A stretch of 64,000 nt of DNA from Pseudolabrys sp. (lineage in GTDB: Bacteria > Pseudomonadota > Alphaproteobacteria > Rhizobiales > Xanthobacteraceae): contig JALHNV010000001.1 of NCBI GenBank assembly GCA_022843325.1, positions 1 through 64,000 on the forward strand, given 5' to 3'. Both the position numbers and the translations under genes were made by a program. Within the stretch, counting starts at the first letter, position 1. Each line of letters starts with the position of its first letter. This document shows, one piece after another, positions 1 through 64,000 of the stretch. A model generated the notes under the pieces. That model made no database searches, was not told the origin of the DNA, and saw nothing but the letters and a program-made list of their open reading frames with translations.

Positions 1-64
1 CCTATGGCGCCGGGGGGGGGGCACTTCTATGACCCCACCCGACTCCTCGCTTCGCTCGGAGCCA

Positions 65-85
65 CCCTCCCCTTTCAGGGGAGGG
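65..85. repeat. Perfect 9-bp inverted repeat
   Basis: The arms CCCTCCCCT (65-73) and AGGGGAGGG (77-85) form a perfect stem with a 3-base loop, just upstream of the SDR start. There is no T-run, so it reads as a dispersed palindromic intergenic element or an mRNA hairpin rather than an intrinsic terminator. The rest of bases 1-110 holds no gene that I can support. Confidence 0.5.
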
Positions 86-110
86 ATAAAGAAAGAGGCG
101 CTTTGATCTC

Positions 111-881
111 ATGTCAGTTGAATTAACCCCCACCCCCTCCTTCCGCCTCGACGGCCGCCGCGCACTGGTGACCGGCGCCGGCCGCGGCATCGGGCTGTCC
201 GCCGCCGCCGCGCTGGCGGACGCCGGCGCGCATGTGACGCTGGCGGCACGGACTGCCAACGAGATCGAGGAAGCTGCCACCGCCATCCGCGCCCGCGGCC
301 AAAAGGCCGAGCCGCTGATCCTCGACGTCCGCGACGTCGACGCCGTGCAAACCACGCTGGCGGCGCAGGCGCCGTTCGAGATCCTGGTCAACAATGCCGG
401 CACCAACCGGCCGGCGCCGTTCGTCGACGTCAAGGTCGAGGATTTCGATTTCGTGTTCGGGCTGAACGTCCGCGCCGCCTATTTTGTGGCCCAGGCGGTG
501 GCGCGCAAACTGGTCGAGGCGAAGAAACCCGGCTCGATCATCAACATGTCGTCGCAGATGGGCCATGTCGGCGGCCCGACCCGCACCGTCTACTGCGCCA
601 CCAAGCATGCGATGGAAGGCTTCACCAAGGCGATGGCCATCGAGCTGGCGCCGCACAAGATCCGCGTCAACACGTTGGCGCCGACCTTCATCGAGACGCC
701 GATGACGCGGCCGTTCTTCCAGAACGAGGCGTTCCGCAAAGACACGCTGAGCCGCATCAAGCTCGGCCGCCTCGGCCAGCTCGAGGATCTGACCGGCGCC
801 ATCGTGTTCATGGCCTCGGACGCCGCGGCGCTGATGACCGGTACGTCGCTGGTCGTCGATGGCGGCTGGACGGCGGAGTAA
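111..881 (+). CDS. SDR family NAD(P)-dependent oxidoreductase
   Basis: A 256-residue classical short-chain dehydrogenase/reductase, the usual length for the family. The cofactor motif TGAGRGIG is at residues 21-28, NNAG at 94-97, the catalytic Ser is in the NMSS block near 147, and YCATK gives Tyr161 and Lys165. The C-terminal half ends in the typical SLVVDGGWTA block of 3-oxoacyl-ACP-reductase-like members. A cytosolic NAD(P)H-linked alcohol/ketone oxidoreductase is expected; the substrate is unknown. ATG 111 is preceded by a purine-rich stretch (aagaaagagg). The next gene is convergent, so this gene appears monocistronic at the window edge. Confidence 0.93.
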   Translation: MSVELTPTPSFRLDGRRALVTGAGRGIGLSAAAALADAGAHVTLAARTANEIEEAATAIRARGQKAEPLILDVRDVDAVQTTLAAQAPFEILVNNAGTNRPAPFVDVKVEDFDFVFGLNVRAAYFVAQAVARKLVEAKKPGSIINMSSQMGHVGGPTRTVYCATKHAMEGFTKAMAIELAPHKIRVNTLAPTFIETPMTRPFFQNEAFRKDTLSRIKLGRLGQLEDLTGAIVFMASDAAALMTGTSLVVDGGWTAE

Positions 882-895
882 GCCGCAGTCCGCTC

Positions 896-973
896 GTCCC
901 CGCGAAAGCGGGGACCCGGAGCCACAAGCTTGGCCAGAATGATCTGGCTCTGGATTCCCGCTTGCGCGGGAAT
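896..973. repeat. Paired GAAA/TTGC-loop palindromes (REP-like)
   Basis: Two small perfect palindromes are separated by about 40 bases. GTCCCCGC-GAAA-GCGGGGAC lies at 896-915 and ATTCCCGC-TTGC-GCGGGAAT at 954-973. They fill the gap between two convergent genes and resemble the dispersed intergenic palindromes common in Bradyrhizobium-type genomes. They may also act as a bidirectional terminator. A related block lies at 13103-13197. Confidence 0.55.
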
Positions 974-999
974 GAGCGGAGTATGTCGCGCCGCCGAAG

Positions 1000-1989
1000 C
1001 TAGAACAACTTCTTCAACACCTGCGGATTGAGGCAGCTGACCGGCGGCTTGCCCTGGATCAGAGCGATGGTGTTGTCGACCACCACATTGGCCATGCCTT
1101 CGCGCAGTTCCAGCACGCCGCTGCCGAGATGCGGCGTCAGCACGACGTTCTTCATCGCCACCAGCTCGGGCGACGGCGTCGGCTCGAACTCGTAGACGTC
1201 GAGGCCAGCGCCGGCGATCTTCTTGTCCTTCAGCGCGCGCACCAGCGCCGCCTCGTCGATGACCGGACCGCGCGAGGTATTGATGATGAAGGCCGTCTTC
1301 TTCATCAGCGCGAACTGCGCGTCGCTCATCAAATGCTTGGTGGCCGGCGTATACTGCGGATGCATCGACACGAAATCGGCCTCGCGCAGCACGTCCTCCA
1401 TCGACTTGTATTCGGCCTCGAGCTTGCCTTCGACTTCCGCCGACTGCCGCTGCGGGTCGCAGTAGATGATCTTCATGTCGAAGCCGCGGCCGCGGCGCGC
1501 CACCGCCTGGCCGATGCGGCCGAGACCGACGAGACCCAGCGTCTTGCCGCTGACGCCCTGCCCGGCGAAATGGTTGGACTGCGAGCCCGGATAGACGCCC
1601 TGCCGGAACAGCGTGTCACCGAGCACGATGTTGCGCGCCACCGTCACCAGCAGGCCGAAGGCAATGTCCGCGGTCGCGTTGGTGACCATCGCGGTGATGT
1701 TGGTCACCGGGATGCCAAGCTCGGTCGCGGCGTCGAGATCAATCTTGTCCTTGGTGATGTTCATGGACGAGACCGCCTTGAGATTGGGATTGGCGGTCAA
1801 TACGTCGCGGTCGACGGTGTCGTGCAGCAGCGAGATCAGAATGTCGGCGCGCTTCACGCCTTCGATCAGCTTGTCCTTGGGAAGTACCTTGCTCGAGTCC
1901 GGGTTGACCTCGACCTCGGCGCTGGCGCGCAGGCGCGCCAGCGCGCTCTCAGCGATCGGCTGGGTCACAAATACCTTGGGCTTGCTCAT
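1000..1989 (-). CDS. D-2-hydroxyacid dehydrogenase (D-glycerate/glyoxylate reductase type)
   Basis: A 329-residue D-isomer-specific 2-hydroxyacid dehydrogenase that interconverts a 2-oxoacid and a D-2-hydroxyacid with NAD(P)H. Visible features are the Rossmann glycine motif GLGRIG (155-160), the catalytic Arg in NTSRGPV (Arg240), Glu in the YEFEP segment (about 269) and His287 in TPHLGS. The ATG at 1989 overlaps by one base the TAA of the upstream flavin monooxygenase (TAATG), so the two are translationally coupled. The frame is open further upstream, but that part is antisense-like to the neighbour, so the internal ATG is the real start. The substrate is undetermined. Confidence 0.92.
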   Translation of the reverse strand: MSKPKVFVTQPIAESALARLRASAEVEVNPDSSKVLPKDKLIEGVKRADILISLLHDTVDRDVLTANPNLKAVSSMNITKDKIDLDAATELGIPVTNITAMVTNATADIAFGLLVTVARNIVLGDTLFRQGVYPGSQSNHFAGQGVSGKTLGLVGLGRIGQAVARRGRGFDMKIIYCDPQRQSAEVEGKLEAEYKSMEDVLREADFVSMHPQYTPATKHLMSDAQFALMKKTAFIINTSRGPVIDEAALVRALKDKKIAGAGLDVYEFEPTPSPELVAMKNVVLTPHLGSGVLELREGMANVVVDNTIALIQGKPPVSCLNPQVLKKLF

Positions 1990-3074
1990 TATTTCTTCAC
2001 CGCGTTGATTTTCGGGAGGACTTTCTCGGCCATCAGCACCATCGAACGTTTGCCGAGGGCCGGGTCTTTCCAGTCCTTGCCGGCATACAGCAAGGTGCCG
2101 AACTCGCCAACCGTTTCCTGATACTTCAGCAGTTCGTCGGCCACCTTGTCCGGCGTGCCGTAGGTGATCAGCTGATCGCAGACGTAGTCGAGCGTGACTT
2201 CGTCGTCCGGCTGATCGCGGTGCGACTTGAACAGCTCGATGCGACCGTTCATCTTCAGCTTGGTGTAAAGCTGCGAGTAGTAAAAGCGGTAAGGCCCGTT
2301 CGGATCGGTGGCGTAGGCCTTGGCGGTCTTTTCGTCGTCGGCGACGAAAATGCTGCGCGCCACGCGCCAGTTCGCCGGATCGGCCGGACGGCCCATGCGC
2401 TCGCAGCCTTCGACGTATTTCGGCCAGTGGCTTTTCACCCACTGCGGCATCAGGAAGTTGGCCGAGATCGGATCCCAGCCGCGCGCCGCCGCTTCGGTCA
2501 CGCCCTTGGAGAACGGCGCCACCGCGGTGACGACGATCGGCGGATGCGGGCGCTGCAACGGCTTGCCGATGTAGCCTTGCCCGAGGCTCGGGATGAAGGT
2601 GCGCTCGACCTTGATCTTCCAATACTTGCCGTCGAGGTTGTACGGCGGCTCGCCGGCCCAGATCGCCAGCACCTGGTTGATCGATTCGAGGAACATCTCG
2701 TTGCGGTTGGCATCGAGGTTGCCGAACAACTCGGCGTCGGATAGCAGGCCGCCCGGGCTGATGCCGAAGATGAAACGGCCGTCGAGCATGTGATCGAGCA
2801 TCGCGATCTGCGACGCGATAGTCGCCGGGTGGCTGTTCGGCATGTTGATGGTGCCGGTGCCCAGCTTGATGGTCTTGGTCGCGTGAACGAGGCTGGCGAT
2901 GAACAAAACGCAGGAGGTGATGTTCTCGGCGCGGTCGGTGATGTGCTCGCCGACATAACCTTCGGTGAAGCCGAGTTCGTCGGCCAGGATGAAGGCCTCG
3001 CGATCCTCACGCAGCGACTGCCGCCAGTCTTTGTCCAGCGGATGGATGGGCATGGTGAAAAAGCCGAGTTTCAT
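1989..3074 (-). CDS. LLM class flavin-dependent oxidoreductase
   Basis: A 361-residue luciferase-like monooxygenase of the TIM-barrel family, which uses F420 or reduced FMN. The N-terminus KLGFFTMPIHP and the VGEHITDR segment match the alkanal-monooxygenase-like group, as do the 'LGTGTINMPNSHPA' region and the 'GRFIFGISPGG' loop. It is the first gene of a two-gene operon with the 2-hydroxyacid dehydrogenase and is divergent from the LysR regulator at 3204, its likely controller. The physiological substrate cannot be deduced; oxygenative attack on a small organic compound is an inference. Confidence 0.9.
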   Translation of the reverse strand: MKLGFFTMPIHPLDKDWRQSLREDREAFILADELGFTEGYVGEHITDRAENITSCVLFIASLVHATKTIKLGTGTINMPNSHPATIASQIAMLDHMLDGRFIFGISPGGLLSDAELFGNLDANRNEMFLESINQVLAIWAGEPPYNLDGKYWKIKVERTFIPSLGQGYIGKPLQRPHPPIVVTAVAPFSKGVTEAAARGWDPISANFLMPQWVKSHWPKYVEGCERMGRPADPANWRVARSIFVADDEKTAKAYATDPNGPYRFYYSQLYTKLKMNGRIELFKSHRDQPDDEVTLDYVCDQLITYGTPDKVADELLKYQETVGEFGTLLYAGKDWKDPALGKRSMVLMAEKVLPKINAVKK

Positions 3075-3156
3075 CGCCTTGGTCCCTCACTTTTGGTGAT
3101 TTTTGGCCGCTTGGCGGCACCCCACGGCGCGACCGTAGAGGCATCGTCCCGGCTAA

Positions 3157-3173
3157 CGAAATAATATATTTCG
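3157..3173. promoter_or_regulatory. Probable LysR operator palindrome
   Basis: CGAAATA (3157-3163) and TATTTCG (3167-3173) form an exact 7+7 inverted repeat with a 3-base ATA spacer. It lies between a LysR regulator and the divergent gene pair it probably controls, in an otherwise GC-rich stretch. Its layout fits the T-N11-A style of LysR operators. It starts 47 bases upstream of the regulator ATG and 83 bases upstream of the divergent gene, so it may serve both autoregulation and activation. Binding is inferred from position. Confidence 0.55.
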
Positions 3174-3203
3174 CCGCTATCCATTAGGTTTTATAATAAC
3201 GAG

Positions 3204-4157
3204 ATGGCCCCCATTCCGCTGCGGCAAATCCGCGCCGTCATTGCTGTCTGCGAAGAAGGCTCCTTTACCCGCGCCGCGGAGCGGGAAAACGCCACGCAAT
3301 CCGGCATCTCCCAGCACGTCGCGGCGGTGGAGCGGGCGCTGGGGGTCAAGTTGTTCAAGCGGACGGCCGGCGCGGTGACGCCGACCCCGGCGGGCCTGCG
3401 CTATTACAAGAGCTGCGTCGAGGCCGTCGGCGCGCTGGATCACGCCGCCGAGCAGGCCCGCGCGCTGTCCGGCCAGGTGACTGGCGAACTGCGCATCGGC
3501 CTGATGCCGACCTTCACCCGCGCAGTACTCGCCCCCGTGCTGGACGACTTCGTGCCGCGCTGCCCCGAGGTCCGGTTGCACATCGTCGAAGGTTACAGCG
3601 TGCTGTTGACCGAAATGGTGCTGAACGACGAACTGGATTTTGCCGTGGTGCCGGCCTTCGAAGGGACCATCGGGCTGACGTCGCGACTCCTGGTGCGCGA
3701 CCGCGAGATGCTGGTGTCGGGGCCGACGCGCGGCCTGACGCCGCTGGCGCCGATCCGGCTGGCCCAGTTGCGGCCGCTCAAGATCGTGGTGCCCGGTCCC
3801 GGCAACATACGCCGCCGCAACCTCGACACCTATTTCCAGAGCCACGGCGTCGAGATCGAGGCAATGCTGGAAATGGACGCCATGATCGCGACGCTGGAGT
3901 TTGTCGCCCGTTCCGACTGGGTGGCGGTGTTGCCCAGCCTGATTTCGGTCAACGACATTGGCCGCGGCGAACTGATCGTCAATCCGGTGGTCGACCCGGC
4001 GTTGCATGCCGAGTTCGTCGTCATCCAGCCGACCCGGCGCACGCTGTCGACGCAGGCGCAGATGTTCCTGAAGCGTATCGAGGAAGAGGTCGTGCATATT
4101 CACGAGGTTTGGGACAAGGCGATACGCCCGGCCCGCGCGCCGCGACGGACCGGCTAG
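3204..4157 (+). CDS. LysR family transcriptional regulator
   Basis: A 317-residue LysR-type regulator. The N-terminal winged helix-turn-helix (residues about 3-62) shows the signature region with GSFTRAAE, SGISQHVAAVE and the GVKLFKR turn. The effector domain (about 90-300) starts at GELRIGLMPT. Being divergent from the flavin monooxygenase / hydroxyacid dehydrogenase operon, it is the natural regulator of that operon. It has an AT-rich promoter region with the palindrome at 3157-3173. Its stop lies in CTAG (4154-4157), whose other strand holds the stop of the convergent GST gene. Confidence 0.93.
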   Translation: MAPIPLRQIRAVIAVCEEGSFTRAAERENATQSGISQHVAAVERALGVKLFKRTAGAVTPTPAGLRYYKSCVEAVGALDHAAEQARALSGQVTGELRIGLMPTFTRAVLAPVLDDFVPRCPEVRLHIVEGYSVLLTEMVLNDELDFAVVPAFEGTIGLTSRLLVRDREMLVSGPTRGLTPLAPIRLAQLRPLKIVVPGPGNIRRRNLDTYFQSHGVEIEAMLEMDAMIATLEFVARSDWVAVLPSLISVNDIGRGELIVNPVVDPALHAEFVVIQPTRRTLSTQAQMFLKRIEEEVVHIHEVWDKAIRPARAPRRTG

Positions 4158-4804
4158 GCCGCCGGCGCGCCTGGCTGCTTCAGCGGGTGTGCCCGCGCGA
4201 AAGCGTCGTTCTTTGCGCAAGCCTCGGCAATCCGCTTCACCGTCGGATAGGGCGCAAGATCCACCTTGAAGAACGTCGCGCCGGCCACCTGACTCGCCAC
4301 ACAGATGTCGGCGATGGTGATCTGCTCGCCGTGACAGTAGGTGCCGGTGTCCTTGCCAATCGACAGATGCGCCTCCAGCCCGGTCAGCGCGGCGTTGTGC
4401 CAATGCTGCGCCCACTTCGCCACGCCGGCTTCGTCAATCTTGAACGCCGAAGCCAGATATTCGCGCACCCGCGGCACGACCAGCGGATGAGAGTCAGCCG
4501 CGACAATCTGCGCCAGCGCGCGCACCCGCGCCCGCGCCTTCGCATCGCGCGGCAAAAGCGGCGGATGAGGATGTACCTCGTCAAGATATTCGATGATCGC
4601 CAGAGATTCGAACAAGGCCGGTCCATCGCCATCGATTAGCGCCGGCAGCGCCATCATCGGATTGACCTCGCGGTATTTCGGGTCGCGCTGATGGCCTTTC
4701 ATAAGGTCGACCTCGATTACCTCGTCGGGAACGAGACCCTTGAGATTGAGCGCGATGCGTACGCGATAGGTCGCCAGCGACCGCCAGAACGAAAAAAGCT
4801 TCAT
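4154..4804 (-). CDS. Glutathione S-transferase family protein (zeta-like / maleylacetoacetate isomerase type)
   Basis: A 216-residue GST. The thioredoxin-fold N-domain (about 1-85) opens with KLFSFWRSLATYRVRIAL, close to the zeta-class pattern S-x-R-V-R-I-A-L. It contains the cis-Pro segment MMALPALID and the ESLAIIEYL glutathione-contact block. The all-helical C-domain carries the ITIADICVASQV motif. Zeta GSTs isomerise maleylacetoacetate or maleylpyruvate in aromatic ring-cleavage pathways, which would suit the catabolic surroundings; this role is inferred. It lies downstream of the HIBADH-like gene (32-base gap) and probably shares its transcript. Confidence 0.85.
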   Translation of the reverse strand: MKLFSFWRSLATYRVRIALNLKGLVPDEVIEVDLMKGHQRDPKYREVNPMMALPALIDGDGPALFESLAIIEYLDEVHPHPPLLPRDAKARARVRALAQIVAADSHPLVVPRVREYLASAFKIDEAGVAKWAQHWHNAALTGLEAHLSIGKDTGTYCHGEQITIADICVASQVAGATFFKVDLAPYPTVKRIAEACAKNDAFARAHPLKQPGAPAA

Positions 4805-4836
4805 TTCCCGCCTCCCCGGTGCGCCGCGCGCGGCGG

Positions 4837-5721
4837 CTATTTCTGTTTGGTCGCCCAATAGACGGTCAGTTGCGCGCCGTCGCCGTTGCCTTGCCCGTTC
4901 CGGGTGGCATCCTCGAACCCGGCCAGCGCCGCTTTGGTGGCAAGCATGTCGGCGCCCATCGACTCGCCGGTCGCGACCATGGTGCGCAGGTCTTTCACCG
5001 CATTGTCGATCGTGAACGTGGCCGGCCCCGGGTCGCCGCCCTGGAACATGGTGACGATCATCGGCGCGCGACTTTTCAATCCATTGTTGGCGCCGTTGCT
5101 GTCGACGAACAGATCGAGCAGCCGCTGCGGCTCCCAGCCGGCAGCGCGGGCAATGGCGAAGGCTTCGCCAAATGCCTGCCACGCCACCATCAGCGGCAGG
5201 TTGATCGCGAGCTTCATCGACGCGCCGGTGCCGACCGCACCGCAATGCTCGACCCGCCGGCATAGTTGCTCGAGGATCGGCTGGGCGCGTTCGGCGTCCT
5301 CGGGCGTCGCGCCCATCAGGCCGAGCAACTGGCCCTTGCGCGCCGGCACCGTCGAGCCGCCGACGGGACACTCGACCAGAGCCGCACCCTTGGCGCGCAC
5401 CTTGGCATCAAGTTCGGTATGTACGTTCGGCGCCACCGTGCTCATTTCGATCAGCAGCTTGCCCTTGACGTCCCCCGACAGGAGGCCGTTCGGACCGTTG
5501 TAGACGGCGTCGATCGACTTGCCGTCGGTCAGCAGCGTGATGACCGCTTCGGTGGTGCTGGCGAGTTCGGCCGGCGTCGCCGCCACCTTGGCGCCGATGT
5601 CGGCAAGCGGCTTGGTCTTGTCGGCGTTGCGGTTCCAGACGCTGACCTCGTGTCCCACCTCGATCAGCCGCGCCGCGACGTTCGCGCCCATGGCGCCAAG
5701 ACCCGCTACACCGATCTTCAT
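4837..5721 (-). CDS. NAD(P)-dependent oxidoreductase, 3-hydroxyisobutyrate dehydrogenase family
   Basis: A 294-residue beta-hydroxyacid dehydrogenase. The N-terminal Rossmann motif GVAGLGAMG is at residues 4-12. The substrate-binding segment is ECPVGGSTVPARKG near 118-130, and the catalytic Lys is in ASMKLAINL (about 170). An all-helical dimerisation domain follows. The length matches tartronate-semialdehyde reductase, glyoxylate reductase and HIBADH members. It is upstream of, and probably co-transcribed with, the GST. A second, diverged member of the same family is transcribed away from it at 5895. Confidence 0.9.
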   Translation of the reverse strand: MKIGVAGLGAMGANVAARLIEVGHEVSVWNRNADKTKPLADIGAKVAATPAELASTTEAVITLLTDGKSIDAVYNGPNGLLSGDVKGKLLIEMSTVAPNVHTELDAKVRAKGAALVECPVGGSTVPARKGQLLGLMGATPEDAERAQPILEQLCRRVEHCGAVGTGASMKLAINLPLMVAWQAFGEAFAIARAAGWEPQRLLDLFVDSNGANNGLKSRAPMIVTMFQGGDPGPATFTIDNAVKDLRTMVATGESMGADMLATKAALAGFEDATRNGQGNGDGAQLTVYWATKQK

Positions 5722-5894
5722 TGAAGCTCTCCCTGAATGCTCTGCTCTTTACCGAACGTTAGGCGATCGCGGCGCGGCGTGAAAGCCGCCTTCGGCGCGA
5801 GCCCACTCGACAGGCCGGGGCTGTAGCGCATAAGACGGAACCGGACAACGCGCGTTTAGTGCGCGCGTCGCAAATGCATCGGGGAGATCATCGA

Positions 5895-6797
5895 ATGGCG
5901 AAGAAAAGCAAAGGAACCGTTGGCGTTATCGGCCTCGGGATCATGGGCGGCTCGTTCGCCAAGAACCTTACCGCCGCCGGCTGGCGCGTAGTCGGTTACG
6001 ATCCGAGCGCCGCAGCCCGCCGCAAAGCGGAGCGCGCCGGCGTCGAGATCGTCAAAAGCGCCGCCGAGGTGGCCGCGCGGGCGCCGACCATTCTGACCAG
6101 CCTGCCGAAGCCGCAGGCTTTGATGGCAACGGCGCGCGAAATCGCCGCCGCGAAGCTGAAGAGCAAGGTGTTCGTGGAAATGAGCACCTTCGCCATCGCC
6201 GACAAGGAAAAGGCCCAGAGCGTGTTCGCGAAGGCCGGCCACACGATGCTCGACACCCCGGTCAGCGGCACCGGCGCGCAGGCTGCGGCCGGCGATCTGG
6301 TCTTCTACGCCAGCGGCAACCCGGCCATCGTCAAGCGCCTGCGGCCGATGTTCGAAAGCTTCGGCCGGCGCGTCTACGACGTCGGCGCCTTCGGCAACGG
6401 CAGCAAGATGAAATACGTCGCCAACCTGCTGGTGGCGATCAACAACGTCGCCAGCGCCGAGGCGATGGTGCTCGGCATGAAGGCGGGCCTGCCGCCGCAG
6501 GTGATATTTGACCTGGTGAAAGCCGGCGCCGCCAATTCGCGGGTCTTCGAGCTGCGCGCGCCGATGATGGTGAAGGGCACCTACAACGACGTTACCATGA
6601 AGATCGACGTTTGGGACAAGGACATGCAGGTGATCGGCGACTATGCGCGCAAGATCAAAGTGCCGACGCCGATGTTTGACGCCTCGAAACCCGTCTACCT
6701 CAAGGCCATGAAAAGCGGCTTGGGCATGAAGGATACCGCCGCGGTCTGCGCGGTGCTCGAAAAACAGGCCAAAGTGAAACGCGGGAAGCGCCGCTAA
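5895..6797 (+). CDS. NAD(P)-dependent oxidoreductase, 3-hydroxyisobutyrate dehydrogenase family
   Basis: A 300-residue beta-hydroxyacid dehydrogenase. It shows GVIGLGIMGGSF at the N-terminus, the substrate loop DTPVSGTGAQAAAGDL, and the catalytic Lys in NGSKMKYVANLL. I chose ATG 5895 over an in-frame GTG at 5859 because GGGGAG sits about 9 bases upstream and the protein then starts just before the Rossmann fold. It is divergent from the family member at 4837 and is likely a paralogue with a different 2-hydroxyacid substrate. Confidence 0.9.
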   Translation: MAKKSKGTVGVIGLGIMGGSFAKNLTAAGWRVVGYDPSAAARRKAERAGVEIVKSAAEVAARAPTILTSLPKPQALMATAREIAAAKLKSKVFVEMSTFAIADKEKAQSVFAKAGHTMLDTPVSGTGAQAAAGDLVFYASGNPAIVKRLRPMFESFGRRVYDVGAFGNGSKMKYVANLLVAINNVASAEAMVLGMKAGLPPQVIFDLVKAGAANSRVFELRAPMMVKGTYNDVTMKIDVWDKDMQVIGDYARKIKVPTPMFDASKPVYLKAMKSGLGMKDTAAVCAVLEKQAKVKRGKRR

Positions 6798-6814
6798 CCG
6801 GCCCGCAGGAGCCG

Positions 6815-6843
6815 ACCGCCGGGTGGCTACGGCCTCCGGCGGT
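6815..6843. terminator. Possible terminator hairpin after the HIBADH-like gene
   Basis: ACCGCCGG (6815-6822) and CCGGCGGT (6836-6843) give an 8-bp GC stem with a 13-base loop, 18 bases after the stop codon. There is no clear U-tract, so confidence is low. The remaining bases to 6974 form the leader of the first liv operon, ending in a purine-rich ribosome site (aaaaaggggaaac). Confidence 0.3.
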
Positions 6844-6974
6844 TGCTAGGCAGCCGCGCGCAGGGATGACGCCGCAACAACTTCGCCGTGCGTCCATTTT
6901 TAAGTGTTCATTTCTGCAAAAGCTAAGGTAAGCTTCCCCCAACCTTCGAAGTAACAGAAGGAAAAAGGGGAAAC

Positions 6975-8015
6975 ATGAATACGCAGTTCTGGATCATCCA
7001 GACGTTCAACGGCGTCTCGTATGGTGCGTTGCTGTTTCTGATCGGCAGCGGCTTGTCGTTGATCTTCGGCGTCATGCGCATCGTCAATCTGGCGCACGGC
7101 TCGTATTTCCTCTTGGGCGGCTACGTCGCCCTCTCGGTCATCGAAGCAACCGGGTCCTGGGCATTATCGCTGCCGGTCGCCGCGCTGACCATCGCCGCGC
7201 TCGGCATTGCCATGGAGCGGCTGTTCCTGCGCTCCGAAGGTTTCGCCTTCCTCCGCAACGCCGTGCTCGCCGCCGGTCTCGCGGTTCTCGTCAGCCTCGG
7301 CATCTCCGCAGCCTCACCGCAACTGCTGGGAGGCGGCTGGCTGCAGTTCATGATTCTCGCCGGCGTCGCCGCCGTACTGATCTTCCTGCTGCTGAGCCGC
7401 ATCTCGGTGCTGCCGATCGAAACCGACGTATTGCGCCAGGTGCTGCTGACGGTCGGTTTCGCCTTCCTGTTCCAGCAGGGCGCGCTCGACATCTGGGGCG
7501 GCAACAACATGGACATCCAGCCGCCGCCGGCGTTCACGCAGAGCATCGTCGTTGGCGGCATTTACCTGCCGCTGTACCGCGTCTTCATGATCGGCATGGC
7601 GCTGGTGATCGGTATCGTGCTGTGGCTGGTGATGGAAAAGACACGCATGGGCGCCGCTGTGCGCGCCACTGTTGACGATGCGCAGATGGCGCGCGGCGTC
7701 GGCATCAACACCAACCTCGTCTCGATGTTCATCTTCGCGCTCGGCGCATTTCTCGCCGCGCTCGGCGGCGTCATTGGCGGCGCCTTTCTCGGCATCTATC
7801 CGGGCCTCGATTTCGAAATGCTGCCGCTGGCCTTCGCCGTTGTCATCATCGGCGGCATGGGCAGCCTCGGCGGCGCCGCGATTGGCGCGTTGGCCGTCGG
7901 TCTGGCCGATAATTTCGGCAAGGCGCTGTTCCCGGAGTTCTCCTACTTCACGCTTTACGCCCCCATGGTCCTGATCCTGGCGATCAAGCCGACCGGCCTG
8001 TTTGGACGAGAGTGA
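6975..8015 (+). CDS. Branched-chain amino acid-type ABC transporter permease (LivH)
   Basis: A 346-residue polytopic inner-membrane permease of the HAAT family. It shows the typical N-terminal FNGVSYGALLFLIGSGLSL and the FGVMRIVNLAHG signature, about eight hydrophobic segments and the ATP-ase-coupling region ARGVGINTNLVSMFIFALG. It is the first gene of an operon with livM, binding protein, livG, livF and an amidohydrolase. Together with LivM it forms the membrane channel. Members import branched-chain amino acids, amides, urea or aromatic acids; the substrate here is unknown. Confidence 0.92.
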   Translation: MNTQFWIIQTFNGVSYGALLFLIGSGLSLIFGVMRIVNLAHGSYFLLGGYVALSVIEATGSWALSLPVAALTIAALGIAMERLFLRSEGFAFLRNAVLAAGLAVLVSLGISAASPQLLGGGWLQFMILAGVAAVLIFLLLSRISVLPIETDVLRQVLLTVGFAFLFQQGALDIWGGNNMDIQPPPAFTQSIVVGGIYLPLYRVFMIGMALVIGIVLWLVMEKTRMGAAVRATVDDAQMARGVGINTNLVSMFIFALGAFLAALGGVIGGAFLGIYPGLDFEMLPLAFAVVIIGGMGSLGGAAIGALAVGLADNFGKALFPEFSYFTLYAPMVLILAIKPTGLFGRE

Positions 8016-8025
8016 GCAGAACGCC

Positions 8026-9018
8026 ATGGTCAGCCAACAAGTCAAAATCGGGATGGTCATCATTGGCTTAGCGCTGCTCGCCTTTGTCATTCCGCAGTCC
8101 GGATCGTTTGTCATTCTCCTGGCGACGCGGGCGCTGGCCTTCGCCATTCTGGCCATGAGCGTCGACCTGCTGCTCGGCTTCACCGGGCTGTCGTCGATGG
8201 GGCAAGCCGCCTATTTCGGCGTCGGCGCCTATCTCACCGCCGTGCTGGCCACCAAGTTCGGCATCGGCATGGGCTGGGATTTCTGGCTCGTGGTGGTGAT
8301 GGGAATCCTGCTCGGCGCAGCTCTCGCCGCCGTGTTCGGCCTTTTCGCCATCCGGGCCAGCGGCGTCTACTTCCTGATGATCACGCTGGCACTGGGCCAG
8401 TGTGTGTGGGGCCTCGCCTATCGCTGGAATTCCGTGACCGGCGGTGACAACGGCATCAACATGACGGGCAGGCCGAACTTCGGTATCGACCTGACCAACG
8501 ACGTCAATTTCTTCTATCTGGTTTACGCGTTCTTCGTTGTGTCGCTGTTGCTGCTCTACATCCTCGTCCGCTCGCCGTTCGGCAAAAGCCTGGCCGGCAT
8601 CCGGGAACGAGAACTGCGCATGCAAATCCTCGGCTACAACACCTGGCTCCACAAATACATTGCCTTCATCATTGCCGGCGGCTTTGGCGGTCTGGCCGGC
8701 GTGCTCTGGGCGCAGACCAACGGCCACGTCAGTCCGGAGAACGTGGTGCTGACCACCTCGGTCGACGCGCTGCTGATGGTCGTCCTGGGAGGCTCCGGCA
8801 CACTGGTCGGCGCCGCGATCGGCACCGGCATCGTATTCGGCCTGCGCGAGTTTCTCAGCACCATCGTGCCGTGGTGGCAGTACGTGCTCGGTGCCGTCTA
8901 CGTTCTGACCATCCTCTATCTGCCGATGGGGCTGATGGGCATCCCGGCGTGGATTCGTCAGCGCAGGTCGCAACGCAAGAGCGAAGAGTCGAAGAAACTG
9001 GCGTCAAAGCCTTCCTGA
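8026..9018 (+). CDS. Branched-chain amino acid-type ABC transporter permease (LivM)
   Basis: A 330-residue permease, the second membrane subunit of the first HAAT importer. Diagnostic segments are DLLLGFTGLSSMGQAAYFGVG, the FAIRASGVYFLMITLALGQ stretch and the coupling helix RMQILGYNTWLHKYIAFIIA. It has about 9-10 transmembrane segments and a basic C-terminal tail. ATG 8026 is used; an in-frame TTG at 8002 would overlap livH and lacks an equally good reason. It lies between livH and the periplasmic binding protein. Confidence 0.92.
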   Translation: MVSQQVKIGMVIIGLALLAFVIPQSGSFVILLATRALAFAILAMSVDLLLGFTGLSSMGQAAYFGVGAYLTAVLATKFGIGMGWDFWLVVVMGILLGAALAAVFGLFAIRASGVYFLMITLALGQCVWGLAYRWNSVTGGDNGINMTGRPNFGIDLTNDVNFFYLVYAFFVVSLLLLYILVRSPFGKSLAGIRERELRMQILGYNTWLHKYIAFIIAGGFGGLAGVLWAQTNGHVSPENVVLTTSVDALLMVVLGGSGTLVGAAIGTGIVFGLREFLSTIVPWWQYVLGAVYVLTILYLPMGLMGIPAWIRQRRSQRKSEESKKLASKPS

Positions 9019-9056
9019 CTGCAACAGGCAGGCACAACAACACGGGAGGAACGACA

Positions 9057-10316
9057 ATGACACACTCTCTGCGAAAGACTTTAGGTCCGATGCTAATGGG
9101 AAGCTGTCTGGCGCTCGGCCTCGGCGCCGCGGCCCCGGCCGGCGCCCAAGAATTGCGCATCGGCTTCGTCGCGCCGCTGACCGGCATCTTCGCCCAGGTC
9201 GGCAAGGACATGCAGGATGGCTTCCAGCTTTATCTCGACCAGAACGGTGGCAAGCTCGGCGGCATGACGGTGAAGTTCATCGTCGAGGACGAGCAGGGCA
9301 AGCCCGACACCGCGGTCACCAAGGCCAAGAAGCTGGTGCTGCAGGACAAGGTTCACATGTTCATCGGCGGCCTGCTCGCCTCGTCCGGCTATGCGCTGGC
9401 CCCGGTCAGCACCGCGGAGAAGACCGTCTACATCTCCTCGGTTGCGGCGGCCGACGACCTGACCCAGCGCGACCTCGGCAAGTACCCGCTGTTCCTGCGC
9501 ACCAGCTGGACCAGCTCGCAGCCGCATCACCCGCTCGGCCAGTGGGCCTGCGACCAGGGTTACAAGAAGGTGATCTCGATCGCCGCCGACTATGCTTTCG
9601 GCTATGAGGTCGCCGGCGGCTTCCAGAAGGCGTTCGAGGATTGCGGCGGCCAGGTCGTCCAGAAGATCTGGCCTCCGCTCGGCACCAAAGACTTCGGACC
9701 CTATATCCCAAGCATGAAGGCGGATGCCGACGCCATCTTCACTGTGATGGTCGGCCCGATGGCACTGCAGTTCCCGAAGCAGTTGCGCGGAGCCGGCAAC
9801 AAAAAGCCGATCCTCGGCGGCGGCACCAGCTATGACGAATTCGCCCTACCCTTCATGGGCGACGAAGTCATCGGCGACGTCTCGGCCCTGCACTACAGCG
9901 CCGCTATCGACACGCCGAAGAACGCGGCTTTCGTGAAGGCCTATCGCACCAAGTACAACAAGGTGCCGTCCTACTACTCGGAAAACAACTACACCACCGC
10001 ACAGTGGATCGACGAAGCCATCAAGCAGGCCGGCGGCAAGTGGCCGGGACCGGAAGAGTTCGTCAAGATCATGCAGGGCCTGAAGATCGACAGCGTGCGC
10101 GGTCAGATCAGCATGGACGACATGCGCAACCCGGTGCAGACCATCTTCATCAAGAAAGTCGAGAAGAAGAAGATGTTCGGCTACGAAAAAGACGAGCTCT
10201 GGAACACGGTGATCAAGACCTATCCAAACGTCAGCCAGTTCTGGACCTACGGCAAGGAAAAGTTCCTGGCGCAGCCGGTCTATAACCGCGACTTCCCGCC
10301 CTGCAAGTTCTGCTAG
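9057..10316 (+). CDS. Branched-chain amino acid-type ABC transporter substrate-binding protein
   Basis: A 419-residue periplasmic binding protein of the Peripla_BP_6 group. A Sec signal peptide ends near APAGAQ (residue 31), followed by ELRIGFVAPLTGIFAQVGKD, the hallmark N-terminus of LivJ-like proteins. ATG 9057 has a strong ribosome site (GGGAGG) 8 bases upstream. Being inside the liv operon, it delivers substrate to LivHM. C-terminal features (FIKKVEKKKMFGYEKDELW) resemble binding proteins associated with aromatic or organic acid uptake, but ligand identity is inference. A stem-loop follows at once. Confidence 0.92.
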   Translation: MTHSLRKTLGPMLMGSCLALGLGAAAPAGAQELRIGFVAPLTGIFAQVGKDMQDGFQLYLDQNGGKLGGMTVKFIVEDEQGKPDTAVTKAKKLVLQDKVHMFIGGLLASSGYALAPVSTAEKTVYISSVAAADDLTQRDLGKYPLFLRTSWTSSQPHHPLGQWACDQGYKKVISIAADYAFGYEVAGGFQKAFEDCGGQVVQKIWPPLGTKDFGPYIPSMKADADAIFTVMVGPMALQFPKQLRGAGNKKPILGGGTSYDEFALPFMGDEVIGDVSALHYSAAIDTPKNAAFVKAYRTKYNKVPSYYSENNYTTAQWIDEAIKQAGGKWPGPEEFVKIMQGLKIDSVRGQISMDDMRNPVQTIFIKKVEKKKMFGYEKDELWNTVIKTYPNVSQFWTYGKEKFLAQPVYNRDFPPCKFC

Positions 10317-10328
10317 GCGTCGACAACA

Positions 10329-10357
10329 GCCGGAGCCCGGCTTCACTGGGCTCCGGC
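10329..10357 (+). promoter_or_regulatory. Intercistronic stem-loop after the binding-protein gene
   Basis: GCCGGAGCCC (10329-10338) pairs perfectly with GGGCTCCGGC (10348-10357) across a 9-base loop. There is no U-tract. A stable stem between a binding-protein gene and the ATPase genes fits the known pattern of 3'-end protection or partial attenuation that raises binding-protein expression over the transporter subunits. The function is inferred from position. Confidence 0.5.
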
Positions 10358-10386
10358 ATATTCCTTCCGAATTCAAGGATTCGCGC

Positions 10387-11157
10387 GTGAGCACCGAAAC
10401 GCACATCAGCGACGGCACACCTGTTCTCGAGCTCAGGGGACTATGCAAGAGCTTCGGCGGCCTGCAGGCGACGCGCAATGTCACGCTGCGCATCATGCCC
10501 GGCGATCGCAAGGCCGTCATCGGTCCGAACGGCGCCGGCAAGACGACGCTGTTTAATCTCATTACCGGCATCTATCCGGTGACCTCCGGCCAGGTGCTGC
10601 TGTTCGGCCAGGACGTGACGTCGTGGCCGAGCCATAAGCGCACCTCGCTGGGCATGGCGCGAACCTTCCAGATCACCCACCTGTTTCCGAAGCTGAGTAT
10701 TCTTGACAACGTGCTGCTGGCCATCCAGGGGCTGCGCAAGTCGAAATTCGTGATGTGGCGCTTCCAGTCGTCCTACCGCGATGTATATGAGAAGGCTTAT
10801 GGCCTGCTGGATCAGGCCGGGTTTCTCGACCGCAAGGACACCGAGGTTCGCAACCTCTCGCACGGCGAGCAACGCCAGCTGGAGATCGTTCTCGGCCTCG
10901 CCAGCGACCCGAAGATCCTGCTGCTCGATGAGCCGGCCGCCGGCCTGTCGTCGGGAGAGTCTGTCGAAATGGCGAAGTTCCTGATGAAGCTCGATCCGGC
11001 GCTGGCGATCCTGCTGATCGAGCACGACATGGATGTTGTGTTCGACGTCGCGTCTGAGATTTCGGTATTGCACTTCGGCGAGATCCTCGAGACCGGCACG
11101 CCGCAGCAGATCCACTCCAGCGCCAAGGTCCAGGAAATCTATCTGGGAACCGGTTGA
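10387..11157 (+). CDS. ABC transporter ATP-binding protein (LivG)
   Basis: A 256-residue ABC ATPase. Walker A is GPNGAGKTT, the signature is NLSHGEQRQLEI, Walker B is ILLLDEPAAGL, and the H-loop is IEHDMD. The LivG-type C-terminal tail runs from VLHFGEILETGTPQ. A GTG start at 10387 is supported by AAGGA about 10 bases upstream. It pairs with LivF, whose gene begins 3 bases after this stop, to energise the LivHM permease. Confidence 0.93.
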   Translation: MSTETHISDGTPVLELRGLCKSFGGLQATRNVTLRIMPGDRKAVIGPNGAGKTTLFNLITGIYPVTSGQVLLFGQDVTSWPSHKRTSLGMARTFQITHLFPKLSILDNVLLAIQGLRKSKFVMWRFQSSYRDVYEKAYGLLDQAGFLDRKDTEVRNLSHGEQRQLEIVLGLASDPKILLLDEPAAGLSSGESVEMAKFLMKLDPALAILLIEHDMDVVFDVASEISVLHFGEILETGTPQQIHSSAKVQEIYLGTG

Positions 11158-11160
11158 ACC

Positions 11161-11862
11161 ATGGCCATCCTCGACGTCCAGAACATCCACACTTATTACG
11201 GCGATGCCTACGTCATCCAGGGGCTGTCGCTGCAGCTGGAGCAGGGTCAAATTCTCGGCCTGCTAGGCCGCAACGGCGTCGGCAAGTCGACGCTGGTGAA
11301 TTCGATCGTCGGCTTCAACCCGCCACGCCGCGGAACGGTGATGTTCAAGGGCGACGACATCACCCGCAAGTCATCTTTCGAGACGGTGCGTAGCGGCATG
11401 GGCCTGGTGCCGCAGGGCCGCCGCGTATTCCCGACGCTCGGTGTCGAGGAAAACCTGCTGGTCGCGTTGCGCAGCCCCGACCGTCATCAGTGGGGCCTCG
11501 ACCGCGTTTACAAACTGTTTCCGCGCCTGCACGAGCGGCGCCATCAGCGCGCCAAGACGCTATCGGGCGGCGAACAGCAGATGCTGGCGATCGGCCGCGC
11601 GCTGATGACCAACCCCGACTGCCTGATCATGGACGAGCCGTCGGAGGGTCTCGCGCCGATCATCATCCAGGGAGTCTGGGAGGCGATCACCCAGTTGAAA
11701 CAGGAAGGCATGTCGATCCTGCTGGTCGAGCAGAACGCCCACCTCGCCCTCAAGCTGGTCGATTATGTCCACGTCATGAGCAAGGGTCAGGTGGTCTATT
11801 CCGCCAAGCCGGCCGAACTCCAGGCCAACGAAGAAATCAAGGCCAGTTATCTCGGCATCTGA
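11161..11862 (+). CDS. ABC transporter ATP-binding protein (LivF)
   Basis: A 233-residue ABC ATPase, the second nucleotide-binding subunit of the first HAAT importer. Walker A is LLGRNGVGKST, in which GRNGVGKST is typical of LivF. The signature is LSGGEQQMLAIGRALM, and Walker B is CLIMDEPSEGLAP, with the LivF-specific SEGLAPIII segment. It lies 3 bases after livG. An amidohydrolase gene follows after about 140 bases, so the operon may continue. Confidence 0.93.
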   Translation: MAILDVQNIHTYYGDAYVIQGLSLQLEQGQILGLLGRNGVGKSTLVNSIVGFNPPRRGTVMFKGDDITRKSSFETVRSGMGLVPQGRRVFPTLGVEENLLVALRSPDRHQWGLDRVYKLFPRLHERRHQRAKTLSGGEQQMLAIGRALMTNPDCLIMDEPSEGLAPIIIQGVWEAITQLKQEGMSILLVEQNAHLALKLVDYVHVMSKGQVVYSAKPAELQANEEIKASYLGI

Positions 11863-12004
11863 CCTGCCGCAGTGACGGTTGCGCCCGGCCCTGAAATCCG
11901 ATTGAAGATCGGCAGCAGCGCCCGTCAACGCCGGTGGCGGGTGTCTCTCATCACGCGACCGGGCCCTGGCCCGGCCCTACAGGAATTGGAAAGAGGCGAT
12001 CGAT

Positions 12005-13075
12005 ATGGCTGAAGTCTGGAACAAGTACGCCAACACCACGGCGCGCAAGCATGGCAAGCCGGGACGCGATGCGCGGCCAAAGTCGGTGACCATCGACGCC
12101 CACACTCATATCGCGGTGCCGCGTGCTGCCGAGTACATCAAGCCCTATCTCGATCTGTCGACCATTCCGCTGGCGCATTATTCATCGCCCGAAACCAAGG
12201 CGGTCAATGCCAAGCAGGAGCAGGACATTCGCTCGCGCATCGTCGGCAACTATGACGAGCGTTTCGCCGACATGGACGCCATGGGCGTCGATATGCAGCT
12301 GGTGATGCCGCCGCCGCCGCAGCTGTATCACACCGTGGCGCTCGAGCACGCCGTGGTCGCCGCCCGCATGATCAACGAAGGCGTCGCTGAATTCGTCTCC
12401 AAGCACCCCGACCGCTTCATCCCGACCGGCACCGTGCCGATGCAAGACGGCAATGAGGCCGCCAAGGAGCTGGAGCACTGCATGAAGACGCTCAAGTTCA
12501 AGGGCGTCGAGATCCTGACCAACGTCCATGGCAAGGAATTGTCCGATCCGGCCTTCGCCCCGTTCTGGAAAAAGGCCGAGGAACTGGATGCGCTGGTCAT
12601 CATTCATCCGAACGGCTTCACCGAAGGCAAACGGCTGGCCAACTACTCGTTCAACAACGTCATCGGCAATCCGCTGGAGACCACGCTGGCGCTGCACTAT
12701 CTGATCTTCGACGGCGTCCTGGAGCGCCATCCGAAGCTGAAGATTTTCGCCATGCATGGCGGCGGCTATCTCGGCGCCTATCCGGGCCGCATCGATCATG
12801 CCTGGGGCGCGCGCTCCGACAGCCAGGGCACGCTGCCGAAGCCGCCGACCAGCTACCTCAAGCAGATCTACTTCGACACCATCGTGTTCACGCCGCTGCA
12901 GCTCGAGATGCTGGTGCGGACCTACGGCGTCGACCACGTCATCATGGGCACGGACTATCCGTTCGACATGCTGGAGCACGATCCGATCGGGCATCTCAAC
13001 GCGGTCGAAATGTTCGACGAAACCACGCGCGCCGCGCTGGCCGGCGGCAGCCTGAAGAAGCTGCTGGGGATGTAG
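12005..13075 (+). CDS. Amidohydrolase family protein (ACMSD / resorcylate decarboxylase-like)
   Basis: A 356-residue metal-dependent TIM-barrel hydrolase/decarboxylase of the amidohydrolase_2 group. The metal motif HxH is in IDAHTHIAVP (about residue 31), a further His is in LVIIHPNGF, another in FAMHGGGYLGAY, and the catalytic Asp is in MGTDYPFDM. These match 2-amino-3-carboxymuconate semialdehyde decarboxylase, gamma-resorcylate decarboxylase and related aromatic-acid decarboxylases. Lying just after livF, it may act on the imported compound. ATG 12005 has a purine-rich site (GGAAAGAGG). Confidence 0.88.
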   Translation: MAEVWNKYANTTARKHGKPGRDARPKSVTIDAHTHIAVPRAAEYIKPYLDLSTIPLAHYSSPETKAVNAKQEQDIRSRIVGNYDERFADMDAMGVDMQLVMPPPPQLYHTVALEHAVVAARMINEGVAEFVSKHPDRFIPTGTVPMQDGNEAAKELEHCMKTLKFKGVEILTNVHGKELSDPAFAPFWKKAEELDALVIIHPNGFTEGKRLANYSFNNVIGNPLETTLALHYLIFDGVLERHPKLKIFAMHGGGYLGAYPGRIDHAWGARSDSQGTLPKPPTSYLKQIYFDTIVFTPLQLEMLVRTYGVDHVIMGTDYPFDMLEHDPIGHLNAVEMFDETTRAALAGGSLKKLLGM

Positions 13076-13102
13076 AAAGGCTGCAACGCCAGCACACATC
13101 GG

Positions 13103-13197
13103 CTGTCATGCCCGCGAAAGGGGGCATGACAGTGCGCCGCAGCAGCCCGGCATTTAACGAAGGCCTGCGATGACTGGGTCCCCGCATGCGCGGGGAC
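13103..13197. repeat. REP-like intergenic palindrome block
   Basis: CTGTCATGCCC (13103-13113) pairs with GGGCATGACAG (13122-13132). GTCCCCGC (13178-13185) pairs with GCGGGGAC (13190-13197) across an ATGC loop. The block separates two convergent genes and uses the same GTCCCCGC arm as the element at 896-915, which indicates a dispersed repeat. It may end transcription from both sides. Confidence 0.5.
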
Positions 13198-13221
13198 GAC
13201 AGCCCGGACAGCCGCGGCGGC

Positions 13222-14460
13222 CTACGCGTGGAGGAAATCCAGCGTCGCGGTTTCGACGATCACCGCCTTGTCGGTGCTGTGACGCGCGGCGCGCTCCTGT
13301 TCTTCCTGCGTCTTGGTCGCCTGCAGGAAGGCGCCGAGATGACGCGCCTGCTGGATGATGCGGTAATTCTCCGGCAGCCGCGCCGCCTCGAAGCGCTTGA
13401 GCGCGCTCTCGACATCCGGCTCCTCGCCGAGCGCCTTGACCAGCGCCGCCCCGTCGTCGGCCGCCTTCGACACGCCGGCGCCGACATGCGGCCGCGCCAC
13501 GAAGGCAGCGTCGCCGACAATGGCGATGCGGCCGAAGGCCATCTGCGGGCTCTCGAGATCATAGATCGGCTGAAGGATCGGCTCCGGCATCACCCGCACG
13601 ATCGCGCGGAGCTGCGGCGCCAGCAGGCGCTCGGCGGCATCGCGGATTTCAGCGATCGCCTCGCGGCGGATCAGCGGCGGCGGGATCGATATGGCGTGGG
13701 TGGTGCCGCTCTCATCGGTGAGCAGCCACTTTAATTTTGTCTTCTCGTCGGCAGGCCGGTACCAGATCACGTTGAAGCGGCGATGCCCCGGCCGCAGGTC
13801 GTTGTCGGGCCCGGCCACCGGATAACCGAGAAACTGTTCTCCCGGCGGCAAGCCGAACGACATGAATTCGTAAACTTCCGGCGGCACGTCGCTTTCGGCG
13901 ACCAGCGAGCGCCACGCGACGTAACCGGCATATTGCGGCATGACCTCGGGCAGACATTGCTGCCGCACCGTCGAGCGGATGCCGTCAGCGCCGACGAGGA
14001 GATCGGCGGTCAGACTTTCGCCATCGGAAAAATGCGCCGTAACCGACTGTGCGTCCTGGGTCACCTTCGTCAGACCGCGACCGCGGTGGTAATGCTCCGG
14101 CGGAAAGGCGTCGCGCAGCAGGCGGTAAACGCGTTCCCAGGCGGTCGCGATCTGCGGATAGTCGATGGTCTCGGTCAACCGGCCGTCGCGGTCGAGAATT
14201 TTTCGCGTGGTGATATGGACGCCGAGATCCTCGGTGGCGAGACCGAGCGCGCGCAGGCGGCCGATCAGTTCCGGTTGCGCCACGATGCCCGCGCCGCGGC
14301 CCGACAGCTCGCTTTCAAGCCGCTCGTAGATGTCCACGGTCCAGCCGACCCGGCGCAGCAGCAGGCCGCTGAGAAGGCCGCTCATCGAGCCGCCGATGAC
14401 AAGGGCACGCCCCTTCGAAACTCCGGCCAATTGACCCACCTCAATCTTTTCGTTCGTCAC
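13222..14460 (-). CDS. FAD-dependent aromatic-hydroxylase-type monooxygenase
   Basis: A 412-residue class A flavoprotein monooxygenase. The FAD Rossmann region is ALVIGGSMSGLLSGLLLRR, in which the GxGxxG form is replaced by GGSMSG, as in 2,6-dihydroxypyridine hydroxylase-like enzymes. The DG motif is LLVGADGIRSTVR (about 155), and the GD motif IAIVGDAAFVARPHVGAGVS (about 310) completes the set. Such enzymes hydroxylate aromatic or N-heteroaromatic rings with NAD(P)H and O2. The GTG at 14460 has no clear Shine-Dalgarno; a TATATATAG stretch upstream suggests a leaderless or very short leader. It is divergent from the cupin gene. Confidence 0.88.
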   Translation of the reverse strand: MTNEKIEVGQLAGVSKGRALVIGGSMSGLLSGLLLRRVGWTVDIYERLESELSGRGAGIVAQPELIGRLRALGLATEDLGVHITTRKILDRDGRLTETIDYPQIATAWERVYRLLRDAFPPEHYHRGRGLTKVTQDAQSVTAHFSDGESLTADLLVGADGIRSTVRQQCLPEVMPQYAGYVAWRSLVAESDVPPEVYEFMSFGLPPGEQFLGYPVAGPDNDLRPGHRRFNVIWYRPADEKTKLKWLLTDESGTTHAISIPPPLIRREAIAEIRDAAERLLAPQLRAIVRVMPEPILQPIYDLESPQMAFGRIAIVGDAAFVARPHVGAGVSKAADDGAALVKALGEEPDVESALKRFEAARLPENYRIIQQARHLGAFLQATKTQEEQERAARHSTDKAVIVETATLDFLHA

Positions 14461-14475
14461 GAACTGCTATATATA
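14452..14475. promoter_or_regulatory. Compact divergent promoter with palindrome
   Basis: GTTCGT (14452-14457) and ACGAAC (14459-14464) form an inverted repeat over the start codon of the FAD monooxygenase. It is next to TATATATAC, a good -10-like sequence readable on both strands. Only 45 bases separate the two start codons, so one operator could control both genes. No regulator gene adjoins. The assignment is inferred. Confidence 0.4.
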
Positions 14476-14505
14476 CACCACGGAAACAGCAATGGAGGAA
14501 TTCCG

Positions 14506-14958
14506 ATGGCGATGACCATGCTCGATAAAACCGCCGAAAAGAAAGACAAGTCGCAGTGGTCGGCCGATATCGCTGCCGAATTCGAGCGCGAGGCCAAGAA
14601 TCCCAATCCCTGCGTCGGATCGACTTTGCTGTCGGAAACCGACCGTACCCGCGTCTGGATCATCCGGCTGGCGCCGGGCGAGCGCATCGGTTTCCACCGC
14701 CATGTGCTGGACTATTTCTGGACCTCGGTTTCCGGCGGTCGCGGCCGGCAGCACGTCCATGACGGCAGCACCGTCGAATACACCTACGTGCCCGGCGAGA
14801 CCCGTCACGAAACCTACGGCAAAGGCGAATTCAAGGTCCACGACCTCGAGAACCTCGGCGACAAGGAAATGGTCTTCATGACTGTCGAGTTCAAGGACAG
14901 CGCCAACACGCCGATGCCGCTGCCGGCCGGCGTGCAGCCGCAGGCCGCCGCCGCCTGA
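14506..14958 (+). CDS. Cupin domain-containing protein
   Basis: A 150-residue single-domain cupin. The region RLAPGERIGFHRHVLDYFW carries the conserved G...H.H metal-binding first motif (His in FHRH), and YVPGETRHETYGKGEF is the second motif with a further His. Small cupins of this kind are Fe/Mn dioxygenases, isomerases or ligand sensors; a catalytic role next to an aromatic-hydroxylase-type gene is plausible but inferred. An excellent ribosome site (GGAGGAA) precedes ATG 14506. A strong intrinsic terminator follows, so it is monocistronic. Confidence 0.87.
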   Translation: MAMTMLDKTAEKKDKSQWSADIAAEFEREAKNPNPCVGSTLLSETDRTRVWIIRLAPGERIGFHRHVLDYFWTSVSGGRGRQHVHDGSTVEYTYVPGETRHETYGKGEFKVHDLENLGDKEMVFMTVEFKDSANTPMPLPAGVQPQAAAA

Positions 14959-14980
14959 TCTGCTTTTCACGTCGAACACT

Positions 14981-15018
14981 GCCGCCCGCCGTCCCATGAC
15001 GGCGGGCGGCATTTTTTT
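14981..15018 (+). terminator. Intrinsic terminator of the cupin gene
   Basis: GCCGCCCGCCGTC (14981-14993) pairs perfectly with GACGGCGGGCGGC (14998-15010) around a CCAT loop and is followed by ATTTTTTT (15011-15018). A 13-bp GC stem with a U-tract is a textbook rho-independent terminator 23 bases after the stop codon. Confidence 0.9.
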
Positions 15019-15301
15019 GGGTGGGCAGCATTGCTTATGCCGCGAAAGGCTAGCCAAGCCCGCGACCTTGCGTCACACTGACGCCAATCCCGATGCCGAA
15101 GGTCAACAGACCCGGCGTCAGGGTGCCCGGCCGAACGCCGGGCAAACCAAAAAAATGGCTCGTGGGGAGGAATGCCGGCACGTTCGAAACGCTCTATCGC
15201 GTTCACCGCTTTGCGCAGTCACCGCGCTGCACGGCACACGACCCGGGTGAAATTCCATTAAACGCGATCGACGGATCGGATGACGCCAGGCGGGGGAGCG
15301 C

Positions 15302-16177
15302 ATGGCGATTTCGCTCGATCTGTTGCTCAATGCCATTGTCGCCGGCGTTCTGCTCGGCGCCTTCTATGCCGCGGTCACCGCCGGCATTTCGATCGCGTTC
15401 GGCATGCTCGATATCGTCAACATCGCGCACCCGGCCTTCGTGATCCTTGGCTCGTATCTGGCCTATTACATCAACATCAATTTCGGCGTCGACCCGATAT
15501 TAGTCAGCATTCTGATGCTGCCGTTCTTCTATCTGCTCGGTAACGCCGTCTACCAGGTCTACTATCTCTCATTCGAGAAACGCGGCCAGGAAGCGCTACG
15601 GGGCCTCGCCTTCTTCTTCGGCCTGCTGTTCGTCACCGAGGTATCGCTGATCCTCGTCTTCGGCGTCGACTATCGCTACGTCGAGGCCACCTATATCGGT
15701 CCCAGCCTCCGAATCGGCTTTGTCGATTTCCCGCTCCGCATGCTGGTGCCCTGCCTCGCGGCGCTGGCACTTTTCGCCGCCATCCAGCTCTTCATCACCC
15801 GCACCTTCACCGGCCGCGCCATCATGGCGGTGTCGCAGGATCAACTGGCGCTGCAGCTGATGGCCGCCGACCCGATCCGCATCAAGCGCATCGCCTTCGG
15901 CATCTCGATCGCCACCTGCGCCGTCGCCGGTGCGCTGCTGATCATCATCCAGCCGGTCGAGCCCTCCGTCGGCCGCGAATATATCGGCCGCGTCTTCGCC
16001 ATCTGCGTGCTCGGCGGCCTCGGCAGCATGCCCGGCACGCTGATCGCCGCGATGCTGCTCGGCATCGTCGAAAGTCTTACCGCCACCTTCTACGGCCCAT
16101 CCTGGGCCCCGGCCGTGGCCTTTGGATTGCTCTTGCTCACGCTGGCCTTCCGGCCGGCGGGACTTTTGGGACGGTGA
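15302..16177 (+). CDS. Branched-chain amino acid-type ABC transporter permease (LivH), second system
   Basis: A 291-residue HAAT permease. It shows NAIVAGVLLGAFYAAVTAGIS at the N-terminus, the FGMLDIVNIAHPAFVILG signature, and the C-terminal ICVLGGLGSMPGTLIAAMLLG block. ATG 15302 follows GGGGGAG. Sequence and length differ clearly from the permease at 6975 (291 versus 346 residues), so this is a separate importer and not a recent duplication. The stop overlaps the GTG of the next permease (GTGA). Confidence 0.92.
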   Translation: MAISLDLLLNAIVAGVLLGAFYAAVTAGISIAFGMLDIVNIAHPAFVILGSYLAYYININFGVDPILVSILMLPFFYLLGNAVYQVYYLSFEKRGQEALRGLAFFFGLLFVTEVSLILVFGVDYRYVEATYIGPSLRIGFVDFPLRMLVPCLAALALFAAIQLFITRTFTGRAIMAVSQDQLALQLMAADPIRIKRIAFGISIATCAVAGALLIIIQPVEPSVGREYIGRVFAICVLGGLGSMPGTLIAAMLLGIVESLTATFYGPSWAPAVAFGLLLLTLAFRPAGLLGR

Positions 16178-17145
16178 CGCGCGTGAACACCAGCAAATTC
16201 TCCCTCATCGTGCTGGCGGTCGGCGTCCTGGTGATGGCTTTCGCGCACTGGTTCAACGTCGATTACCTGTTCTTCGCCAGCTACACGATCCTGCAATTCA
16301 TCGTGCTGGCGACCGCCTGGAACATCCTCGGCGGCTATTGCGGCTACGTGAATTTCGGCTCGGCCGCGTTCTTCGCCATGGGCGCCTACTCGTCGGTGTT
16401 CATGCACAAGTTCTTCGAAGAAGCGCTGCCGGTGCCGCTGCTGATCGTGATCGGCGGCATCGTCTCCGGCATTGTCGGCCTCGGCATGGGCTACCTGACG
16501 CTGCGGCTACGCGGCTCGTTCTTCGCCATCGCCACGCTGGCACTGTCGGTGGTGCTGGCGACCTTGGTCGTGAACTGGGACTATGTCGGCGGCTCGCGCG
16601 GCGCCTATATCATCCGCCCCGAGACCATAGAAATCGCCGGCGTCACCATCAATTACATCGAGTACCTGTTCGGCCTGATGCTGCTGCTGGCGATGATCGC
16701 GCTGATCACCGCGCGCACTGTCGAGCGCTCGCAGCTCGGCTTCGGCTTCGCCACCATCCGCGACGACGAAATGGCCGCCGAAGCCTCCGGCGTACCGACC
16801 CTGAAGCTCAAGCTGATCGCCACCACCATGTCCGGCGCCTTCATGGGCATGGCCGGAGCGCCATTTCCCTATTACATCGGCTATTTGCAGCCGCAGTCGG
16901 CCTTCGGCCTCGAATACGCCGTCAACTCGATCGCCATGCCGATGATCGGCGGCACCACCAGCTGGATCGGTCCCCTGGTCGGCGCCATCCTGCTGGGCTC
17001 GGCCCAGCAATACGCCACGGTCACGATCTCCTCGGCGGTTAACCTGCTGATCGTCGGCCTGATGCTGGTCGCTTTCGTCATCATCGCGCCGAACGGCATT
17101 GTCGGGCTGGTGCAGGAACGGCTGCGCGCGTGGAGGAAGCCATGA
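16174..17145 (+). CDS. Branched-chain amino acid-type ABC transporter permease (LivM), second system
   Basis: A 323-residue HAAT permease. Diagnostic blocks are TAWNILGGYCGYVNFGSAAF near residue 55, LRLRGSFFAIATLALSVVLA, and the coupling helix FATIRDDEMAAEASGV. It starts at GTG 16174 within the GTGA overlap with livH, and its TGA overlaps the ATG of livG (ATGA). This indicates tight translational coupling across the operon. Confidence 0.92.
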   Translation: MTRVNTSKFSLIVLAVGVLVMAFAHWFNVDYLFFASYTILQFIVLATAWNILGGYCGYVNFGSAAFFAMGAYSSVFMHKFFEEALPVPLLIVIGGIVSGIVGLGMGYLTLRLRGSFFAIATLALSVVLATLVVNWDYVGGSRGAYIIRPETIEIAGVTINYIEYLFGLMLLLAMIALITARTVERSQLGFGFATIRDDEMAAEASGVPTLKLKLIATTMSGAFMGMAGAPFPYYIGYLQPQSAFGLEYAVNSIAMPMIGGTTSWIGPLVGAILLGSAQQYATVTISSAVNLLIVGLMLVAFVIIAPNGIVGLVQERLRAWRKP

Positions 17146-17876
17146 CCGCGCTGCTGCATGTCGACAACATCAGCAAGCATTTCGGCGGTTTTGTCGCGCT
17201 CGACGGCGTCGACCTGTCGGTCGAACCGGGTGAACGGCTCGGGCTGATAGGACCCAACGGTTCCGGCAAAAGCACGCTGGTCAATTGCATCTGCGGCACG
17301 CTGCAGAACGAAAGCGGCAGCGTGCGCTTCGAGGGCCAGCCGATGGACGGGCTGGCCGCCCACCAGCGCACCCACCGCGGCCTGTCGCGCAGCTTCCAGC
17401 TGCCGCGCCCGTTCCACAGCATGTCGCTGGCCGACAATCTGCGCATTCCGCTGCTCTATACGGTGCATGCGCGGAAGGGACCGCTGCGCTCGGCTGGCGA
17501 TCTCGATGGCCGCTGCCATGAACTCTTGGAAATGGTCGGCCTCGCCAACAAGTCCAGGCAACTGCCCCGCGACCTGACCCAGGTCGAGATGCGCAAGCTC
17601 GAACTGGCCCGCGCGGTGGCCGCCGAACCGAAGCTATTGATCGCAGACGAGTCGATGGCCGGCCTCTCGCATTCCGAGATCGAAGACATCCTGGCCCTGC
17701 TGGTGCGGCTCAACGAACGCGGCATCACCGTGATTCTGATCGAACACATCATGAGCGCCGTGATGAGCTTCTCGCAGCGGCTGGCGGTGCTGGTGTCGGG
17801 CAAGAAGATCGCCGACGGCAAGCCCGAGGACGTGGTGCGCAATCCCGAAGTGGTGAGGGCGTATCTTGGCCAATAG
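17142..17876 (+). CDS. ABC transporter ATP-binding protein (LivG), second system
   Basis: A 244-residue ABC ATPase with Walker A GPNGSGKST, a degenerate signature (DLTQVEMRKLELARAVA, lacking the usual SGG), and Walker B LLIADESMAGL, in which the usual DEP is DES. The H-loop is IEHIMS. LQRG-type substitutions in the signature are common in LivG proteins of this subgroup. ATG 17142 is chosen over GTG 17130 because GGAGG lies just upstream and ATG overlaps the preceding TGA. It forms a heterodimer with the next ATPase. Confidence 0.9.
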   Translation: MTALLHVDNISKHFGGFVALDGVDLSVEPGERLGLIGPNGSGKSTLVNCICGTLQNESGSVRFEGQPMDGLAAHQRTHRGLSRSFQLPRPFHSMSLADNLRIPLLYTVHARKGPLRSAGDLDGRCHELLEMVGLANKSRQLPRDLTQVEMRKLELARAVAAEPKLLIADESMAGLSHSEIEDILALLVRLNERGITVILIEHIMSAVMSFSQRLAVLVSGKKIADGKPEDVVRNPEVVRAYLGQ

Positions 17877-18600
17877 CAGCCTCACCATCGAAAACGTGCA
17901 TGCCGCCTATGGCGCGGTGCGGGTCATTCATGACGTGTCGATCGACGTCCAGTCGGGCGAGACGGTCGCCTTGCTCGGCACCAATGGCAACGGCAAAAGC
18001 ACGCTGATGAAGTGCATCATGGGCATCGTCAAGCCCGCCGAAGGCCGCATCGTCGCCGAGATCGACGGCGTCAGACACGACCTCGCCGGCCTGCGCACCG
18101 AGCAGATCGTCGACCTCGGCATTGCGCTGGTGCCGGAAGGCCGCAGACTGTTTCCGAAGCTGACGGTCGAGGAAAACCTGCTGCTCGGCGCCTTCCGGCC
18201 GAAGGCGCGAGCGCAGATCAAGGAAAACCTTGCCTTTTGCTTCGACGCCTTCCCGCGGCTGGCGGAGCGACGCAGCCAGTTGGCCGGCTCTATGAGCGGC
18301 GGCGAGCAGCAGATGCTGGCGCTGGCGCGCGCGCTGATGCTGGCGCCGCGCATTTTGCTGGTGGATGAGCCATCGGTCGGCCTTGCGCCGCTGTTGGTCG
18401 CCCGCACCATCGACGCCATCAAGCAGCTCAAGGACCACTATCAACTCACGGTGCTGATGGCCGAGCAGAACTTCACGCAAGCCATCCGCATCGCCGACCG
18501 CGGCTACGTCATCGTGCACGGCAAAATCGCCTTCGAAGGCCGCTCGGCCGATGAGCTCAACAATAACGACCTGATCCGCCAGTTTTATTTGGGGATGTGA
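17866..18600 (+). CDS. ABC transporter ATP-binding protein (LivF), second system
   Basis: A 244-residue ABC ATPase: Walker A LLGTNGNGKST, signature SMSGGEQQMLALARALM, Walker B ILLVDEPSVGLAP, LivF-type end GKIAFEGRSADEL. It begins at TTG 17866, overlapping the end of livG by 11 bases, with GAGGG upstream. It completes livHMGF. No binding-protein gene lies in the operon itself, so the convergent gene at 18807-20081 is the probable partner. Confidence 0.9.
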   Translation: MANSSLTIENVHAAYGAVRVIHDVSIDVQSGETVALLGTNGNGKSTLMKCIMGIVKPAEGRIVAEIDGVRHDLAGLRTEQIVDLGIALVPEGRRLFPKLTVEENLLLGAFRPKARAQIKENLAFCFDAFPRLAERRSQLAGSMSGGEQQMLALARALMLAPRILLVDEPSVGLAPLLVARTIDAIKQLKDHYQLTVLMAEQNFTQAIRIADRGYVIVHGKIAFEGRSADELNNNDLIRQFYLGM

Positions 18601-18652
18601 CCCTTTTGTCCAAACGCAGCGCTGTCATGGCCGGCATAGCCGTTCGAAGAGC

Positions 18653-18720
18653 GGCGTTCTAAGAACGCCTATGTCCCGACTATCCCGCTCAGAGACGCAC
18701 CGTGCCCGCCTTAGCGGGAT
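18653..18720. repeat. REP-like intergenic palindromes
   Basis: GGCGTTCT (18653-18660) and AGAACGCC (18662-18669) form a near-continuous palindrome. ATCCCGCT (18682-18689) pairs at a distance with AGCGGGAT (18713-18720). The surrounding text (gtcatggccggcatagccgt) resembles another dispersed intergenic repeat class of Bradyrhizobium-type genomes. Confidence 0.4.
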
Positions 18721-18754
18721 CAAGTTATGATTTTATGCGCGCACCATAACGAAA

Positions 18755-18780
18755 ACGGCGCGGGATTGGTCCCGCGCCGT
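18755..18780 (-). terminator. Intrinsic terminator of the convergent binding-protein gene
   Basis: ACGGCGCGGGA (18755-18765) pairs perfectly with TCCCGCGCCGT (18770-18780) around a TTGG loop. Reading the minus strand, the stem is followed by TTTTCG, a short U-tract. It lies 27 bases past the stop of the minus-strand binding protein. Confidence 0.75.
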
Positions 18781-18806
18781 CGCCTCAAGCCTGCGAGCGT
18801 CAACAG

Positions 18807-20081
18807 TTACTGCCGCGCCTTCTCGTACGGATAGACCACCTTGCCGGTCGCCAGCTCCGGCGGCGTCAGCACGGTCTGATGACCCATGCCGCGCCAGGTA
18901 TCGAGCCCGGCGCCTTCCTTGATGCTGTGATACTGCACCTGCATCATGCCGGACTTGGTCCACTCGCCGGTCGGACCATAGGACCAGTCGCCCATGACGG
19001 TCTTGAAGGTTGCCTTGCGCATGTAGTCGGCGATCTTGGCATCTTCGATGCTCTTGGCGCCTTCAATCGCCTGGCCCAGCACAGCGGCAAACGCATGGCC
19101 CCAGCCGCCGAGATAATAGCCGAGCGGATCGACGCCTTCGGCCGCGGCGCGCGCCTGATAGGTTTTGAAGAACGCCGCCGCCGGCGCCATCATTTTCTCA
19201 GAAGGCACCCAGGTCTCGTAGTTGACAATACCGTTGAGCTTCGGCCCCAGCCGGCCCTTGAACACGGTGGCCTGCAGGCCGACCATGGCGCCGCCGATCA
19301 GTTTCGGCTTGTAGTTGGCCTCATAGACCGCCTGCGCAATGCCGACCGACGACAGCGGATACGAACACACAATGACGAGATCGGCGTTCGAGGCCTGCAG
19401 GGCGCGGACGATTGGCGAGAAATCGGTGGTGCCCGGCGGGAAGGTTCTGTCGTAGACCACCTTGACACCAAAGGTCTTGGCATTCTCGCGTGCACCGTCG
19501 CAGGCGTTGCGCGAAAATTCCGCATCCTCCGCGGTTAGCGCGACCGTGGTCGGTTTCGGATTCTGCGCCATCGCTACCTGGAAGAAGCCCTCGGTGAACG
19601 ATGGCTTTGTCTTCGGCCCGGTCGGAATCACCGAGAAGTAGTTGCGGTATTTGAACTCATGGTTCACATCGAGCCCGAACAGGGTGATAAAGGTCTTCTT
19701 TCGCTGCATCGCGATCGGCATCGCCGGCGCAATCATATTGGTCGCATAGGGGCCGAGGATCAGATCGACTTTGTCGACGTCGAGCAGCTTCGTGTAGATG
19801 CCCGGCACGGTCGAAGGATTCGACTGGTCGTCGTAATAGATCAGCTTCACCTGCCTCCCGAGCAGACCGCCTTTGGCGTTGGTTTCTTCTTCCCAGATCT
19901 TCATGCCGACCAGTGCCTGCTTGCCATTGGGGCCGAGCGGGCCGGTCTGCGCCATGCTGAAGCCGATCTTGATCGGCTCCTTTGATTGTGTGTGGCCGGG
20001 ACCCGCAAGCAATGCGGTGACACCGACAATGGCTGCCGACATGGCAGCCCAGCGCAAAGCTCTCGACTTCGTCGTTCGCAT
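18807..20081 (-). CDS. Branched-chain amino acid-type ABC transporter substrate-binding protein
   Basis: A 424-residue periplasmic binding protein (Peripla_BP_6). An N-terminal signal peptide (basic start, hydrophobic core [17 protein letters not shown]) is followed by [20 protein letters not shown], the family hallmark. The start at 20081 is fixed by AGGGAGG about 8 bases upstream; longer in-frame versions lack a signal peptide at the right place. It converges on livHMGF (15302-18600), which lacks its own binding protein, so the two probably work together. The ligand is unknown. Confidence 0.9.
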
Positions 20082-20368
20082 GGTGGTCCCTCCCTGGAGA
20101 TATTGATTTTTATTGGTGGAGAATAATGCCAGCGCCGGACGGAACGGTCTACCGGCGTGACGCCTCTTTAGACCTGAAAACAAAGGCTATTTCGTTCGCA
20201 CGTGCAGCAGAGGCAGCGCGGCCGTCCCCGATATTTCTCCCGAAGTTGGGCGGTTTCGGTGGGGCGGCTTCGGTGGGCCGGCTACCGCCTTACCCCCGCA
20301 CGGGTAGACGTAATGGCGCTGCTGTGATTGAGACTACGGTTTCTTTTTCACAGAACGGTCAGAACACC

Positions 20369-21145
20369 ATGCCGCGCAAGATCATCGACATCTCGGTCCC
20401 GCTTGAGAACACGGTTACGGCCGATCCGCCGGGTTATGGCCCGACCATCGAGTATCTCGACCATCAGCAGACCGCGGCCGACGTTCTCAAGTTCTTCCCG
20501 GGTCTGAAAAAGGAAGATCTGCCGGATGGCGAAGGCTGGGGCTTCGAATGGATCCGGCTATCGACGCACTGCACCACGCATCTCGATGCGCCCTACCACT
20601 TTGCGTCGACCATGGATGGCGGCAAGCGCTCCCTGACCATCGATGAGGTGCCGTTGGAATGGTGCTTCCAGCCGGCCGTGAAGCTCGACTTTCGGCATTT
20701 CCCGGACGGCTACGTTGCCACCGCCGCCGATGTCGAAACCGAACTCAAGCGCATCGGCCACACACTTTCACCACTTGAAATCGTGGTGGTGAACACGCGC
20801 GCCGGTGCGGCCTATGGACGCCCCGAATATGTCTCTACCGGCTGCGGCATGGGCCGTGAGGCCACGATGTATCTGCTGGAACGCGGTGTCCGCGTCACCG
20901 GGATTGACGGCTGGAGCTGGGACGCCCCGTTTGTCCATACCCAGCAGAAATATGCCGAAACGCGCGATGCCAAACTGATCTGGGAGGGTCATCGGGCCGG
21001 CCGAGAGATCGGCTACTGCCACATCGAGAAACTGCACAATCTCGAAGCGCTCCCGGATAAGGGCTTCATGGTGAGCTGTTTCCCGGTAAAAGTACGCGCC
21101 GGTTCCGCCGGCTGGACGCGGGCGGTGGCAATCTTTGACGCTTGA
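20369..21145 (+). CDS. Cyclase family protein (kynurenine formamidase-like)
   Basis: A 258-residue metal-dependent hydrolase of the cyclase superfamily. It begins [20 protein letters not shown]. The metal-binding motif is [13 protein letters not shown] (about residues 64-76), the family form HxGTHxDxPxHF with C-T in place of G-T. The DGWSWDAPF segment resembles the loop of isatin hydrolase and related enzymes. It probably hydrolyses an amide, lactam or lactone, possibly an aromatic one. The start at 20369 is placed before the conserved domain; the longer open frame contains no recognisable sequence. Confidence 0.87.
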
Positions 21146-21234
21146 TCCACGACCGTTGTGGGCGATACCATCCCGCAGACCAGAACAAAGCCGGCAATAG
21201 ACCGGCGAAAAGTCATATACAGGGAGGTTTTCGC

Positions 21235-22209
21235 ATGGATCGACGCCATTTCGTCGCCGGTACGGCTGCCGCCGCGGCAGCGCTTGCCATCAAGCCCAGC
21301 TTTGCCCAGGACGCCTACCCGTCCCGTGCCGTCACTTTGGTCAATCCCTTCCCACCCGGTGGCGCGGCCGACGTCGTCGGTCGGCCGTTCGCTGCGTTGC
21401 TCGAGCCGGTCATCAAGCAATCCGTCATTGTGGAAACGAAAGCCGGTGCTGCCGGCGCGGTTGGCGCCCAGTTTACCGCAAGTGCCAAGCCGGATGGCTA
21501 CACCCTAATGGCCCACCTTCCCTCAATTTCCGGATTCGAGGCGGTCGACAAGCTGTTCGGCCGGACGCCGAAATTTTCGCGTGCCGATTTCATCCCGATC
21601 GCGCGCCTGACCGAAGGTCCGCTGGTGCTCGTGGTCAACGACCAGCAGCCTTACAAGACACTGAAAGACCTAGTCGACGACGCCAAGAAGCGCCCCGACG
21701 AAATCATCTTCAGCTCGTCCGGCCTGTACGGCGCGCTGCACCTGCCGGCCGCCTTGTTCATCAACGCCGCCGGTATCAAGCTGCGGCATCTGCCGACCAA
21801 TGGCGGCGGTCCGGCGCTGACCGCGATCCTCGGCAACAACTCCCAGGTTCTGGTGAGTTCGGTCGCAGCCGCCAGTGCGCACATCAAGGCGGGCAAGCTG
21901 CGCGCGCTGGCGTCGTACTCTCCCAAGCGCACCGCCGCGCTGCCGGACGTGCCGACCTTCAAGGAACTCGGCTACGACGTCGAATTCTCGATCTGGGTGG
22001 GGCTGTTTGCGCCGAAGGGCACCCCGGACGCGGTCATCACCAAGCTTCGCACGGACACCAAAACCGTGGCCGACAGCGAGAAGTTCAAGCAAACCATGAC
22101 GAATGTCGGCGACGTCGTCGCCTACCTCGATCAGCCCGAATTCAGGAAGTTCTGGGATGAAGACGCCAAGCGCGTCGAAAGCGCGGTTGCCATGATCGGC
22201 AAGGTCTAA
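21235..22209 (+). CDS. Tripartite tricarboxylate transporter substrate-binding protein (Bug family)
   Basis: A 324-residue periplasmic Bug receptor. The start MDRRHFVAGTAAAAAALAIK has a Tat-like RRxF motif and cleaves near PSFAQ. The mature part begins AYPSRAVTLVNPFPPGGAAD, the family signature, and carries the LRHLPTNGGGPALTAILGN block. GGGAGG precedes ATG 21235. A perfect terminator hairpin follows, so it is transcriptionally separated from its paralogue downstream. It binds a carboxylate or related ligand for TctAB. Confidence 0.92.
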   Translation: MDRRHFVAGTAAAAAALAIKPSFAQDAYPSRAVTLVNPFPPGGAADVVGRPFAALLEPVIKQSVIVETKAGAAGAVGAQFTASAKPDGYTLMAHLPSISGFEAVDKLFGRTPKFSRADFIPIARLTEGPLVLVVNDQQPYKTLKDLVDDAKKRPDEIIFSSSGLYGALHLPAALFINAAGIKLRHLPTNGGGPALTAILGNNSQVLVSSVAAASAHIKAGKLRALASYSPKRTAALPDVPTFKELGYDVEFSIWVGLFAPKGTPDAVITKLRTDTKTVADSEKFKQTMTNVGDVVAYLDQPEFRKFWDEDAKRVESAVAMIGKV

Positions 22210-22237
22210 ACAACCGCTGGATAGTATTGGGAAGGCG

Positions 22238-22285
22238 GCAGCACGTGTTGCGCACATTGCCAACACGTGCTGCTTGCTTTCTTCT
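22238..22285 (+). terminator. Intrinsic terminator between the two Bug genes
   Basis: GCAGCACGTGTTG (22238-22250) pairs perfectly with CAACACGTGCTGC (22261-22273) over a 10-base loop and is followed by the T-rich TTGCTTTCTTCT. It lies 29 bases after the stop of the first Bug gene. Confidence 0.75.
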
Positions 22286-22329
22286 TTGTTCAATGTTGCC
22301 TATAGAAGGCACTCGCACAGGAGACGACT

Positions 22330-23310
22330 ATGGATCGCCGCAGTTTTTTTATCGGCACCGCCGCAACGGCTACCGCCCTCGCCGCAGGCCCGTCCTTCGC
22401 GCAGGAAACTTATCCCTCGCGCAACATCACCATTATGGTCGCGTTTCCGCCCGGCGGCGCCAACGATATCATCACCCGTCCGGTCGCCGCCGAGCTTGAG
22501 AAGATTTTCAAGCAATCGGTGGTCGTCGAAAACAAGGCCGGCGCCGGCGGTCAGGTTGGCGCCCAGGTTGCCGCCAATGCCAAGCCCGACGGCTACACGC
22601 TGCTGTCGCACAACAACGGCATTTCCGGTTATGCCGAAGTCGACAAGCTGTTTGACCGCAAGCCCAAGACCACCCGCGAGGACTTCGTCCCGCTGGCACG
22701 GCTGGCCGCCGATCCGGTGATGCTGCTGGTCAACGCCGAACAGCCTTACAAGACGGTCAAGGAGTTCATCGACGACGCCAAGAAGCGGCCGGAGGCCATC
22801 GTCTACAGCTCGGGCGGTCTCTATGGCGCCACCCATCTGCCGGTGGCGATTTTCGAGAAGGCAACCGGTATTCCGAAACTCCGTCACTTGCCAACCAACG
22901 GCGGCGGGCCGGCCGTCACCGCCCTGCTCGGCAATAACGCCCAGATGAGCACGCAAACCGTCTCGGCTTCATTGGCGCACGTTCGCAGTGGCAAACTGCG
23001 CGCCCTCGCCACCTTCGGCGCGACACGCTCGCCGGCACACCCCGACGTGCCGACGCTGAAAGAGCTTGGCTTCGATGCCGAATACTATTTGTGGGTCGGC
23101 CTCTTCGCCCCCAAGGGAACGCCGGCGGCGATTGTCCAGACACTGAGCGCCGCGCTCGACAAGGCGTCGCAGACCGAAGCCTACAAGTCGGTGATCGAGA
23201 AAATCGGTCAGGAATACGCCTATCAGAACGCCAAGGATTTCGCCGCGTTCTGGGAAGCCGATGCCAAAGCCTCGGACGAAGCCGTGAAGCTGATTGGGCG
23301 CGTCGGCTAG
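22330..23310 (+). CDS. Tripartite tricarboxylate transporter substrate-binding protein (Bug family)
   Basis: A 326-residue Bug receptor, paralogous to the preceding gene. It has MDRRSFFIGTAATATALA (Tat-like RRSFF), a mature start ETYPSRNITIMVAFPPGG, and the shared KLRHLPTNGGGPAVTALLGN block. The two are alike over the full length but clearly diverged, so they probably bind different ligands or are differently expressed. It lies immediately upstream of tctB and tctA and is the likely main receptor of that transporter. Confidence 0.92.
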   Translation: MDRRSFFIGTAATATALAAGPSFAQETYPSRNITIMVAFPPGGANDIITRPVAAELEKIFKQSVVVENKAGAGGQVGAQVAANAKPDGYTLLSHNNGISGYAEVDKLFDRKPKTTREDFVPLARLAADPVMLLVNAEQPYKTVKEFIDDAKKRPEAIVYSSGGLYGATHLPVAIFEKATGIPKLRHLPTNGGGPAVTALLGNNAQMSTQTVSASLAHVRSGKLRALATFGATRSPAHPDVPTLKELGFDAEYYLWVGLFAPKGTPAAIVQTLSAALDKASQTEAYKSVIEKIGQEYAYQNAKDFAAFWEADAKASDEAVKLIGRVG

Positions 23311-23315
23311 CAACC

Positions 23316-23347
23316 ATTCCTCCCCGCGCGAAAGCGCGGGGAGGAAT
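23316..23347. promoter_or_regulatory. Perfect 14-bp hairpin between bug and tctB
   Basis: ATTCCTCCCCGCGC (23316-23329), GAAA loop, GCGCGGGGAGGAAT (23334-23347). There is no U-tract, so read-through into tctB is likely. It fits an mRNA-stabilising or attenuating stem that keeps receptor expression above that of the membrane subunits. The GAAA-looped GC palindrome also resembles the dispersed repeats elsewhere in the window. Confidence 0.55.
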
Positions 23348-23385
23348 CGGCTGAAATATTTCTATCGTGAAGAGTGAGCAATCGT

Positions 23386-23832
23386 ATGAACGTGCGTGCG
23401 GATCATATTGCAGGCGCGACTTTTGTCATTTTCGGTCTGACGATCATCGCACTCAGCGGAGATCTGCCGTTCGGACAGCTGTCGATGCCGGGATCCGGCT
23501 TCCTGCCGATGATCGTATCGGTGTTGACCATACTGTTCGGCCTGATGCTTTTCGTCACCGCCGGCGAGAGCCCCCGCTTCAGCGAATTGTCCTGGGGTGA
23601 CGACAAGCACGCTCTGCTGGTGACGGTGATCACCGCCATCGCTGTTGCCCTGTACAACTACCTCGGCTTTGTCATCACCATGGCGGCGATGATGATTGCG
23701 CTGCTGGTTGTGATCGAGCGCCGCAATCCTTTGCGGGCCGCGGCCTACAGCCTTTTTATTGTATTTCTGACGTACGGCATCTTCCAATACCTGCTCAATA
23801 CACCGCTGCCGGCCAGCCCCTTCAGCTATTAG
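23386..23832 (+). CDS. tctB: Tripartite tricarboxylate transporter TctB family protein
   Basis: A 148-residue small membrane subunit with four hydrophobic segments. The start NVRADHIAGATFVIFGLTII and the following LPFGQLSMPGSGFLPMIV loop are typical of TctB. ATG 23386 is preferred because it begins at the usual VRADHIAG; an in-frame GTG lies at 23374. It works with TctA and a Bug receptor in proton/sodium-driven carboxylate import. tctA starts 9 bases after its stop. Confidence 0.88.
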   Translation: MNVRADHIAGATFVIFGLTIIALSGDLPFGQLSMPGSGFLPMIVSVLTILFGLMLFVTAGESPRFSELSWGDDKHALLVTVITAIAVALYNYLGFVITMAAMMIALLVVIERRNPLRAAAYSLFIVFLTYGIFQYLLNTPLPASPFSY

Positions 23833-23841
23833 GATCGCGAC

Positions 23842-25374
23842 GTGGAAACCACACTGGTCAGCCTGGCGCATGGCTTTGCCATCGCCTTCCAGCCCGACAA
23901 TCTCGGATATGCATTTCTCGGGTGCTTGATTGGCACGCTGGTCGGCGTACTGCCCGGCATCGGGCCGCTGGCCGGCATTTCAATCCTGCTGCCGGTTACA
24001 TTCGGCCTCAATGCGACCCAGGCCGTCATCATGCTGGCGGGCATCTATTACGGCTCACAGTACGGCGGCTCGACCACGTCGATCCTGATGCGGATACCGG
24101 GCGAAGCATCGTCCGTGATGACCTGTATCGACGGCAACGCCATGGCCCGCAAAGGCCGCGCCGGCGCCGCGCTGTGTATCGCCGCGGTCGGCTCGTTCAT
24201 CGCCGGCACTTTCGGCGTCATCATGTTGACGTTGGTGGCGCCGCCGCTGGCGACCCTGGCGCTGCGCTTCGGCCCGCCAGAATACACCGCCCTGCTGGTG
24301 CTCGGCCTGATCTTCCTCGCCTATATGTCGTCGAGCTCACTGGTCCGCACCTTGCTGATGGCCTGCCTTGGCATCGCAATCGGCCTGATCGGCATCGACA
24401 ACATGACCGGTCACTTCCGCTTCAGCTTCGATCTGGCCGAACTCGGCGACGGCATCGGCATCGTGCCGGTCGCGGTCGGGCTGTTCGGACTGGGTGAAAT
24501 CCTGTCGACGCCGAGCCACAAGATCGCAGGGGAGGTGATCGCGCCAAAGCTCCGGGAGCTGCTGCCGACTCGCAAAGAATGGCGGGAAGCCGCCGGGCCG
24601 ATCGCCCGCGGCAGTGGACTGGGTTTCATCGTCGGCATCATTCCGGGATCGGCCCACGTCATCTCCAGCTTCCTCTCCTACGCGCTGGAGCGGAAAATCT
24701 CGAAGCACCCGGAACAGTTCGGCAAGGGCGCCGTCGCCGGCGTCGCCGGTCCGGAATCGGCGAACAATTCGGCCTCGACCGGCGCCTTCGTGCCGATGCT
24801 GTCGCTCGGCATTCCGACCGGTCCGATCACCGCGGTCTTGATCGGCGCGCTGATGATCCATGGCGTCAGCGCCGGGCCGCAACTCGTCAACGAGCGCCCC
24901 GAGATTTTCTGGGGCTTCGTCGCCTCGATGTATGTCGGCAACCTGATGCTGCTGCTGCTGAACCTGCCGCTGGTCAGCGTCTTTGTCGCGGTGCTGCGGA
25001 TTCCCTACGTTTATCTTTATCCGCTGATCATCATGTTCTGCATCGTCGGCGTCTACGAAGTGAACAACTCCATCGTCGACGTCTGGATCATGCTGATCAT
25101 GGGCGTGCTGGGCTTCGCACTGCGCAAGTTCAATTTCGATCCGGCGCCGCTGGTCCTCGGCCTGGTGATCGCGCCGCTGTTCGAGCAGAGCCTGCGCCAG
25201 TCGCTGGTAATGTCGAACGGTAACTACTTCATCTTCATGAACCGGCCGATCGCCGCCGTGCTGCTGGGCATCTGCGTGCTGCTGCTGAGCCTGTCGGCCA
25301 TGTCGTTCTTCACCAAGCGCCGCGACTGGCGCGCCAAGCTGGCTGAAGCGGAGGCCGGCGAAACGACGCCGTAA
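23842..25374 (+). CDS. tctA: Tripartite tricarboxylate transporter permease TctA
   Basis: A 510-residue large membrane subunit with about 11-12 transmembrane segments. Family blocks are GTLVGVLPGIGPLAGISILL, the GIYYGSQYGGSTTSILM stretch, PGEASSVMTCIDGN, and the second repeat LGIPTGPITAVLIGALMIHG. It begins at GTG 23842. It forms the transport channel of the TTT system served by the Bug receptors upstream. A strong hairpin follows and separates it from the convergent CreA-like gene. Confidence 0.93.
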   Translation: METTLVSLAHGFAIAFQPDNLGYAFLGCLIGTLVGVLPGIGPLAGISILLPVTFGLNATQAVIMLAGIYYGSQYGGSTTSILMRIPGEASSVMTCIDGNAMARKGRAGAALCIAAVGSFIAGTFGVIMLTLVAPPLATLALRFGPPEYTALLVLGLIFLAYMSSSSLVRTLLMACLGIAIGLIGIDNMTGHFRFSFDLAELGDGIGIVPVAVGLFGLGEILSTPSHKIAGEVIAPKLRELLPTRKEWREAAGPIARGSGLGFIVGIIPGSAHVISSFLSYALERKISKHPEQFGKGAVAGVAGPESANNSASTGAFVPMLSLGIPTGPITAVLIGALMIHGVSAGPQLVNERPEIFWGFVASMYVGNLMLLLLNLPLVSVFVAVLRIPYVYLYPLIIMFCIVGVYEVNNSIVDVWIMLIMGVLGFALRKFNFDPAPLVLGLVIAPLFEQSLRQSLVMSNGNYFIFMNRPIAAVLLGICVLLLSLSAMSFFTKRRDWRAKLAEAEAGETTP

Positions 25375-25378
25375 CGTC

Positions 25379-25413
25379 AGACGGGCGCGCCGCTGCCGGC
25401 AGCGCGCCCGTCT
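25379..25413. terminator. Bidirectional terminator hairpin
   Basis: AGACGGGCGCGC (25379-25390) pairs perfectly with GCGCGCCCGTCT (25402-25413) over an 11-base loop, between the convergent tctA and the CreA-like gene. It lacks a long T-run, but a 12-bp GC stem between convergent stops is best read as a shared terminator. Confidence 0.65.
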
Positions 25414-25436
25414 CTCGGACACATGCGCGCGACGAT

Positions 25437-25949
25437 CTAGCGCGTCACCCACTCGGCGCATTTCGGCACCGCGGTCTGGGCTCCCCACGGCATGATCGGC
25501 ACCGAGGAGGTCGAGTTCTTCGGCGAACCCTCGATAATGCGGTCGCTGTAGACCATGTAGACCAGCACGTTGCGCTTGACGTCGCAGCCGCGCACGATCT
25601 GCATCTTCTTGAAGAACAGCGACCGGCGCTGGCGGAACACGTCCTCGCCCTGCTCGAACTTCTGCTTGAAGGTGATCGGGCCGATCTGCCGGCAGGCCAG
25701 CGAAATATCCGAAACCTCTTCGGCTACGCCAATCCAGCCCTTCAAACCGCCCCGCTCCGGCACCGTGAAGTGACACGACACGCCCTCCACGTCCGGGTCG
25801 TCGAGCCCGTAGGTGGCCAGCTTGTCGTTCGGCGTCAGCCACTTGAAGACCGTCGATCGCTTGAAGATCACGTCCGGCTCTTCGGCCTGCGCCGGCAGCA
25901 CGGAGAACAGGGCCAAAGCGACGGCCAGGCAAGCGATGATTGAGCGCAC
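25437..25949 (-). CDS. CreA family protein
   Basis: A 170-residue exported protein. A signal peptide (RSIIACLAVALALFSVLPAQA) precedes a CreA domain with the typical WIGVAEEVSDISLACRQIGP region, followed by QKFEQGEDVFRQRRSLFFKKMQ split over two blocks, then VLVYMVYSDRIIEGSPKNS. It uses a GTG start at 25949 with GGAGG eight bases upstream. CreA is a widespread periplasmic protein of unknown biochemical role. The 190 bases between it and the next minus-strand gene hold no clear feature. Confidence 0.87.
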   Translation of the reverse strand: MRSIIACLAVALALFSVLPAQAEEPDVIFKRSTVFKWLTPNDKLATYGLDDPDVEGVSCHFTVPERGGLKGWIGVAEEVSDISLACRQIGPITFKQKFEQGEDVFRQRRSLFFKKMQIVRGCDVKRNVLVYMVYSDRIIEGSPKNSTSSVPIMPWGAQTAVPKCAEWVTR

Positions 25950-26139
25950 GTAAACCTCCAGAATGCGAATGCGGCGTTCCCGCAGATAAGCACTGGAGGC
26001 GTCGTCGGGTAGAGGACTGCCGCCGCGATTTTGGCAGCGATCAGGAAGGTCATATTGATTCGCCTGCTTCACGCACACAAATCGGCGGCGGCCTGAGGCC
26101 GCCGCCGTAACACGCCGTCCCCGAATATTAGATGGCAGG

Positions 26140-27024
26140 CTACCGCGACCAGGGAAACAGGCTGGACGGAAAATCGGCCGCGTAGCGCTTACCGGTCGGG
26201 GACTTTCGCGGCTCCGGTCGTGGGCTGTCTTCCGCATCGACCAGCTTGCGGTACAGATGCCAGGTCGCGTGCCCGAGCACCGGCATCACCACGGCGAGGC
26301 CCAGGAAGAACGGCAGCGACCCGATCAACAGCAATCCCGCCACGATCAGGCCCCACGCCGCCATCACCAGCGGGTTGGCCAGCACGGCGCGGATTGAGGT
26401 CAACAGCGCCACCGCGGCGCCGACGTCGCGGTCCAGCAAAAGCGGAAACGATACCACGCCGATGGTCAACACCAGCGCGGCGAACAGCAGTCCGACGCCG
26501 TTGCCGAAGATAATCAGATTCCAGCCGGCCGGCGTGTAGAGCACGTCACTGGCAAACTGGCTCAACGACACAGGCTGCATGTAGCCGAAATTCGCTACGT
26601 AAATGGCATTGGCCACCGCCATCCAGACGCCGAAGACGGCGACGAACAAAAGCCCCAGCGCGGCGATGGCGCCAATCGACGACGATTGCAGCACATCGAA
26701 AGCATGGCTGGCCGAGGCGTCGAGCCCGGCTTCGCGCCGCCGGCTCAGCTCATACAGGCCGAGGGCAGCAAACGGACCGACCAGCGCGAAGCCCGCCGCC
26801 AGCGGATAAATCAGGGGCAACATCGAATAGCCGAATGCGGCGCGAGCCGCGATGATACCGACCAAGGGATAAATCAGGGTCAGAAAGACGGCGTGGGTCG
26901 GCATCGCCTTGAAGTCTTCAAAACCCTTGCCGAGGGCGTCCTTGAGGTCGGCCATGCCGATACGGCGAACGGAGAGCTGTGCCGGTTGCTGCCCGGCGCC
27001 GAGAAGCACGCGTGAATGGGCCAT
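26140..27024 (-). CDS. DUF2189 domain-containing membrane protein
   Basis: A 294-residue integral membrane protein with about six hydrophobic segments. The N-terminal VRRIGMADLKDALGKGFEDF and the FLTLIYPLVGIIAARAAFG block match DUF2189 proteins (cytochrome c oxidase subunit I-like annotation in older databases), whose function is unknown. The C-terminus is polar and Pro/Arg-rich. ATG 27024 has GGAGG upstream. It is next to msrP but shows none of the MsrQ (YedZ) haem-histidine features, so it should not be read as msrQ. Confidence 0.8.
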   Translation of the reverse strand: MAHSRVLLGAGQQPAQLSVRRIGMADLKDALGKGFEDFKAMPTHAVFLTLIYPLVGIIAARAAFGYSMLPLIYPLAAGFALVGPFAALGLYELSRRREAGLDASASHAFDVLQSSSIGAIAALGLLFVAVFGVWMAVANAIYVANFGYMQPVSLSQFASDVLYTPAGWNLIIFGNGVGLLFAALVLTIGVVSFPLLLDRDVGAAVALLTSIRAVLANPLVMAAWGLIVAGLLLIGSLPFFLGLAVVMPVLGHATWHLYRKLVDAEDSPRPEPRKSPTGKRYAADFPSSLFPWSR

Positions 27025-27191
27025 CGCCACCTCCAGATTGCAGGATGGCGCGCGCGTCGAAGACAAAGCAGCACGGAGGCGAAGGCTCTGTCGTACGACC
27101 ACGAGCCACCAATCCGGAAAGTCTAAGCCGGTTCGCCATGCGGGGCACTCACAATCACGCGACCGGCGACGGTAAGATAATGCGGCCGGGC

Positions 27192-28166
27192 TCAGGCCCA
27201 GAGCCGTTCGCTGCCTTCCATCCCCTTGTAGATGTCCGCGACGTATTCGCCGTAGCCGTTGAATAGCAGCGTCGGCCGCCGCTCCCCGGTGCCGATCACC
27301 TCCTCGGTGGCCTGGCTCCAGCGCGGATGCGCGACCGCCGGATTGACGTTGGCCCAGAAGCCATACTCGGCCGCCTGCAAACTCTCCCACATGCCTTTCG
27401 GCCGCTCCTCGGTAAACGTGAAGCGCACGATCGACTTGATCGACTTGAAGCCATACTTCCACGGCACGGCCAACCGCAACGGGGCGCCGTGCTGCTTCAG
27501 CATGGGATGGCCGTAGGCGCCGGTGGCGAGGAAGGCAAGATCGTTGGTCGCCTCCGCCATGCTGAGCCCTTCGATGTAAGGCCACGGATACCAGCGCTGC
27601 CGCTGACCCGGCGCCATCTTGGGGTCCATGAAAGTTTCCATCCGCAGATACTTGGCAGAGCCGAGCGGCCGGGCGAAGTCGACCAGCTTTGCGACCGGGA
27701 AGCCGGTCCAGGCGATCGCCATGCTCCAGGCCTCGACGCAGCGCATGCGGTAGGTGCGCTCTTCCAGAGTCATTTTGCGGATCAGCTCGTCGATGCCGAT
27801 TTCGATCGGCTTCTCCACCAGGCCGTCGATCTTCACCGTCCACGGCCGTATGCGCAGCGCCTGCGCGGCATCGACAACATCCTTCGAGGAGCCGAATTCG
27901 TAAAAATTATTGTAATTGGCGTTGATCTTTTCGTCGGTGATCGGCCGGTCAAGTTTGTAGGTCTCGTTGCGTTTGGCGGGATACAGGTCCGCCGTCGGGT
28001 CCGGCATCTTCGCCAGATCGGACACGCGCTGCGCGGCGGCCATGCCGGGCGCCATCGCCAGCGCGCTGGCACCGCCGGCCAGCAGCGCGCGGCGATTGAA
28101 GAACAAATGTTCGGGGGTGGCGAGGCGGTCGGGAATCTCCCAGCCGCGGCGGCGAATGACGTTCAT
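27192..28166 (-). CDS. msrP: Protein-methionine-sulfoxide reductase catalytic subunit MsrP
   Basis: A 324-residue periplasmic molybdoenzyme (YedY family) that repairs oxidised Met residues in envelope proteins. A Tat signal is present (NRRALLAGGASALAMAPGMA, residues about 24-44). The molybdopterin Cys lies in RMRCVEAWSMAIAWTGFP. Typical later blocks are RWYPWPYIEGLSMAEA and the QHGAPLRLAVPWKYGFKSIK stretch. The usual partner msrQ, a haem membrane protein, is not adjacent, so electrons must come from a distant gene product or another quinol donor. Confidence 0.94.
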   Translation of the reverse strand: MNVIRRRGWEIPDRLATPEHLFFNRRALLAGGASALAMAPGMAAAQRVSDLAKMPDPTADLYPAKRNETYKLDRPITDEKINANYNNFYEFGSSKDVVDAAQALRIRPWTVKIDGLVEKPIEIGIDELIRKMTLEERTYRMRCVEAWSMAIAWTGFPVAKLVDFARPLGSAKYLRMETFMDPKMAPGQRQRWYPWPYIEGLSMAEATNDLAFLATGAYGHPMLKQHGAPLRLAVPWKYGFKSIKSIVRFTFTEERPKGMWESLQAAEYGFWANVNPAVAHPRWSQATEEVIGTGERRPTLLFNGYGEYVADIYKGMEGSERLWA

Positions 28167-28282
28167 GGCGCGTGACCCTCCAGAATCGCTCAGCGAGGAC
28201 TAGGTTGCCCCGCGTTCACGGACAAGTCACGGGTCGGAGAGCTTTGCTTTCCGGCCCGTCGCCTCGAGGGAGAGAGAAACAG

Positions 28283-30346
28283 CTACGCCGCGTTCTTCCT
28301 CGCCGCGACCACCTGGTCGGCCTGCCGGCCCGCCAATTCGGCCATATGGTCGAACGTGAAGGTGAAGGAGCCGACGCCCGCAGTGGCCGACCGCACCTCG
28401 ATGATCAGGTCGCCGATTTCGGCCTCCGCCATCTGCGCCCGCACCATGTCCCAGCCGTCCCAGCCCTCGCGGGTGTCGAAGCCAAGGATCTGTCCGCGCC
28501 GCGCCGACAGGATCGCGTTGATCCTGGCGGTGGCATCGTTGGGACAGACGATCTCGACCAGATGGATCGGTTCCAGCAGTACAGGGCTGCACTGCGGCAG
28601 GCCCTCGACCATGGCGATACGGCCGGCGGTACGGAACGCCATGTCGGAGGAATCCACCGAATGGAACGAGCCGTCGACGAGTGCCACCGCCACATCGACG
28701 ACGGGGAAGCCGAGCGGGCCGTGCTTGAGCGCTTCGATGACGCCCTCTTCGACCGCCGGGATGTAATTGCGCGGCACCACGCCACCGACGATTCTGTCCT
28801 CGAACTGGAAGCCGCCACCGCGCGGCAGGGGCTTGATCTCCAGAACCACATCGCCGAACTGGCCATGACCGCCGGACTGCTTCTTGTGCCGGCCGCGCAG
28901 GCTGATCGGCTTGCGGATGGTTTCGCGGTAACCGACCGTCGGCGGTCGCGTCGTCACCGGCACACCGTAACGGTCGCCGAGGCGTTCGGTCACGACCCGC
29001 AGGTGCATCTCGCCCTGCCCCCAGATCACTACCTCGTGGCTCTCGGCGTTGTGCACGACGGTGAGTGAAGGATCTTCCTCGGTCAGCCGGGTAAAGGCCT
29101 GCCCCAGCTTGACGTCGTCCTTGCGCTCGCGCGCCTGCACGGCGATGGCCAACACCGGCGCATGAGCGGCAATCTCGCCGAGCTTTCCATGAACCTGCTT
29201 GCCGGCCGAAAGTGTGTCGCCGGTCCGAACCTTGTCGAGCCTCCCGAAGGCGACGGTCTCGCCGGCCACCGCCTGGCCGCGCTTCTCGAAGTTCTGGCCC
29301 ATCGGCTTGAACACGCCGGAGACTCGGCCGGCCTCGGCATCGGGCGTGTTGAAGACCGTGCCGTCGCCGGCCTGGCCCGCCAGCAGACGGGCCACCGACA
29401 TCTTGCCGCCATGCGCGGTGTGGAACGTTTTCATCACCAGGGCAACCGCGTCGCTGCCGGCCCGCACGCCGATCCGCCTGGCCGTTTCCGCGACCCCCGG
29501 CACCTCGTGCCGCAGCGCTTTCAGCAGCCGCAACACGCCGTTCGAGCGCGCGGCGATGCCGAACAACACGGGACAGACGATGCGGTCGCGCAGCTCCTTC
29601 GACAGATCGTCGAAGATCTTGTCGCGCGGCGGCTCGATGTCCTCGAGCAGTTGCTCCATCAACTCGTCGTCGTGATCGGCCAGTGTCTCCAGCATGGAGT
29701 AGCGGGCTTCCTTCTCGCGGTCGCGGTCTTCGCCCGCCAGTTCGACGATCTCGGAAGCGGCGTGCTCCTTGTAGACAAAGGCCCGTTCCAGCGCGAGATC
29801 GACGAAGCCGGAGATGATGTCGTTGCGCCAGATCGGAATCTGCCGCAGCAGCAGCGGCACGCGCGACGCCGGCTGCAGCAGCTTGAGCGTTTCGCGCACC
29901 CGCCGGTCGGCCTTGTCGATCTTGTTGAGAAACAGGAAATGCGGAATATCGCGGTCTTCCAGCTCGCGCAGGATCAACTGGAGCTGCGGCACTTTCTTTT
30001 CGTCGGCCTCGCAGACCACCACCGCGGCGTCGACCGCCGGCAGCACGCTGCGCATGTCGTGAATGAACTCGATCGAGCCGGGACAATCGATGAAGGTGTA
30101 ACTGTCACCCATGAACGTCGTGGTGGCGAAGTTCGCTTCGACGCTCATCCTGTGCTGGCGGGCTTCCTTGCTGGCGTCGCCGACGGTCGTACCCGCGTCG
30201 ACTGTGCCCTGGCGCGCGACCGCACCGGTGCGCGCGAGGATCGCCTCGAGCAGTGTGGTTTTGCCGCTTTGAAACGGACCCACCAGCGCGATGCAGCGTG
30301 GGCCCGCATTTTTTATCGCGTTGGGACTGCCGCCATTCTGTCCCAT
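28283..30346 (-). CDS. Elongation factor G-like GTPase (EF-G paralogue)
   Basis: A 687-residue translational-GTPase-like protein with all EF-G domains. G1 is LVGPFQSGKTTLLEAIL, G3 is IDCPGSIEF (canonical EF-G has DTPG), and G4 is FLNKIDKADRR. Domain IV contains SGGHGQFGDVVLEIKPLP and domain V ends GVGSFTFTFDHMAELAG. The start at 30346 follows GGGAGG. It is neither next to rpsL/rpsG nor tuf, so it is the accessory EF-G-like form known from alphaproteobacteria, not the housekeeping fusA. A role in ribosome recycling or stress is inferred. Confidence 0.88.
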   Translation of the reverse strand: MGQNGGSPNAIKNAGPRCIALVGPFQSGKTTLLEAILARTGAVARQGTVDAGTTVGDASKEARQHRMSVEANFATTTFMGDSYTFIDCPGSIEFIHDMRSVLPAVDAAVVVCEADEKKVPQLQLILRELEDRDIPHFLFLNKIDKADRRVRETLKLLQPASRVPLLLRQIPIWRNDIISGFVDLALERAFVYKEHAASEIVELAGEDRDREKEARYSMLETLADHDDELMEQLLEDIEPPRDKIFDDLSKELRDRIVCPVLFGIAARSNGVLRLLKALRHEVPGVAETARRIGVRAGSDAVALVMKTFHTAHGGKMSVARLLAGQAGDGTVFNTPDAEAGRVSGVFKPMGQNFEKRGQAVAGETVAFGRLDKVRTGDTLSAGKQVHGKLGEIAAHAPVLAIAVQARERKDDVKLGQAFTRLTEEDPSLTVVHNAESHEVVIWGQGEMHLRVVTERLGDRYGVPVTTRPPTVGYRETIRKPISLRGRHKKQSGGHGQFGDVVLEIKPLPRGGGFQFEDRIVGGVVPRNYIPAVEEGVIEALKHGPLGFPVVDVAVALVDGSFHSVDSSDMAFRTAGRIAMVEGLPQCSPVLLEPIHLVEIVCPNDATARINAILSARRGQILGFDTREGWDGWDMVRAQMAEAEIGDLIIEVRSATAGVGSFTFTFDHMAELAGRQADQVVAARKNAA

Positions 30347-30485
30347 CTTGTACCTCCCTTGCCGGCCCGGGAGTTGGACCAATGTTACCCGGCCCTGACG
30401 TATCGTCTCAGGTGAGTGTCAGGCTGGCAAGGGTGGAAATGCGGGATTTTATGCCCCGTTGCGGCGCTCCTGAACCGGCGCTCGG

Positions 30486-31487
30486 TTACTTAAATGTCGA
30501 ATCGATGACCTTTGCGGCATTGACGCCGGCATCGATCAGGCCCTGCGCCTTGTACCAGGCGATCTGGCGCTCAATGTCGGCCGTGTCGATGACCGCTTGC
30601 GGCTCGATGTAGAAAGCCCCGACCTCGACCGTCGGCACGGCCGCGGCCGGCGTCCGTCCGGGGTATACATACCGTGCGATGGTGGCCGCCGCTGCCTGCG
30701 ATTTCTCGTCGGTGACGCGTTTTTTGTAGCGATCGAGCCGCAGCATGGACGCGTAGTCGGCGATACCGCGGCGATAGGCACGGATAAACTTCTCCGCCAC
30801 GGGCCGCCGCGTTTTCAGCATCTCCGCCGACGCGAACAGACCACCAACCTGCTGCTCGTCTATATCCGAATACCAGCCAACCAGCCGGGCCTGGTTCGAC
30901 ACCATCAGTTCTCGCGCATAAATCGCCGGCACGATGGCGGCATCGATTGCACCAGTTCTGACCGCGCGAACGACGCCGTCAAGCGTCTGCATCTGCTTCA
31001 CCGTGAGGCCAGCGAAGTCGAACCCCTTATGCCGCGCGATCTGGCCGAACTGATAATGCGACGGCGCGCCTAAATTGGTCACGCCGACGACTGTATTGGT
31101 CAAATTTTCCGGCTTGCGCAGGCCGCGCTCCGACGCCGGAACGGAGGCAACGATCAGGTTGCCCTCGTACTCGCGCTTCTCCCGGGCTTGCGCGGCGATC
31201 GCCTTGATCCTGCCCTGCGCCGCGAGGTTGAACGCGGTCACGGTGAACTCAGCCAGCGCCAGGTCGGTGCCGCCGCCCGCCAGCCCTTCGACCACGAGTT
31301 GCGACGTGGCATAGGCGGTCATCGCCACCTCAATGCCCTCGGCTTTGAAATAACCGCGCGCGTCAGCGAGGAACAGCGGCCCGCTTTCGATCAGCCGTTG
31401 CGTGCCGACCTTGACGCGCTCCTGCGCGGCGGCGGGCGCGAACATGGCTGCAAGGAAGAGAAGTGTCACGATGGGACGGCGAATCAT
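30486..31487 (-). CDS. ABC transporter substrate-binding protein (NMT1/SsuA-like)
   Basis: A 333-residue periplasmic protein. A short signal peptide (LLFLAAMFAPAAAQ) is followed by VKVGTQRLIESGPLFLADAR and FKAEGIEVAMTAYAT, typical of the NMT1/THI5 and sulfonate/taurine receptor group. No permease or ATPase gene adjoins, so it is an orphan receptor. Such orphans are common in Bradyrhizobium-type genomes. The ligand is unknown; aromatic or heterocyclic acids, sulfonates and pyrimidines are possible. Confidence 0.85.
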   Translation of the reverse strand: MIRRPIVTLLFLAAMFAPAAAQERVKVGTQRLIESGPLFLADARGYFKAEGIEVAMTAYATSQLVVEGLAGGGTDLALAEFTVTAFNLAAQGRIKAIAAQAREKREYEGNLIVASVPASERGLRKPENLTNTVVGVTNLGAPSHYQFGQIARHKGFDFAGLTVKQMQTLDGVVRAVRTGAIDAAIVPAIYARELMVSNQARLVGWYSDIDEQQVGGLFASAEMLKTRRPVAEKFIRAYRRGIADYASMLRLDRYKKRVTDEKSQAAAATIARYVYPGRTPAAAVPTVEVGAFYIEPQAVIDTADIERQIAWYKAQGLIDAGVNAAKVIDSTFK

Positions 31488-31541
31488 GGGGTCAGGATAG
31501 CGCGCGTTTCATCGTTACCAAACGGCGAAATTCAGCGCGGG

Positions 31542-32720
31542 TCAGGAGCCTGAAGCAAACGTCTCGATTTCATCCACCAGCCGCGACCACGCCGGATCGT
31601 CGGGAACCGGGATATGGTTCTCCGACTCGAGCGTCACCAGCCGAGCGCCCGGAATGCGCGTCGCCAACAGGCGGCCTTGGTCGTAAGGCGCGACATGATC
31701 GTGGCGCGCATGAATCACCAGGGTCGGCACCCTGATCGCCGGCAGCAGATCCATTACATCGATGTCGTCGCAGGCCACGCGCAGACGCGCCGCCATGTCG
31801 CCCGACGCCGACATTCTCTGCATGTCGGCGAACCATCGGATGTAGGCGCGTGACGCATCCGACAGATACAGCGAACTAAAGGCGCGCATGAAGGCGGAAT
31901 CGGCCTGGCCCCAGCCTTGACGGAGCATCGCCAGCATGGTCTGCGCAGTCGCCGTATCGGCCGTCGTGTCGCGCCGGTTGCGGCCTTGCGCATAGGCGCC
32001 GTACAGGATCAGCCGCGACACCCGGTCGGGATGGCGGGCTGCAAAGGAGATGGCCGCCGCAGCGCCCTGTGACAGCGCCAGCAGCGCGAAACGCTCGGGC
32101 TTGGCAGCCTCGACCACCGCGTCGAGGTCGCGCTCAAAGCCGGCTTGTGAAATGTCGTCTACGTCGCGGTCGCTCATCCCGCTGCCGCGGCCGTCGTAAC
32201 GCACGACATGAAAGCGCGCCGCCAGCCTTTGCAGGAAGGGCGCCCAGATCGGACTTTCCCAATCATGCTCGAGATGATTGAGCCAATTCGCGGTCTTGAC
32301 CAGTGCCGGGCCCCGCCCGACCGTCGCTACTGCGATGTTCACGCCGTCGCCGGTACGGCAAAACGTGATCTGTTGCGCCAGGTCCCGCGCCTGCGGCGGC
32401 TGCGTCATGCCCTGCTCTCGCACGTCGCCGATAAAGCGGAAGCCTTTGCGGACGACCGTCTTCACCAGCCGCTGCGCCGTGCCATCGTCACCGATGACGC
32501 GACGCACCGCATTGATGCGCGTCGCCAGCGCCGAATCCGACACGATGCGGCCGCCCCAGACACCGGCGATCAGATCGTCGCGGCTGACCACGCGGTCGCG
32601 GTGACGGATGAGAAATTCCAGGAGATCGAAGACCTGCGGCTCGGCCGCGACCGTGTGGCCATCGTGCCGCAATTCGCGGCGTTCGGTGTCCAATATCCGG
32701 TCGGAGAAGTGATAGCGCAT
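31542..32720 (-). CDS. Winged-helix / alpha-beta hydrolase fusion protein
   Basis: A 392-residue two-domain protein. Residues about 1-100 form an OmpR/CadC-type winged helix (ERRELRHDGHTVAAEPQVFD, then SDSALATRINAVRRVIGDDG and VVRKGFRFIGDV). Residues about 125-390 form an alpha/beta hydrolase with nucleophile elbow ALSQGA, an Asp in VIHARHDHVAPYD and a His in ESENHIPVP, a complete catalytic triad. There is no transmembrane segment between the domains, unlike CadC. It could be a ligand-hydrolysing transcription factor or an enzyme regulating its own expression. No target is adjacent. Confidence 0.85.
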   Translation of the reverse strand: MRYHFSDRILDTERRELRHDGHTVAAEPQVFDLLEFLIRHRDRVVSRDDLIAGVWGGRIVSDSALATRINAVRRVIGDDGTAQRLVKTVVRKGFRFIGDVREQGMTQPPQARDLAQQITFCRTGDGVNIAVATVGRGPALVKTANWLNHLEHDWESPIWAPFLQRLAARFHVVRYDGRGSGMSDRDVDDISQAGFERDLDAVVEAAKPERFALLALSQGAAAAISFAARHPDRVSRLILYGAYAQGRNRRDTTADTATAQTMLAMLRQGWGQADSAFMRAFSSLYLSDASRAYIRWFADMQRMSASGDMAARLRVACDDIDVMDLLPAIRVPTLVIHARHDHVAPYDQGRLLATRIPGARLVTLESENHIPVPDDPAWSRLVDEIETFASGS

Positions 32721-32845
32721 GGGCGGCCTCGTCCACGGAGGCCTAAAATGAAGGGTTTCTCAAAGGGAAATCAAGACCGCCTCAAAGCGGCGCGGGCCGC
32801 GGCCGGGCACGCTGGTGCCATTGTCACCTGCCACAGGAGCCCGCC

Positions 32846-34594
<1,749 letters not shown>

Positions 34595-35884
34595 TCAAAT
34601 TCCGGCCGGTCGCCCCGGCAGCACTGCGGTGCGCCAACGCAGGATGATGAGAGCCGTGAAAACGAGGCCGACCCCCCCATAGAGCAGCGCCGTCGCTGGA
34701 TAACCGATGGTTTCGATCAGCACGCCGGCGGCCAGCATGCCGACCGGATTGCCGTAGATCGCCAGCATGCGAACGCCCATGACTCGGCCGCGATACTGCG
34801 GCTCAGAATTTCGCAACAGCACAACCGCCAGCGCCACCATGCTCACGCTCTGCGTGGTGCCGATGGCGAATAGGGTGATCAGGCCAGCGGTCATGGTCTC
34901 AACCTGCCCGAACACCAGCAGCATCGCGTACCAGCCGATCATCGACGCGACCATGATGCGCTCGACCCGCATCCGCTCACCAACGATGGTCAAGACGATC
35001 GAGCCGGCGACAGCGCCGGCGGCAACGCTGGCCACCAGATAACCGAAGCCGGTTTGATCCGTGCCGAAAATGTCTTTTGCCACATACGGCAGAACACCCG
35101 CCACCAGGGGAAAAGCGCAAAGATTGACCAGAAAGGCGAGCGCCATTCCGGCGAGCAGGCGCGGCGAATTCCAGATGTAAGCGATGCCCAGCGTCAGATC
35201 GCGCCATGGCGAGGCGCGGACCGTGCCGTCGGGCGACGCTTGCGCGTTCTCCGGACCCGATCCAAGCAGCAGCAGCGCGCCGGCTGCATAGAAGACGACG
35301 ATCGCGACATAGGCCGGACCCATGCCGAGGGCTGCGAACAATCCGGCGCCGGCGAGCGCGCCCATGGCGCGCGCCGAATCCGCGGTGATGCGCGATATGC
35401 TCATGGCGCTGACCAGATAATTCAGCGGCATGGTGGCGGCCACCAGCGCGCTGCGGACCCCGATGTCGGAGGGGCGCACCAAACCTGTGAACGCGGCCGT
35501 GATAAACACGTAGACGGGGCTCAGGTTGCCGGTGAATGCGAGCGTCATGATGATGGCCGCGATCACCATGTACAGGGCGCGGGTGCCGAACAGCACGACG
35601 CGGTGACCGACCCGATCGCCGATCACCCCGATCATCGGCGCCACCAGCGTGCCGAGGTAGAGCAGCGAGGCGTATAGCGTCAGCAGCGGGACCGAACCGG
35701 TCTCGACCAGCACGTACCAGCCGAGAATCAGGATCTCCATCTCGAACGCCCAGGAGGTCAGCAGATCGGCCGGCCACTGGAAACGGAAACTGCGGACACG
35801 GAAGGGTGCAAGGGCAGCAGGGAGCGGCATGGTCACCGGTGATGCGGGGGTTCGAGCATGGGTCTCCGCCTCCTTGGCAGCCAT
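34595..35884 (-). CDS. MFS transporter (enterobactin-exporter EntS-like)
   Basis: About 429 residues with twelve hydrophobic segments. The GVIGDRVGHRVVLFGTRALY loop between TM2 and TM3 is the MFS signature, and the QYRGRVMGVRMLAIYGNP region is typical of the MFS_3 (EntS-like) exporter group. The start is uncertain: ATG 35884 is used, but GTG 35950 (with GGGAG upstream) and ATG 35830 are also in frame. The gene is not next to siderophore or resistance genes, so the substrate is unknown. Confidence 0.85.
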   Translation of the reverse strand: MAAKEAETHARTPASPVTMPLPAALAPFRVRSFRFQWPADLLTSWAFEMEILILGWYVLVETGSVPLLTLYASLLYLGTLVAPMIGVIGDRVGHRVVLFGTRALYMVIAAIIMTLAFTGNLSPVYVFITAAFTGLVRPSDIGVRSALVAATMPLNYLVSAMSISRITADSARAMGALAGAGLFAALGMGPAYVAIVVFYAAGALLLLGSGPENAQASPDGTVRASPWRDLTLGIAYIWNSPRLLAGMALAFLVNLCAFPLVAGVLPYVAKDIFGTDQTGFGYLVASVAAGAVAGSIVLTIVGERMRVERIMVASMIGWYAMLLVFGQVETMTAGLITLFAIGTTQSVSMVALAVVLLRNSEPQYRGRVMGVRMLAIYGNPVGMLAAGVLIETIGYPATALLYGGVGLVFTALIILRWRTAVLPGRPAGI

Positions 35885-36338
35885 TCGCGTCGGCCGGGGG
35901 AAGGCTTTGCCTGAGCGTTGCGGGACTGGCAATGCGTCCGCCGGGAGCACCTGGAGGGCTCCCTCAGGACTCTGTCTCGGCGCGGGGAGAAATCTCGGTG
36001 GGAAATGGTGCCAGGGCCGGCATCACATTTATGCTATAAACTACTGTTTTTTATAACATTTTCTCTTTGAGGTTTAGGTTGATACCGTCATTTGTCCCGT
36101 CAATCTCATTCCTACGGGATCATGCCTAAAAGCGGGTCCTGGAAACACAACTGCCCCTATGCGCTGATGCATCTCGAAAAGGTTTTTGAGAGGGACACTG
36201 AAGCAGCGTACCCCGATAGCAGCCGCATCAAATAGGTTTCGAGCGCATATTCTTGTTGCGGCGTATTGTTTGGGGATCCCAAATCCGGCCGACCAGGCGA
36301 TCGTCAGAGAGGTTTGGGACAAAGAAAATTTGAGGCGC
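35885..36338. other. AT-rich intergenic transition, no gene recognised
   Basis: The sequence changes here from GC-rich to visibly AT-richer. The segment 36029-36070 (ctataaactactgttttt and following) is promoter-like, but I cannot assign it to a gene. Short minus-strand frames at 36074-36322 have no recognisable content. This marks the left side of the accessory island. Confidence 0.45.
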
Positions 36339-36830
36339 TCATTTTGTAACTTCGACGACGACTAGCTTCCCTGCCGACCACACAATATTCTGATAACAGG
36401 GCTCCCCCGTGCAGTATCGGTGATGCACAAGCAGCCGAAGCGCAGGCAGGTTATCGATTATGTCGATGCCGGCGATCAGGTTTGCATAAGGTGACAAAGA
36501 GACCTTCCAGCCATTTCTGTCCGACAGCCAGATTTCATGAAGGCACCCACCCGTCCCGCAATATGGCGACGGCACGGTCTCGCAATCGAAGTTTTCGAAG
36601 TTCACAACATAGTCCAGTCGTCCATCACCGTTCATATCCAGTGAAAAAAGCGATGTCGGCAACGAGGAAACATCTCCCTTGCAGGACGCGATCCGATTGC
36701 CGACTGACTCCGCGATCTCGACCGGCACGCCATCCTGATCAAGAGCATGTTGCGAAGCCGACGGGCCCGCCGCAAGAAGTATCGCTGCGATTGCAATAAG
36801 AGGCGAAGTTGGTCGAGGTTTCAGCGTCAT
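36339..36830 (-). CDS. Hypothetical exported protein with an EF-hand/FG-GAP-like calcium loop
   Basis: About 163 residues. A signal peptide (LIAIAAILLAAGPSASQ) is followed by a domain containing SLFSLDMNGDGRLDYVVNFE, a D-x-N-x-D-G-x-x-D calcium-binding loop as in EF-hand/FG-GAP repeats. Four Cys (FDCETVPSPYCGTGGC and HHRYCTGEPC) suggest disulfides. The start at 36830 is chosen because it begins the signal peptide. No family is recognised. It is one of several small exported proteins in this island. Confidence 0.6.
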   Translation of the reverse strand: MTLKPRPTSPLIAIAAILLAAGPSASQHALDQDGVPVEIAESVGNRIASCKGDVSSLPTSLFSLDMNGDGRLDYVVNFENFDCETVPSPYCGTGGCLHEIWLSDRNGWKVSLSPYANLIAGIDIIDNLPALRLLVHHRYCTGEPCYQNIVWSAGKLVVVEVTK

Positions 36831-36915
36831 AGGCGGCGCTTGCCTGTGACGGCTATCGGTCCCGGCTGCGGTTGCGTGCTCACGGAGATCGAAAGACATG
36901 CGTTCTCCTCGAAGA

Positions 36916-37704
36916 TTACCTCAGTGCTGGCGCTCTTTTGGTGCCGAGGGGGCCCCGTCGAAATCGTCCTTGGGCCTTGTCAAAAATCAACGTCATATTA
37001 GGGCTGTAACTCTTGGCTGCAAGGCCGCAACTCGCGGAACGCATTGCTTCGGGTAATCCCAGCCAGTCGTCTTGTATACAGAGCCCCATATCGAAGCGCA
37101 GAAGATAGGCATCGATTGTGGTGCCTTTACGCGGCAGATGGAACACAGTCTCGTTCCAGCTGTCGTCGCTACGCTCAAACCCGGTTGCACGCTTCGTGTC
37201 GAGTCCCGGCACGAAATCACGAGGCTCTGGCTTCGGGAGCAGCTCTGGTGCCGGCGTCAGGGTGCTGCCGCCCCAGCGGTACACGGCAAGCGCGCCGGTC
37301 CGAGGGCTGTACGTCTCGTATGTACGCGTCGCGATCACGAAGAGGGCAGGCCCGAACGCCGGGCGGAAGATCGCCGATTCGGTCACGCTGTTTCCGCCGC
37401 CCGTCCCTTCGTCGTCGATCATGAGATAGCCGTTTGGACCGTCGATGACTGTGCGCGCGATTGCACTAAATTCACCGCCGGACACGGCATGCTTCACGCC
37501 GCGCCGCTCGATCTTGTAGGCGTTCGCATAGCAGCTTACGTTGCCGGCACATTTCATCCGTTGCCAAGTCAGGAATGCGTCAACGACCGACTGCGCGCGC
37601 CCACTCTCTGTCGCCGCCGCAACCATGGTCAGCGAGAATCCAGCAAGCGCCACCATCCTCGCAAGGCGCGGCAACGAAATCGCGGACGCCACGAAGCTCG
37701 TCAT
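36916..37704 (-). CDS. Hypothetical exported protein
   Basis: About 262 residues with a signal peptide-like N-terminus (PRLARMVALAGFSLTMVAAA). The mature part has two Cys near WQRMKCAGNVSCYANAYKI and a DDEGTGGGNSVTESAIFRP stretch. I recognise no domain. The start ATG 37704 overlaps the TGA of the upstream membrane protein gene (ATGA), so the two are translationally coupled. This links the exported protein functionally to that membrane protein. Confidence 0.65.
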   Translation of the reverse strand: MTSFVASAISLPRLARMVALAGFSLTMVAAATESGRAQSVVDAFLTWQRMKCAGNVSCYANAYKIERRGVKHAVSGGEFSAIARTVIDGPNGYLMIDDEGTGGGNSVTESAIFRPAFGPALFVIATRTYETYSPRTGALAVYRWGGSTLTPAPELLPKPEPRDFVPGLDTKRATGFERSDDSWNETVFHLPRKGTTIDAYLLRFDMGLCIQDDWLGLPEAMRSASCGLAAKSYSPNMTLIFDKAQGRFRRGPLGTKRAPALR

Positions 37705-38129
37705 CCCAGCACCTTTCTGAAATTGTCCAGACGCGATGAAATGAAGCGCACGGTCAAGCCATACAGCAGCGTCAGGACGGCCGTTTCCGTCCCGTAGATC
37801 GCCAGCGCACGCGGCAGAACGCCAGTTGTCATCTGGAGCATCGCCCAAGGATCAAAGTGCCCGACCGATACGGTCACGATCGCACCGATCGTGACAAGAA
37901 CATTGGCTGCGGCTACCAGATAGCCCGTCAACAGAAGCCGCCAGTAGGACACGCATGGCTGCCCGCCAACCAGAAACAGCCAGACCAAGAGCGCAACAGG
38001 TACCGCGGCAGGCAGCACTGCCAGGCTGCCTGCCCTGAAGTCGAGCACATCATAGATCACGGCGACGGCTCCATGGAGCGCGGCGTAACCGGCCGCCAGG
38101 AGCAGGCTTGCTATGGTAAGTGTTGGCAC
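37701..38129 (-). CDS. Small four-helix membrane protein (paralogue of the gene at 42491)
   Basis: A 142-residue integral membrane protein with about four hydrophobic segments and a short basic C-tail. It uses a GTG start at 38129. Its core (VALLVWLFLVGGQPCVSYWR, then LLLTGYLVAAANVLV and LLYGLTVRF) aligns with the protein at 42491-42931 (FLVWLLIIG, LAVTGYATVAPAALM, VLYGMGLRL) over about 110 residues. No named family is recognised. It is coupled to the exported protein downstream. Confidence 0.68.
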   Translation of the reverse strand: MPTLTIASLLLAAGYAALHGAVAVIYDVLDFRAGSLAVLPAAVPVALLVWLFLVGGQPCVSYWRLLLTGYLVAAANVLVTIGAIVTVSVGHFDPWAMLQMTTGVLPRALAIYGTETAVLTLLYGLTVRFISSRLDNFRKVLG

Positions 38130-38187
38130 GGGGTCACCAGGCCTGATCCAATTCGCACCTTCCTGGCGGAAGAGGTTGCGCAGTCCG

Positions 38188-38466
38188 CTACCAACGACAG
38201 ATCACCGAGCGGTCTCGCCGCTCCAAACGCGCGTTCTTGGAGAAGTGCGCTTCCCACCGCATTTCACGACGATTGATGTAGAAGCTGCAGCCTGGACGCA
38301 CGCTTATCAGCTTCGTGAACTCACCGCTCGGACTGAAATATGCCCCCGTGTCGCCGCCTGCGGCATTTTTGACCAACAGTTCGGATTGCGCGGAAGCGGA
38401 AGAGGCCGACCCGGCGACAAGAGCGCCGCCGCATAAGAAGGCCAGAGCCAGTGTGTATGTATTCAT
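38188..38466 (-). CDS. Small exported protein
   Basis: A 92-residue protein with a clear signal peptide (YTLALAFLCGGALVAGSASSASA) and a mature part of about 65 residues containing two Cys. ATG 38466 has GGAAGG 7 bases upstream. Basic residues are dense (FYINRREMRWEAHFSKNARL). The function is unknown. It lies upstream of, and in line with, the membrane protein gene at 37701, and may be the first gene of that operon. Confidence 0.6.
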   Translation of the reverse strand: MNTYTLALAFLCGGALVAGSASSASAQSELLVKNAAGGDTGAYFSPSGEFTKLISVRPGCSFYINRREMRWEAHFSKNARLERRDRSVICRW

Positions 38467-38691
38467 GATCTACCTTCCTTGGTTTGTTTGCAAACTTGAG
38501 GTCGCTATCCCGAACGGAAGAATCTACTATCTCGAACAGGGAAGCAGACGAACCATAACGCGCCTCATTCGCATGCTCGAGTAGTGCGGGCGTACTATTG
38601 TTAGGCGCAAGGCAGAATGGTACACGTTCGAGACCCAGTTTCGGTCAAGCGGAAAAGTTTAAGCTTGCGGTCCAGCCGGTAGCCATCTTTC

Positions 38692-39315
38692 ATGAGCGAC
38701 CGAATAATCATCGCCGACGATCACCCGATCTTTCGCGACGGCCTGCGCCGGATTGTGCTGCGCGCCGTACCCAAGGCTGCGATCGTCGAGGTCGGCACAG
38801 CGTCCGAGCTTGCTCGCGCGGCAGCGGAAGGAGCGCGGCCGCTGCTCCTGCTGCTCGACCTGGTGTTTCCCGGCTTTGAGGGGCCTGCCAGCATCCGAAA
38901 GTTACGAAGCGATTACCCGGCGACATCGCTGGTTGTCGTGTCAATGTCCGACGACTCCGAAACCGTCGGCGCCGTGATGGATGCGGGGGCCGACGGCTTC
39001 ATCAGCAAGGCGGTTTCGTCCAGTGAGATCGTGTCGGCTATCACCGCTGCCCTTGCAGGCGACATCGTCGTACGCACCGAAAGCACGATCAGCGATGGCA
39101 GCCCCATGCCTTCGGACCGGCTGTCCCGTCTCTCGACACGGCAGCGCGAAGTGCTCCGGTCAATCGCGGCCGGGCGATCGAACAAGGAAATTGCCCGAGA
39201 GCTTGGCATCTCCCCGTTTACCGTTCGGATTCATGTCTCTGCGGTGTTGCGTGCGCTGGAGGTCCCTACCCGCGCCGCCGCTGCGGGAATCGCTGCAGAA
39301 CTGGGACTGCTCTGA
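38692..39315 (+). CDS. LuxR family (NarL-type) response regulator
   Basis: A 207-residue two-domain regulator. The receiver domain (1-120) has the acidic pair in [14 protein letters not shown], the phospho-Asp in [13 protein letters not shown] and Lys in [10 protein letters not shown]. The LuxR-type helix-turn-helix (about 145-205) reads [20 protein letters not shown] and [17 protein letters not shown]. Its probable partner is the convergent hybrid kinase, whose 3' end overlaps this gene by 85 bases. Targets are probably among the nearby exported and membrane proteins; this is inferred. Confidence 0.9.
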
Positions 39316-41192
39316 AACTGCTTGGCCACGGCAGCCAGCAGCAGCGAGCGAAGCTGGGCGGGCCTGGCAGGCTTTGAGAGCACCGTTATACCCTCAGCGA
39401 CCGTCTGATCCCGCAGAACGGTGGTGTCAGACCCCGTTGTGATGGCAGCAGGCATGTCGGGCCGGCCCAGGGCTCTCAGCCCGTGGATAATTTCAAGTCC
39501 GTTCCGTTCGAGACCAAGGTCCTGGTCGCACAGAATAAAGTCGGTATCGCGAACGGTTTCCGGCTCGATTGCCGGATTGGCCGTGGCGCGAACCGAGCAG
39601 CCCCAGCGCGCCAGAATCTTGACGGTGCTTTCCCGCGCGCTTTCATCGTCGTCGATGACCAGCACGCGAAGCCCTTCCAGTTTGCGTTGATGGCCGCCCG
39701 TCACAATCGTGGCGGGATCGGCCCGGGGCGGAACGCTGACGAGGTTCTCTATGCGAAACTGGCTGCCGCGGCCGGGCTGCGACCGCAATGCGATCCGGAC
39801 GGCCATCAGATCGCCCAGGCGCTTTACGATCGAAAGCCCCAGACCGATGCCTTCGATATTGCCGCCACGATGCTTCTCGAGGCGCACGAACTCGCGGAAA
39901 ATTCGATCGCGATCATCCTGCATTATTCCCGGCCCCTGATCGATGACCGCGATAATGACGCTCTCGCCGCGGCGGCGCACCCCGACCAGAATCTTGCCGC
40001 CCGGGGCATATTTGAGGGCATTGGAGACCAGGTTCTGGAGAATGACGTGCAGGAGCGCGGGGTCAGTTCGTACCCACAGGCGAGTCCGCACTGCGCGTAA
40101 TCGCACTGATTGCAGCTTGGCAGTTTCCTGCGCCTGCCGGATCACATCACCAATTACATCTGCAAGGGGGGTATCGACCGGGACCGGCTTTACCTGGCCG
40201 ACATCGATGGCGGACAGATCGAGCAGCGAGCGGCACAGGCGCGACAGCGAATCGACCGAACGGTCGATGTTCTGCAGGATATCCCGGCCTTCTCGGCCAA
40301 TGCGCAATCCCTTTAGGCACTCGATGAACAGGCCGATTGCGTGGATCGGTTGCCGCAGATCGTGACTGGCTTGTGCAAGGAAGCGCAGCTTGGCATCGTT
40401 CGCTTCTTGCAGTTTTCTGGTGGCAGCCGAAAGCTCACGGTTCTTGTGCTCCAGGTCGCGGGACATTGCGACGTTTGTTGCCATGAAGCCGTGCATCCGA
40501 AGCGCCAGGATGGACAGCATCACTCCAAACAGCAGGATCATGACGGCCATTGCCGAGGATTGGAGATTGCGGTCATAGACCACGAAGGCGACGGCCAATA
40601 GCGGCAGCGAGGTCCAGAGCGACAGCAAGCAACTCCGCAGCCAGGGATGCTGAGAACTGACGGCACCAAGCGCGGTCCCGCCCAACACCAGCGTGTAGAA
40701 CACCATCGTTTGGAAGCTGCCGGCTATTGCACAAAGAATGGCGCCGCTTCCCCACGTCAAACCGATCAAGGTGGTCGCCAGTGAGTGACCAAATCCAAAC
40801 CATCCGGCCGGCACACCCGGCAGCCAGTTTCGGCTGAAGGCCATACTCAGTGCTACCAAACCAAGGGTCAGCACCAGCATGATGGCGAGCCATGCCGCCG
40901 CCCACCCTTCGCGCCACGCGGCAGCGCTTTCATGGAGGACGACAAAGACAAGGGTCACCACGCCGAGGTGGATGAGCCAGCTCGAAAACCCCATAGAGAA
41001 CAGAAACGCCAGTCGCCAGTCGGCGGTCTCCGGGCGGCTTGGGCCGATTGGAAAATCCGCGGACAATTCTGCGGCCTTTCTATTTGCTGCAAACCGACAA
41101 GAAGGTCGGCGCCGGCGGCGGGGGCGCACGAACCGTCGTCGACGCCGCTGTTCAATCCACAGCGGGCATGCATTTTTTGGCGCAGCCTTCAA
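39231..41192 (-). CDS. Membrane-bound hybrid histidine kinase / response regulator
   Basis: Up to 653 residues. About six transmembrane segments at the N-terminus (residues about 67-240) are followed by a short coiled linker and a kinase core. The H-box is [17 protein letters not shown], the N-box is [13 protein letters not shown], the G boxes are DQGPGI and [12 protein letters not shown]-terminal receiver follows, with [14 protein letters not shown], a [11 protein letters not shown] phospho-Asp and LSKPARP. The start is unsure: the frame opens at TTG 41192, but ATG 40994 just before the first membrane segment is equally possible. It is the likely partner of the LuxR-type regulator at 38692. 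Confidence 0.87.
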
Positions 41193-41307
41193 CTTCGGAC
41201 TGTTCAGCCCGCCCCAAGCCCCACAGAATGCCGCCTCAGGACTTCGGCGGCAACTAGCTCTCCAGACCTAGTTGCCCTGCTCAAACAGATCCGGGTAGGC
41301 GTCAATC

Positions 41308-42462
41308 ATGTCGCATCGGAAAAAGCTTGTCCTCTGGCCGGGACTCGGCTCCCTCCTGACTTGGTTCTTTGGTCCGGATGTCAGCACCGGCCTGGCCATG
41401 ATCTTGCTGGTCGTTTTGACCGCCTATATTCCAGCGGCGCTGGCCCGGCAGCCCGACCTCAATCCCAGGCTGATCGCACTCGTCGTGTTCCTGATCTGGC
41501 TTGCCGTTTTCTGGGTGACAATGCTGGCGACCATGCCATTCCGGGCCGGGCTGGCGGATTGGGTATCGACCAGACTGGCGATGGCACGGAGCGGGGCGGT
41601 GTTCTTCCTGATGCTGGGGCTGTTCGCGCTCGCGGGCTTCGCCGCCGGCGTGGTTCAGCTTCAGGTCCTGCGCCGCAAATCGGTACAGGTCAGCACCCGG
41701 TACAGCCTCATCGGACTGCCTGCCGGATTCACGATCCTGGGCTGTGGTTTCATCTGGTACCAGACGACGGGCCACCACATGACGATCATGCTGTCCTGCT
41801 TCCTCTGCGGCGTGCCGTCACTCGCGCTCCTGGAGGCTGGACGTACCGGCCCCCCATCGCGCTTCCCCGTCCGTGCCGTGCTGATGGGCGAGACGCTGGT
41901 GACGCGCGGCTTGGCCATCGCAAGTGCGCTGATCGCCACAGGTATTGCAGCCCTGGCCGTCGCGCAGTCCGGACTGTCGCTTGCAGACTTGAATCCGATG
42001 GGGCGCTACGCTACGGCGCCGCTGTCGCTGGCGCTTCTGTGGTGTCTGACGTTCATCATTGCGATGGGCTATCCGTTATTGATCCAGGTCGCGAGAATTA
42101 GCAAAGCGCAGATCTCCGCCGCTGGTGAACCGCCGGATAAGAATTCGACGTTGGACACCGACGGCTGGTCGGTTGTCGCGATCATGCTGGCGACGGGATT
42201 GGTTGGCCTGTACGTACTTCTCTTGGGTCTTTCCGCCATCGAGGCGATCGGCTTCCGCATTACCGATGCTATCCCTCAAAACGTCCTGATTGCGATGATC
42301 GTCGCGCTGTTCCTGGTCGCACGCGGCACGTTCGGTATGCTGCTTGATTTCCTGTTTCTCGGCGCGGTGGTCTGGGCACTTTACGGCCTCTATGTCATAT
42401 TGACGCTGGATCCGGTCAATCAGTGGATCACCCTCACGGTCGAGTGGCTGGTGCCTGGCTGA
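41308..42462 (+). CDS. Polytopic membrane protein of unknown function
   Basis: A 384-residue protein with about ten hydrophobic segments (for example AMILLVVLTAYIPAALARQP and GTFGMLLDFLFLGAVVWALY). It has short polar loops and a larger polar loop near residues 265-290. I recognise no transporter signature. It starts 115 bases upstream of, and divergent from, the hybrid kinase and is followed after 28 bases by a small membrane protein, suggesting an operon. It may be a regulated target or a partner of the sensor. Confidence 0.68.
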   Translation: MSHRKKLVLWPGLGSLLTWFFGPDVSTGLAMILLVVLTAYIPAALARQPDLNPRLIALVVFLIWLAVFWVTMLATMPFRAGLADWVSTRLAMARSGAVFFLMLGLFALAGFAAGVVQLQVLRRKSVQVSTRYSLIGLPAGFTILGCGFIWYQTTGHHMTIMLSCFLCGVPSLALLEAGRTGPPSRFPVRAVLMGETLVTRGLAIASALIATGIAALAVAQSGLSLADLNPMGRYATAPLSLALLWCLTFIIAMGYPLLIQVARISKAQISAAGEPPDKNSTLDTDGWSVVAIMLATGLVGLYVLLLGLSAIEAIGFRITDAIPQNVLIAMIVALFLVARGTFGMLLDFLFLGAVVWALYGLYVILTLDPVNQWITLTVEWLVPG

Positions 42463-42490
42463 ATTCGAAGGGCGCGGAGCATTGCCGGTC

Positions 42491-42931
42491 ATGGCGGAAG
42501 AGGATCCCAGAAGAGAAATCGCCGCATCGACGTGGACTGCGCGCGATGCCGCTCTCGTGCTGGCACGCGCGGCCGGGCACGCCGCGTGCTATGGGGCCGC
42601 GGTCTGGCTGATCGAGTCCGCGAAAAGCACCAGCAACTTCGACATGATCGGGCCACCGGCAATGGTCTTCGCATTCCTGGTCTGGCTGCTGATAATCGGC
42701 AGGCGAGAGCCGTCGCTTCTGCGGCTCGCGGTGACGGGCTACGCCACGGTGGCGCCTGCCGCGCTCATGGTTCTTTTCGCCTTCGGCGCCAGCGCCGAAA
42801 CGACGTTGCGGCTAACTATACTGCTACTGCCGCTTGTTGTTCTCGCTACGGGGACGGTCGCTGCGACGATCACGGTGCTCTATGGAATGGGCCTGCGCCT
42901 GCTGACGCGGATCGCACAGCGCGCAAACTGA
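42491..42931 (+). CDS. Small four-helix membrane protein (paralogue of the gene at 37701)
   Basis: A 146-residue protein with a polar N-terminus and four hydrophobic segments. The ATG at 42491 has GGAG 11 bases upstream; an in-frame TTG at 42482 would sit too close to it. The core matches the 142-residue protein at 37701-38129 (LVWL, TGY, LLYG/VLYG-x-x-x-R blocks at like spacing). Having two members of the same unnamed family on both sides of a two-component pair suggests a shared role. Confidence 0.68.
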   Translation: MAEEDPRREIAASTWTARDAALVLARAAGHAACYGAAVWLIESAKSTSNFDMIGPPAMVFAFLVWLLIIGRREPSLLRLAVTGYATVAPAALMVLFAFGASAETTLRLTILLLPLVVLATGTVAATITVLYGMGLRLLTRIAQRAN

Positions 42932-43018
42932 AGACCTGTCTCTAGAGAAACGCGCCCAGTCAGTCCCCGGCTTGAGTGCTTGCCGCTCTCGCAATCACGA
43001 CGATCCGGTCAGCGCGCT

Positions 43019-44800
43019 TCAGTTCAGCGAAAGCTCGTAGATGCCACCCTCATGCGGCCGGTGCGGAAGGGTGTTGCGCCACGCCTTCATGAAGAAGCCG
43101 AACCGAAGCTGGTAGCGCCCGGGCTCCGCCGGCAGGGCAGCCTTCGGAATGGTGAAGGCAAGGGACTCCTTCTCGATGTTCTTCCCCTTGGTCTGTTTCG
43201 TCAGCAGGACATGAACTCCCCGCTTGGTGACCGGATCGACGACGCGTTCCGCGACGGTCTTTCCTCCGCCAGCATCGCGCAAACGGTAGAGCTCGATCAC
43301 CGGATTGTAGGTCATGCCCTCCATGCAGCAGCGGGTGAAGGTGTTGCCGACGTGCAGACCTTGGTCGTCGAGGCGATGCGACCAATCCTCGACCTTGGTC
43401 GTTCCGACAATGGGGCGCAGGTTCACCGGAAACAGCTTGGTCATGTCCGGCATGCCCCAGCGCGAACGCTCTTCGGCCGGCACCGAAGGGCTGAGCCGGC
43501 CGTGATCGGAGACGCGCTCAAGAATGTTTTTTGGATTGTAGCCGTTCGCTGCCACCAGCATCGCGGTCACGAAAGGAGCGGAGTAGGAGGTGCCCTGAAA
43601 AACTTTGCCATCGAGGTTGATCTGGCCGGGGCCGTGAATATGGGGGATGACGCCGCCATCTATGGTCGTGCCCCACCCCGAGAACGGGCTCGGCGCAGCC
43701 TTGCCATCCGATGCGCGAGAGATTGCCCCGACCGTGACGATAAACGGGTTATCCGCGACCGTATCGATAAGGGCGCTTTCACGACCGTTCAGATTGCCGA
43801 CGACGCGACCCAGGCCGACGTAGAGCCGCATCGGAATCTGTGGTTTGTCCCTGACGAGTCGGCGCAAATAAAGATGAACCTCCTCATTTGGCAGGTTGGA
43901 CAGATCGAGGTCAAGCCGGCCGAAGTTGCTCAACGGCGTCACTTTTTCCGTCTTGTTGCCGCTCTTGTCGAAAACCCAGAGCCGCTGAGTCTTGTCATCA
44001 CCTTCCACGTACGCCAGCGATCCGCCGTCCTTCGGGCTCACCTGGATTGCGAAGGGCGGGGCCGGATAGGCATCCAGGTCCCAATAGATTGCTAGTTTAA
44101 TGCGGCCGCGGCTCGGCACGAGCCGGAGAGTGTCGGCAACTTTGCTTTTCCCGTCTGGGCGCGGAACCATCAGGTCCGGGATGGTGAAGATGAAGCCTTG
44201 GGCTTTGGCTTCGAAGTCATGGACCTTCGCGCCGGTGTTGCCGGCGGAGAAGAAAGTGAACAGCTCCTCTTTGAGCACTGCCCTATGAAAATGGGCGATT
44301 CGCCGCTTCACCGCCGATATGCCGCGATTAACGGGATATATTTCCTCGCCAAAGCTTGCGTTGATGAACTGAATGCCGCGCGCCTTCATATCGGCGAATA
44401 GTTCCGACTCTTTATTCAAAAACGCCCTAACGTCATAAATGTAGATTTCTGCGTCTCCCAGCACTTGGCGGCTAATGCGATACACGTCGTATCCGTGCGT
44501 TCCAGTGTTTCCCGGCAGCGTCTTGATGACCTTCGTGAGCTTGGCTTCTTTCGGATTGGCCTTGAGCCACGCCTCCAGGCCGTCGAAGCCCAAGTCGAGA
44601 ATCGCCACCTTGCTCCCTTCGAGTCCGCCGAGAACTTTGTTCACCGCGGAGGGCGGATAGCCCATCAGCGCGCGCGCCTCGGGCACGGTGACAGGCGTGG
44701 TTTCGGGTTCTCTCGCCTCGCCCGGGAGCGAGACGAACGCCGCAGTGAGCATGGCTGACGCCACAAGGGCGCGGCGCATCGCCGTCATTGCAATGTTCAT
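43019..44800 (-). CDS. Secreted subtilisin-like (S8 family) serine protease
   Basis: About 593 residues. A signal peptide (residues 1-29, ending GEA) precedes a divergent peptidase S8 domain with a full triad: Asp69 in VAILDLGFDG, His102 in NTGTHGYDVYR, Ser405 in FQGTSYSAPFV. The oxyanion Asn188 lies in FFSAGNTG. The spacing between His and Ser is longer than in subtilisin, implying an insert at about 200-340. A C-terminal region of about 160 residues (PGRYQLRFGFFMKAW near the end) may be a beta domain. It lies 11 bases after the FecR-domain gene, forming an operon. The substrate is unknown. Confidence 0.82.
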   Translation of the reverse strand: MNIAMTAMRRALVASAMLTAAFVSLPGEAREPETTPVTVPEARALMGYPPSAVNKVLGGLEGSKVAILDLGFDGLEAWLKANPKEAKLTKVIKTLPGNTGTHGYDVYRISRQVLGDAEIYIYDVRAFLNKESELFADMKARGIQFINASFGEEIYPVNRGISAVKRRIAHFHRAVLKEELFTFFSAGNTGAKVHDFEAKAQGFIFTIPDLMVPRPDGKSKVADTLRLVPSRGRIKLAIYWDLDAYPAPPFAIQVSPKDGGSLAYVEGDDKTQRLWVFDKSGNKTEKVTPLSNFGRLDLDLSNLPNEEVHLYLRRLVRDKPQIPMRLYVGLGRVVGNLNGRESALIDTVADNPFIVTVGAISRASDGKAAPSPFSGWGTTIDGGVIPHIHGPGQINLDGKVFQGTSYSAPFVTAMLVAANGYNPKNILERVSDHGRLSPSVPAEERSRWGMPDMTKLFPVNLRPIVGTTKVEDWSHRLDDQGLHVGNTFTRCCMEGMTYNPVIELYRLRDAGGGKTVAERVVDPVTKRGVHVLLTKQTKGKNIEKESLAFTIPKAALPAEPGRYQLRFGFFMKAWRNTLPHRPHEGGIYELSLN

Positions 44801-44811
44801 GTGGAGATTCC

Positions 44812-45789
44812 TTAGCCGCGAGATCCAGTGCATGCGGTTGGTGTTTTGATTTCAAAGCTTTCGCCTTGGATGAGCTGCTTGGCCTTGGCCCACAAGTTCG
44901 CCGATATTCCCGGCGGCGGCGGCGCCGTAACTGGATTCGGAATTTCGAACTTCGTCTTCTCCGAAATCTTAAGGAGCCCTGAGTTGAAGAGATCGAGCGA
45001 AGCGCTGCTGCCTCCCTCGACGACCACCAGATCGCCGGGATGGACCGTTGTGCCGACCTTGGCCGCCAGCGTCCGCACACCGCGCGTAATCCACACGCGG
45101 CCGGACACAAAGGTCACCGACGCGACGGGCGCGATCTTCTTGGCGACCGGGCAGCCCTTCGCGGCATTGGCCGGATTGAGCTTCTCGTCGGCCGCGGTCT
45201 TCCAGGTGCCGGCTAGGCGCGCACGACGACTGCTGGCATTGCCGATTGCGGTCATTTGCTCCTGGAGATTCTGGGAACAATTTCCACTAACTGTAAAACA
45301 GCCGTCCGCGGTCCCGCGGGATATGGCAGCGCACTGTTGCCGCGTTATGCTTGCTCTGGCGCTGCGGGCCGCGATGACCTCTTCGTTGAGGGGCCTCATC
45401 CTCGCCCAGAGTCCATCCAACGTGGGAACCATCTGCCAGGCACGCAGATGGTCGCCGGAATCACGGAACTTCACATAGGTAGCACGGGTCTGATCGTATC
45501 GCCCGGCCACATCGTTGAAGCGTTTGCGCGCGGCCTCTACCCGACCTAATGCCTCCTTAACCTGAGATCCGAGAGCCTGTGCTGCCGCGACCTGCGGATC
45601 GCACTTCGCCTTATGTTCGGCCGCCGCTCTTGCGCGGGCTGCCGCCGCCGGATCGGACTGCTGGGCCGCGGACGGCGTGACGTTCGTGACAACCGTCAGC
45701 ATGGCCAGGACCGCCCCTATGGCAGTGCTTCTTCCCGACACGCGCGTGGAAGTGCCCCGCCTTGAGAATCCAGTCGCATGCAAGCTCAT
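44812..45789 (-). CDS. Exported protein with helical region and FecR-like domain
   Basis: A 325-residue protein. A signal peptide or membrane anchor (STAIGAVLAMLTVVTNVTPS) is followed by an Ala/Arg/Glu-rich, probably coiled-coil, region (about 47-150). A Cys-containing middle comes next, then a FecR-like domain (about 220-300): VSGRVWITRGVRTLAAKVGT, then HPGDLVVVEGGSSASLDLF. FecR-type domains occur in periplasmic signalling and surface proteins. Immediately upstream of the protease gene, it may be a scaffold, inhibitor or substrate of that protease; this is inference. Confidence 0.72.
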   Translation of the reverse strand: MSLHATGFSRRGTSTRVSGRSTAIGAVLAMLTVVTNVTPSAAQQSDPAAAARARAAAEHKAKCDPQVAAAQALGSQVKEALGRVEAARKRFNDVAGRYDQTRATYVKFRDSGDHLRAWQMVPTLDGLWARMRPLNEEVIAARSARASITRQQCAAISRGTADGCFTVSGNCSQNLQEQMTAIGNASSRRARLAGTWKTAADEKLNPANAAKGCPVAKKIAPVASVTFVSGRVWITRGVRTLAAKVGTTVHPGDLVVVEGGSSASLDLFNSGLLKISEKTKFEIPNPVTAPPPPGISANLWAKAKQLIQGESFEIKTPTACTGSRG

Positions 45790-46006
45790 CGGCCATCCCC
45801 CTGTCGTTCAGGATGGAACTATGCCGCAGCCCCGTCGGACGGCGAATAGAATAGGATACCTATTGCGTCGGAATGTCGCAGCGCTGCCTATGCCGTACCA
45901 CGCGCGCCAATAAGCGCACATCTATCTCTAAATATTGACGGATCGCTCGGTGCGAGGGCGCATACGATGTCCTGCGAGGCGCGGCAGGCAGGCTTTGAGT
46001 GCGATT

Positions 46007-46510
46007 TTATCGGTCCCTGACCTCGACGGTCACGCTGGCGCCTTGTGCCGGATCGTCGCTGAGGGAGGTGCCCACCGAGATGTAAAGCACGGCTCCGCCC
46101 GCCGGCACCTGCCAGCCGGCGGCATATTGATCGCGCATGCCCCATCGTGCGGGTGGTGCTCCCAGCCAGTTCACCAGAGTCGCTTCGACTAATGGCACGA
46201 CCGCCTCGCGCTTGGCCTGCTCGGTCAGAAAACCGCAGGTGGGCTGCCGATCGCCTTTGGCCAGATGAAGATGCCCGCCCAGGCCCAACTTCTCGCTCCA
46301 GAGTTCGAACATCTCGTCGTCGCCTGCCGGCGTCAGCGTGAACCCAAGCCTCTTCAGGCGCTCGGCAGCGCCGAGGAAGTACGGCAGGGTCTGGATACAG
46401 ACGTTCTCAAACGTGCGGACCAGCCGGTCTGCCGCTTCGTCCTGGGCATTGGCGTTTGAGCCGAGACCAAGACAAAGAACCGCAGCAAGAGCTGTCGTTG
46501 CCAATCGCAT
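46007..46510 (-). CDS. Hypothetical exported protein (167 aa)
   Basis: A clear signal peptide (RLATTALAAVLCLGLGSNANA) is followed by a compact domain with two Cys (FENVCIQTLPYFL and RQPTCGFLTEQA). The central part GFTLTPAGDDEMFELWSEKL and a C-terminal beta-rich segment are seen. ATG 46510 follows GAGGCG. I recognise this only as the type of small periplasmic protein common in Rhizobiales; no function can be given. No obvious operon partner. Confidence 0.65.
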   Translation of the reverse strand: MRLATTALAAVLCLGLGSNANAQDEAADRLVRTFENVCIQTLPYFLGAAERLKRLGFTLTPAGDDEMFELWSEKLGLGGHLHLAKGDRQPTCGFLTEQAKREAVVPLVEATLVNWLGAPPARWGMRDQYAAGWQVPAGGAVLYISVGTSLSDDPAQGASVTVEVRDR

Positions 46511-46883
46511 GAGTTCGCGCCTCTAGGTTCGCCATCGCCTTATGCCGGGCCGGCACCTCACAGTATATTGCACCGGATCCGTCGCTTTGGGGATAGTAGG
46601 GCAGGCGTTCTATCGGGCAATCCGCAAAAGAGGCATGCCGGCGATCGTCGATATGAAGATTGCGGACTCGAGCGTCAGGTTGAGTATCGCCGTTCGGCGG
46701 TATCAACCGCCTGGGTACGCCCAGCAGCGATACATTAGGGCTGGCTTTTCTCTGATGCGTCTCGCCGGCCTGCGCGCTCGAAATTGCAAAACAATGCTCC
46801 GTCCGTTCGAGGGGATCACGAACGGTGCATTGAGTCTTTCGGCGTATGGCGAGCTCCTTTGCGTCCGGGACCGGACGATGACG
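46511..46883. other. Intergenic, no gene recognised
   Basis: 373 bases between two minus-strand genes. A plus-strand frame crosses it and continues antisense through the next gene, but it shows no domain and no codon bias. It presumably holds the promoter of the 167-residue gene. Confidence 0.4.
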
Positions 46884-47222
46884 CTATCGCCGGCCTGGAA
46901 AGCGGATTTCACACATATACTGCATTGGAAGCCACCCACTGATGGACATGTTGCGATCCGTAATGCTCTTGAGCACAAATACTTCACGCCAGCCGCCGGT
47001 GGGCTGCGGCTCGAGCGTTTGGAGAAACGTTCCAGCATCTAGCTGTCGTAGTTCCGGGCAAGACAGCGCGCCGCAAGATCGCAGGCCAAGCGGCCGATTT
47101 CCTTGCTCCTTGTGGTCGAGATCGCAGACTACGTACAACTCCCCAGAATAGGCGGAAACGTCCGAGGACGTTCCAGCAAAAATTGAAGCTGCAATCACGA
47201 GTCCTTTTCCGATGCGCATCAT
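46884..47222 (-). CDS. Small exported protein, possibly SH3-like
   Basis: About 112 residues. A signal peptide (GKGLVIAASIFAGTSSDVSA) is followed by a domain of about 85 residues with four Cys (LYVVCDLDHKE, LRSCGALSCPEL, MQYMCEIR) and a terminal ISGWLPMQYMC strand. The strand is reminiscent of bacterial SH3-like (SH3b) domains that end in W-V/L. Two ATG codons in tandem (47222, 47219) are possible starts. The family is a guess; export is well supported. Confidence 0.55.
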   Translation of the reverse strand: MMRIGKGLVIAASIFAGTSSDVSAYSGELYVVCDLDHKEQGNRPLGLRSCGALSCPELRQLDAGTFLQTLEPQPTGGWREVFVLKSITDRNMSISGWLPMQYMCEIRFPGRR

Positions 47223-47469
47223 GTTTTTCGTCCCTGTTCCGGCATCGTTAGTTGCATCGGCGGTCGCTCGCACATCCAAAAATAATCCTGAGGCCAATAG
47301 GCCTGTCAACGGGACATTCCAAACTGGATGTTCTTCCAGTTACGTCACGGCTGGAGCCGTTCTTCCAATTGCGAGTGCACTATTTCTGCGCGTTGACTGC
47401 GGCGCGTCAATAGTGCGCCTGTCCTACTAACCTTCGGGGCGAGGACGGCCAACCAAACCAAGTTCGTGC

Positions 47470-47882
47470 CTTCGTTCCGCGCAGCAGAAAAAGGCCCGAA
47501 GGGCCGCTTTCGATCATGCGCCGCCAGCGAAAGGCCCGAGCTAAAGCTTTAAGGAGTGCGTTCTCGATCCAAGGCTGGCGCGCGACGGCGGTGACCTCAG
47601 AGATGATCATTTTCGTCCGCCACGAATCGCGAAGTTTACGAGGACGTGCACGACAAATCGTGGAGCGCTTTTGAGCCGGGGCTGTCACGCTGCCGTCCTC
47701 TTTACCTCTGACGCGCGTAGATCCTGCAGGAGGCTGTTTCGGCTCTCGACCCGAAGAGTGATATCGCGCCCGTGTCCGAGACATCGACGCGTTCGAGTAG
47801 CTGGATGATCCTTGCCTATTCGGCCGGAAATAATTCCGACCAAATTCTCTTCAAAGCGGCCTGCACCCGGTTTCGTTGACAC
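47470..47882 (-). pseudogene. Remnant of a large serine recombinase (C-terminal part)
   Basis: Read across frames on the minus strand, the segment gives IIQLLERVDVSDTGA, then DITLRVESRNSLLQDLRASE, then PWIENALLKALARAFRWRRM. These resemble the C-terminal region of large site-specific recombinases of phage and transposon type. The pieces lie in different frames and the catalytic N-terminal domain is absent, so this is a decayed fragment. The match is from memory of the family and is moderately certain. Confidence 0.42.
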
Positions 47883-47886
47883 CCGC

Positions 47887-48170
47887 CTAAGCCAATCCCG
47901 CCTGCCGCTCGAACTCCGTAGGCCTCATATATAGCCGGTCGTCGAGTGCCGACGTTTCGGATTGTATATGCGTTCGATGTAAATCGAACACGTCGGCCTT
48001 CGCCTCATCCCGCAACCGGTAGGTTTTGCGCGCGGTGCGTTCGGTCTTGAGCGAGGAGAAGAAGTTCTCCATCGCCGCATTGTCACCCGTTGCCTGAGCG
48101 GCTCATCGAGCAGACGACGCCGTGATCTGTCATCAGCCGCTGGAACTGCTCGCTGGTGTATTGGGCAGAA
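47887..48170 (-). mobile_element. IS3-family transposase fragment, frameshifted
   Basis: Minus-strand pieces AQYTSEQFQRLMTDHGVVCS, then MSRSGN, and MENFFSSLKTERTARKTYR, then the end EFERQAGLA are the C-terminal third of an IS3-group integrase (DDE domain, with the Glu in MENFFSSLK). A small deletion after SGN creates a TGA, and further shifts affect the stretch between KADVFD and the final EFERQ, so the gene is dead. No inverted repeats were found. It abuts an IS30 fragment at 48171. Confidence 0.8.
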
Positions 48171-48362
48171 TCAAACCTTCGTTGCAACGCGAGGCTTGTC
48201 AGCCGATAGAAGTAGGTGGTCAAACGCCTCCGCGGGAGTTTTCCATTCAGGCATCTTGCGCGGTTGGGAGTGAGGGTAGCGGCCACTGCGGCAATCTGCT
48301 CGGCGCTGTGCAAGCTAAGATCGGTGCCTAATAGGAAGTACTGGCGCAGCCCGTATTTCGGG
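48171..48362 (-). mobile_element. IS30-family transposase C-terminal fragment, frameshifted
   Basis: Minus-strand reading gives LRQYF..GTDLSLHSAEQIA, the IS30 hallmark near the catalytic Glu, and after a one-base shift KMPEWKTPAEAFDHLL and then a stop at 48171-48173. Only the last 60 or so residues remain. It ends exactly where the IS3 fragment begins, indicating successive insertion and deletion. Confidence 0.72.
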
Positions 48363-48850
48363 AGAGATGAAGGCCTTGCCTAGCTCCGTGTCCGAGCTCT
48401 GGTATGCTGAGCGGACGCCCGGCGCGCAAGCAGGCCGCAGGCGCGCGCTTCGGCTTACCGAGCGAACAGACATGCGCGTCAAGGAATGCTTGGACACTCC
48501 GCATGCCTCGTACAATGCGGGCTTTGGGCTAATCGTCGCCCAACACATGCAATACGGCCAGGCGGGTATGCGCCGTCTGTGCGAGTTGGACCCCTCTCCT
48601 AGTCGGTATATGGCGCGCTGAATTAAGTTCTGATAAGCCATATTCTCGGCAACTAATATAATCTGCGGCGTAATCGCCGTGAATATAGCGCGATGGCTCG
48701 GCAATCTGGGCGCCGAAGGCTTCTATGGCATGTCGGTGCACACCGCTGATCGGCTCAGCCGGCTGCCGCACGCGGTCGTCAATGCTGACCAAAGCGTCGC
48801 GCTCGGCGGCCGAAGCGACCGAGGCTCATGGCCGGTCCATCCAGCGCTGC
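48363..48850. other. Intergenic region with decayed sequence
   Basis: About 490 bases between the IS30 fragment and the DUF2478 gene. Both strands have only short frames with no recognisable domain, and the text is less GC-rich around 48600-48700 (taagttctgataagccat and following). It is probably the decayed edge of the island; I see no intact gene. Confidence 0.45.
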
Positions 48851-49423
48851 CTAGTGGGTGATCGGAACGCGCGCCGTTTCGCCGGAACCCCGCTCGCCAT
48901 CGCGCAGAAGATTGCGCGCGGTCAGCCAGTCGCGGATGCGCAGCGACCCGACCGGGCATTCCTCGGCCATATCGCCCGCGAAAATGCGCCACTGATCGAG
49001 GTTGCGAAACGGGACACCGACGACGATCGGCACGTCCAACTCGACGGCCTCGGCGAGCGTACTGCGCAAGCCCTCACCTTCCGCCTCGATCTTGCCGAAC
49101 TTGTTGAGGATCAGAATGTCCGGCCGTTGCTTTAGCGCCGCGAGCAGCAGACCGGCTGCTTGCGTGAGAATGCCGCGATCCAGCCGGCAGCCGCGCGCTT
49201 CCTTGCCGCGGTCTTCCGACAATTGCAGAACCGTTCCGGAAAACAGCTCCTCGACCGCCATGTCGCATTTGACCGGATTACGCTCGAACGTGTTGAGCTG
49301 GACAAGGCCGGCGACGCTCAATCCGGCGTCGCGGAGCGCGTATCCCCAGGCGGCGATAAACTTGTCAGCCGCAAGCCCGTCGGTATAGACGACGGCCAGG
49401 ATGTTCGACGATTGAGTCTGCAT
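48851..49423 (-). CDS. DUF2478 domain-containing protein
   Basis: A 190-residue cytosolic protein. Family features are the N-terminal ILAVVYTDGLAADKFIAAWG, the EARGCRLDRGILTQAAGLLL block, the conserved LILNKFGKIEAEGEGLR and the VPIVVGVPFRNLDQWRIFAG end. DUF2478 proteins recall THEP1-like nucleoside triphosphatases (NKFG resembling an NTPase specificity motif), but no Walker A glycine loop is visible here. They frequently accompany molybdate transport or nitrate reductase genes, so a role in Mo-enzyme supply is plausible. It is the last gene of the nar cluster, 22 bases after nnrS. Confidence 0.82.
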   Translation of the reverse strand: MQTQSSNILAVVYTDGLAADKFIAAWGYALRDAGLSVAGLVQLNTFERNPVKCDMAVEELFSGTVLQLSEDRGKEARGCRLDRGILTQAAGLLLAALKQRPDILILNKFGKIEAEGEGLRSTLAEAVELDVPIVVGVPFRNLDQWRIFAGDMAEECPVGSLRIRDWLTARNLLRDGERGSGETARVPITH

Positions 49424-49445
49424 TTCAAACCCCGGTTTTAGAGAA

Positions 49446-50636
49446 CTAGTGGCTCGCCGTCGCGCGTTTATGGCCCACCAGCAGCGGCCCGAATGACGCG
49501 GCGAAGCCGAAAAACGCGATGCACCACCCCAGCACAGTGAGTTGCAGAAGCGGCTCGCTCCAGGCCGGGGATAGCGAAGCGCCGATGCGCGCCAGCGCGG
49601 CGGCGACGACAGCCGCATAGATGATTTGCGTCATCACGGAAGCGACCAGCGCATTGCCGGTATGGCCGAGGCTGGCGCGCGTCATCACAGCCAGCGTCAT
49701 CGTGCCGGCGGCGCCGACGGTCCAGGCGTGAATACCGGCACCCGCCGCGACAAGATCGAGCGCGGCCGCGCTCGACAGCAGAAAACCCAGCGGCACGAAG
49801 GCGTAGCCCACATGCAAAATGAGAACCAGCCGATCGCGCACCGTGCGATCACCGGCCCAGCGCGCCAATCGCAGCAATTGCGCCAGACCGGCGACGCAGA
49901 GCGCGGCGGCGGTTTCGGGCCCCACGGGCTGGATCAGCCACAGCGCCAAGGCGGCGCCGCTAAACGCGATGATGCTCAGGTCGATACTTCCCATCGGCAC
50001 CGGCAGCCGGCCGGGATTTTCGCGTGCCAGCCAGTTGCGCGTGAAGCTCGGCACGATGCGGCCGCCGATCACCGAGATCAGCAGCACCATGGCGGCGATA
50101 CCGATGCGGACGCCGTACTCGGCACTGCCATTGAAATGCGATTCGAGGTGGAAGGCGATGTTGCCGACAAGCAGCAGGCTTACCAGGCCGACGACCTTCA
50201 GATTTCCCCAATTCTTGCCCGCGAGAATCTCGCGCGTGATCGCCGCGATCAGCAATGCCATAAACGCGGCATCTAAGAGAGCGGCGGCAAGCCAGCCGAT
50301 CTCGGCGGACAGCGTCACGGCAATGCGGCCCGCCAGCCACACCAGAACGAGCGTCAGGAGCGGCATACCTTGAATGGGCAGCCGTCCCGTCCAATTGGGA
50401 ATGGCCGTCAACAGAAAACCGGTCACCACCGCCGGCAGATAGCCGTACAGCATTTCATGCACATGCCAGTCGATGGCGCCGAAGGCCGTGCGCAGTTGCA
50501 GTTCGCCGTGGAAGACCGGCAGCCAGGCCAGCACCGCAAGCCCGGCGTAGATCGCACCGAGCAGGAAAAACGGCCGGAAGCCGTAGGACAGCAAGACCGG
50601 GCCGGCGTAGGTCTTCAAGCGGGGAACGGCGTTCAT
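49446..50636 (-). CDS. nnrS: NnrS family membrane protein
   Basis: A 396-residue haem/copper-containing membrane protein with about twelve hydrophobic segments. Signature blocks are LLSYGFRPFFLLGAIYAGLA, the WHVHEMLYGYLPAVVTGFLL stretch with its conserved His residues, NWTGRLPIQGMPLL, and the MTRASLGHTGN segment. NnrS helps cells tolerate nitric oxide and related nitrosative stress during nitrate/nitrite respiration. Its position after narI-ppiC fits protection against NO made downstream of nitrate reduction. ATG 50636 begins the conserved part. Confidence 0.92.
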   Translation of the reverse strand: MNAVPRLKTYAGPVLLSYGFRPFFLLGAIYAGLAVLAWLPVFHGELQLRTAFGAIDWHVHEMLYGYLPAVVTGFLLTAIPNWTGRLPIQGMPLLTLVLVWLAGRIAVTLSAEIGWLAAALLDAAFMALLIAAITREILAGKNWGNLKVVGLVSLLLVGNIAFHLESHFNGSAEYGVRIGIAAMVLLISVIGGRIVPSFTRNWLARENPGRLPVPMGSIDLSIIAFSGAALALWLIQPVGPETAAALCVAGLAQLLRLARWAGDRTVRDRLVLILHVGYAFVPLGFLLSSAAALDLVAAGAGIHAWTVGAAGTMTLAVMTRASLGHTGNALVASVMTQIIYAAVVAAALARIGASLSPAWSEPLLQLTVLGWCIAFFGFAASFGPLLVGHKRATASH

Positions 50637-50656
50637 GTCATTTCCAGGCTGCCGGC

Positions 50657-50932
50657 TTAAGGGCGCAGCGCGTGTTCGAAGGCGCGCTTGAGACACACCG
50701 CGCCGGGGTCGGGCGAGCGGTTGAGCAGGCCCATCAAGGTGATCCACTCTTCGTCGGTCGCTTCAGAGGCGTAGCGCCGCACCGCGCCCGCGACATAGGC
50801 CGGCAGATCGAGGCCGTCGGCCTTGGCCTGCTCGCGCATGGCCGCCAGCATCGGCAGATCGTTAACGCTGAGAATGGCTTCGGTGGCGGCGGTTTCGTCG
50901 CCGAGTGAAGCCAAGAGGTCACCGAGCATCAT
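50657..50932 (-). CDS. Small nar-cluster protein of unknown function (91 aa)
   Basis: An acidic, helical cytosolic protein with conserved-looking segments LPMLAAMREQAKADGLDLPA and YASEATDEEWITLMGLLNRS. It lies between ppiC and nnrS with only 12 and 20 bases of spacing, so it is certainly in the operon. I know no family name. The DLPAYVAGAVRRYASEATD segment resembles short proteins found beside narI in other alphaproteobacteria. Confidence 0.7.
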   Translation of the reverse strand: MMLGDLLASLGDETAATEAILSVNDLPMLAAMREQAKADGLDLPAYVAGAVRRYASEATDEEWITLMGLLNRSPDPGAVCLKRAFEHALRP

Positions 50933-50944
50933 GGTGTTAATCCC

Positions 50945-51775
50945 TTAATGAACCCGATGCGCATCGGCACCGGCAAGGTCGATGCCTTCGATCGTCGCCG
51001 CCGATATCAGCCGCGCGATGTATTGGGCGTCGGCCCGCCGGCGTACGCTCTCGTTCAGATAGTCGGCGATGCGGCCGGCGACGAGTTCGAACGGCAGCAA
51101 CTTGCCGTCGTGCTTGTGGTCGAGCCGGATGATGTGAAAGCCGTAGCGCGTCGCCACCGGCTCCGCGCACATGTCACCCGGCGACAGCGCGACCAGCGCC
51201 TTCTCGAATTCCGGTGTGGTCTGGCCTGTGGTGATCTGTCCGAGATTGCCGCCCTGGGCGGCGGATGAACAGCCCGAATACGCGCCCGCCAAGGTCGCAA
51301 ACGATTCCGGCCGTTCGACCAAGGCGGCCAGCACACCTTCCGCGTCGGCAAGCGCCCGCGCATAAGCCTCCTTGTCGGCGGGCAAAGCCGCAAACAGGAT
51401 ATGCGCGGCTTCGTAAATGTCGGGCGAGCGGAATTGTGCCTGGTGGCGCTCATAATAGCGCCGGCAGGTCGCATCGTCCGCCTGCGGCACAGTGACCTCG
51501 CGATCGATCAGCCCGCGCATGATCGCTTCCTCGTCGGTCTCGCGGCGGCCGTCCTCGGTAAGCGGCTGCGGCGCGATATTGAGGCGGCGGGCCTCCTGCA
51601 TGAGAAGCTCCCGAATGACGAGCGCCCGCGCGGCCTGTTGCCATGCCGCGATCGGCTTGCCGGCCGGATGGTGCTGCATTTCGCGCACGATCTCGTCGCG
51701 CGCGATGGCGATACCGTTGACCGTGACATTGACGGGCCGCCCGGTGGGCAGTTGTGCGTGAACCGAACAGCTCAT
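50945..51775 (-). CDS. Parvulin-type peptidylprolyl isomerase (PpiC/NifM-like) in the nar operon
   Basis: A 276-residue protein. The N-terminal SurA/NifM-like helical region (about 1-125) is followed by a parvulin domain (about 130-235): EAAHILFAALPADKEAYARA, then GGNLGQITTGQTTPEFEKAL and TRYGFHIIRLDHK. No signal peptide is evident, so it is probably cytosolic and may help fold or mature the nitrate reductase, in the way NifM serves nitrogenase. ATG 51775 overlaps the TGA of narI (ATGA), which couples their translation. Confidence 0.85.
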   Translation of the reverse strand: MSCSVHAQLPTGRPVNVTVNGIAIARDEIVREMQHHPAGKPIAAWQQAARALVIRELLMQEARRLNIAPQPLTEDGRRETDEEAIMRGLIDREVTVPQADDATCRRYYERHQAQFRSPDIYEAAHILFAALPADKEAYARALADAEGVLAALVERPESFATLAGAYSGCSSAAQGGNLGQITTGQTTPEFEKALVALSPGDMCAEPVATRYGFHIIRLDHKHDGKLLPFELVAGRIADYLNESVRRRADAQYIARLISAATIEGIDLAGADAHRVH

Positions 51776-52530
51776 CGCGGATACTCCGCCGGGGTGGCAG
51801 GGGTCGGTACGGGGCCTTGTTTGGGCGCGGCCGGCTGGCCCCGGCGTCCGGTGCTGCGCACGATCTGGTAGCCACTGCGCCCGAGATACCAGATCGGCGC
51901 ACTCCAGATGTGCACGAGCCTGGTGAACGGCGTGATGAGGAACAGCGTGAGCCCCAGCACAATGTGCAGCTTGTAGATGAAATACGCGTCGAGGATCAGA
52001 TCCGCCGCCCGCGGGTTGAGGCTGTAGAGGCCCTGCGCCCAGCCCATGAATTTCAGCATTTCCTTGCCGTCGAGGTGGTCGATCGTCCAGATCGTCGTCA
52101 TCAGCCCCAGGCCGATTTGCACCCACAGCAGCGCCAGGACCGCAAGATCGGCCCATGAGGACGTTTTTCGGATGCGCGGGTCGATCAGCCGGCGATGCAA
52201 CAGCAAGGTGCAGCCGATGAACGCAATCACGCCCGCTATGCCGCCGACAACCAGGGCCATGATCTGCTTGAAATCATGAGTGACGCCGAGCCCGTCAAAG
52301 ACCCCGATCGGCGTGAGCAGGCCGATGAAATGCCCGACCAGCAAGACCAGAATGCCGACATGGAACAGGTTCGAGCCCCACATCATCTGCCGCCGGCGAA
52401 GAAACTGGCTCGATTTGGCCCGCCAGGAGTATTGCTCGCGGTCGAATCGAATGATGCTGCCGAGGATCAGCACGGTGATACAAACGTAAGGGTACCAGCC
52501 GAAAAGCAGGTAGTTGACGACTTCGCGCAT
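51772..52530 (-). CDS. narI: Respiratory nitrate reductase gamma subunit NarI
   Basis: A 252-residue cytochrome b membrane subunit with five transmembrane segments. Haem-ligand His residues lie in LFHVGILVLLVGHFIGLL and YKLHIVLGLTLFLITPFTRL, followed by VHIWSAPIWYLGR. It takes electrons from quinol and passes them to NarH. It has an alphaproteobacterial-type Pro-rich C-terminal tail. It starts at 52530, 10 bases after narJ. Confidence 0.94.
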   Translation of the reverse strand: MREVVNYLLFGWYPYVCITVLILGSIIRFDREQYSWRAKSSQFLRRRQMMWGSNLFHVGILVLLVGHFIGLLTPIGVFDGLGVTHDFKQIMALVVGGIAGVIAFIGCTLLLHRRLIDPRIRKTSSWADLAVLALLWVQIGLGLMTTIWTIDHLDGKEMLKFMGWAQGLYSLNPRAADLILDAYFIYKLHIVLGLTLFLITPFTRLVHIWSAPIWYLGRSGYQIVRSTGRRGQPAAPKQGPVPTPATPAEYPR

Positions 52531-52540
52531 GACCGTCTCC

Positions 52541-53260
52541 TTATTGGCGTGGCGGCGTGCGGGTGGACGACGGCATGCCGGGCGCGGGACGCAGCGCCCC
52601 ACGGACATGAGCCATCAGCCCATCCTTGCAGTTGTCGGCGGCGCCGGGTCCGAACTGGACCGGCTCGTCTTCCCAGGCGGCATCGAGCGCCGCGAGATCG
52701 AGCGGATCGGGATCGGGCAGCGCCAGCAGCGCGGACACCTCCTCGCCCTTCGGCTTGACCGATGACAGCGCGACCAGGGCGCGCAGCACCGCTTCATAGG
52801 GTGACCCGCGCTTGCGCAGCCGTTCGGCCAGCGCCCCGAGAATGTGCGCCGGCTGGCCGAGCAGATCGCAGGCTTCGGCCTGCGGCAGCGTCGCGAGAAA
52901 CTCAAGAAACAGCGGCAGATAGTCCGGCAGTTCGTTCTTGACCGCCGCGAGGCCCTTGTCCTCGTACATGGCCAGTAGATCGACCATCGCCTGGCCGCGA
53001 TCGCGGCTCTCGCCATGCACATGCTCGAACAGATGCAGCGACAACGGGCGGGTGCGGTCGAACAGCAGGACATAACGCTCCTGCAGATCGTAAATGTCGC
53101 CGCCGGCGATGTCGGCGATCAGCACGTCGAGCTGGCGGCGGATCGCCGCCGGCACCAGCGCTTCGGTTGCGATAACGGCGCGCAGGTCGGCCGTCGCCTG
53201 TTGCAACTCGACCGACGGATAGCTCAACAGCGCCGAGAGGACTTTGAAGGTCTTGGCCAT
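52541..53260 (-). CDS. narJ: Nitrate reductase molybdenum cofactor assembly chaperone NarJ
   Basis: A 239-residue cytosolic helical chaperone of the NarJ/TorD family. It begins KTFKVLSALLSYPSVELQQA and holds the conserved DRTRPLSLHLFEHVHGESRD motif and the DYLPLFLEFLATLP helix. It holds apo-NarGH while Mo-bisMGD is inserted. The ATG at 53260 overlaps the TAA of narH by one base. The C-terminal tail is Pro/Thr-rich. Confidence 0.94.
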   Translation of the reverse strand: MAKTFKVLSALLSYPSVELQQATADLRAVIATEALVPAAIRRQLDVLIADIAGGDIYDLQERYVLLFDRTRPLSLHLFEHVHGESRDRGQAMVDLLAMYEDKGLAAVKNELPDYLPLFLEFLATLPQAEACDLLGQPAHILGALAERLRKRGSPYEAVLRALVALSSVKPKGEEVSALLALPDPDPLDLAALDAAWEDEPVQFGPGAADNCKDGLMAHVRGALRPAPGMPSSTRTPPRQ

Positions 53261-54779
53261 TATACGATCTCCATCGGGTTCCGGACGCGTTTGTTCGAGC
53301 CGAACAGATTGGTCTCGGTGTTGCCGGTCGCGCAGCCGTTGCCGAACGAGAACCCGCACGAGCCGCGCAGCTCGAGCGCGTCTTCGCTGGTTTCACGGTG
53401 CGCGGTCGGGATGACGAAGCGATCTTCGTAGTTGGCGATCGCCATGTACTTGTACATGTCTTCGATTTCCGCGCCGGTGAGGCCGACACGCTGCGCGATC
53501 TTCTCGTCAATCAAACCGTCGACCGTTTTCGCCCGCATATAGGCGCGCATGGCGAGCATGCGCTCCAGGCCGAGCGCGACCGGCTCTTCCTTGCCGGCGG
53601 TCAGCAGGTTGGCGAGATACTTGAGCGGGATGCGCAAAGAGCGCACGTCCGGCATTTCGCCGTCATGGCCGATCTTGCCGGCGGCGGCAGCCGATTGAAT
53701 CGGCGACAGCGGCGGCACGTACCAGACCATCGGCAGCGTGCGGTATTCCGGGTGCAGCGGGAACGCCACCTTCCATTCCATCGCCATCTTGTAGACCGGC
53801 GAACGGCGCGCGCCTTCCAGCCAGTTGTCGGCGATGCCGTCGCGGCGCGCCTGCTCGATGATGGCCGGATCGTGCGGATTGAGGAAGATGCCGAGCTGGG
53901 CCTCGTACAGGTCCTGCTCGTCCGGCGTGCTCGCGGCTTCCTCGATGCGATCGGCGTCATAGAGCACGACGCCGAGATAGCGGATGCGGCCGACGCAGGT
54001 TTCCGAGCACACGGTCGGCTGACCCGCTTCGATGCGCGGATAGCAGAAGATGCACTTCTCGGATTTTCCGCTCGACCAGTTGTAATAAATCTTCTTGTAG
54101 GGACAGCCGGACACGCACATGCGCCAGCCGCGGCACTTGTCCTGATCGATCAGGACGATGCCGTCCTCCTCGCGCTTGTAGATGGCGCCTGACGGACAGG
54201 CGGCGACGCAGGTTGGGTTGAGGCAGTGTTCGCACAGCCGCGGCAGATACATCATGAAGGTGTTTTCGAACTCGCCGTACATTTCCTTCTGCACGCCTTC
54301 GAAATTGTAGTCCTGCGAGCGCTTGGCGAATTCGCCGCCGAGAATTTCCTCCCAGTTCGGGCCCCACTCGATCTTTTCCATGCGTTCGCCGGAAACTAAG
54401 GAGCGCGGGCGGGCGGTCGGCATCGCCGTCATTTCCGGCGACTTCTGCAGGTGCTCGTAGTCGAGGTGAAGGGTTCGTAATAGTCGTCGATTTCCGGCAG
54501 ATCGGGATTGGCGAAGATGTTGGCCAGCACGCGCCATTTCGAGCCGATGCGCGGCTCGATCTTGCCGTTCTTTTTGCGCTTCCAGCCGCCGTTCCAGCGC
54601 TTCTGGTTTTCCCAGTCCTTCGGATAGCCGATGCCGGGCTTGGTTTCGACGTTGTTGAACCAGGCGTATTCCATGCCTTCGCGGCTGGTCCAGACGTTCT
54701 TGCAGGTGACGGAGCAGGTGTGACAACCGATGCACTTGTCGAGATTGAGCACCATCGCGATTTGAGCGCGGATCTTCAT
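53260..54779 (-). CDS. narH: Respiratory nitrate reductase beta subunit NarH, with an apparent frameshift
   Basis: The iron-sulfur electron-transfer subunit, about 506 residues if the frame is restored. The first 105 residues (RAQIAMVLNLDKCIGCHTCS onward to DDYYEPFT) read from ATG 54779, and the rest (DYEHLQKSPEM onward) reads in another frame. Restoring one A between 54464 and 54465 on the plus strand recreates the expected EPFTFDYEHLQ. All four cluster motifs are intact: CIGCHTCSVTC, CEHCLNPTCVAACP, CRGWRMCVSGCP and CIFCYP...CSETC. The ATG overlaps the narG stop (ATGA). It is either a real inactivating deletion or a sequence error. Confidence 0.9.
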
Positions 54780-57700
54780 TCTGCGGCCTCCAAAGTGTTC
54801 GAAGTGCTGGTCGCGACGGGCAAGGTTTCCGGTTGATCGGCAGCCGGCGTATCGAGCCAGTCGACTTTCGACATCTTGCGGACGATGACGAATTCGTCGC
54901 GGTTCGATCCGACGGTGCCGTAATAGTTGAAGCCCCAGGACTGCTGGGCGTAGCCGCCGATCATGTGGGTCGGCTTGAGCACGGCGCGGGTAACCGAATT
55001 GTGGATGCCGCCGCGCAGGCCGGTCATCTCGGAGCCGGGCACGTTCACGATCTTCTCCTGTGCGTGATACATCATGCACATGCCCTGCTTGACCCGCTGC
55101 GACACCACCGCGCGCGCCACCAGCGCGCCGTTGGCGTTGAACGCCTCGATCCAGTCATTGTCGACGATGCCGGCCGCCTTCGCGTCGATCTCGCTGATCC
55201 ACACGCAAGGGCCGCCGCGCGACAAGGTCAGCATCAGCAGGTTGTCGGTGTACGTGGAGTGAATGCCCCACTTCTGGTGCGGCGTGATAAAATTCAGCAC
55301 CACCGCGTCATTGCCGTTCGGCTTGCGGTCGATCACCGGGTTGACCGACTTGGTGTCGATCGGCGGGCGATAGACGCAGAAGCCTTCGCCGAAGGCACGC
55401 ATCCACAAATGATCCTGATAGAGCTGCTGACGGCCGGTCAGCGTGCGCCACGGGATCAATTCATGCACGTTGGTGTAGCCGGCGTTGTAGCAGACCTTTT
55501 CCGATTCCAGGCCGGACCAGATCGGCGACGAGATAATCTTGCGCGGCTGCGCCACGACATCACGGAAACGGATCTTCTCGTCTTCCTTCGGGACCGCGAG
55601 ATGGGTGTGCTCAAGCCCGGTGAAGCCGCCGAGCGAAGCCCAGGCCTTGACCGCGACTTCGCCGTTGGTTTCCGGCGCCAGGCTGAGAATGACCTCGCAG
55701 GCGTCGATGTCGCTGTCGATTCGGGCAAAGCCCTTGGTCGCCCCCTCCTCCAGCACGACACCGTTGAGCTGCTTCAGGAAGTCGACCTCATGCTCGGTAT
55801 TCCATGCCATGCCCTTGCCGCCGTTGCCGAGCTTGGCCATCAGCGGTCCGAGCGAGGTAAAGCGCTTGTAGAGGTTGGGATAGTCGCGCTCGACCACCGT
55901 CACCGCCGGCATGGTCTTGCCGGGGATCGGATCGATCTCGCCTTTCTTCCAGTCCTTGACATCGAAAGGCTGCGCAATCTCGCCCGGCGTATCGTGCATG
56001 ATCGGGGTCAGCACCACGTCCTTCTCGACGCCGAGCACTTCGGGCGCGACGGCAGAAAACGCCTTGGCGATACCCTTGTAGATGTCCCAGTCGCTGCGTG
56101 ATTCCCACACCGGATCGATCGCCGCCGTGAGCGGATGAATGAACGGGTGCATATCGGAGGTGTTGAGGTCGTTCTTCTCGTACCAGCTCGCGGTCGGCAG
56201 AACGACGTCCGAATACATGCAGGTGGTCGACATGCGGAAGTCGAGCGTCACCAGCAGGTCGAGTTTTCCTTCCGGCGCCTTGTCGTGCCAGACCACATCG
56301 GATGGCTTCTTCTTGCCGTCCTCGCCGAGGTCCTTGCCCATGACGCCGTGCTTGGTGCCGAGCAGATGCTTGAGGAAATACTCGTGGCCCTTGCCCGACG
56401 CGCCGAGCAAATTCGAGCGCCAGATGAACATGTTGCGCGGCCAGTTGGACGGATTGTCCGGGTCGTCGCAGGAGAGCTTGAGCTTGCCGGACTTCAGGTT
56501 CGCGGCGACGTAATCCTTGGCTTCCAAGCCCGCGGCGGCGGCGTCTTTCGACACCTGCAACGGATTGGTCTGTAACTGCGGCGCTGACGGCAGCCAGCCC
56601 ATGCGCTCGGCGCGCACGTTGTAATCGATCAACGCGCCATCCCACGGACCGGCCGGCGCGGTCGGCGAGAGAACTTCCGACACGTCGAGCGTCTCGTAGC
56701 GCCACTGATCGGTGTGCGCGTAGAACGCCGAGGTCGAATTCATCTGGCGCGGCGGACGGCCCCAATCGAGGCCGAAAGCGAGCGGCAGCCAGCCCGACTG
56801 CGGGCGCAATTTTTCCTGGCCGACATAATGTGACCAGCCACCACCGGATTGACCAACACAACCGCACATCACCAGCATGTTGATGATGCCGCGATAGTTC
56901 ATGTCCATGTGGTACCAGTGGTTCAGGCCGGCACCCACGATCACCATCGAGCGGCCCTTGGTCTTCTCGGCGTTGAGTGCGAATTCGCGCGCGGTCATGA
57001 TGATCTGGTCGCGCGGCACGCCGCTGATCTTCTCTGCCCAGGCCGGCGTATAAGGCTGTATGTCATCATAGTTCTTGGCGAGATGTTCGCCGCCGAGACC
57101 GCAATCGACGCCGTAGTTGGCGACAAACAGGTCATAGACCGAGGCCACCACCGCCTCGCCTTCGACCAGTTGCAGCTTCTTCATCGGCACATTGCGCACC
57201 AGCACGCTCGGATGATCGGTGCCCTGGAAGTGGTCGTGTTCGCGGTTGCCGAAGTACGGGAAGCCGACGGCGGCGACGCCGTCCTTCACGTCCTTCAGCG
57301 ACAGGCGAAGCTTCGTCTCCTTGCCGTCGGACGCCTGCTCCTGGAGATTCCACTTGCCCTTTTCGCCCCAGCGGAAGCCGACCGAACCCTTCGGCACAAC
57401 CACCGCGCCGGTCGTTTCGTCGTAGGCAACCGTCTTCCATTCCGGATTGTTGTCTTCGCCGCAGCCCTTGATGAAGTCGGAGGCGCGCAGGAAGCGCTCG
57501 GGCACAAAGTGATCGCCCTGTTTCACCAGCCGCGCCAGCATCGGCATGTCGGTATATTGCCGCGCGTAGTCCTGGAAGTACTTGGCCTGCCGGTCGACAT
57601 GGAATTCGCGCAGGATGACATGGCCCATGGCCATGCCGAGCGCTGCGTCGGTGCCCTGCTTCGGTGAAATCCACAGATCGGCGAATTTCGAGGCCTCGGA

Positions 57701-58552
57701 ATAATCCGGGCAGATCACGACGCTCTTGGCGCCCTTGTAGCGAACCTCGGTATAGAAGTGCGCATCGGGCGTCCGCGTCTGCGGCACGTTCGATCCCCAC
57801 AGGATCAGAAATCCGGAATTGTACCAGTCGGCCGATTCCGGCACGTCGGTCTGTTCGCCCCAAGTCTGCGGCGACGCCGGCGGCAAATCGCAATACCAGT
57901 CGTAGAACGACATGCAGACGCCGCCGAGCAGAGACAGATAGCGCGAGCCCGCGGCGTAGCTCACCATCGACATCGCGGGGATCGGCGAAAAGCCGAACAC
58001 GCGATCGGGGCCATAGGTCTTGGCGGTATAGGCATTCGCCGCCGCGATAAGCTCGTTGACCTCGTCCCAGGTCGAGCGGACGAAGCCGCCGAGGCCACGC
58101 TTTTCGACGTAAGCCGCGCGCTTTTCCGGATTCTCGACGATCGACTTCCAGGCCGCGACCGGCGTCATCAGCACGCGCGCCTCGCGCCACAGCTTGAGCA
58201 GGCGCGAGCGCACCAGCGGATATTTCACGCGGTTGCCGGAATAGAGATACCAGCTGTAACTGGCGCCGCGCGCGCAGCCGCGCGGCTCGTGGTTCGGCAG
58301 ATCGGGCCGCGTGCGCGGATAATCGGTCTGCTGCGTTTCCCAGGTGACGATGCCGCCCTTTACGTAGATTTTCCAAGAGCACGACCCGGTGCAGTTCACG
58401 CCGTGCGTCGAGCGCACGATCTTGTCGTGCTGCCAGCGCTTGCGGTAGCCATCTTCCCAGCGCCGGTCTTCGCTGGTGGTGATGCCGTGACCGTCGGAGA
58501 ACGGCTCGCTGGCGCGGCGGAAAAACGTCAAACGATCGAGAAAATGGCTCAT
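54776..58552 (-). CDS. narG: Respiratory nitrate reductase alpha subunit NarG
   Basis: A 1258-residue Mo-bisMGD subunit that reduces nitrate to nitrite on the cytoplasmic face. The N-terminal FS0 cluster ligands are visible in STHGVNCTGSCSWKIYVK and HEPRGCARGASYSWYLYS. The Mo-Asp lies in the PESADWYNSGFLILWGSN region, followed by VPQTRTPDAHF. The length matches the E. coli enzyme (1247). It is intact, with no frameshift seen. It follows narK by 12 bases and overlaps narH by 4. Confidence 0.96.
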   Translation of the reverse strand: MSHFLDRLTFFRRASEPFSDGHGITTSEDRRWEDGYRKRWQHDKIVRSTHGVNCTGSCSWKIYVKGGIVTWETQQTDYPRTRPDLPNHEPRGCARGASYSWYLYSGNRVKYPLVRSRLLKLWREARVLMTPVAAWKSIVENPEKRAAYVEKRGLGGFVRSTWDEVNELIAAANAYTAKTYGPDRVFGFSPIPAMSMVSYAAGSRYLSLLGGVCMSFYDWYCDLPPASPQTWGEQTDVPESADWYNSGFLILWGSNVPQTRTPDAHFYTEVRYKGAKSVVICPDYSEASKFADLWISPKQGTDAALGMAMGHVILREFHVDRQAKYFQDYARQYTDMPMLARLVKQGDHFVPERFLRASDFIKGCGEDNNPEWKTVAYDETTGAVVVPKGSVGFRWGEKGKWNLQEQASDGKETKLRLSLKDVKDGVAAVGFPYFGNREHDHFQGTDHPSVLVRNVPMKKLQLVEGEAVVASVYDLFVANYGVDCGLGGEHLAKNYDDIQPYTPAWAEKISGVPRDQIIMTAREFALNAEKTKGRSMVIVGAGLNHWYHMDMNYRGIINMLVMCGCVGQSGGGWSHYVGQEKLRPQSGWLPLAFGLDWGRPPRQMNSTSAFYAHTDQWRYETLDVSEVLSPTAPAGPWDGALIDYNVRAERMGWLPSAPQLQTNPLQVSKDAAAAGLEAKDYVAANLKSGKLKLSCDDPDNPSNWPRNMFIWRSNLLGASGKGHEYFLKHLLGTKHGVMGKDLGEDGKKKPSDVVWHDKAPEGKLDLLVTLDFRMSTTCMYSDVVLPTASWYEKNDLNTSDMHPFIHPLTAAIDPVWESRSDWDIYKGIAKAFSAVAPEVLGVEKDVVLTPIMHDTPGEIAQPFDVKDWKKGEIDPIPGKTMPAVTVVERDYPNLYKRFTSLGPLMAKLGNGGKGMAWNTEHEVDFLKQLNGVVLEEGATKGFARIDSDIDACEVILSLAPETNGEVAVKAWASLGGFTGLEHTHLAVPKEDEKIRFRDVVAQPRKIISSPIWSGLESEKVCYNAGYTNVHELIPWRTLTGRQQLYQDHLWMRAFGEGFCVYRPPIDTKSVNPVIDRKPNGNDAVVLNFITPHQKWGIHSTYTDNLLMLTLSRGGPCVWISEIDAKAAGIVDNDWIEAFNANGALVARAVVSQRVKQGMCMMYHAQEKIVNVPGSEMTGLRGGIHNSVTRAVLKPTHMIGGYAQQSWGFNYYGTVGSNRDEFVIVRKMSKVDWLDTPAADQPETLPVATSTSNTLEAAE

Positions 58553-58564
58553 GTTTCCTGTCCC

Positions 58565-61306
58565 TTATTCGGCGGGTTGCATGGCGGAGGGCGGCAGCGA
58601 GCCACCACGCTCGATGTCGTGCAGCAGACCGCCGCGCCGGGTGTAGAACCACCAGGTGATGGCGATGCAGGTGACGTAGAAGCCCATGAAGCCCCACAGC
58701 GCCATCTCCGGTCCGCCGGTCAGCGAGATCGAGGTGCCGTAGCTCTTCGGGATGAAGAAGGCGCCGTAGGCCGCCACCGCCGAGGTGAAGCCGATGATCG
58801 CCGCCGATTCCATCTCGGCCTGCTTCTGGCGGACGGCGTTGCTCATGGCCGGCTCGAGCCGGAGGAGTTCGGCGCGCATGATCGCCGGGATCATCTGGAA
58901 GGTCGACGCATTGCCCACGCCGGTGGCAAAGAACAACAGCATGAACATCGCAAAGAAGCCCCAGAAGGCGTGCGGCTGATCCTTGATGCCAAGGAAGTAC
59001 AGCACGCCGCCGACCGCCGCGATCATCAGCGTAAAGACCCAGAAGGTGACGCGGCCGCCGCCATAGCGATCCGAAAGCCAGCCGGTCGCGGAGCGAGACA
59101 GCGCGCCGACCAACGGTCCGAAGAAGATGAACTTGAGCGAGTCGACCTGAGGAAACATGGTCTTGGCCAGCAGCGGGAAGCCGGCCGAGTAGCCGATGAA
59201 AGAGCCGAAGGTGCCGGTGTAGAGCCAGCACATCAGCCAGTTATGCTTGCGCTTGAAGATCACCGCCTGATCGGCGAACGACGCCCGCATGTCGGCGATG
59301 TCGTTCATGCCGAACCATGCCGCCGTGGCCGAGGCCGCGATGAACGGCACCCAGATGAATCCGGCGTTCTGCAGCCAGAGCCGGGTGCCGTCGTTCGCCA
59401 CCTGCGGTTCGCCGCCGAGCCAGCCGAACACGCCGGCGACAATGACCAGGGGGATCACGAATTGCACGACGCTGACGCCGAGATTGCCGAGCCCGGCGTT
59501 GAGCGCCAATGCGTTGCCCTTCTCCGCCTTGGGGAAGAAGAAGCTGATATTGGCCATCGACGAGGCGAAATTGCCGCCGCCGAAGCCGCACAGCAGCGCC
59601 AGCGCCAGAAAGAAGATGTAGGGCGTATCCGGGCTCTGGACCGCCAGACCGATACCGACCGCCGGGATCATCAGCGACCAGGTCGAGACCGAGGTCCACA
59701 GCCGGCCGCCGAAGATCGGCGGCATGAAGGAATAGAAGATGCGCAAGGTCGCGCCGGACAGGCCGGGAATTGCCGCCAGCCAGAACAACTGGTCGGTCGT
59801 GAATGTGAAGCCGACCGCCGGCAGCTTGGCGACGACCACCGACCACACCATCCAGACCGCGAAGGCGAGCAGCAAGGCCGGGATCGAGATCCACAGATTG
59901 CGGCGTGCGATGGCGCGGCCTTTGCTCTCCCAGAAAGCCGGATCCTCCGGCTTCCACTCCTCCAGCACATGGCCGGAGAGTGCGCCGATGTGCTTTTCCT
60001 CGTGGATCGGCTGCATCTCCGGAAACTGCGGCAGCTTGTTCAGGGCCGGCTCAAAGGCCTCGCGCTCCATGCGGCGGATGGCGAAGTGCATCCAGGCCAG
60101 CGAGATGGCGGCGACGAGGAACAGCAACATGAAGCAACTGGTCCAGATGCCGGTGAGGTCGTTCAGCACGCCGAACACGATCGGCAGGATGAAGCCACCG
60201 AGGCCGCCGATCATGCCGACCAGGCCGCCGACCGCGCCGACGTTCTGCGGGTAATAGACCGGGATGTGCTTGTAGACCGCGGCTTTTCCCAAGCTCATGA
60301 AAAAGCCGAGCACGAAGATCAGCGCGGTGAAGGTGACGACGCCGGTCGCCATATGGAAGGTGATCGGGCCCTTGATGCCCTCGACCGTGTAGGTGGTCGG
60401 AGGATAGGCCAGAATGAAGGTGACCAGCACCGAGACGCCGAACATCCAGTACATGATGCGGCGGGCGCCGTATTTGTCCGACAGGTGACCGCCATAGGCG
60501 CGGAACAGACTGGCGGGGATCGAATAGGCGGCGCCGATCATGCCGGCCGTCGTGATGTCCAGGCCATAGACACCGATCAGGTAGCGCGGCAGCCACAGCG
60601 CCAGTGCGACGAAGGCGCCGAAGGCGAAGAAATAATAGAGCGAGAAGCGCCAGACCTGAATGTTCTTAAGCGCGTCGAGCTCGAGCCAGGCGCTGCGCGG
60701 GCGTTCGCCCTTGGCGCGGCGCGCCATCTCGACCGGGTCTTCCTTGGTGGCGAACCAGAAGACGATGCCCATCAGCGCGATGGCCACAGCCCAGACCTGC
60801 GCGGTGACCTGCCAACCATAGGCCACCATGACGAAAGGCGCGATGAACTTGGTCACCGCCGCGCCGACATTGCCGGCGCCGAAGATGCCGAGCGCGGTGC
60901 CCTGTTTCTCCGGCGGGTACCAGCGCGACACATAGGCAATGCCGACCGCGAAAGAACCGCCGGCTATGCCGACGCCAAGCGCCGCGATCAGGAACTGCGT
61001 GTAGGTCTCCGCGTAGGTCAATAGGAAGGTAGCGAGCGCCGCCGCCAGCATGACCACGGTGTAAACGCGGCGGCCGCCGTACTGGTCGGTCCAGATGCCG
61101 AGAAAAATGCGCACCAGCGAGCCGGTGAGAATGGGGGTGCCGACCAAAAGACCGAATTGCGTTTCGTTGAGTCCGAGATCCTCCTTGATCTGGATGCCGA
61201 TGATCGCGAACAGGGTCCACACCGCGAAGCAGACGGTGAAGGCAATCGTGGACATCCAGAGCGCGCGGCTTTGGCCCGTGACGCTGGCAACCGGCCGGTC
61301 TTGCAT
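58565..61306 (-). CDS. narK: Fused NarK1-NarK2 nitrate/nitrite transporter
   Basis: About 913 residues made of two complete MFS domains. The first (about 15-425) carries GIWTDQYGGRRVYTVVMLAA and NarK1-like GGSFAVGIAYVSRWYPPEKQ. The second (about 470-890) carries the nitrate-signature GFGGGNFASSMANISFFFPK and GNALALNAGLGNLGVSVVQF. The fusion matches that known from Paracoccus, where one half is a nitrate/proton symporter and the other a nitrate/nitrite antiporter. The start ATG 61306 is placed after GGGGG; ATG 61330 is also in frame. It is the first gene of the nar operon. Confidence 0.93.
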   Translation of the reverse strand: MQDRPVASVTGQSRALWMSTIAFTVCFAVWTLFAIIGIQIKEDLGLNETQFGLLVGTPILTGSLVRIFLGIWTDQYGGRRVYTVVMLAAALATFLLTYAETYTQFLIAALGVGIAGGSFAVGIAYVSRWYPPEKQGTALGIFGAGNVGAAVTKFIAPFVMVAYGWQVTAQVWAVAIALMGIVFWFATKEDPVEMARRAKGERPRSAWLELDALKNIQVWRFSLYYFFAFGAFVALALWLPRYLIGVYGLDITTAGMIGAAYSIPASLFRAYGGHLSDKYGARRIMYWMFGVSVLVTFILAYPPTTYTVEGIKGPITFHMATGVVTFTALIFVLGFFMSLGKAAVYKHIPVYYPQNVGAVGGLVGMIGGLGGFILPIVFGVLNDLTGIWTSCFMLLFLVAAISLAWMHFAIRRMEREAFEPALNKLPQFPEMQPIHEEKHIGALSGHVLEEWKPEDPAFWESKGRAIARRNLWISIPALLLAFAVWMVWSVVVAKLPAVGFTFTTDQLFWLAAIPGLSGATLRIFYSFMPPIFGGRLWTSVSTWSLMIPAVGIGLAVQSPDTPYIFFLALALLCGFGGGNFASSMANISFFFPKAEKGNALALNAGLGNLGVSVVQFVIPLVIVAGVFGWLGGEPQVANDGTRLWLQNAGFIWVPFIAASATAAWFGMNDIADMRASFADQAVIFKRKHNWLMCWLYTGTFGSFIGYSAGFPLLAKTMFPQVDSLKFIFFGPLVGALSRSATGWLSDRYGGGRVTFWVFTLMIAAVGGVLYFLGIKDQPHAFWGFFAMFMLLFFATGVGNASTFQMIPAIMRAELLRLEPAMSNAVRQKQAEMESAAIIGFTSAVAAYGAFFIPKSYGTSISLTGGPEMALWGFMGFYVTCIAITWWFYTRRGGLLHDIERGGSLPPSAMQPAE

Positions 61307-61442
61307 AGTCAGCCCCCACATCCCGTCCATTGCGAACGGCGTAGGCGACCAAAGCGCGGCGCCGACCGCAATGCTTTGAGGTCGATCAAATTATCGGACG
61401 CTGTACTTGGCTTTTTTATAGCTATACTAAAACATCAGAGTA

Positions 61443-61530
61443 TTGATAATGTACAATTCATGTTTTGATAATATACAATTACTGCTTTGATGATCGTATA
61501 ATCGTGACTTGATAAATATCAAGAAACGCT
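61443..61530. promoter_or_regulatory. Four 22-bp repeats headed by TTGAT half-sites; last is a perfect FNR-type box
   Basis: TTGAT occurs at 61443, 61465, 61487 and 61509, exactly 22 bases apart. The last is TTGAT-AAAT-ATCAA (61509-61522), the exact FNR/ANR/NNR consensus. Copies 1 and 2 read TTGATAATGTACAATT and TTGATAATATACAATT; copy 3 is weaker (TTGATGATCGTATAAT). The array sits between narK and the divergent Crp/Fnr regulator. The spacing of about two helical turns would put four protein dimers on one DNA face. Confidence 0.8.
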
Positions 61531-61579
61531 GCGGGCGCGTGACTTTAGATTGGATCGTCCGCCGCCGGAGTTCGCTCAT

Positions 61580-62269
61580 ATGCGCCAAGCCGAATATCAC
61601 CTCGTGCGTGCGCTGCCGTTGTTCGAAAATGTCAGCGAAAAATATTTCGACGAACTGATGGGTTCGGCGCTGATGCAGCGATTTCCACAGGGCCTGACAT
61701 TGATCCGCGAGGGCGAACTCCCCGACTTTCTGCATATCGTGGTTGAGGGATCGGTCGAACTGTTCGCCAGCCATGACGGGCACGAAACCGTGCTCGACAT
61801 TCTGGAGCCGGTAACGACATTCATTCTCGCCGCGGTAATCCGCGACGAGGTTTACCTCAAATCCGCACGCACGTTGACGCCGGCACAGATTCTCATGATT
61901 CCAGCGCCGGGCGTGCGCGGCGTGTTCGACCGCGATGCGGCCTTCGCCCGCGCCTTGGTGAACGAACTGGCCCTACGATATCGCTGCGTCGTGCGCTCGC
62001 TCAAGAATGAAAAACTGCGCAACAGCAAGGAGCGGCTTGCGAACTGGATCTTGCAGGAAGATGCGCATCAAGGAAACAAGCGGCAGATAACGCTGGCGAT
62101 CGACAAACAGACGCTGGCGTCGCGCCTTGGAATGGCACCGGAGAACCTGTCGCGTAATTTGGCAAAACTTTCGAAGTACGGCGTCACCAAGTCCGGGACA
62201 ACATTGATCATCGACGACATTGCTGCTCTTAGACAATTCGCCAAGCCGAATGGCTTGATCGATCAATAG
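61580..62269 (+). CDS. Crp/Fnr family transcriptional regulator (NarR-like)
   Basis: A 229-residue regulator. The cNMP-type beta-barrel (about 10-125) contains GLTLIREGELPDFLHIVVEG. The long dimer helix comes next, then a C-terminal winged helix with the recognition helix PENLSRNLAKL. It retains the E-x-x-S-R pattern that reads TTGAT in FNR. There is only one Cys (RYRCVV), so it cannot carry the FNR 4Fe-4S cluster; ligand sensing (nitrite, NO, haem) as in NarR or DNR is likely. GGAG precedes ATG 61580. It is divergent from narK and next to the TTGAT array. Confidence 0.9.
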   Translation: MRQAEYHLVRALPLFENVSEKYFDELMGSALMQRFPQGLTLIREGELPDFLHIVVEGSVELFASHDGHETVLDILEPVTTFILAAVIRDEVYLKSARTLTPAQILMIPAPGVRGVFDRDAAFARALVNELALRYRCVVRSLKNEKLRNSKERLANWILQEDAHQGNKRQITLAIDKQTLASRLGMAPENLSRNLAKLSKYGVTKSGTTLIIDDIAALRQFAKPNGLIDQ

Positions 62270-62758
62270 ATCTTTTGCGGTAAGCTCTCCATTGAGAAAT
62301 GCCGCCACCCGGCGCAAACTGCACTCGGCGCTCCTCCTAGCTGATGAGGTATCAAGCGCCCTGGTCTAACCGGCTGTCCTCGTCAATCGATTCTCGAAGG
62401 CTCGTCGTACCCTCGACGGTTGCTGTAGAAACGCGCGCCATCAGTCCGCCACCGAGTAGTAAAGCATACGACCATCGTGGCGTATCCAACCGGAGGCAAC
62501 GTACAATCGGGCTGCAATCTCCAGCCCTGATATCCCAACCATCCCGCACCGCCCAAGAGTCCAGGCAGACTGACTATTAAAATGGCTCTTCCCACAGCGG
62601 CCTCGCCTAGTTCAAGATGACTTCTTCTTGTTTTGTCGCGGCGGCTTGACGCCAATCCCTGTGCTGGCCGTGCCGCCGCCAGGGCCAGAAGCGACGCCCC
62701 CTTTTTCATTTTTAGATGCTAAGGTCGCAACGCCGCGTCTATGGCCTGAAAACAAGCG
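62270..62758. other. Intergenic region, no gene recognised
   Basis: Nearly 490 bases between the Crp/Fnr gene and the hybrid kinase stop. Short frames on both strands show no domain, no ribosome site and unusual composition. No hairpin terminator or tRNA was found. Confidence 0.45.
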
Positions 62759-64000
62759 CTAAAGGCGTTCGGAACTCCTCGCACTAGCCAAGACCCGGCT
62801 GAGCTCCTCGAGACGAAATGGATTGCGGAGCACCCGAAATTCACGCAGCGCATCGTTACCCGCTTCACTAAAACCAGTAGCAAGCACCACCGGCATTTGA
62901 GGATGTGACCTCCTGACTGCACGTGCCAAACCGAGTCCGTCCAGGTTGCCAGGCATGACAATATCACTGAGGACCACGTCTATGCCGTTTCTCTCGATTT
63001 CGGCAAGGGCAGCCTCAGCGCTCGAGGCCCATCGAATCGAATAACCGAGTTCTTCAAGCAAAAGCGATGTAGCACTGGCTACTTCGGGGTTATCTTCGAC
63101 GAGAAGTATCGTGCCGCTCAGATGACGGACAGGTTCGTCGACCTCCGAGGCAAGTGGCGGAGCTTTGGCCCGCGGAAGGTAAATCGTCACTTTTGTACCT
63201 TCGCCGAGTGTGCTCTCGACTTTCACCGTGCCACCCGCTTGGTGCGCGAAGCCGTGTACTTGCGACAGACCCAGCCCGGTGCCCTTTCCCATCGGCTTCG
63301 TTGTGAAAAACGGGTCAAAAACCTTTTCTAAAATGTCGGGAGGAATGCCTTCACCGCTGTCACATACGCAAATTGCAACGTAATCCTTGTCTCCCAACCT
63401 GGTATTAGAGGTCGTAATCTCGATGACCCCACCTTTCGGAACGGCGTCTCGCGCGTTCACCACAAGATTCACCAGAGCGATCTCGAATTCCGCGGAGTCA
63501 ACAATCACCGGCCAGGCCTCATCCGGCACTTGGATATTAAGTTCCGCATGACCAGCACCGCTAACCAAGACCTCGCGGACAGCCTGGACACGATCGGGTA
63601 AATACACAGATTCTGGATTGACCGCCTGACGGCGCGAAAACGTCAGTAATTGACGGGTTAAATTAGCCCCGCGTTGAGCGGCAACTTCTATGGATTGGAG
63701 GGCACGAACACTCTTTTCATCCACAACGGCTTTTTTCAGCGTCAGAATGTTGCCGCTGATAATCATGAGAAGATTGTTGAAATCATGGGCAACCCCACCC
63801 GTTAGATGCCCGAGCGCATCCATCTTTTGCGACTCGGCGAGCTGTTTCTGTAGCTTCTCCAAGTTTATCTGGGCATCGCGACGCTCTGTGACATCGCGAG
63901 TAATTTTCGCGTAGCCAATTAGTTCGCCATCGTCGTCGCGGATGGCGTCGATAATGACGCTAGCCCAGAAATAAGAGCCATCCTTACGAACGCGCCAGCC
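62759..64000 (-). CDS. PAS hybrid histidine kinase / response regulator (partial, runs off right edge)
   Basis: The 3' 414 codons of a gene whose start lies beyond the window. Visible in order are the end of a PAS/PAC domain (GWRVRKDGSYFWASVIIDAI, then IGYAKITRDVTERRDAQ), a coiled linker, and the phosphoacceptor H-box GGVAHDFNNLLMIISGN. These are followed by the N-box LVNLVVNARDAVPKGG, the G boxes DSGEGIPPD and GTGLGLSQVHGFAHQ, and a C-terminal receiver (ILLVEDNPEVASATS, VVLSDIVMPGNLDGL). The family is common in Rhizobiales. The signal is unknown; it is not evidently linked to the nar genes. Confidence 0.9.
   Translation of the reverse strand, partial: GWRVRKDGSYFWASVIIDAIRDDDGELIGYAKITRDVTERRDAQINLEKLQKQLAESQKMDALGHLTGGVAHDFNNLLMIISGNILTLKKAVVDEKSVRALQSIEVAAQRGANLTRQLLTFSRRQAVNPESVYLPDRVQAVREVLVSGAGHAELNIQVPDEAWPVIVDSAEFEIALVNLVVNARDAVPKGGVIEITTSNTRLGDKDYVAICVCDSGEGIPPDILEKVFDPFFTTKPMGKGTGLGLSQVHGFAHQAGGTVKVESTLGEGTKVTIYLPRAKAPPLASEVDEPVRHLSGTILLVEDNPEVASATSLLLEELGYSIRWASSAEAALAEIERNGIDVVLSDIVMPGNLDGLGLARAVRRSHPQMPVVLATGFSEAGNDALREFRVLRNPFRLEELSRVLASARSSERL

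Follow-up and report, generated by a model that had tools for sequence, protein, structure and literature searches.

The gap between narK and a divergently transcribed Crp/Fnr-type regulator gene in the window (the whole stretch of 64,000 nucleotides that was analysed) carries the word TTGAT at 61443, 61465, 61487 and 61509, at a step of exactly 22 bp. The question raised by this locus is why the words are so spaced and what would occupy them. A sequence-only reading had described a four-site array of regulator dimer sites, ending in a perfect palindrome at 61509. Here the sites were scored with a matrix, the region was compared with those of relatives, and the possible occupants were weighed. 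Coordinates of the features are given in Table 1.

Table 1. Positions of genes, boxes, half-sites and repeat units in the window
Feature	Coordinates	Strand	Remarks
narG, nitrate reductase alpha subunit, downstream of narK	54776..58552	-	TIGR01580 2199.3 bits, cut-off 1084.15
narK, double MFS nitrate/nitrite transporter	58565..61330	-	TIGR00886 543.1 bits, cut-off 311.7
narK-proximal box TTGAGGTCGATCAA	61376..61389		1 mismatch; rank 2 in window by matrix
Left half-site TTGAT, slot -66	61443..61447	+	dyad slot 61443-61456
Two tandem 22-bp units, 18/22 identical	61443..61486	+	22-column alignment gap in 4/4 aligned relatives
Left half-site TTGAT, slot -44	61465..61469	+	dyad slot 61465-61478
Left half-site TTGAT, slot -22	61487..61491	+	dyad slot 61487-61500
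Regulator-proximal full palindrome TTGATAAATATCAA	61509..61522		lattice anchor; perfect TTGAT-N4-ATCAA
Candidate regulator-promoter -10, TTTAGAT	61544..61550	+	class II distance from 61509 box; weak match
FtrB/NarR-type Crp/Fnr regulator	61580..62269	+	ATG at 61580; NCBIfam PRK09392 FtrB 295.2 bits, cut-off 211

Collection of related regions

Regulator loci (n = 162) were collected from relatives in the order, genus and class and from the best 80 named-genome matches. Loci without a divergent narK (24), with a narK start that could not be placed (6) and near-copies (24) were dropped, which left 108 regions. A regulator-proximal box with at least 9/10 matches was found in 104 of the 108 de-duplicated regions, and a narK-side box of at least 9/10 in 86 of the 104 regions so anchored. 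Lattice counts were made on these 86 alphaproteobacterial narK/regulator regions with both boxes. Slots were defined as dyads 22, 44 and 66 bp from the regulator box (3 x 86 = 258 slots), and a slot was counted as occupied when an exact half-site lay within 1 bp of it. The two outer boxes are 90-93 bp apart in 13 of the 86 regions, 112-117 bp in 50 and 133-137 bp in 17 (the 90, 114 and 136 classes); the remaining 6 have distances of 100, 101, 109, 110, 111 and 120 bp.

The 86 regions were clustered on 44 positions outside the slots, and 72, 62 or 37 representatives were kept. A quick regulator tree was made from 85 rows (one of the 86 was too short), with 27 of its 82 inner branches weakly supported. 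A class-wide search for narK gave matches in 58 of 385 genomes, and 30 loci were examined; 15 of these, from genomes without an FtrB match at E 1e-40, served as a small control. Loci from plasmid records were examined in 10 of 31 records. The scoring matrix was built from 188 orthologous boxes, with the window excluded from training.

Boxes and half-sites in the window

The four positions and their exact phasing were verified. When the whole window was searched on either strand for chains of three TTGAY at steps of 10 to 60, only a step of 22 yielded one. The pattern TTGAY-N17-TTGAY-N17-TTGAY had two overlapping matches, both at this array, and was absent elsewhere in the assembly (3.88 Mb, 137 contigs, 94% complete); the reversed control gave 0. 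The 22-bp phasing of the half-sites in the window is not due to chance.

With the matrix, the 61509 palindrome scored 25.8 bits and was the best top-strand site in the window, in agreement with its earlier description as perfect. The sites at 61443 (TTGATAATGTACAA) and 61465 (TTGATAATATACAA) and the site at 61487, with GTATA as its right half, each have a perfect left half of 10.6 bits and right halves of -4.9, -4.9 and -7.9 bits, respectively. Because these right halves score negative, all three are half-sites, and not the palindromes of a tandem full-site FNR promoter. The near-identity of the first two sites and the degeneracy of their right halves had been correctly noted. The phasing of the four sites thus stands, but the array has five: the narK-proximal box had been overlooked. 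The narK/regulator gap holds two divergent promoters, with one full box each.

The regulator and neighbouring genes

The regulator contains the Pfam domains cNMP_binding and HTH_Crp_2. It scored below cut-off with the Caulobacter-type FtrB model NF050815 (205.9 against 300 bits); having passed PRK09392 and failed NF050815, it was called an FtrB/NarR-type protein and not the Caulobacter equivalog. Its gene is divergent from narK of the nar operon, and it is 46% identical over 220 residues to its counterpart at that place in Paracoccus pantotrophus. From this identity, and from a stretch (L238) that matches published narK/narR upstream sequences, the regulator is, as judged by sequence and place, of the NarR type. 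The E-x-x-S-R recognition helix is kept, with E185, S188 and R189 invariant across 20 aligned proteins. Its 226 residues include a single cysteine, and the 20 aligned proteins have 0-2, so the protein lacks the [4Fe-4S] cysteines of FNR proper; on both points the sequence-only reading was right. Among the best 80 named-genome matches, the closest locus is labelled Pseudolabrys (84% identity).

The more probable translation start of narK is residue 9 of the longest frame, an ATG at 61306 with a GGGG stretch ahead of it; most relatives align only from residue 6-20 of that frame. The double narK is a single frame of ~800-1050 aa in many relatives and of ~430-500 aa in others (L208-L237 and other matches), so the fusion is not universal. 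Behind narGHJI, two frames on the minus strand (49446-50747 and 50945-52156) presumably resemble NnrS and a parvulin-type isomerase. Annotated NnrS genes were seen near the regulator in Paracoccus zhejiangensis and Azospirillum brasilense. Convergent with the regulator gene, a frame at 62759-64000 on the minus strand, cut by the end of the window, reads as a PAS/histidine-kinase/receiver hybrid.

Conservation of the 22-bp lattice

Measured from the regulator box, left halves TTGAY peak at -22 (38/104), -44/-43 (27/104) and -66 (7/104), and right halves RTCAA at -13 (16/104), -35/-34 (19/104) and -57/-56 (17/104). The latter are the right-hand positions of the same 14-bp dyads as -22, -44 and -66. 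Exact half-sites fill 112 of the 258 slots, against a mean of 5.8 (sd 2.5, maximum 13) in 300 shuffles of the spacers, and the 22-bp spacing is thus kept in orthologous narK promoters. Half-sites per region numbered 1.30 on the lattice and 0.01-0.07 at 17 shifted phases. At least one exact interior half-site was found in 71 of the 86 regions, at least two in 36 and all three in 5, the window included; none lay on the lattice in 15. Relatives that keep only the site equivalent to 61509 are therefore not the rule.

Among the 37 representatives, 50 of 63 isolated half-sites had a dyad no more than 1 bp from a multiple of 22 (8.6 expected); over all 86 regions the figure was 114 of 142 (19.4 expected). 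None of the isolated half-sites in the 37 representatives came that close to -33 or -55, which means that the lattice step is not one helical turn. In a circular test on exact half-sites, periods of 21.5-22 were best and 21 was nearly as good, and for the exact step we therefore rely on the sharpness of the peaks at -22, -44 and -66. When half-sites with 4/5 matches were admitted, an occupied slot was present in 83 of 86 regions, but six shifted phases also reached 25-56 of 86; this looser count was taken as supportive and exact half-sites were used throughout.

Outside the slots, the median identity of pairs of regions is 27%, near that of unrelated DNA. After clustering, an exact half-site was still found at -22 in 51-53%, at -44 in 27-34% and at -66 in 21-27% of representatives, with a mean of 0.4% and at most ~3% at non-lattice offsets. 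By this comparison, it is the half-site and its place that are conserved, and not the surrounding sequence.

A fourth slot at -88/-87 was considered and rejected: ~30% of regions match there with one mismatch and only 0-3% exactly, and the signal was attributed to an A-rich motif near the narK box. This AAATAA-like motif is conserved in both the 114 and the 136 class (for example in L025, L039, L050 and L054), some 30 bp upstream of the narK box, at -79 to -74 and -102 to -97 from the regulator box, respectively. It might be an alpha-CTD (UP) element or an A-tract. Separately, AGTA precedes the narK-most left half-site in L001, L004, L006, L008, L009, L013, L016, L018, L021 and L026, nine of them of the window's genus. 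Genome-wide use of such arrays was also rejected. The pattern TTGAY-N17-TTGAY-N4-RTCAA had 38 matches in 297 genomes of the order (3 when reversed), 5 of them at narK/regulator promoters; three of the other 33 were inspected and were common to one genus, at the end of a coding frame.

One half-site per slot

Both halves are exact in only 1 of the 112 occupied slots. At -22 the regulator tree calls for five or more exchanges between left and right halves (at least 4/5 matches), and likewise at -44. Each slot may be read as the site of one symmetric dimer, since such a dimer on a fixed dyad accepts either half. The right-right-right pattern is frequent and belongs partly to one family group (Paracoccaceae and Roseobacteraceae). 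Selection against the second half was dropped as an explanation, because 1/112 is about what is expected without selection for it; the missing half has 1.79/5 matches, only slightly more than the 1.31-1.63 of shifted controls. Of the earlier description as an array of regulator dimer sites, the phased multi-site arrangement held up, but the conserved interior unit is one half-site per slot, left or right. At the level of sequence, these comparisons establish the lattice, its conservation and the rule of one half per slot.

Proposed occupation of the lattice

That many distant relatives share the same 22-bp spacing suggests an ordered row of regulator along the control region rather than binding at one or two spots. 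We lean towards cooperative loading of Crp/Fnr dimers, most likely of FtrB/NarR, onto half-sites that lie between two class II boxes. The narK/regulator gap would then be a divergent promoter region with a lattice of Crp/Fnr dimer sites, in which the two outer TTGAY-N4-RTCAA palindromes would serve as class II activator sites. Interior dimers would stand every 22 bp from the regulator-proximal palindrome, each with one good half-site to the left or right of its dyad. The likely occupant would be the divergently encoded FtrB/NarR, perhaps sharing the outer boxes with an FNR-type protein. A dimer would nucleate at the regulator-proximal palindrome and its neighbours would load side by side, cooperatively and on the same face of the DNA; as each interior site is weak alone, such loading would need protein-protein contacts. 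Occupancy would climb steeply with active regulator and give a sharp autoregulated nitrate switch. From the patterns described here we infer the identity of the binder, its cooperativity, the class II positions in this organism and the effect on transcription. Counting against this reading are the 15 of 86 regions with no exact interior half-site, the inexact interior matches of several Paracoccus species, the FtrB loci that have two boxes but empty slots, the T at the -11 place in the 90 class, the small size of the control, the recent duplication in the window, to which slippage in 22-bp steps may have contributed, and repression by E. coli FNR from a comparable upstream distance, each described below or above. 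A conserved half-site lattice predicts stepwise cooperative occupation in 22-bp units, and searches for full palindromes would overlook the interior sites of such promoters.

More tentatively, and at somewhat less than an even chance in our judgement, FtrB/NarR may form a regular one-dimensional oligomer on DNA that starts from a palindrome and grows over single half-sites by one dimer every 22 bp, across the divergent nar control region, and the region may evolve through gain or loss of whole 22-bp slots. To our knowledge, no filament-like action has been described for the Crp/Fnr family. If true, such an oligomer would explain a steep nitrate switch by a regulator without an iron-sulphur cluster.

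The lattice could also be real but belong to an FNR/FixK-type oxygen sensor, or to both proteins, FtrB/NarR being confined in its action to one or both of the outer boxes. We consider this unlikely, though deserving of weight. The boxes match the FNR consensus. In the accessible text of PMC7713065, the narU box of Sphingopyxis granuli belongs to genes that are lowered in a double fnr mutant, and Paracoccus nar requires both FnrP and NarR according to the portions seen of PMC8139620 and PMC3541799. The narK loci without a close FtrB speak against it: they keep the narK box (12/15), yet in the four with two boxes, a small control, the slots are empty in all. Where FtrB is present with two boxes (n = 12), 8 loci have an occupied slot and 4 have none (L221, L228, L229, L231); in L221 the second box is close to narK, which makes the slot test unfair for that locus. 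A second full box within 150 bp was found in 3 of the 12 loci that have a narK box but no close FtrB, against 9 of 11 with FtrB, and isolated half-sites per 150 bp numbered 0.67 against 1.36. Seven of the 15 loci without a close FtrB carry a distant FtrB-like match beside narK. A link between the lattice and the presence of FtrB is thereby partly established, on a small control.

Among 31 loci without a divergent or placeable narK, 8 had no regulator box, 13 had a box with empty slots and 10 had at least one exact half-site. In narK-less FtrB paralogues of the window's group (L005, L029, L031, L103, L104) the slots are empty except for one half-site in L103. In these paralogues a full box remains, 77-92 bp ahead of the gene; L029 and L104 seem to be a single locus. 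One genome (G013) has three FtrB-type genes.

Promoter positions bear on the direction of the effect. Both outer boxes are probably centred ~41.5 bp upstream of transcription starts, as class II sites. On the narK side, the base 37 positions from the box start, the place of -11A, is A in 72% and 59% of the 114 and 136 classes, respectively, which fits a class II narK promoter; in the 90 class it is T in 85%, not A. On the regulator side, a -10-like hexamer was found at offset 35-36 in only 10 of 104 regions. A box at a comparable place is the narU box of S. granuli, centred at -42.5 of the mapped start in the accessible text of PMC7713065. With both outer boxes taken to lie at -41.5, the regulator would have slots near -63.5, -85.5 and -107.5. 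In E. coli, FNR acts as a repressor when it is bound at -85 to -95, upstream of a class II site (PMC11264516, in the part consulted), which makes damping by the interior dimers a serious alternative to synergy. The class II boxes would fill first and activate, and the half-sites would fill at high regulator and repress, giving bell-shaped autoregulation. Slots at ~-85.5 of the regulator and at ~-88 to -90 of narK (90 and 114 classes) would, with outer boxes at -41.5, lie within the repressing range, and weak interior sites would be the last to fill. However, slots would also lie at -63.5 and -107.5, and the nearest slot in the window is at ~-108 of narK. We regard damping as distinctly unlikely.

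Cooperative loading was also set against the history of the region. The window has one extra 22-bp unit relative to four aligned relatives (L004, L006, L013 and L011), and the alignment marks its two tandem units as a recent, lineage-specific duplication of a single slot. Two of the relatives, L013 and L011, belong to the 90 class and show another 22-column gap closer to narK. The distance class (88-94, 109-117, 133-138) changes at least 14 times on the tree of 85 regulators, and the starred branches alone force 5 changes for the middle class. Slippage between repeats can supply such 22-bp steps; as half-sites are retained after them, the steps were kept in register. It would be improbable, all the same, for the array to be a relic of 22-bp slippage duplications with no function beyond the two palindromes. 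The duplication in the window is clear (18/22 identical, 22-column gap) and region length does vary in ~22-bp steps, but half-sites persist at slots only, in representatives with spacers as dissimilar as unrelated DNA, and left and right halves alternate on the same dyad, a swap that copying of a fixed unit does not give. It is very improbable that the TTGAY words are bound by another protein such as IHF, whose consensus includes TTGAT, or that they act as -35 hexamers, which TTGAC resembles. No YAA is seen 5-7 bases ahead of the left halves, TTGAY and RTCAA replace each other at mirrored places on shared dyads, and a fixed 22-bp step has no reason among -35 hexamers.

Comparison with known systems

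No description of a 22-bp lattice was found in the titles and opening abstract lines listed by the literature searches, or in the accessible parts of PMC7713065, PMC8139620, PMC3541799, PMC1274295, PMC9409073, PMC4741004, PMC3751524 and PMC11264516; with subscription papers thinly covered, this silence is weak evidence of novelty.

The Paracoccus narK/narR region, with NarR as a nitrate/nitrite-responsive Crp/Fnr protein, has the same gene order as the window. The P. denitrificans stretch (L238) contains three sequences listed upstream of Pden_4237 narK and Pden_4238 narR in the portion seen of PMC9409073. Like the paired boxes of the window, two full palindromes are present in P. denitrificans, P. 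pantotrophus, P. versutus and P. kondratievae, 136 bp apart. Unlike the window, these four have no exact interior half-site; 4/5 matches occur at two slots in the first three and at one in P. kondratievae. As far as their sequences tell, the species used for work on NarR have retained the outer boxes, with no more than weak sites between them. P. zhejiangensis and P. alcaliphilus each have a pair of exact right halves; Rhizobium jaguaris and Tistrella mobilis have one or two exact half-sites in the interior, and P. aminovorans has one, counted from a poor box (8/10). The locus from the plasmid record of Azospirillum brasilense lacks both boxes, and no narK is annotated next to the regulator there.

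The narU-ftrB region of S. granuli TFA has a comparable layout, with a divergent narU operon and a NarR-like ftrB, and three Fnr boxes upstream of narU (PMC7713065, accessible text). These are described there as separate palindromes, and that text mentions neither a lattice nor half-sites, unlike what is seen in the window. The tandem-FNR promoters of E. coli (yfiD, melR derivatives) combine a class II box with an upstream dimer whose position decides the effect, in the part consulted of PMC11264516. In those promoters both sites are full and the upstream one is either at -93.5 or positioned by design, whereas the window has half-sites between divergent boxes.
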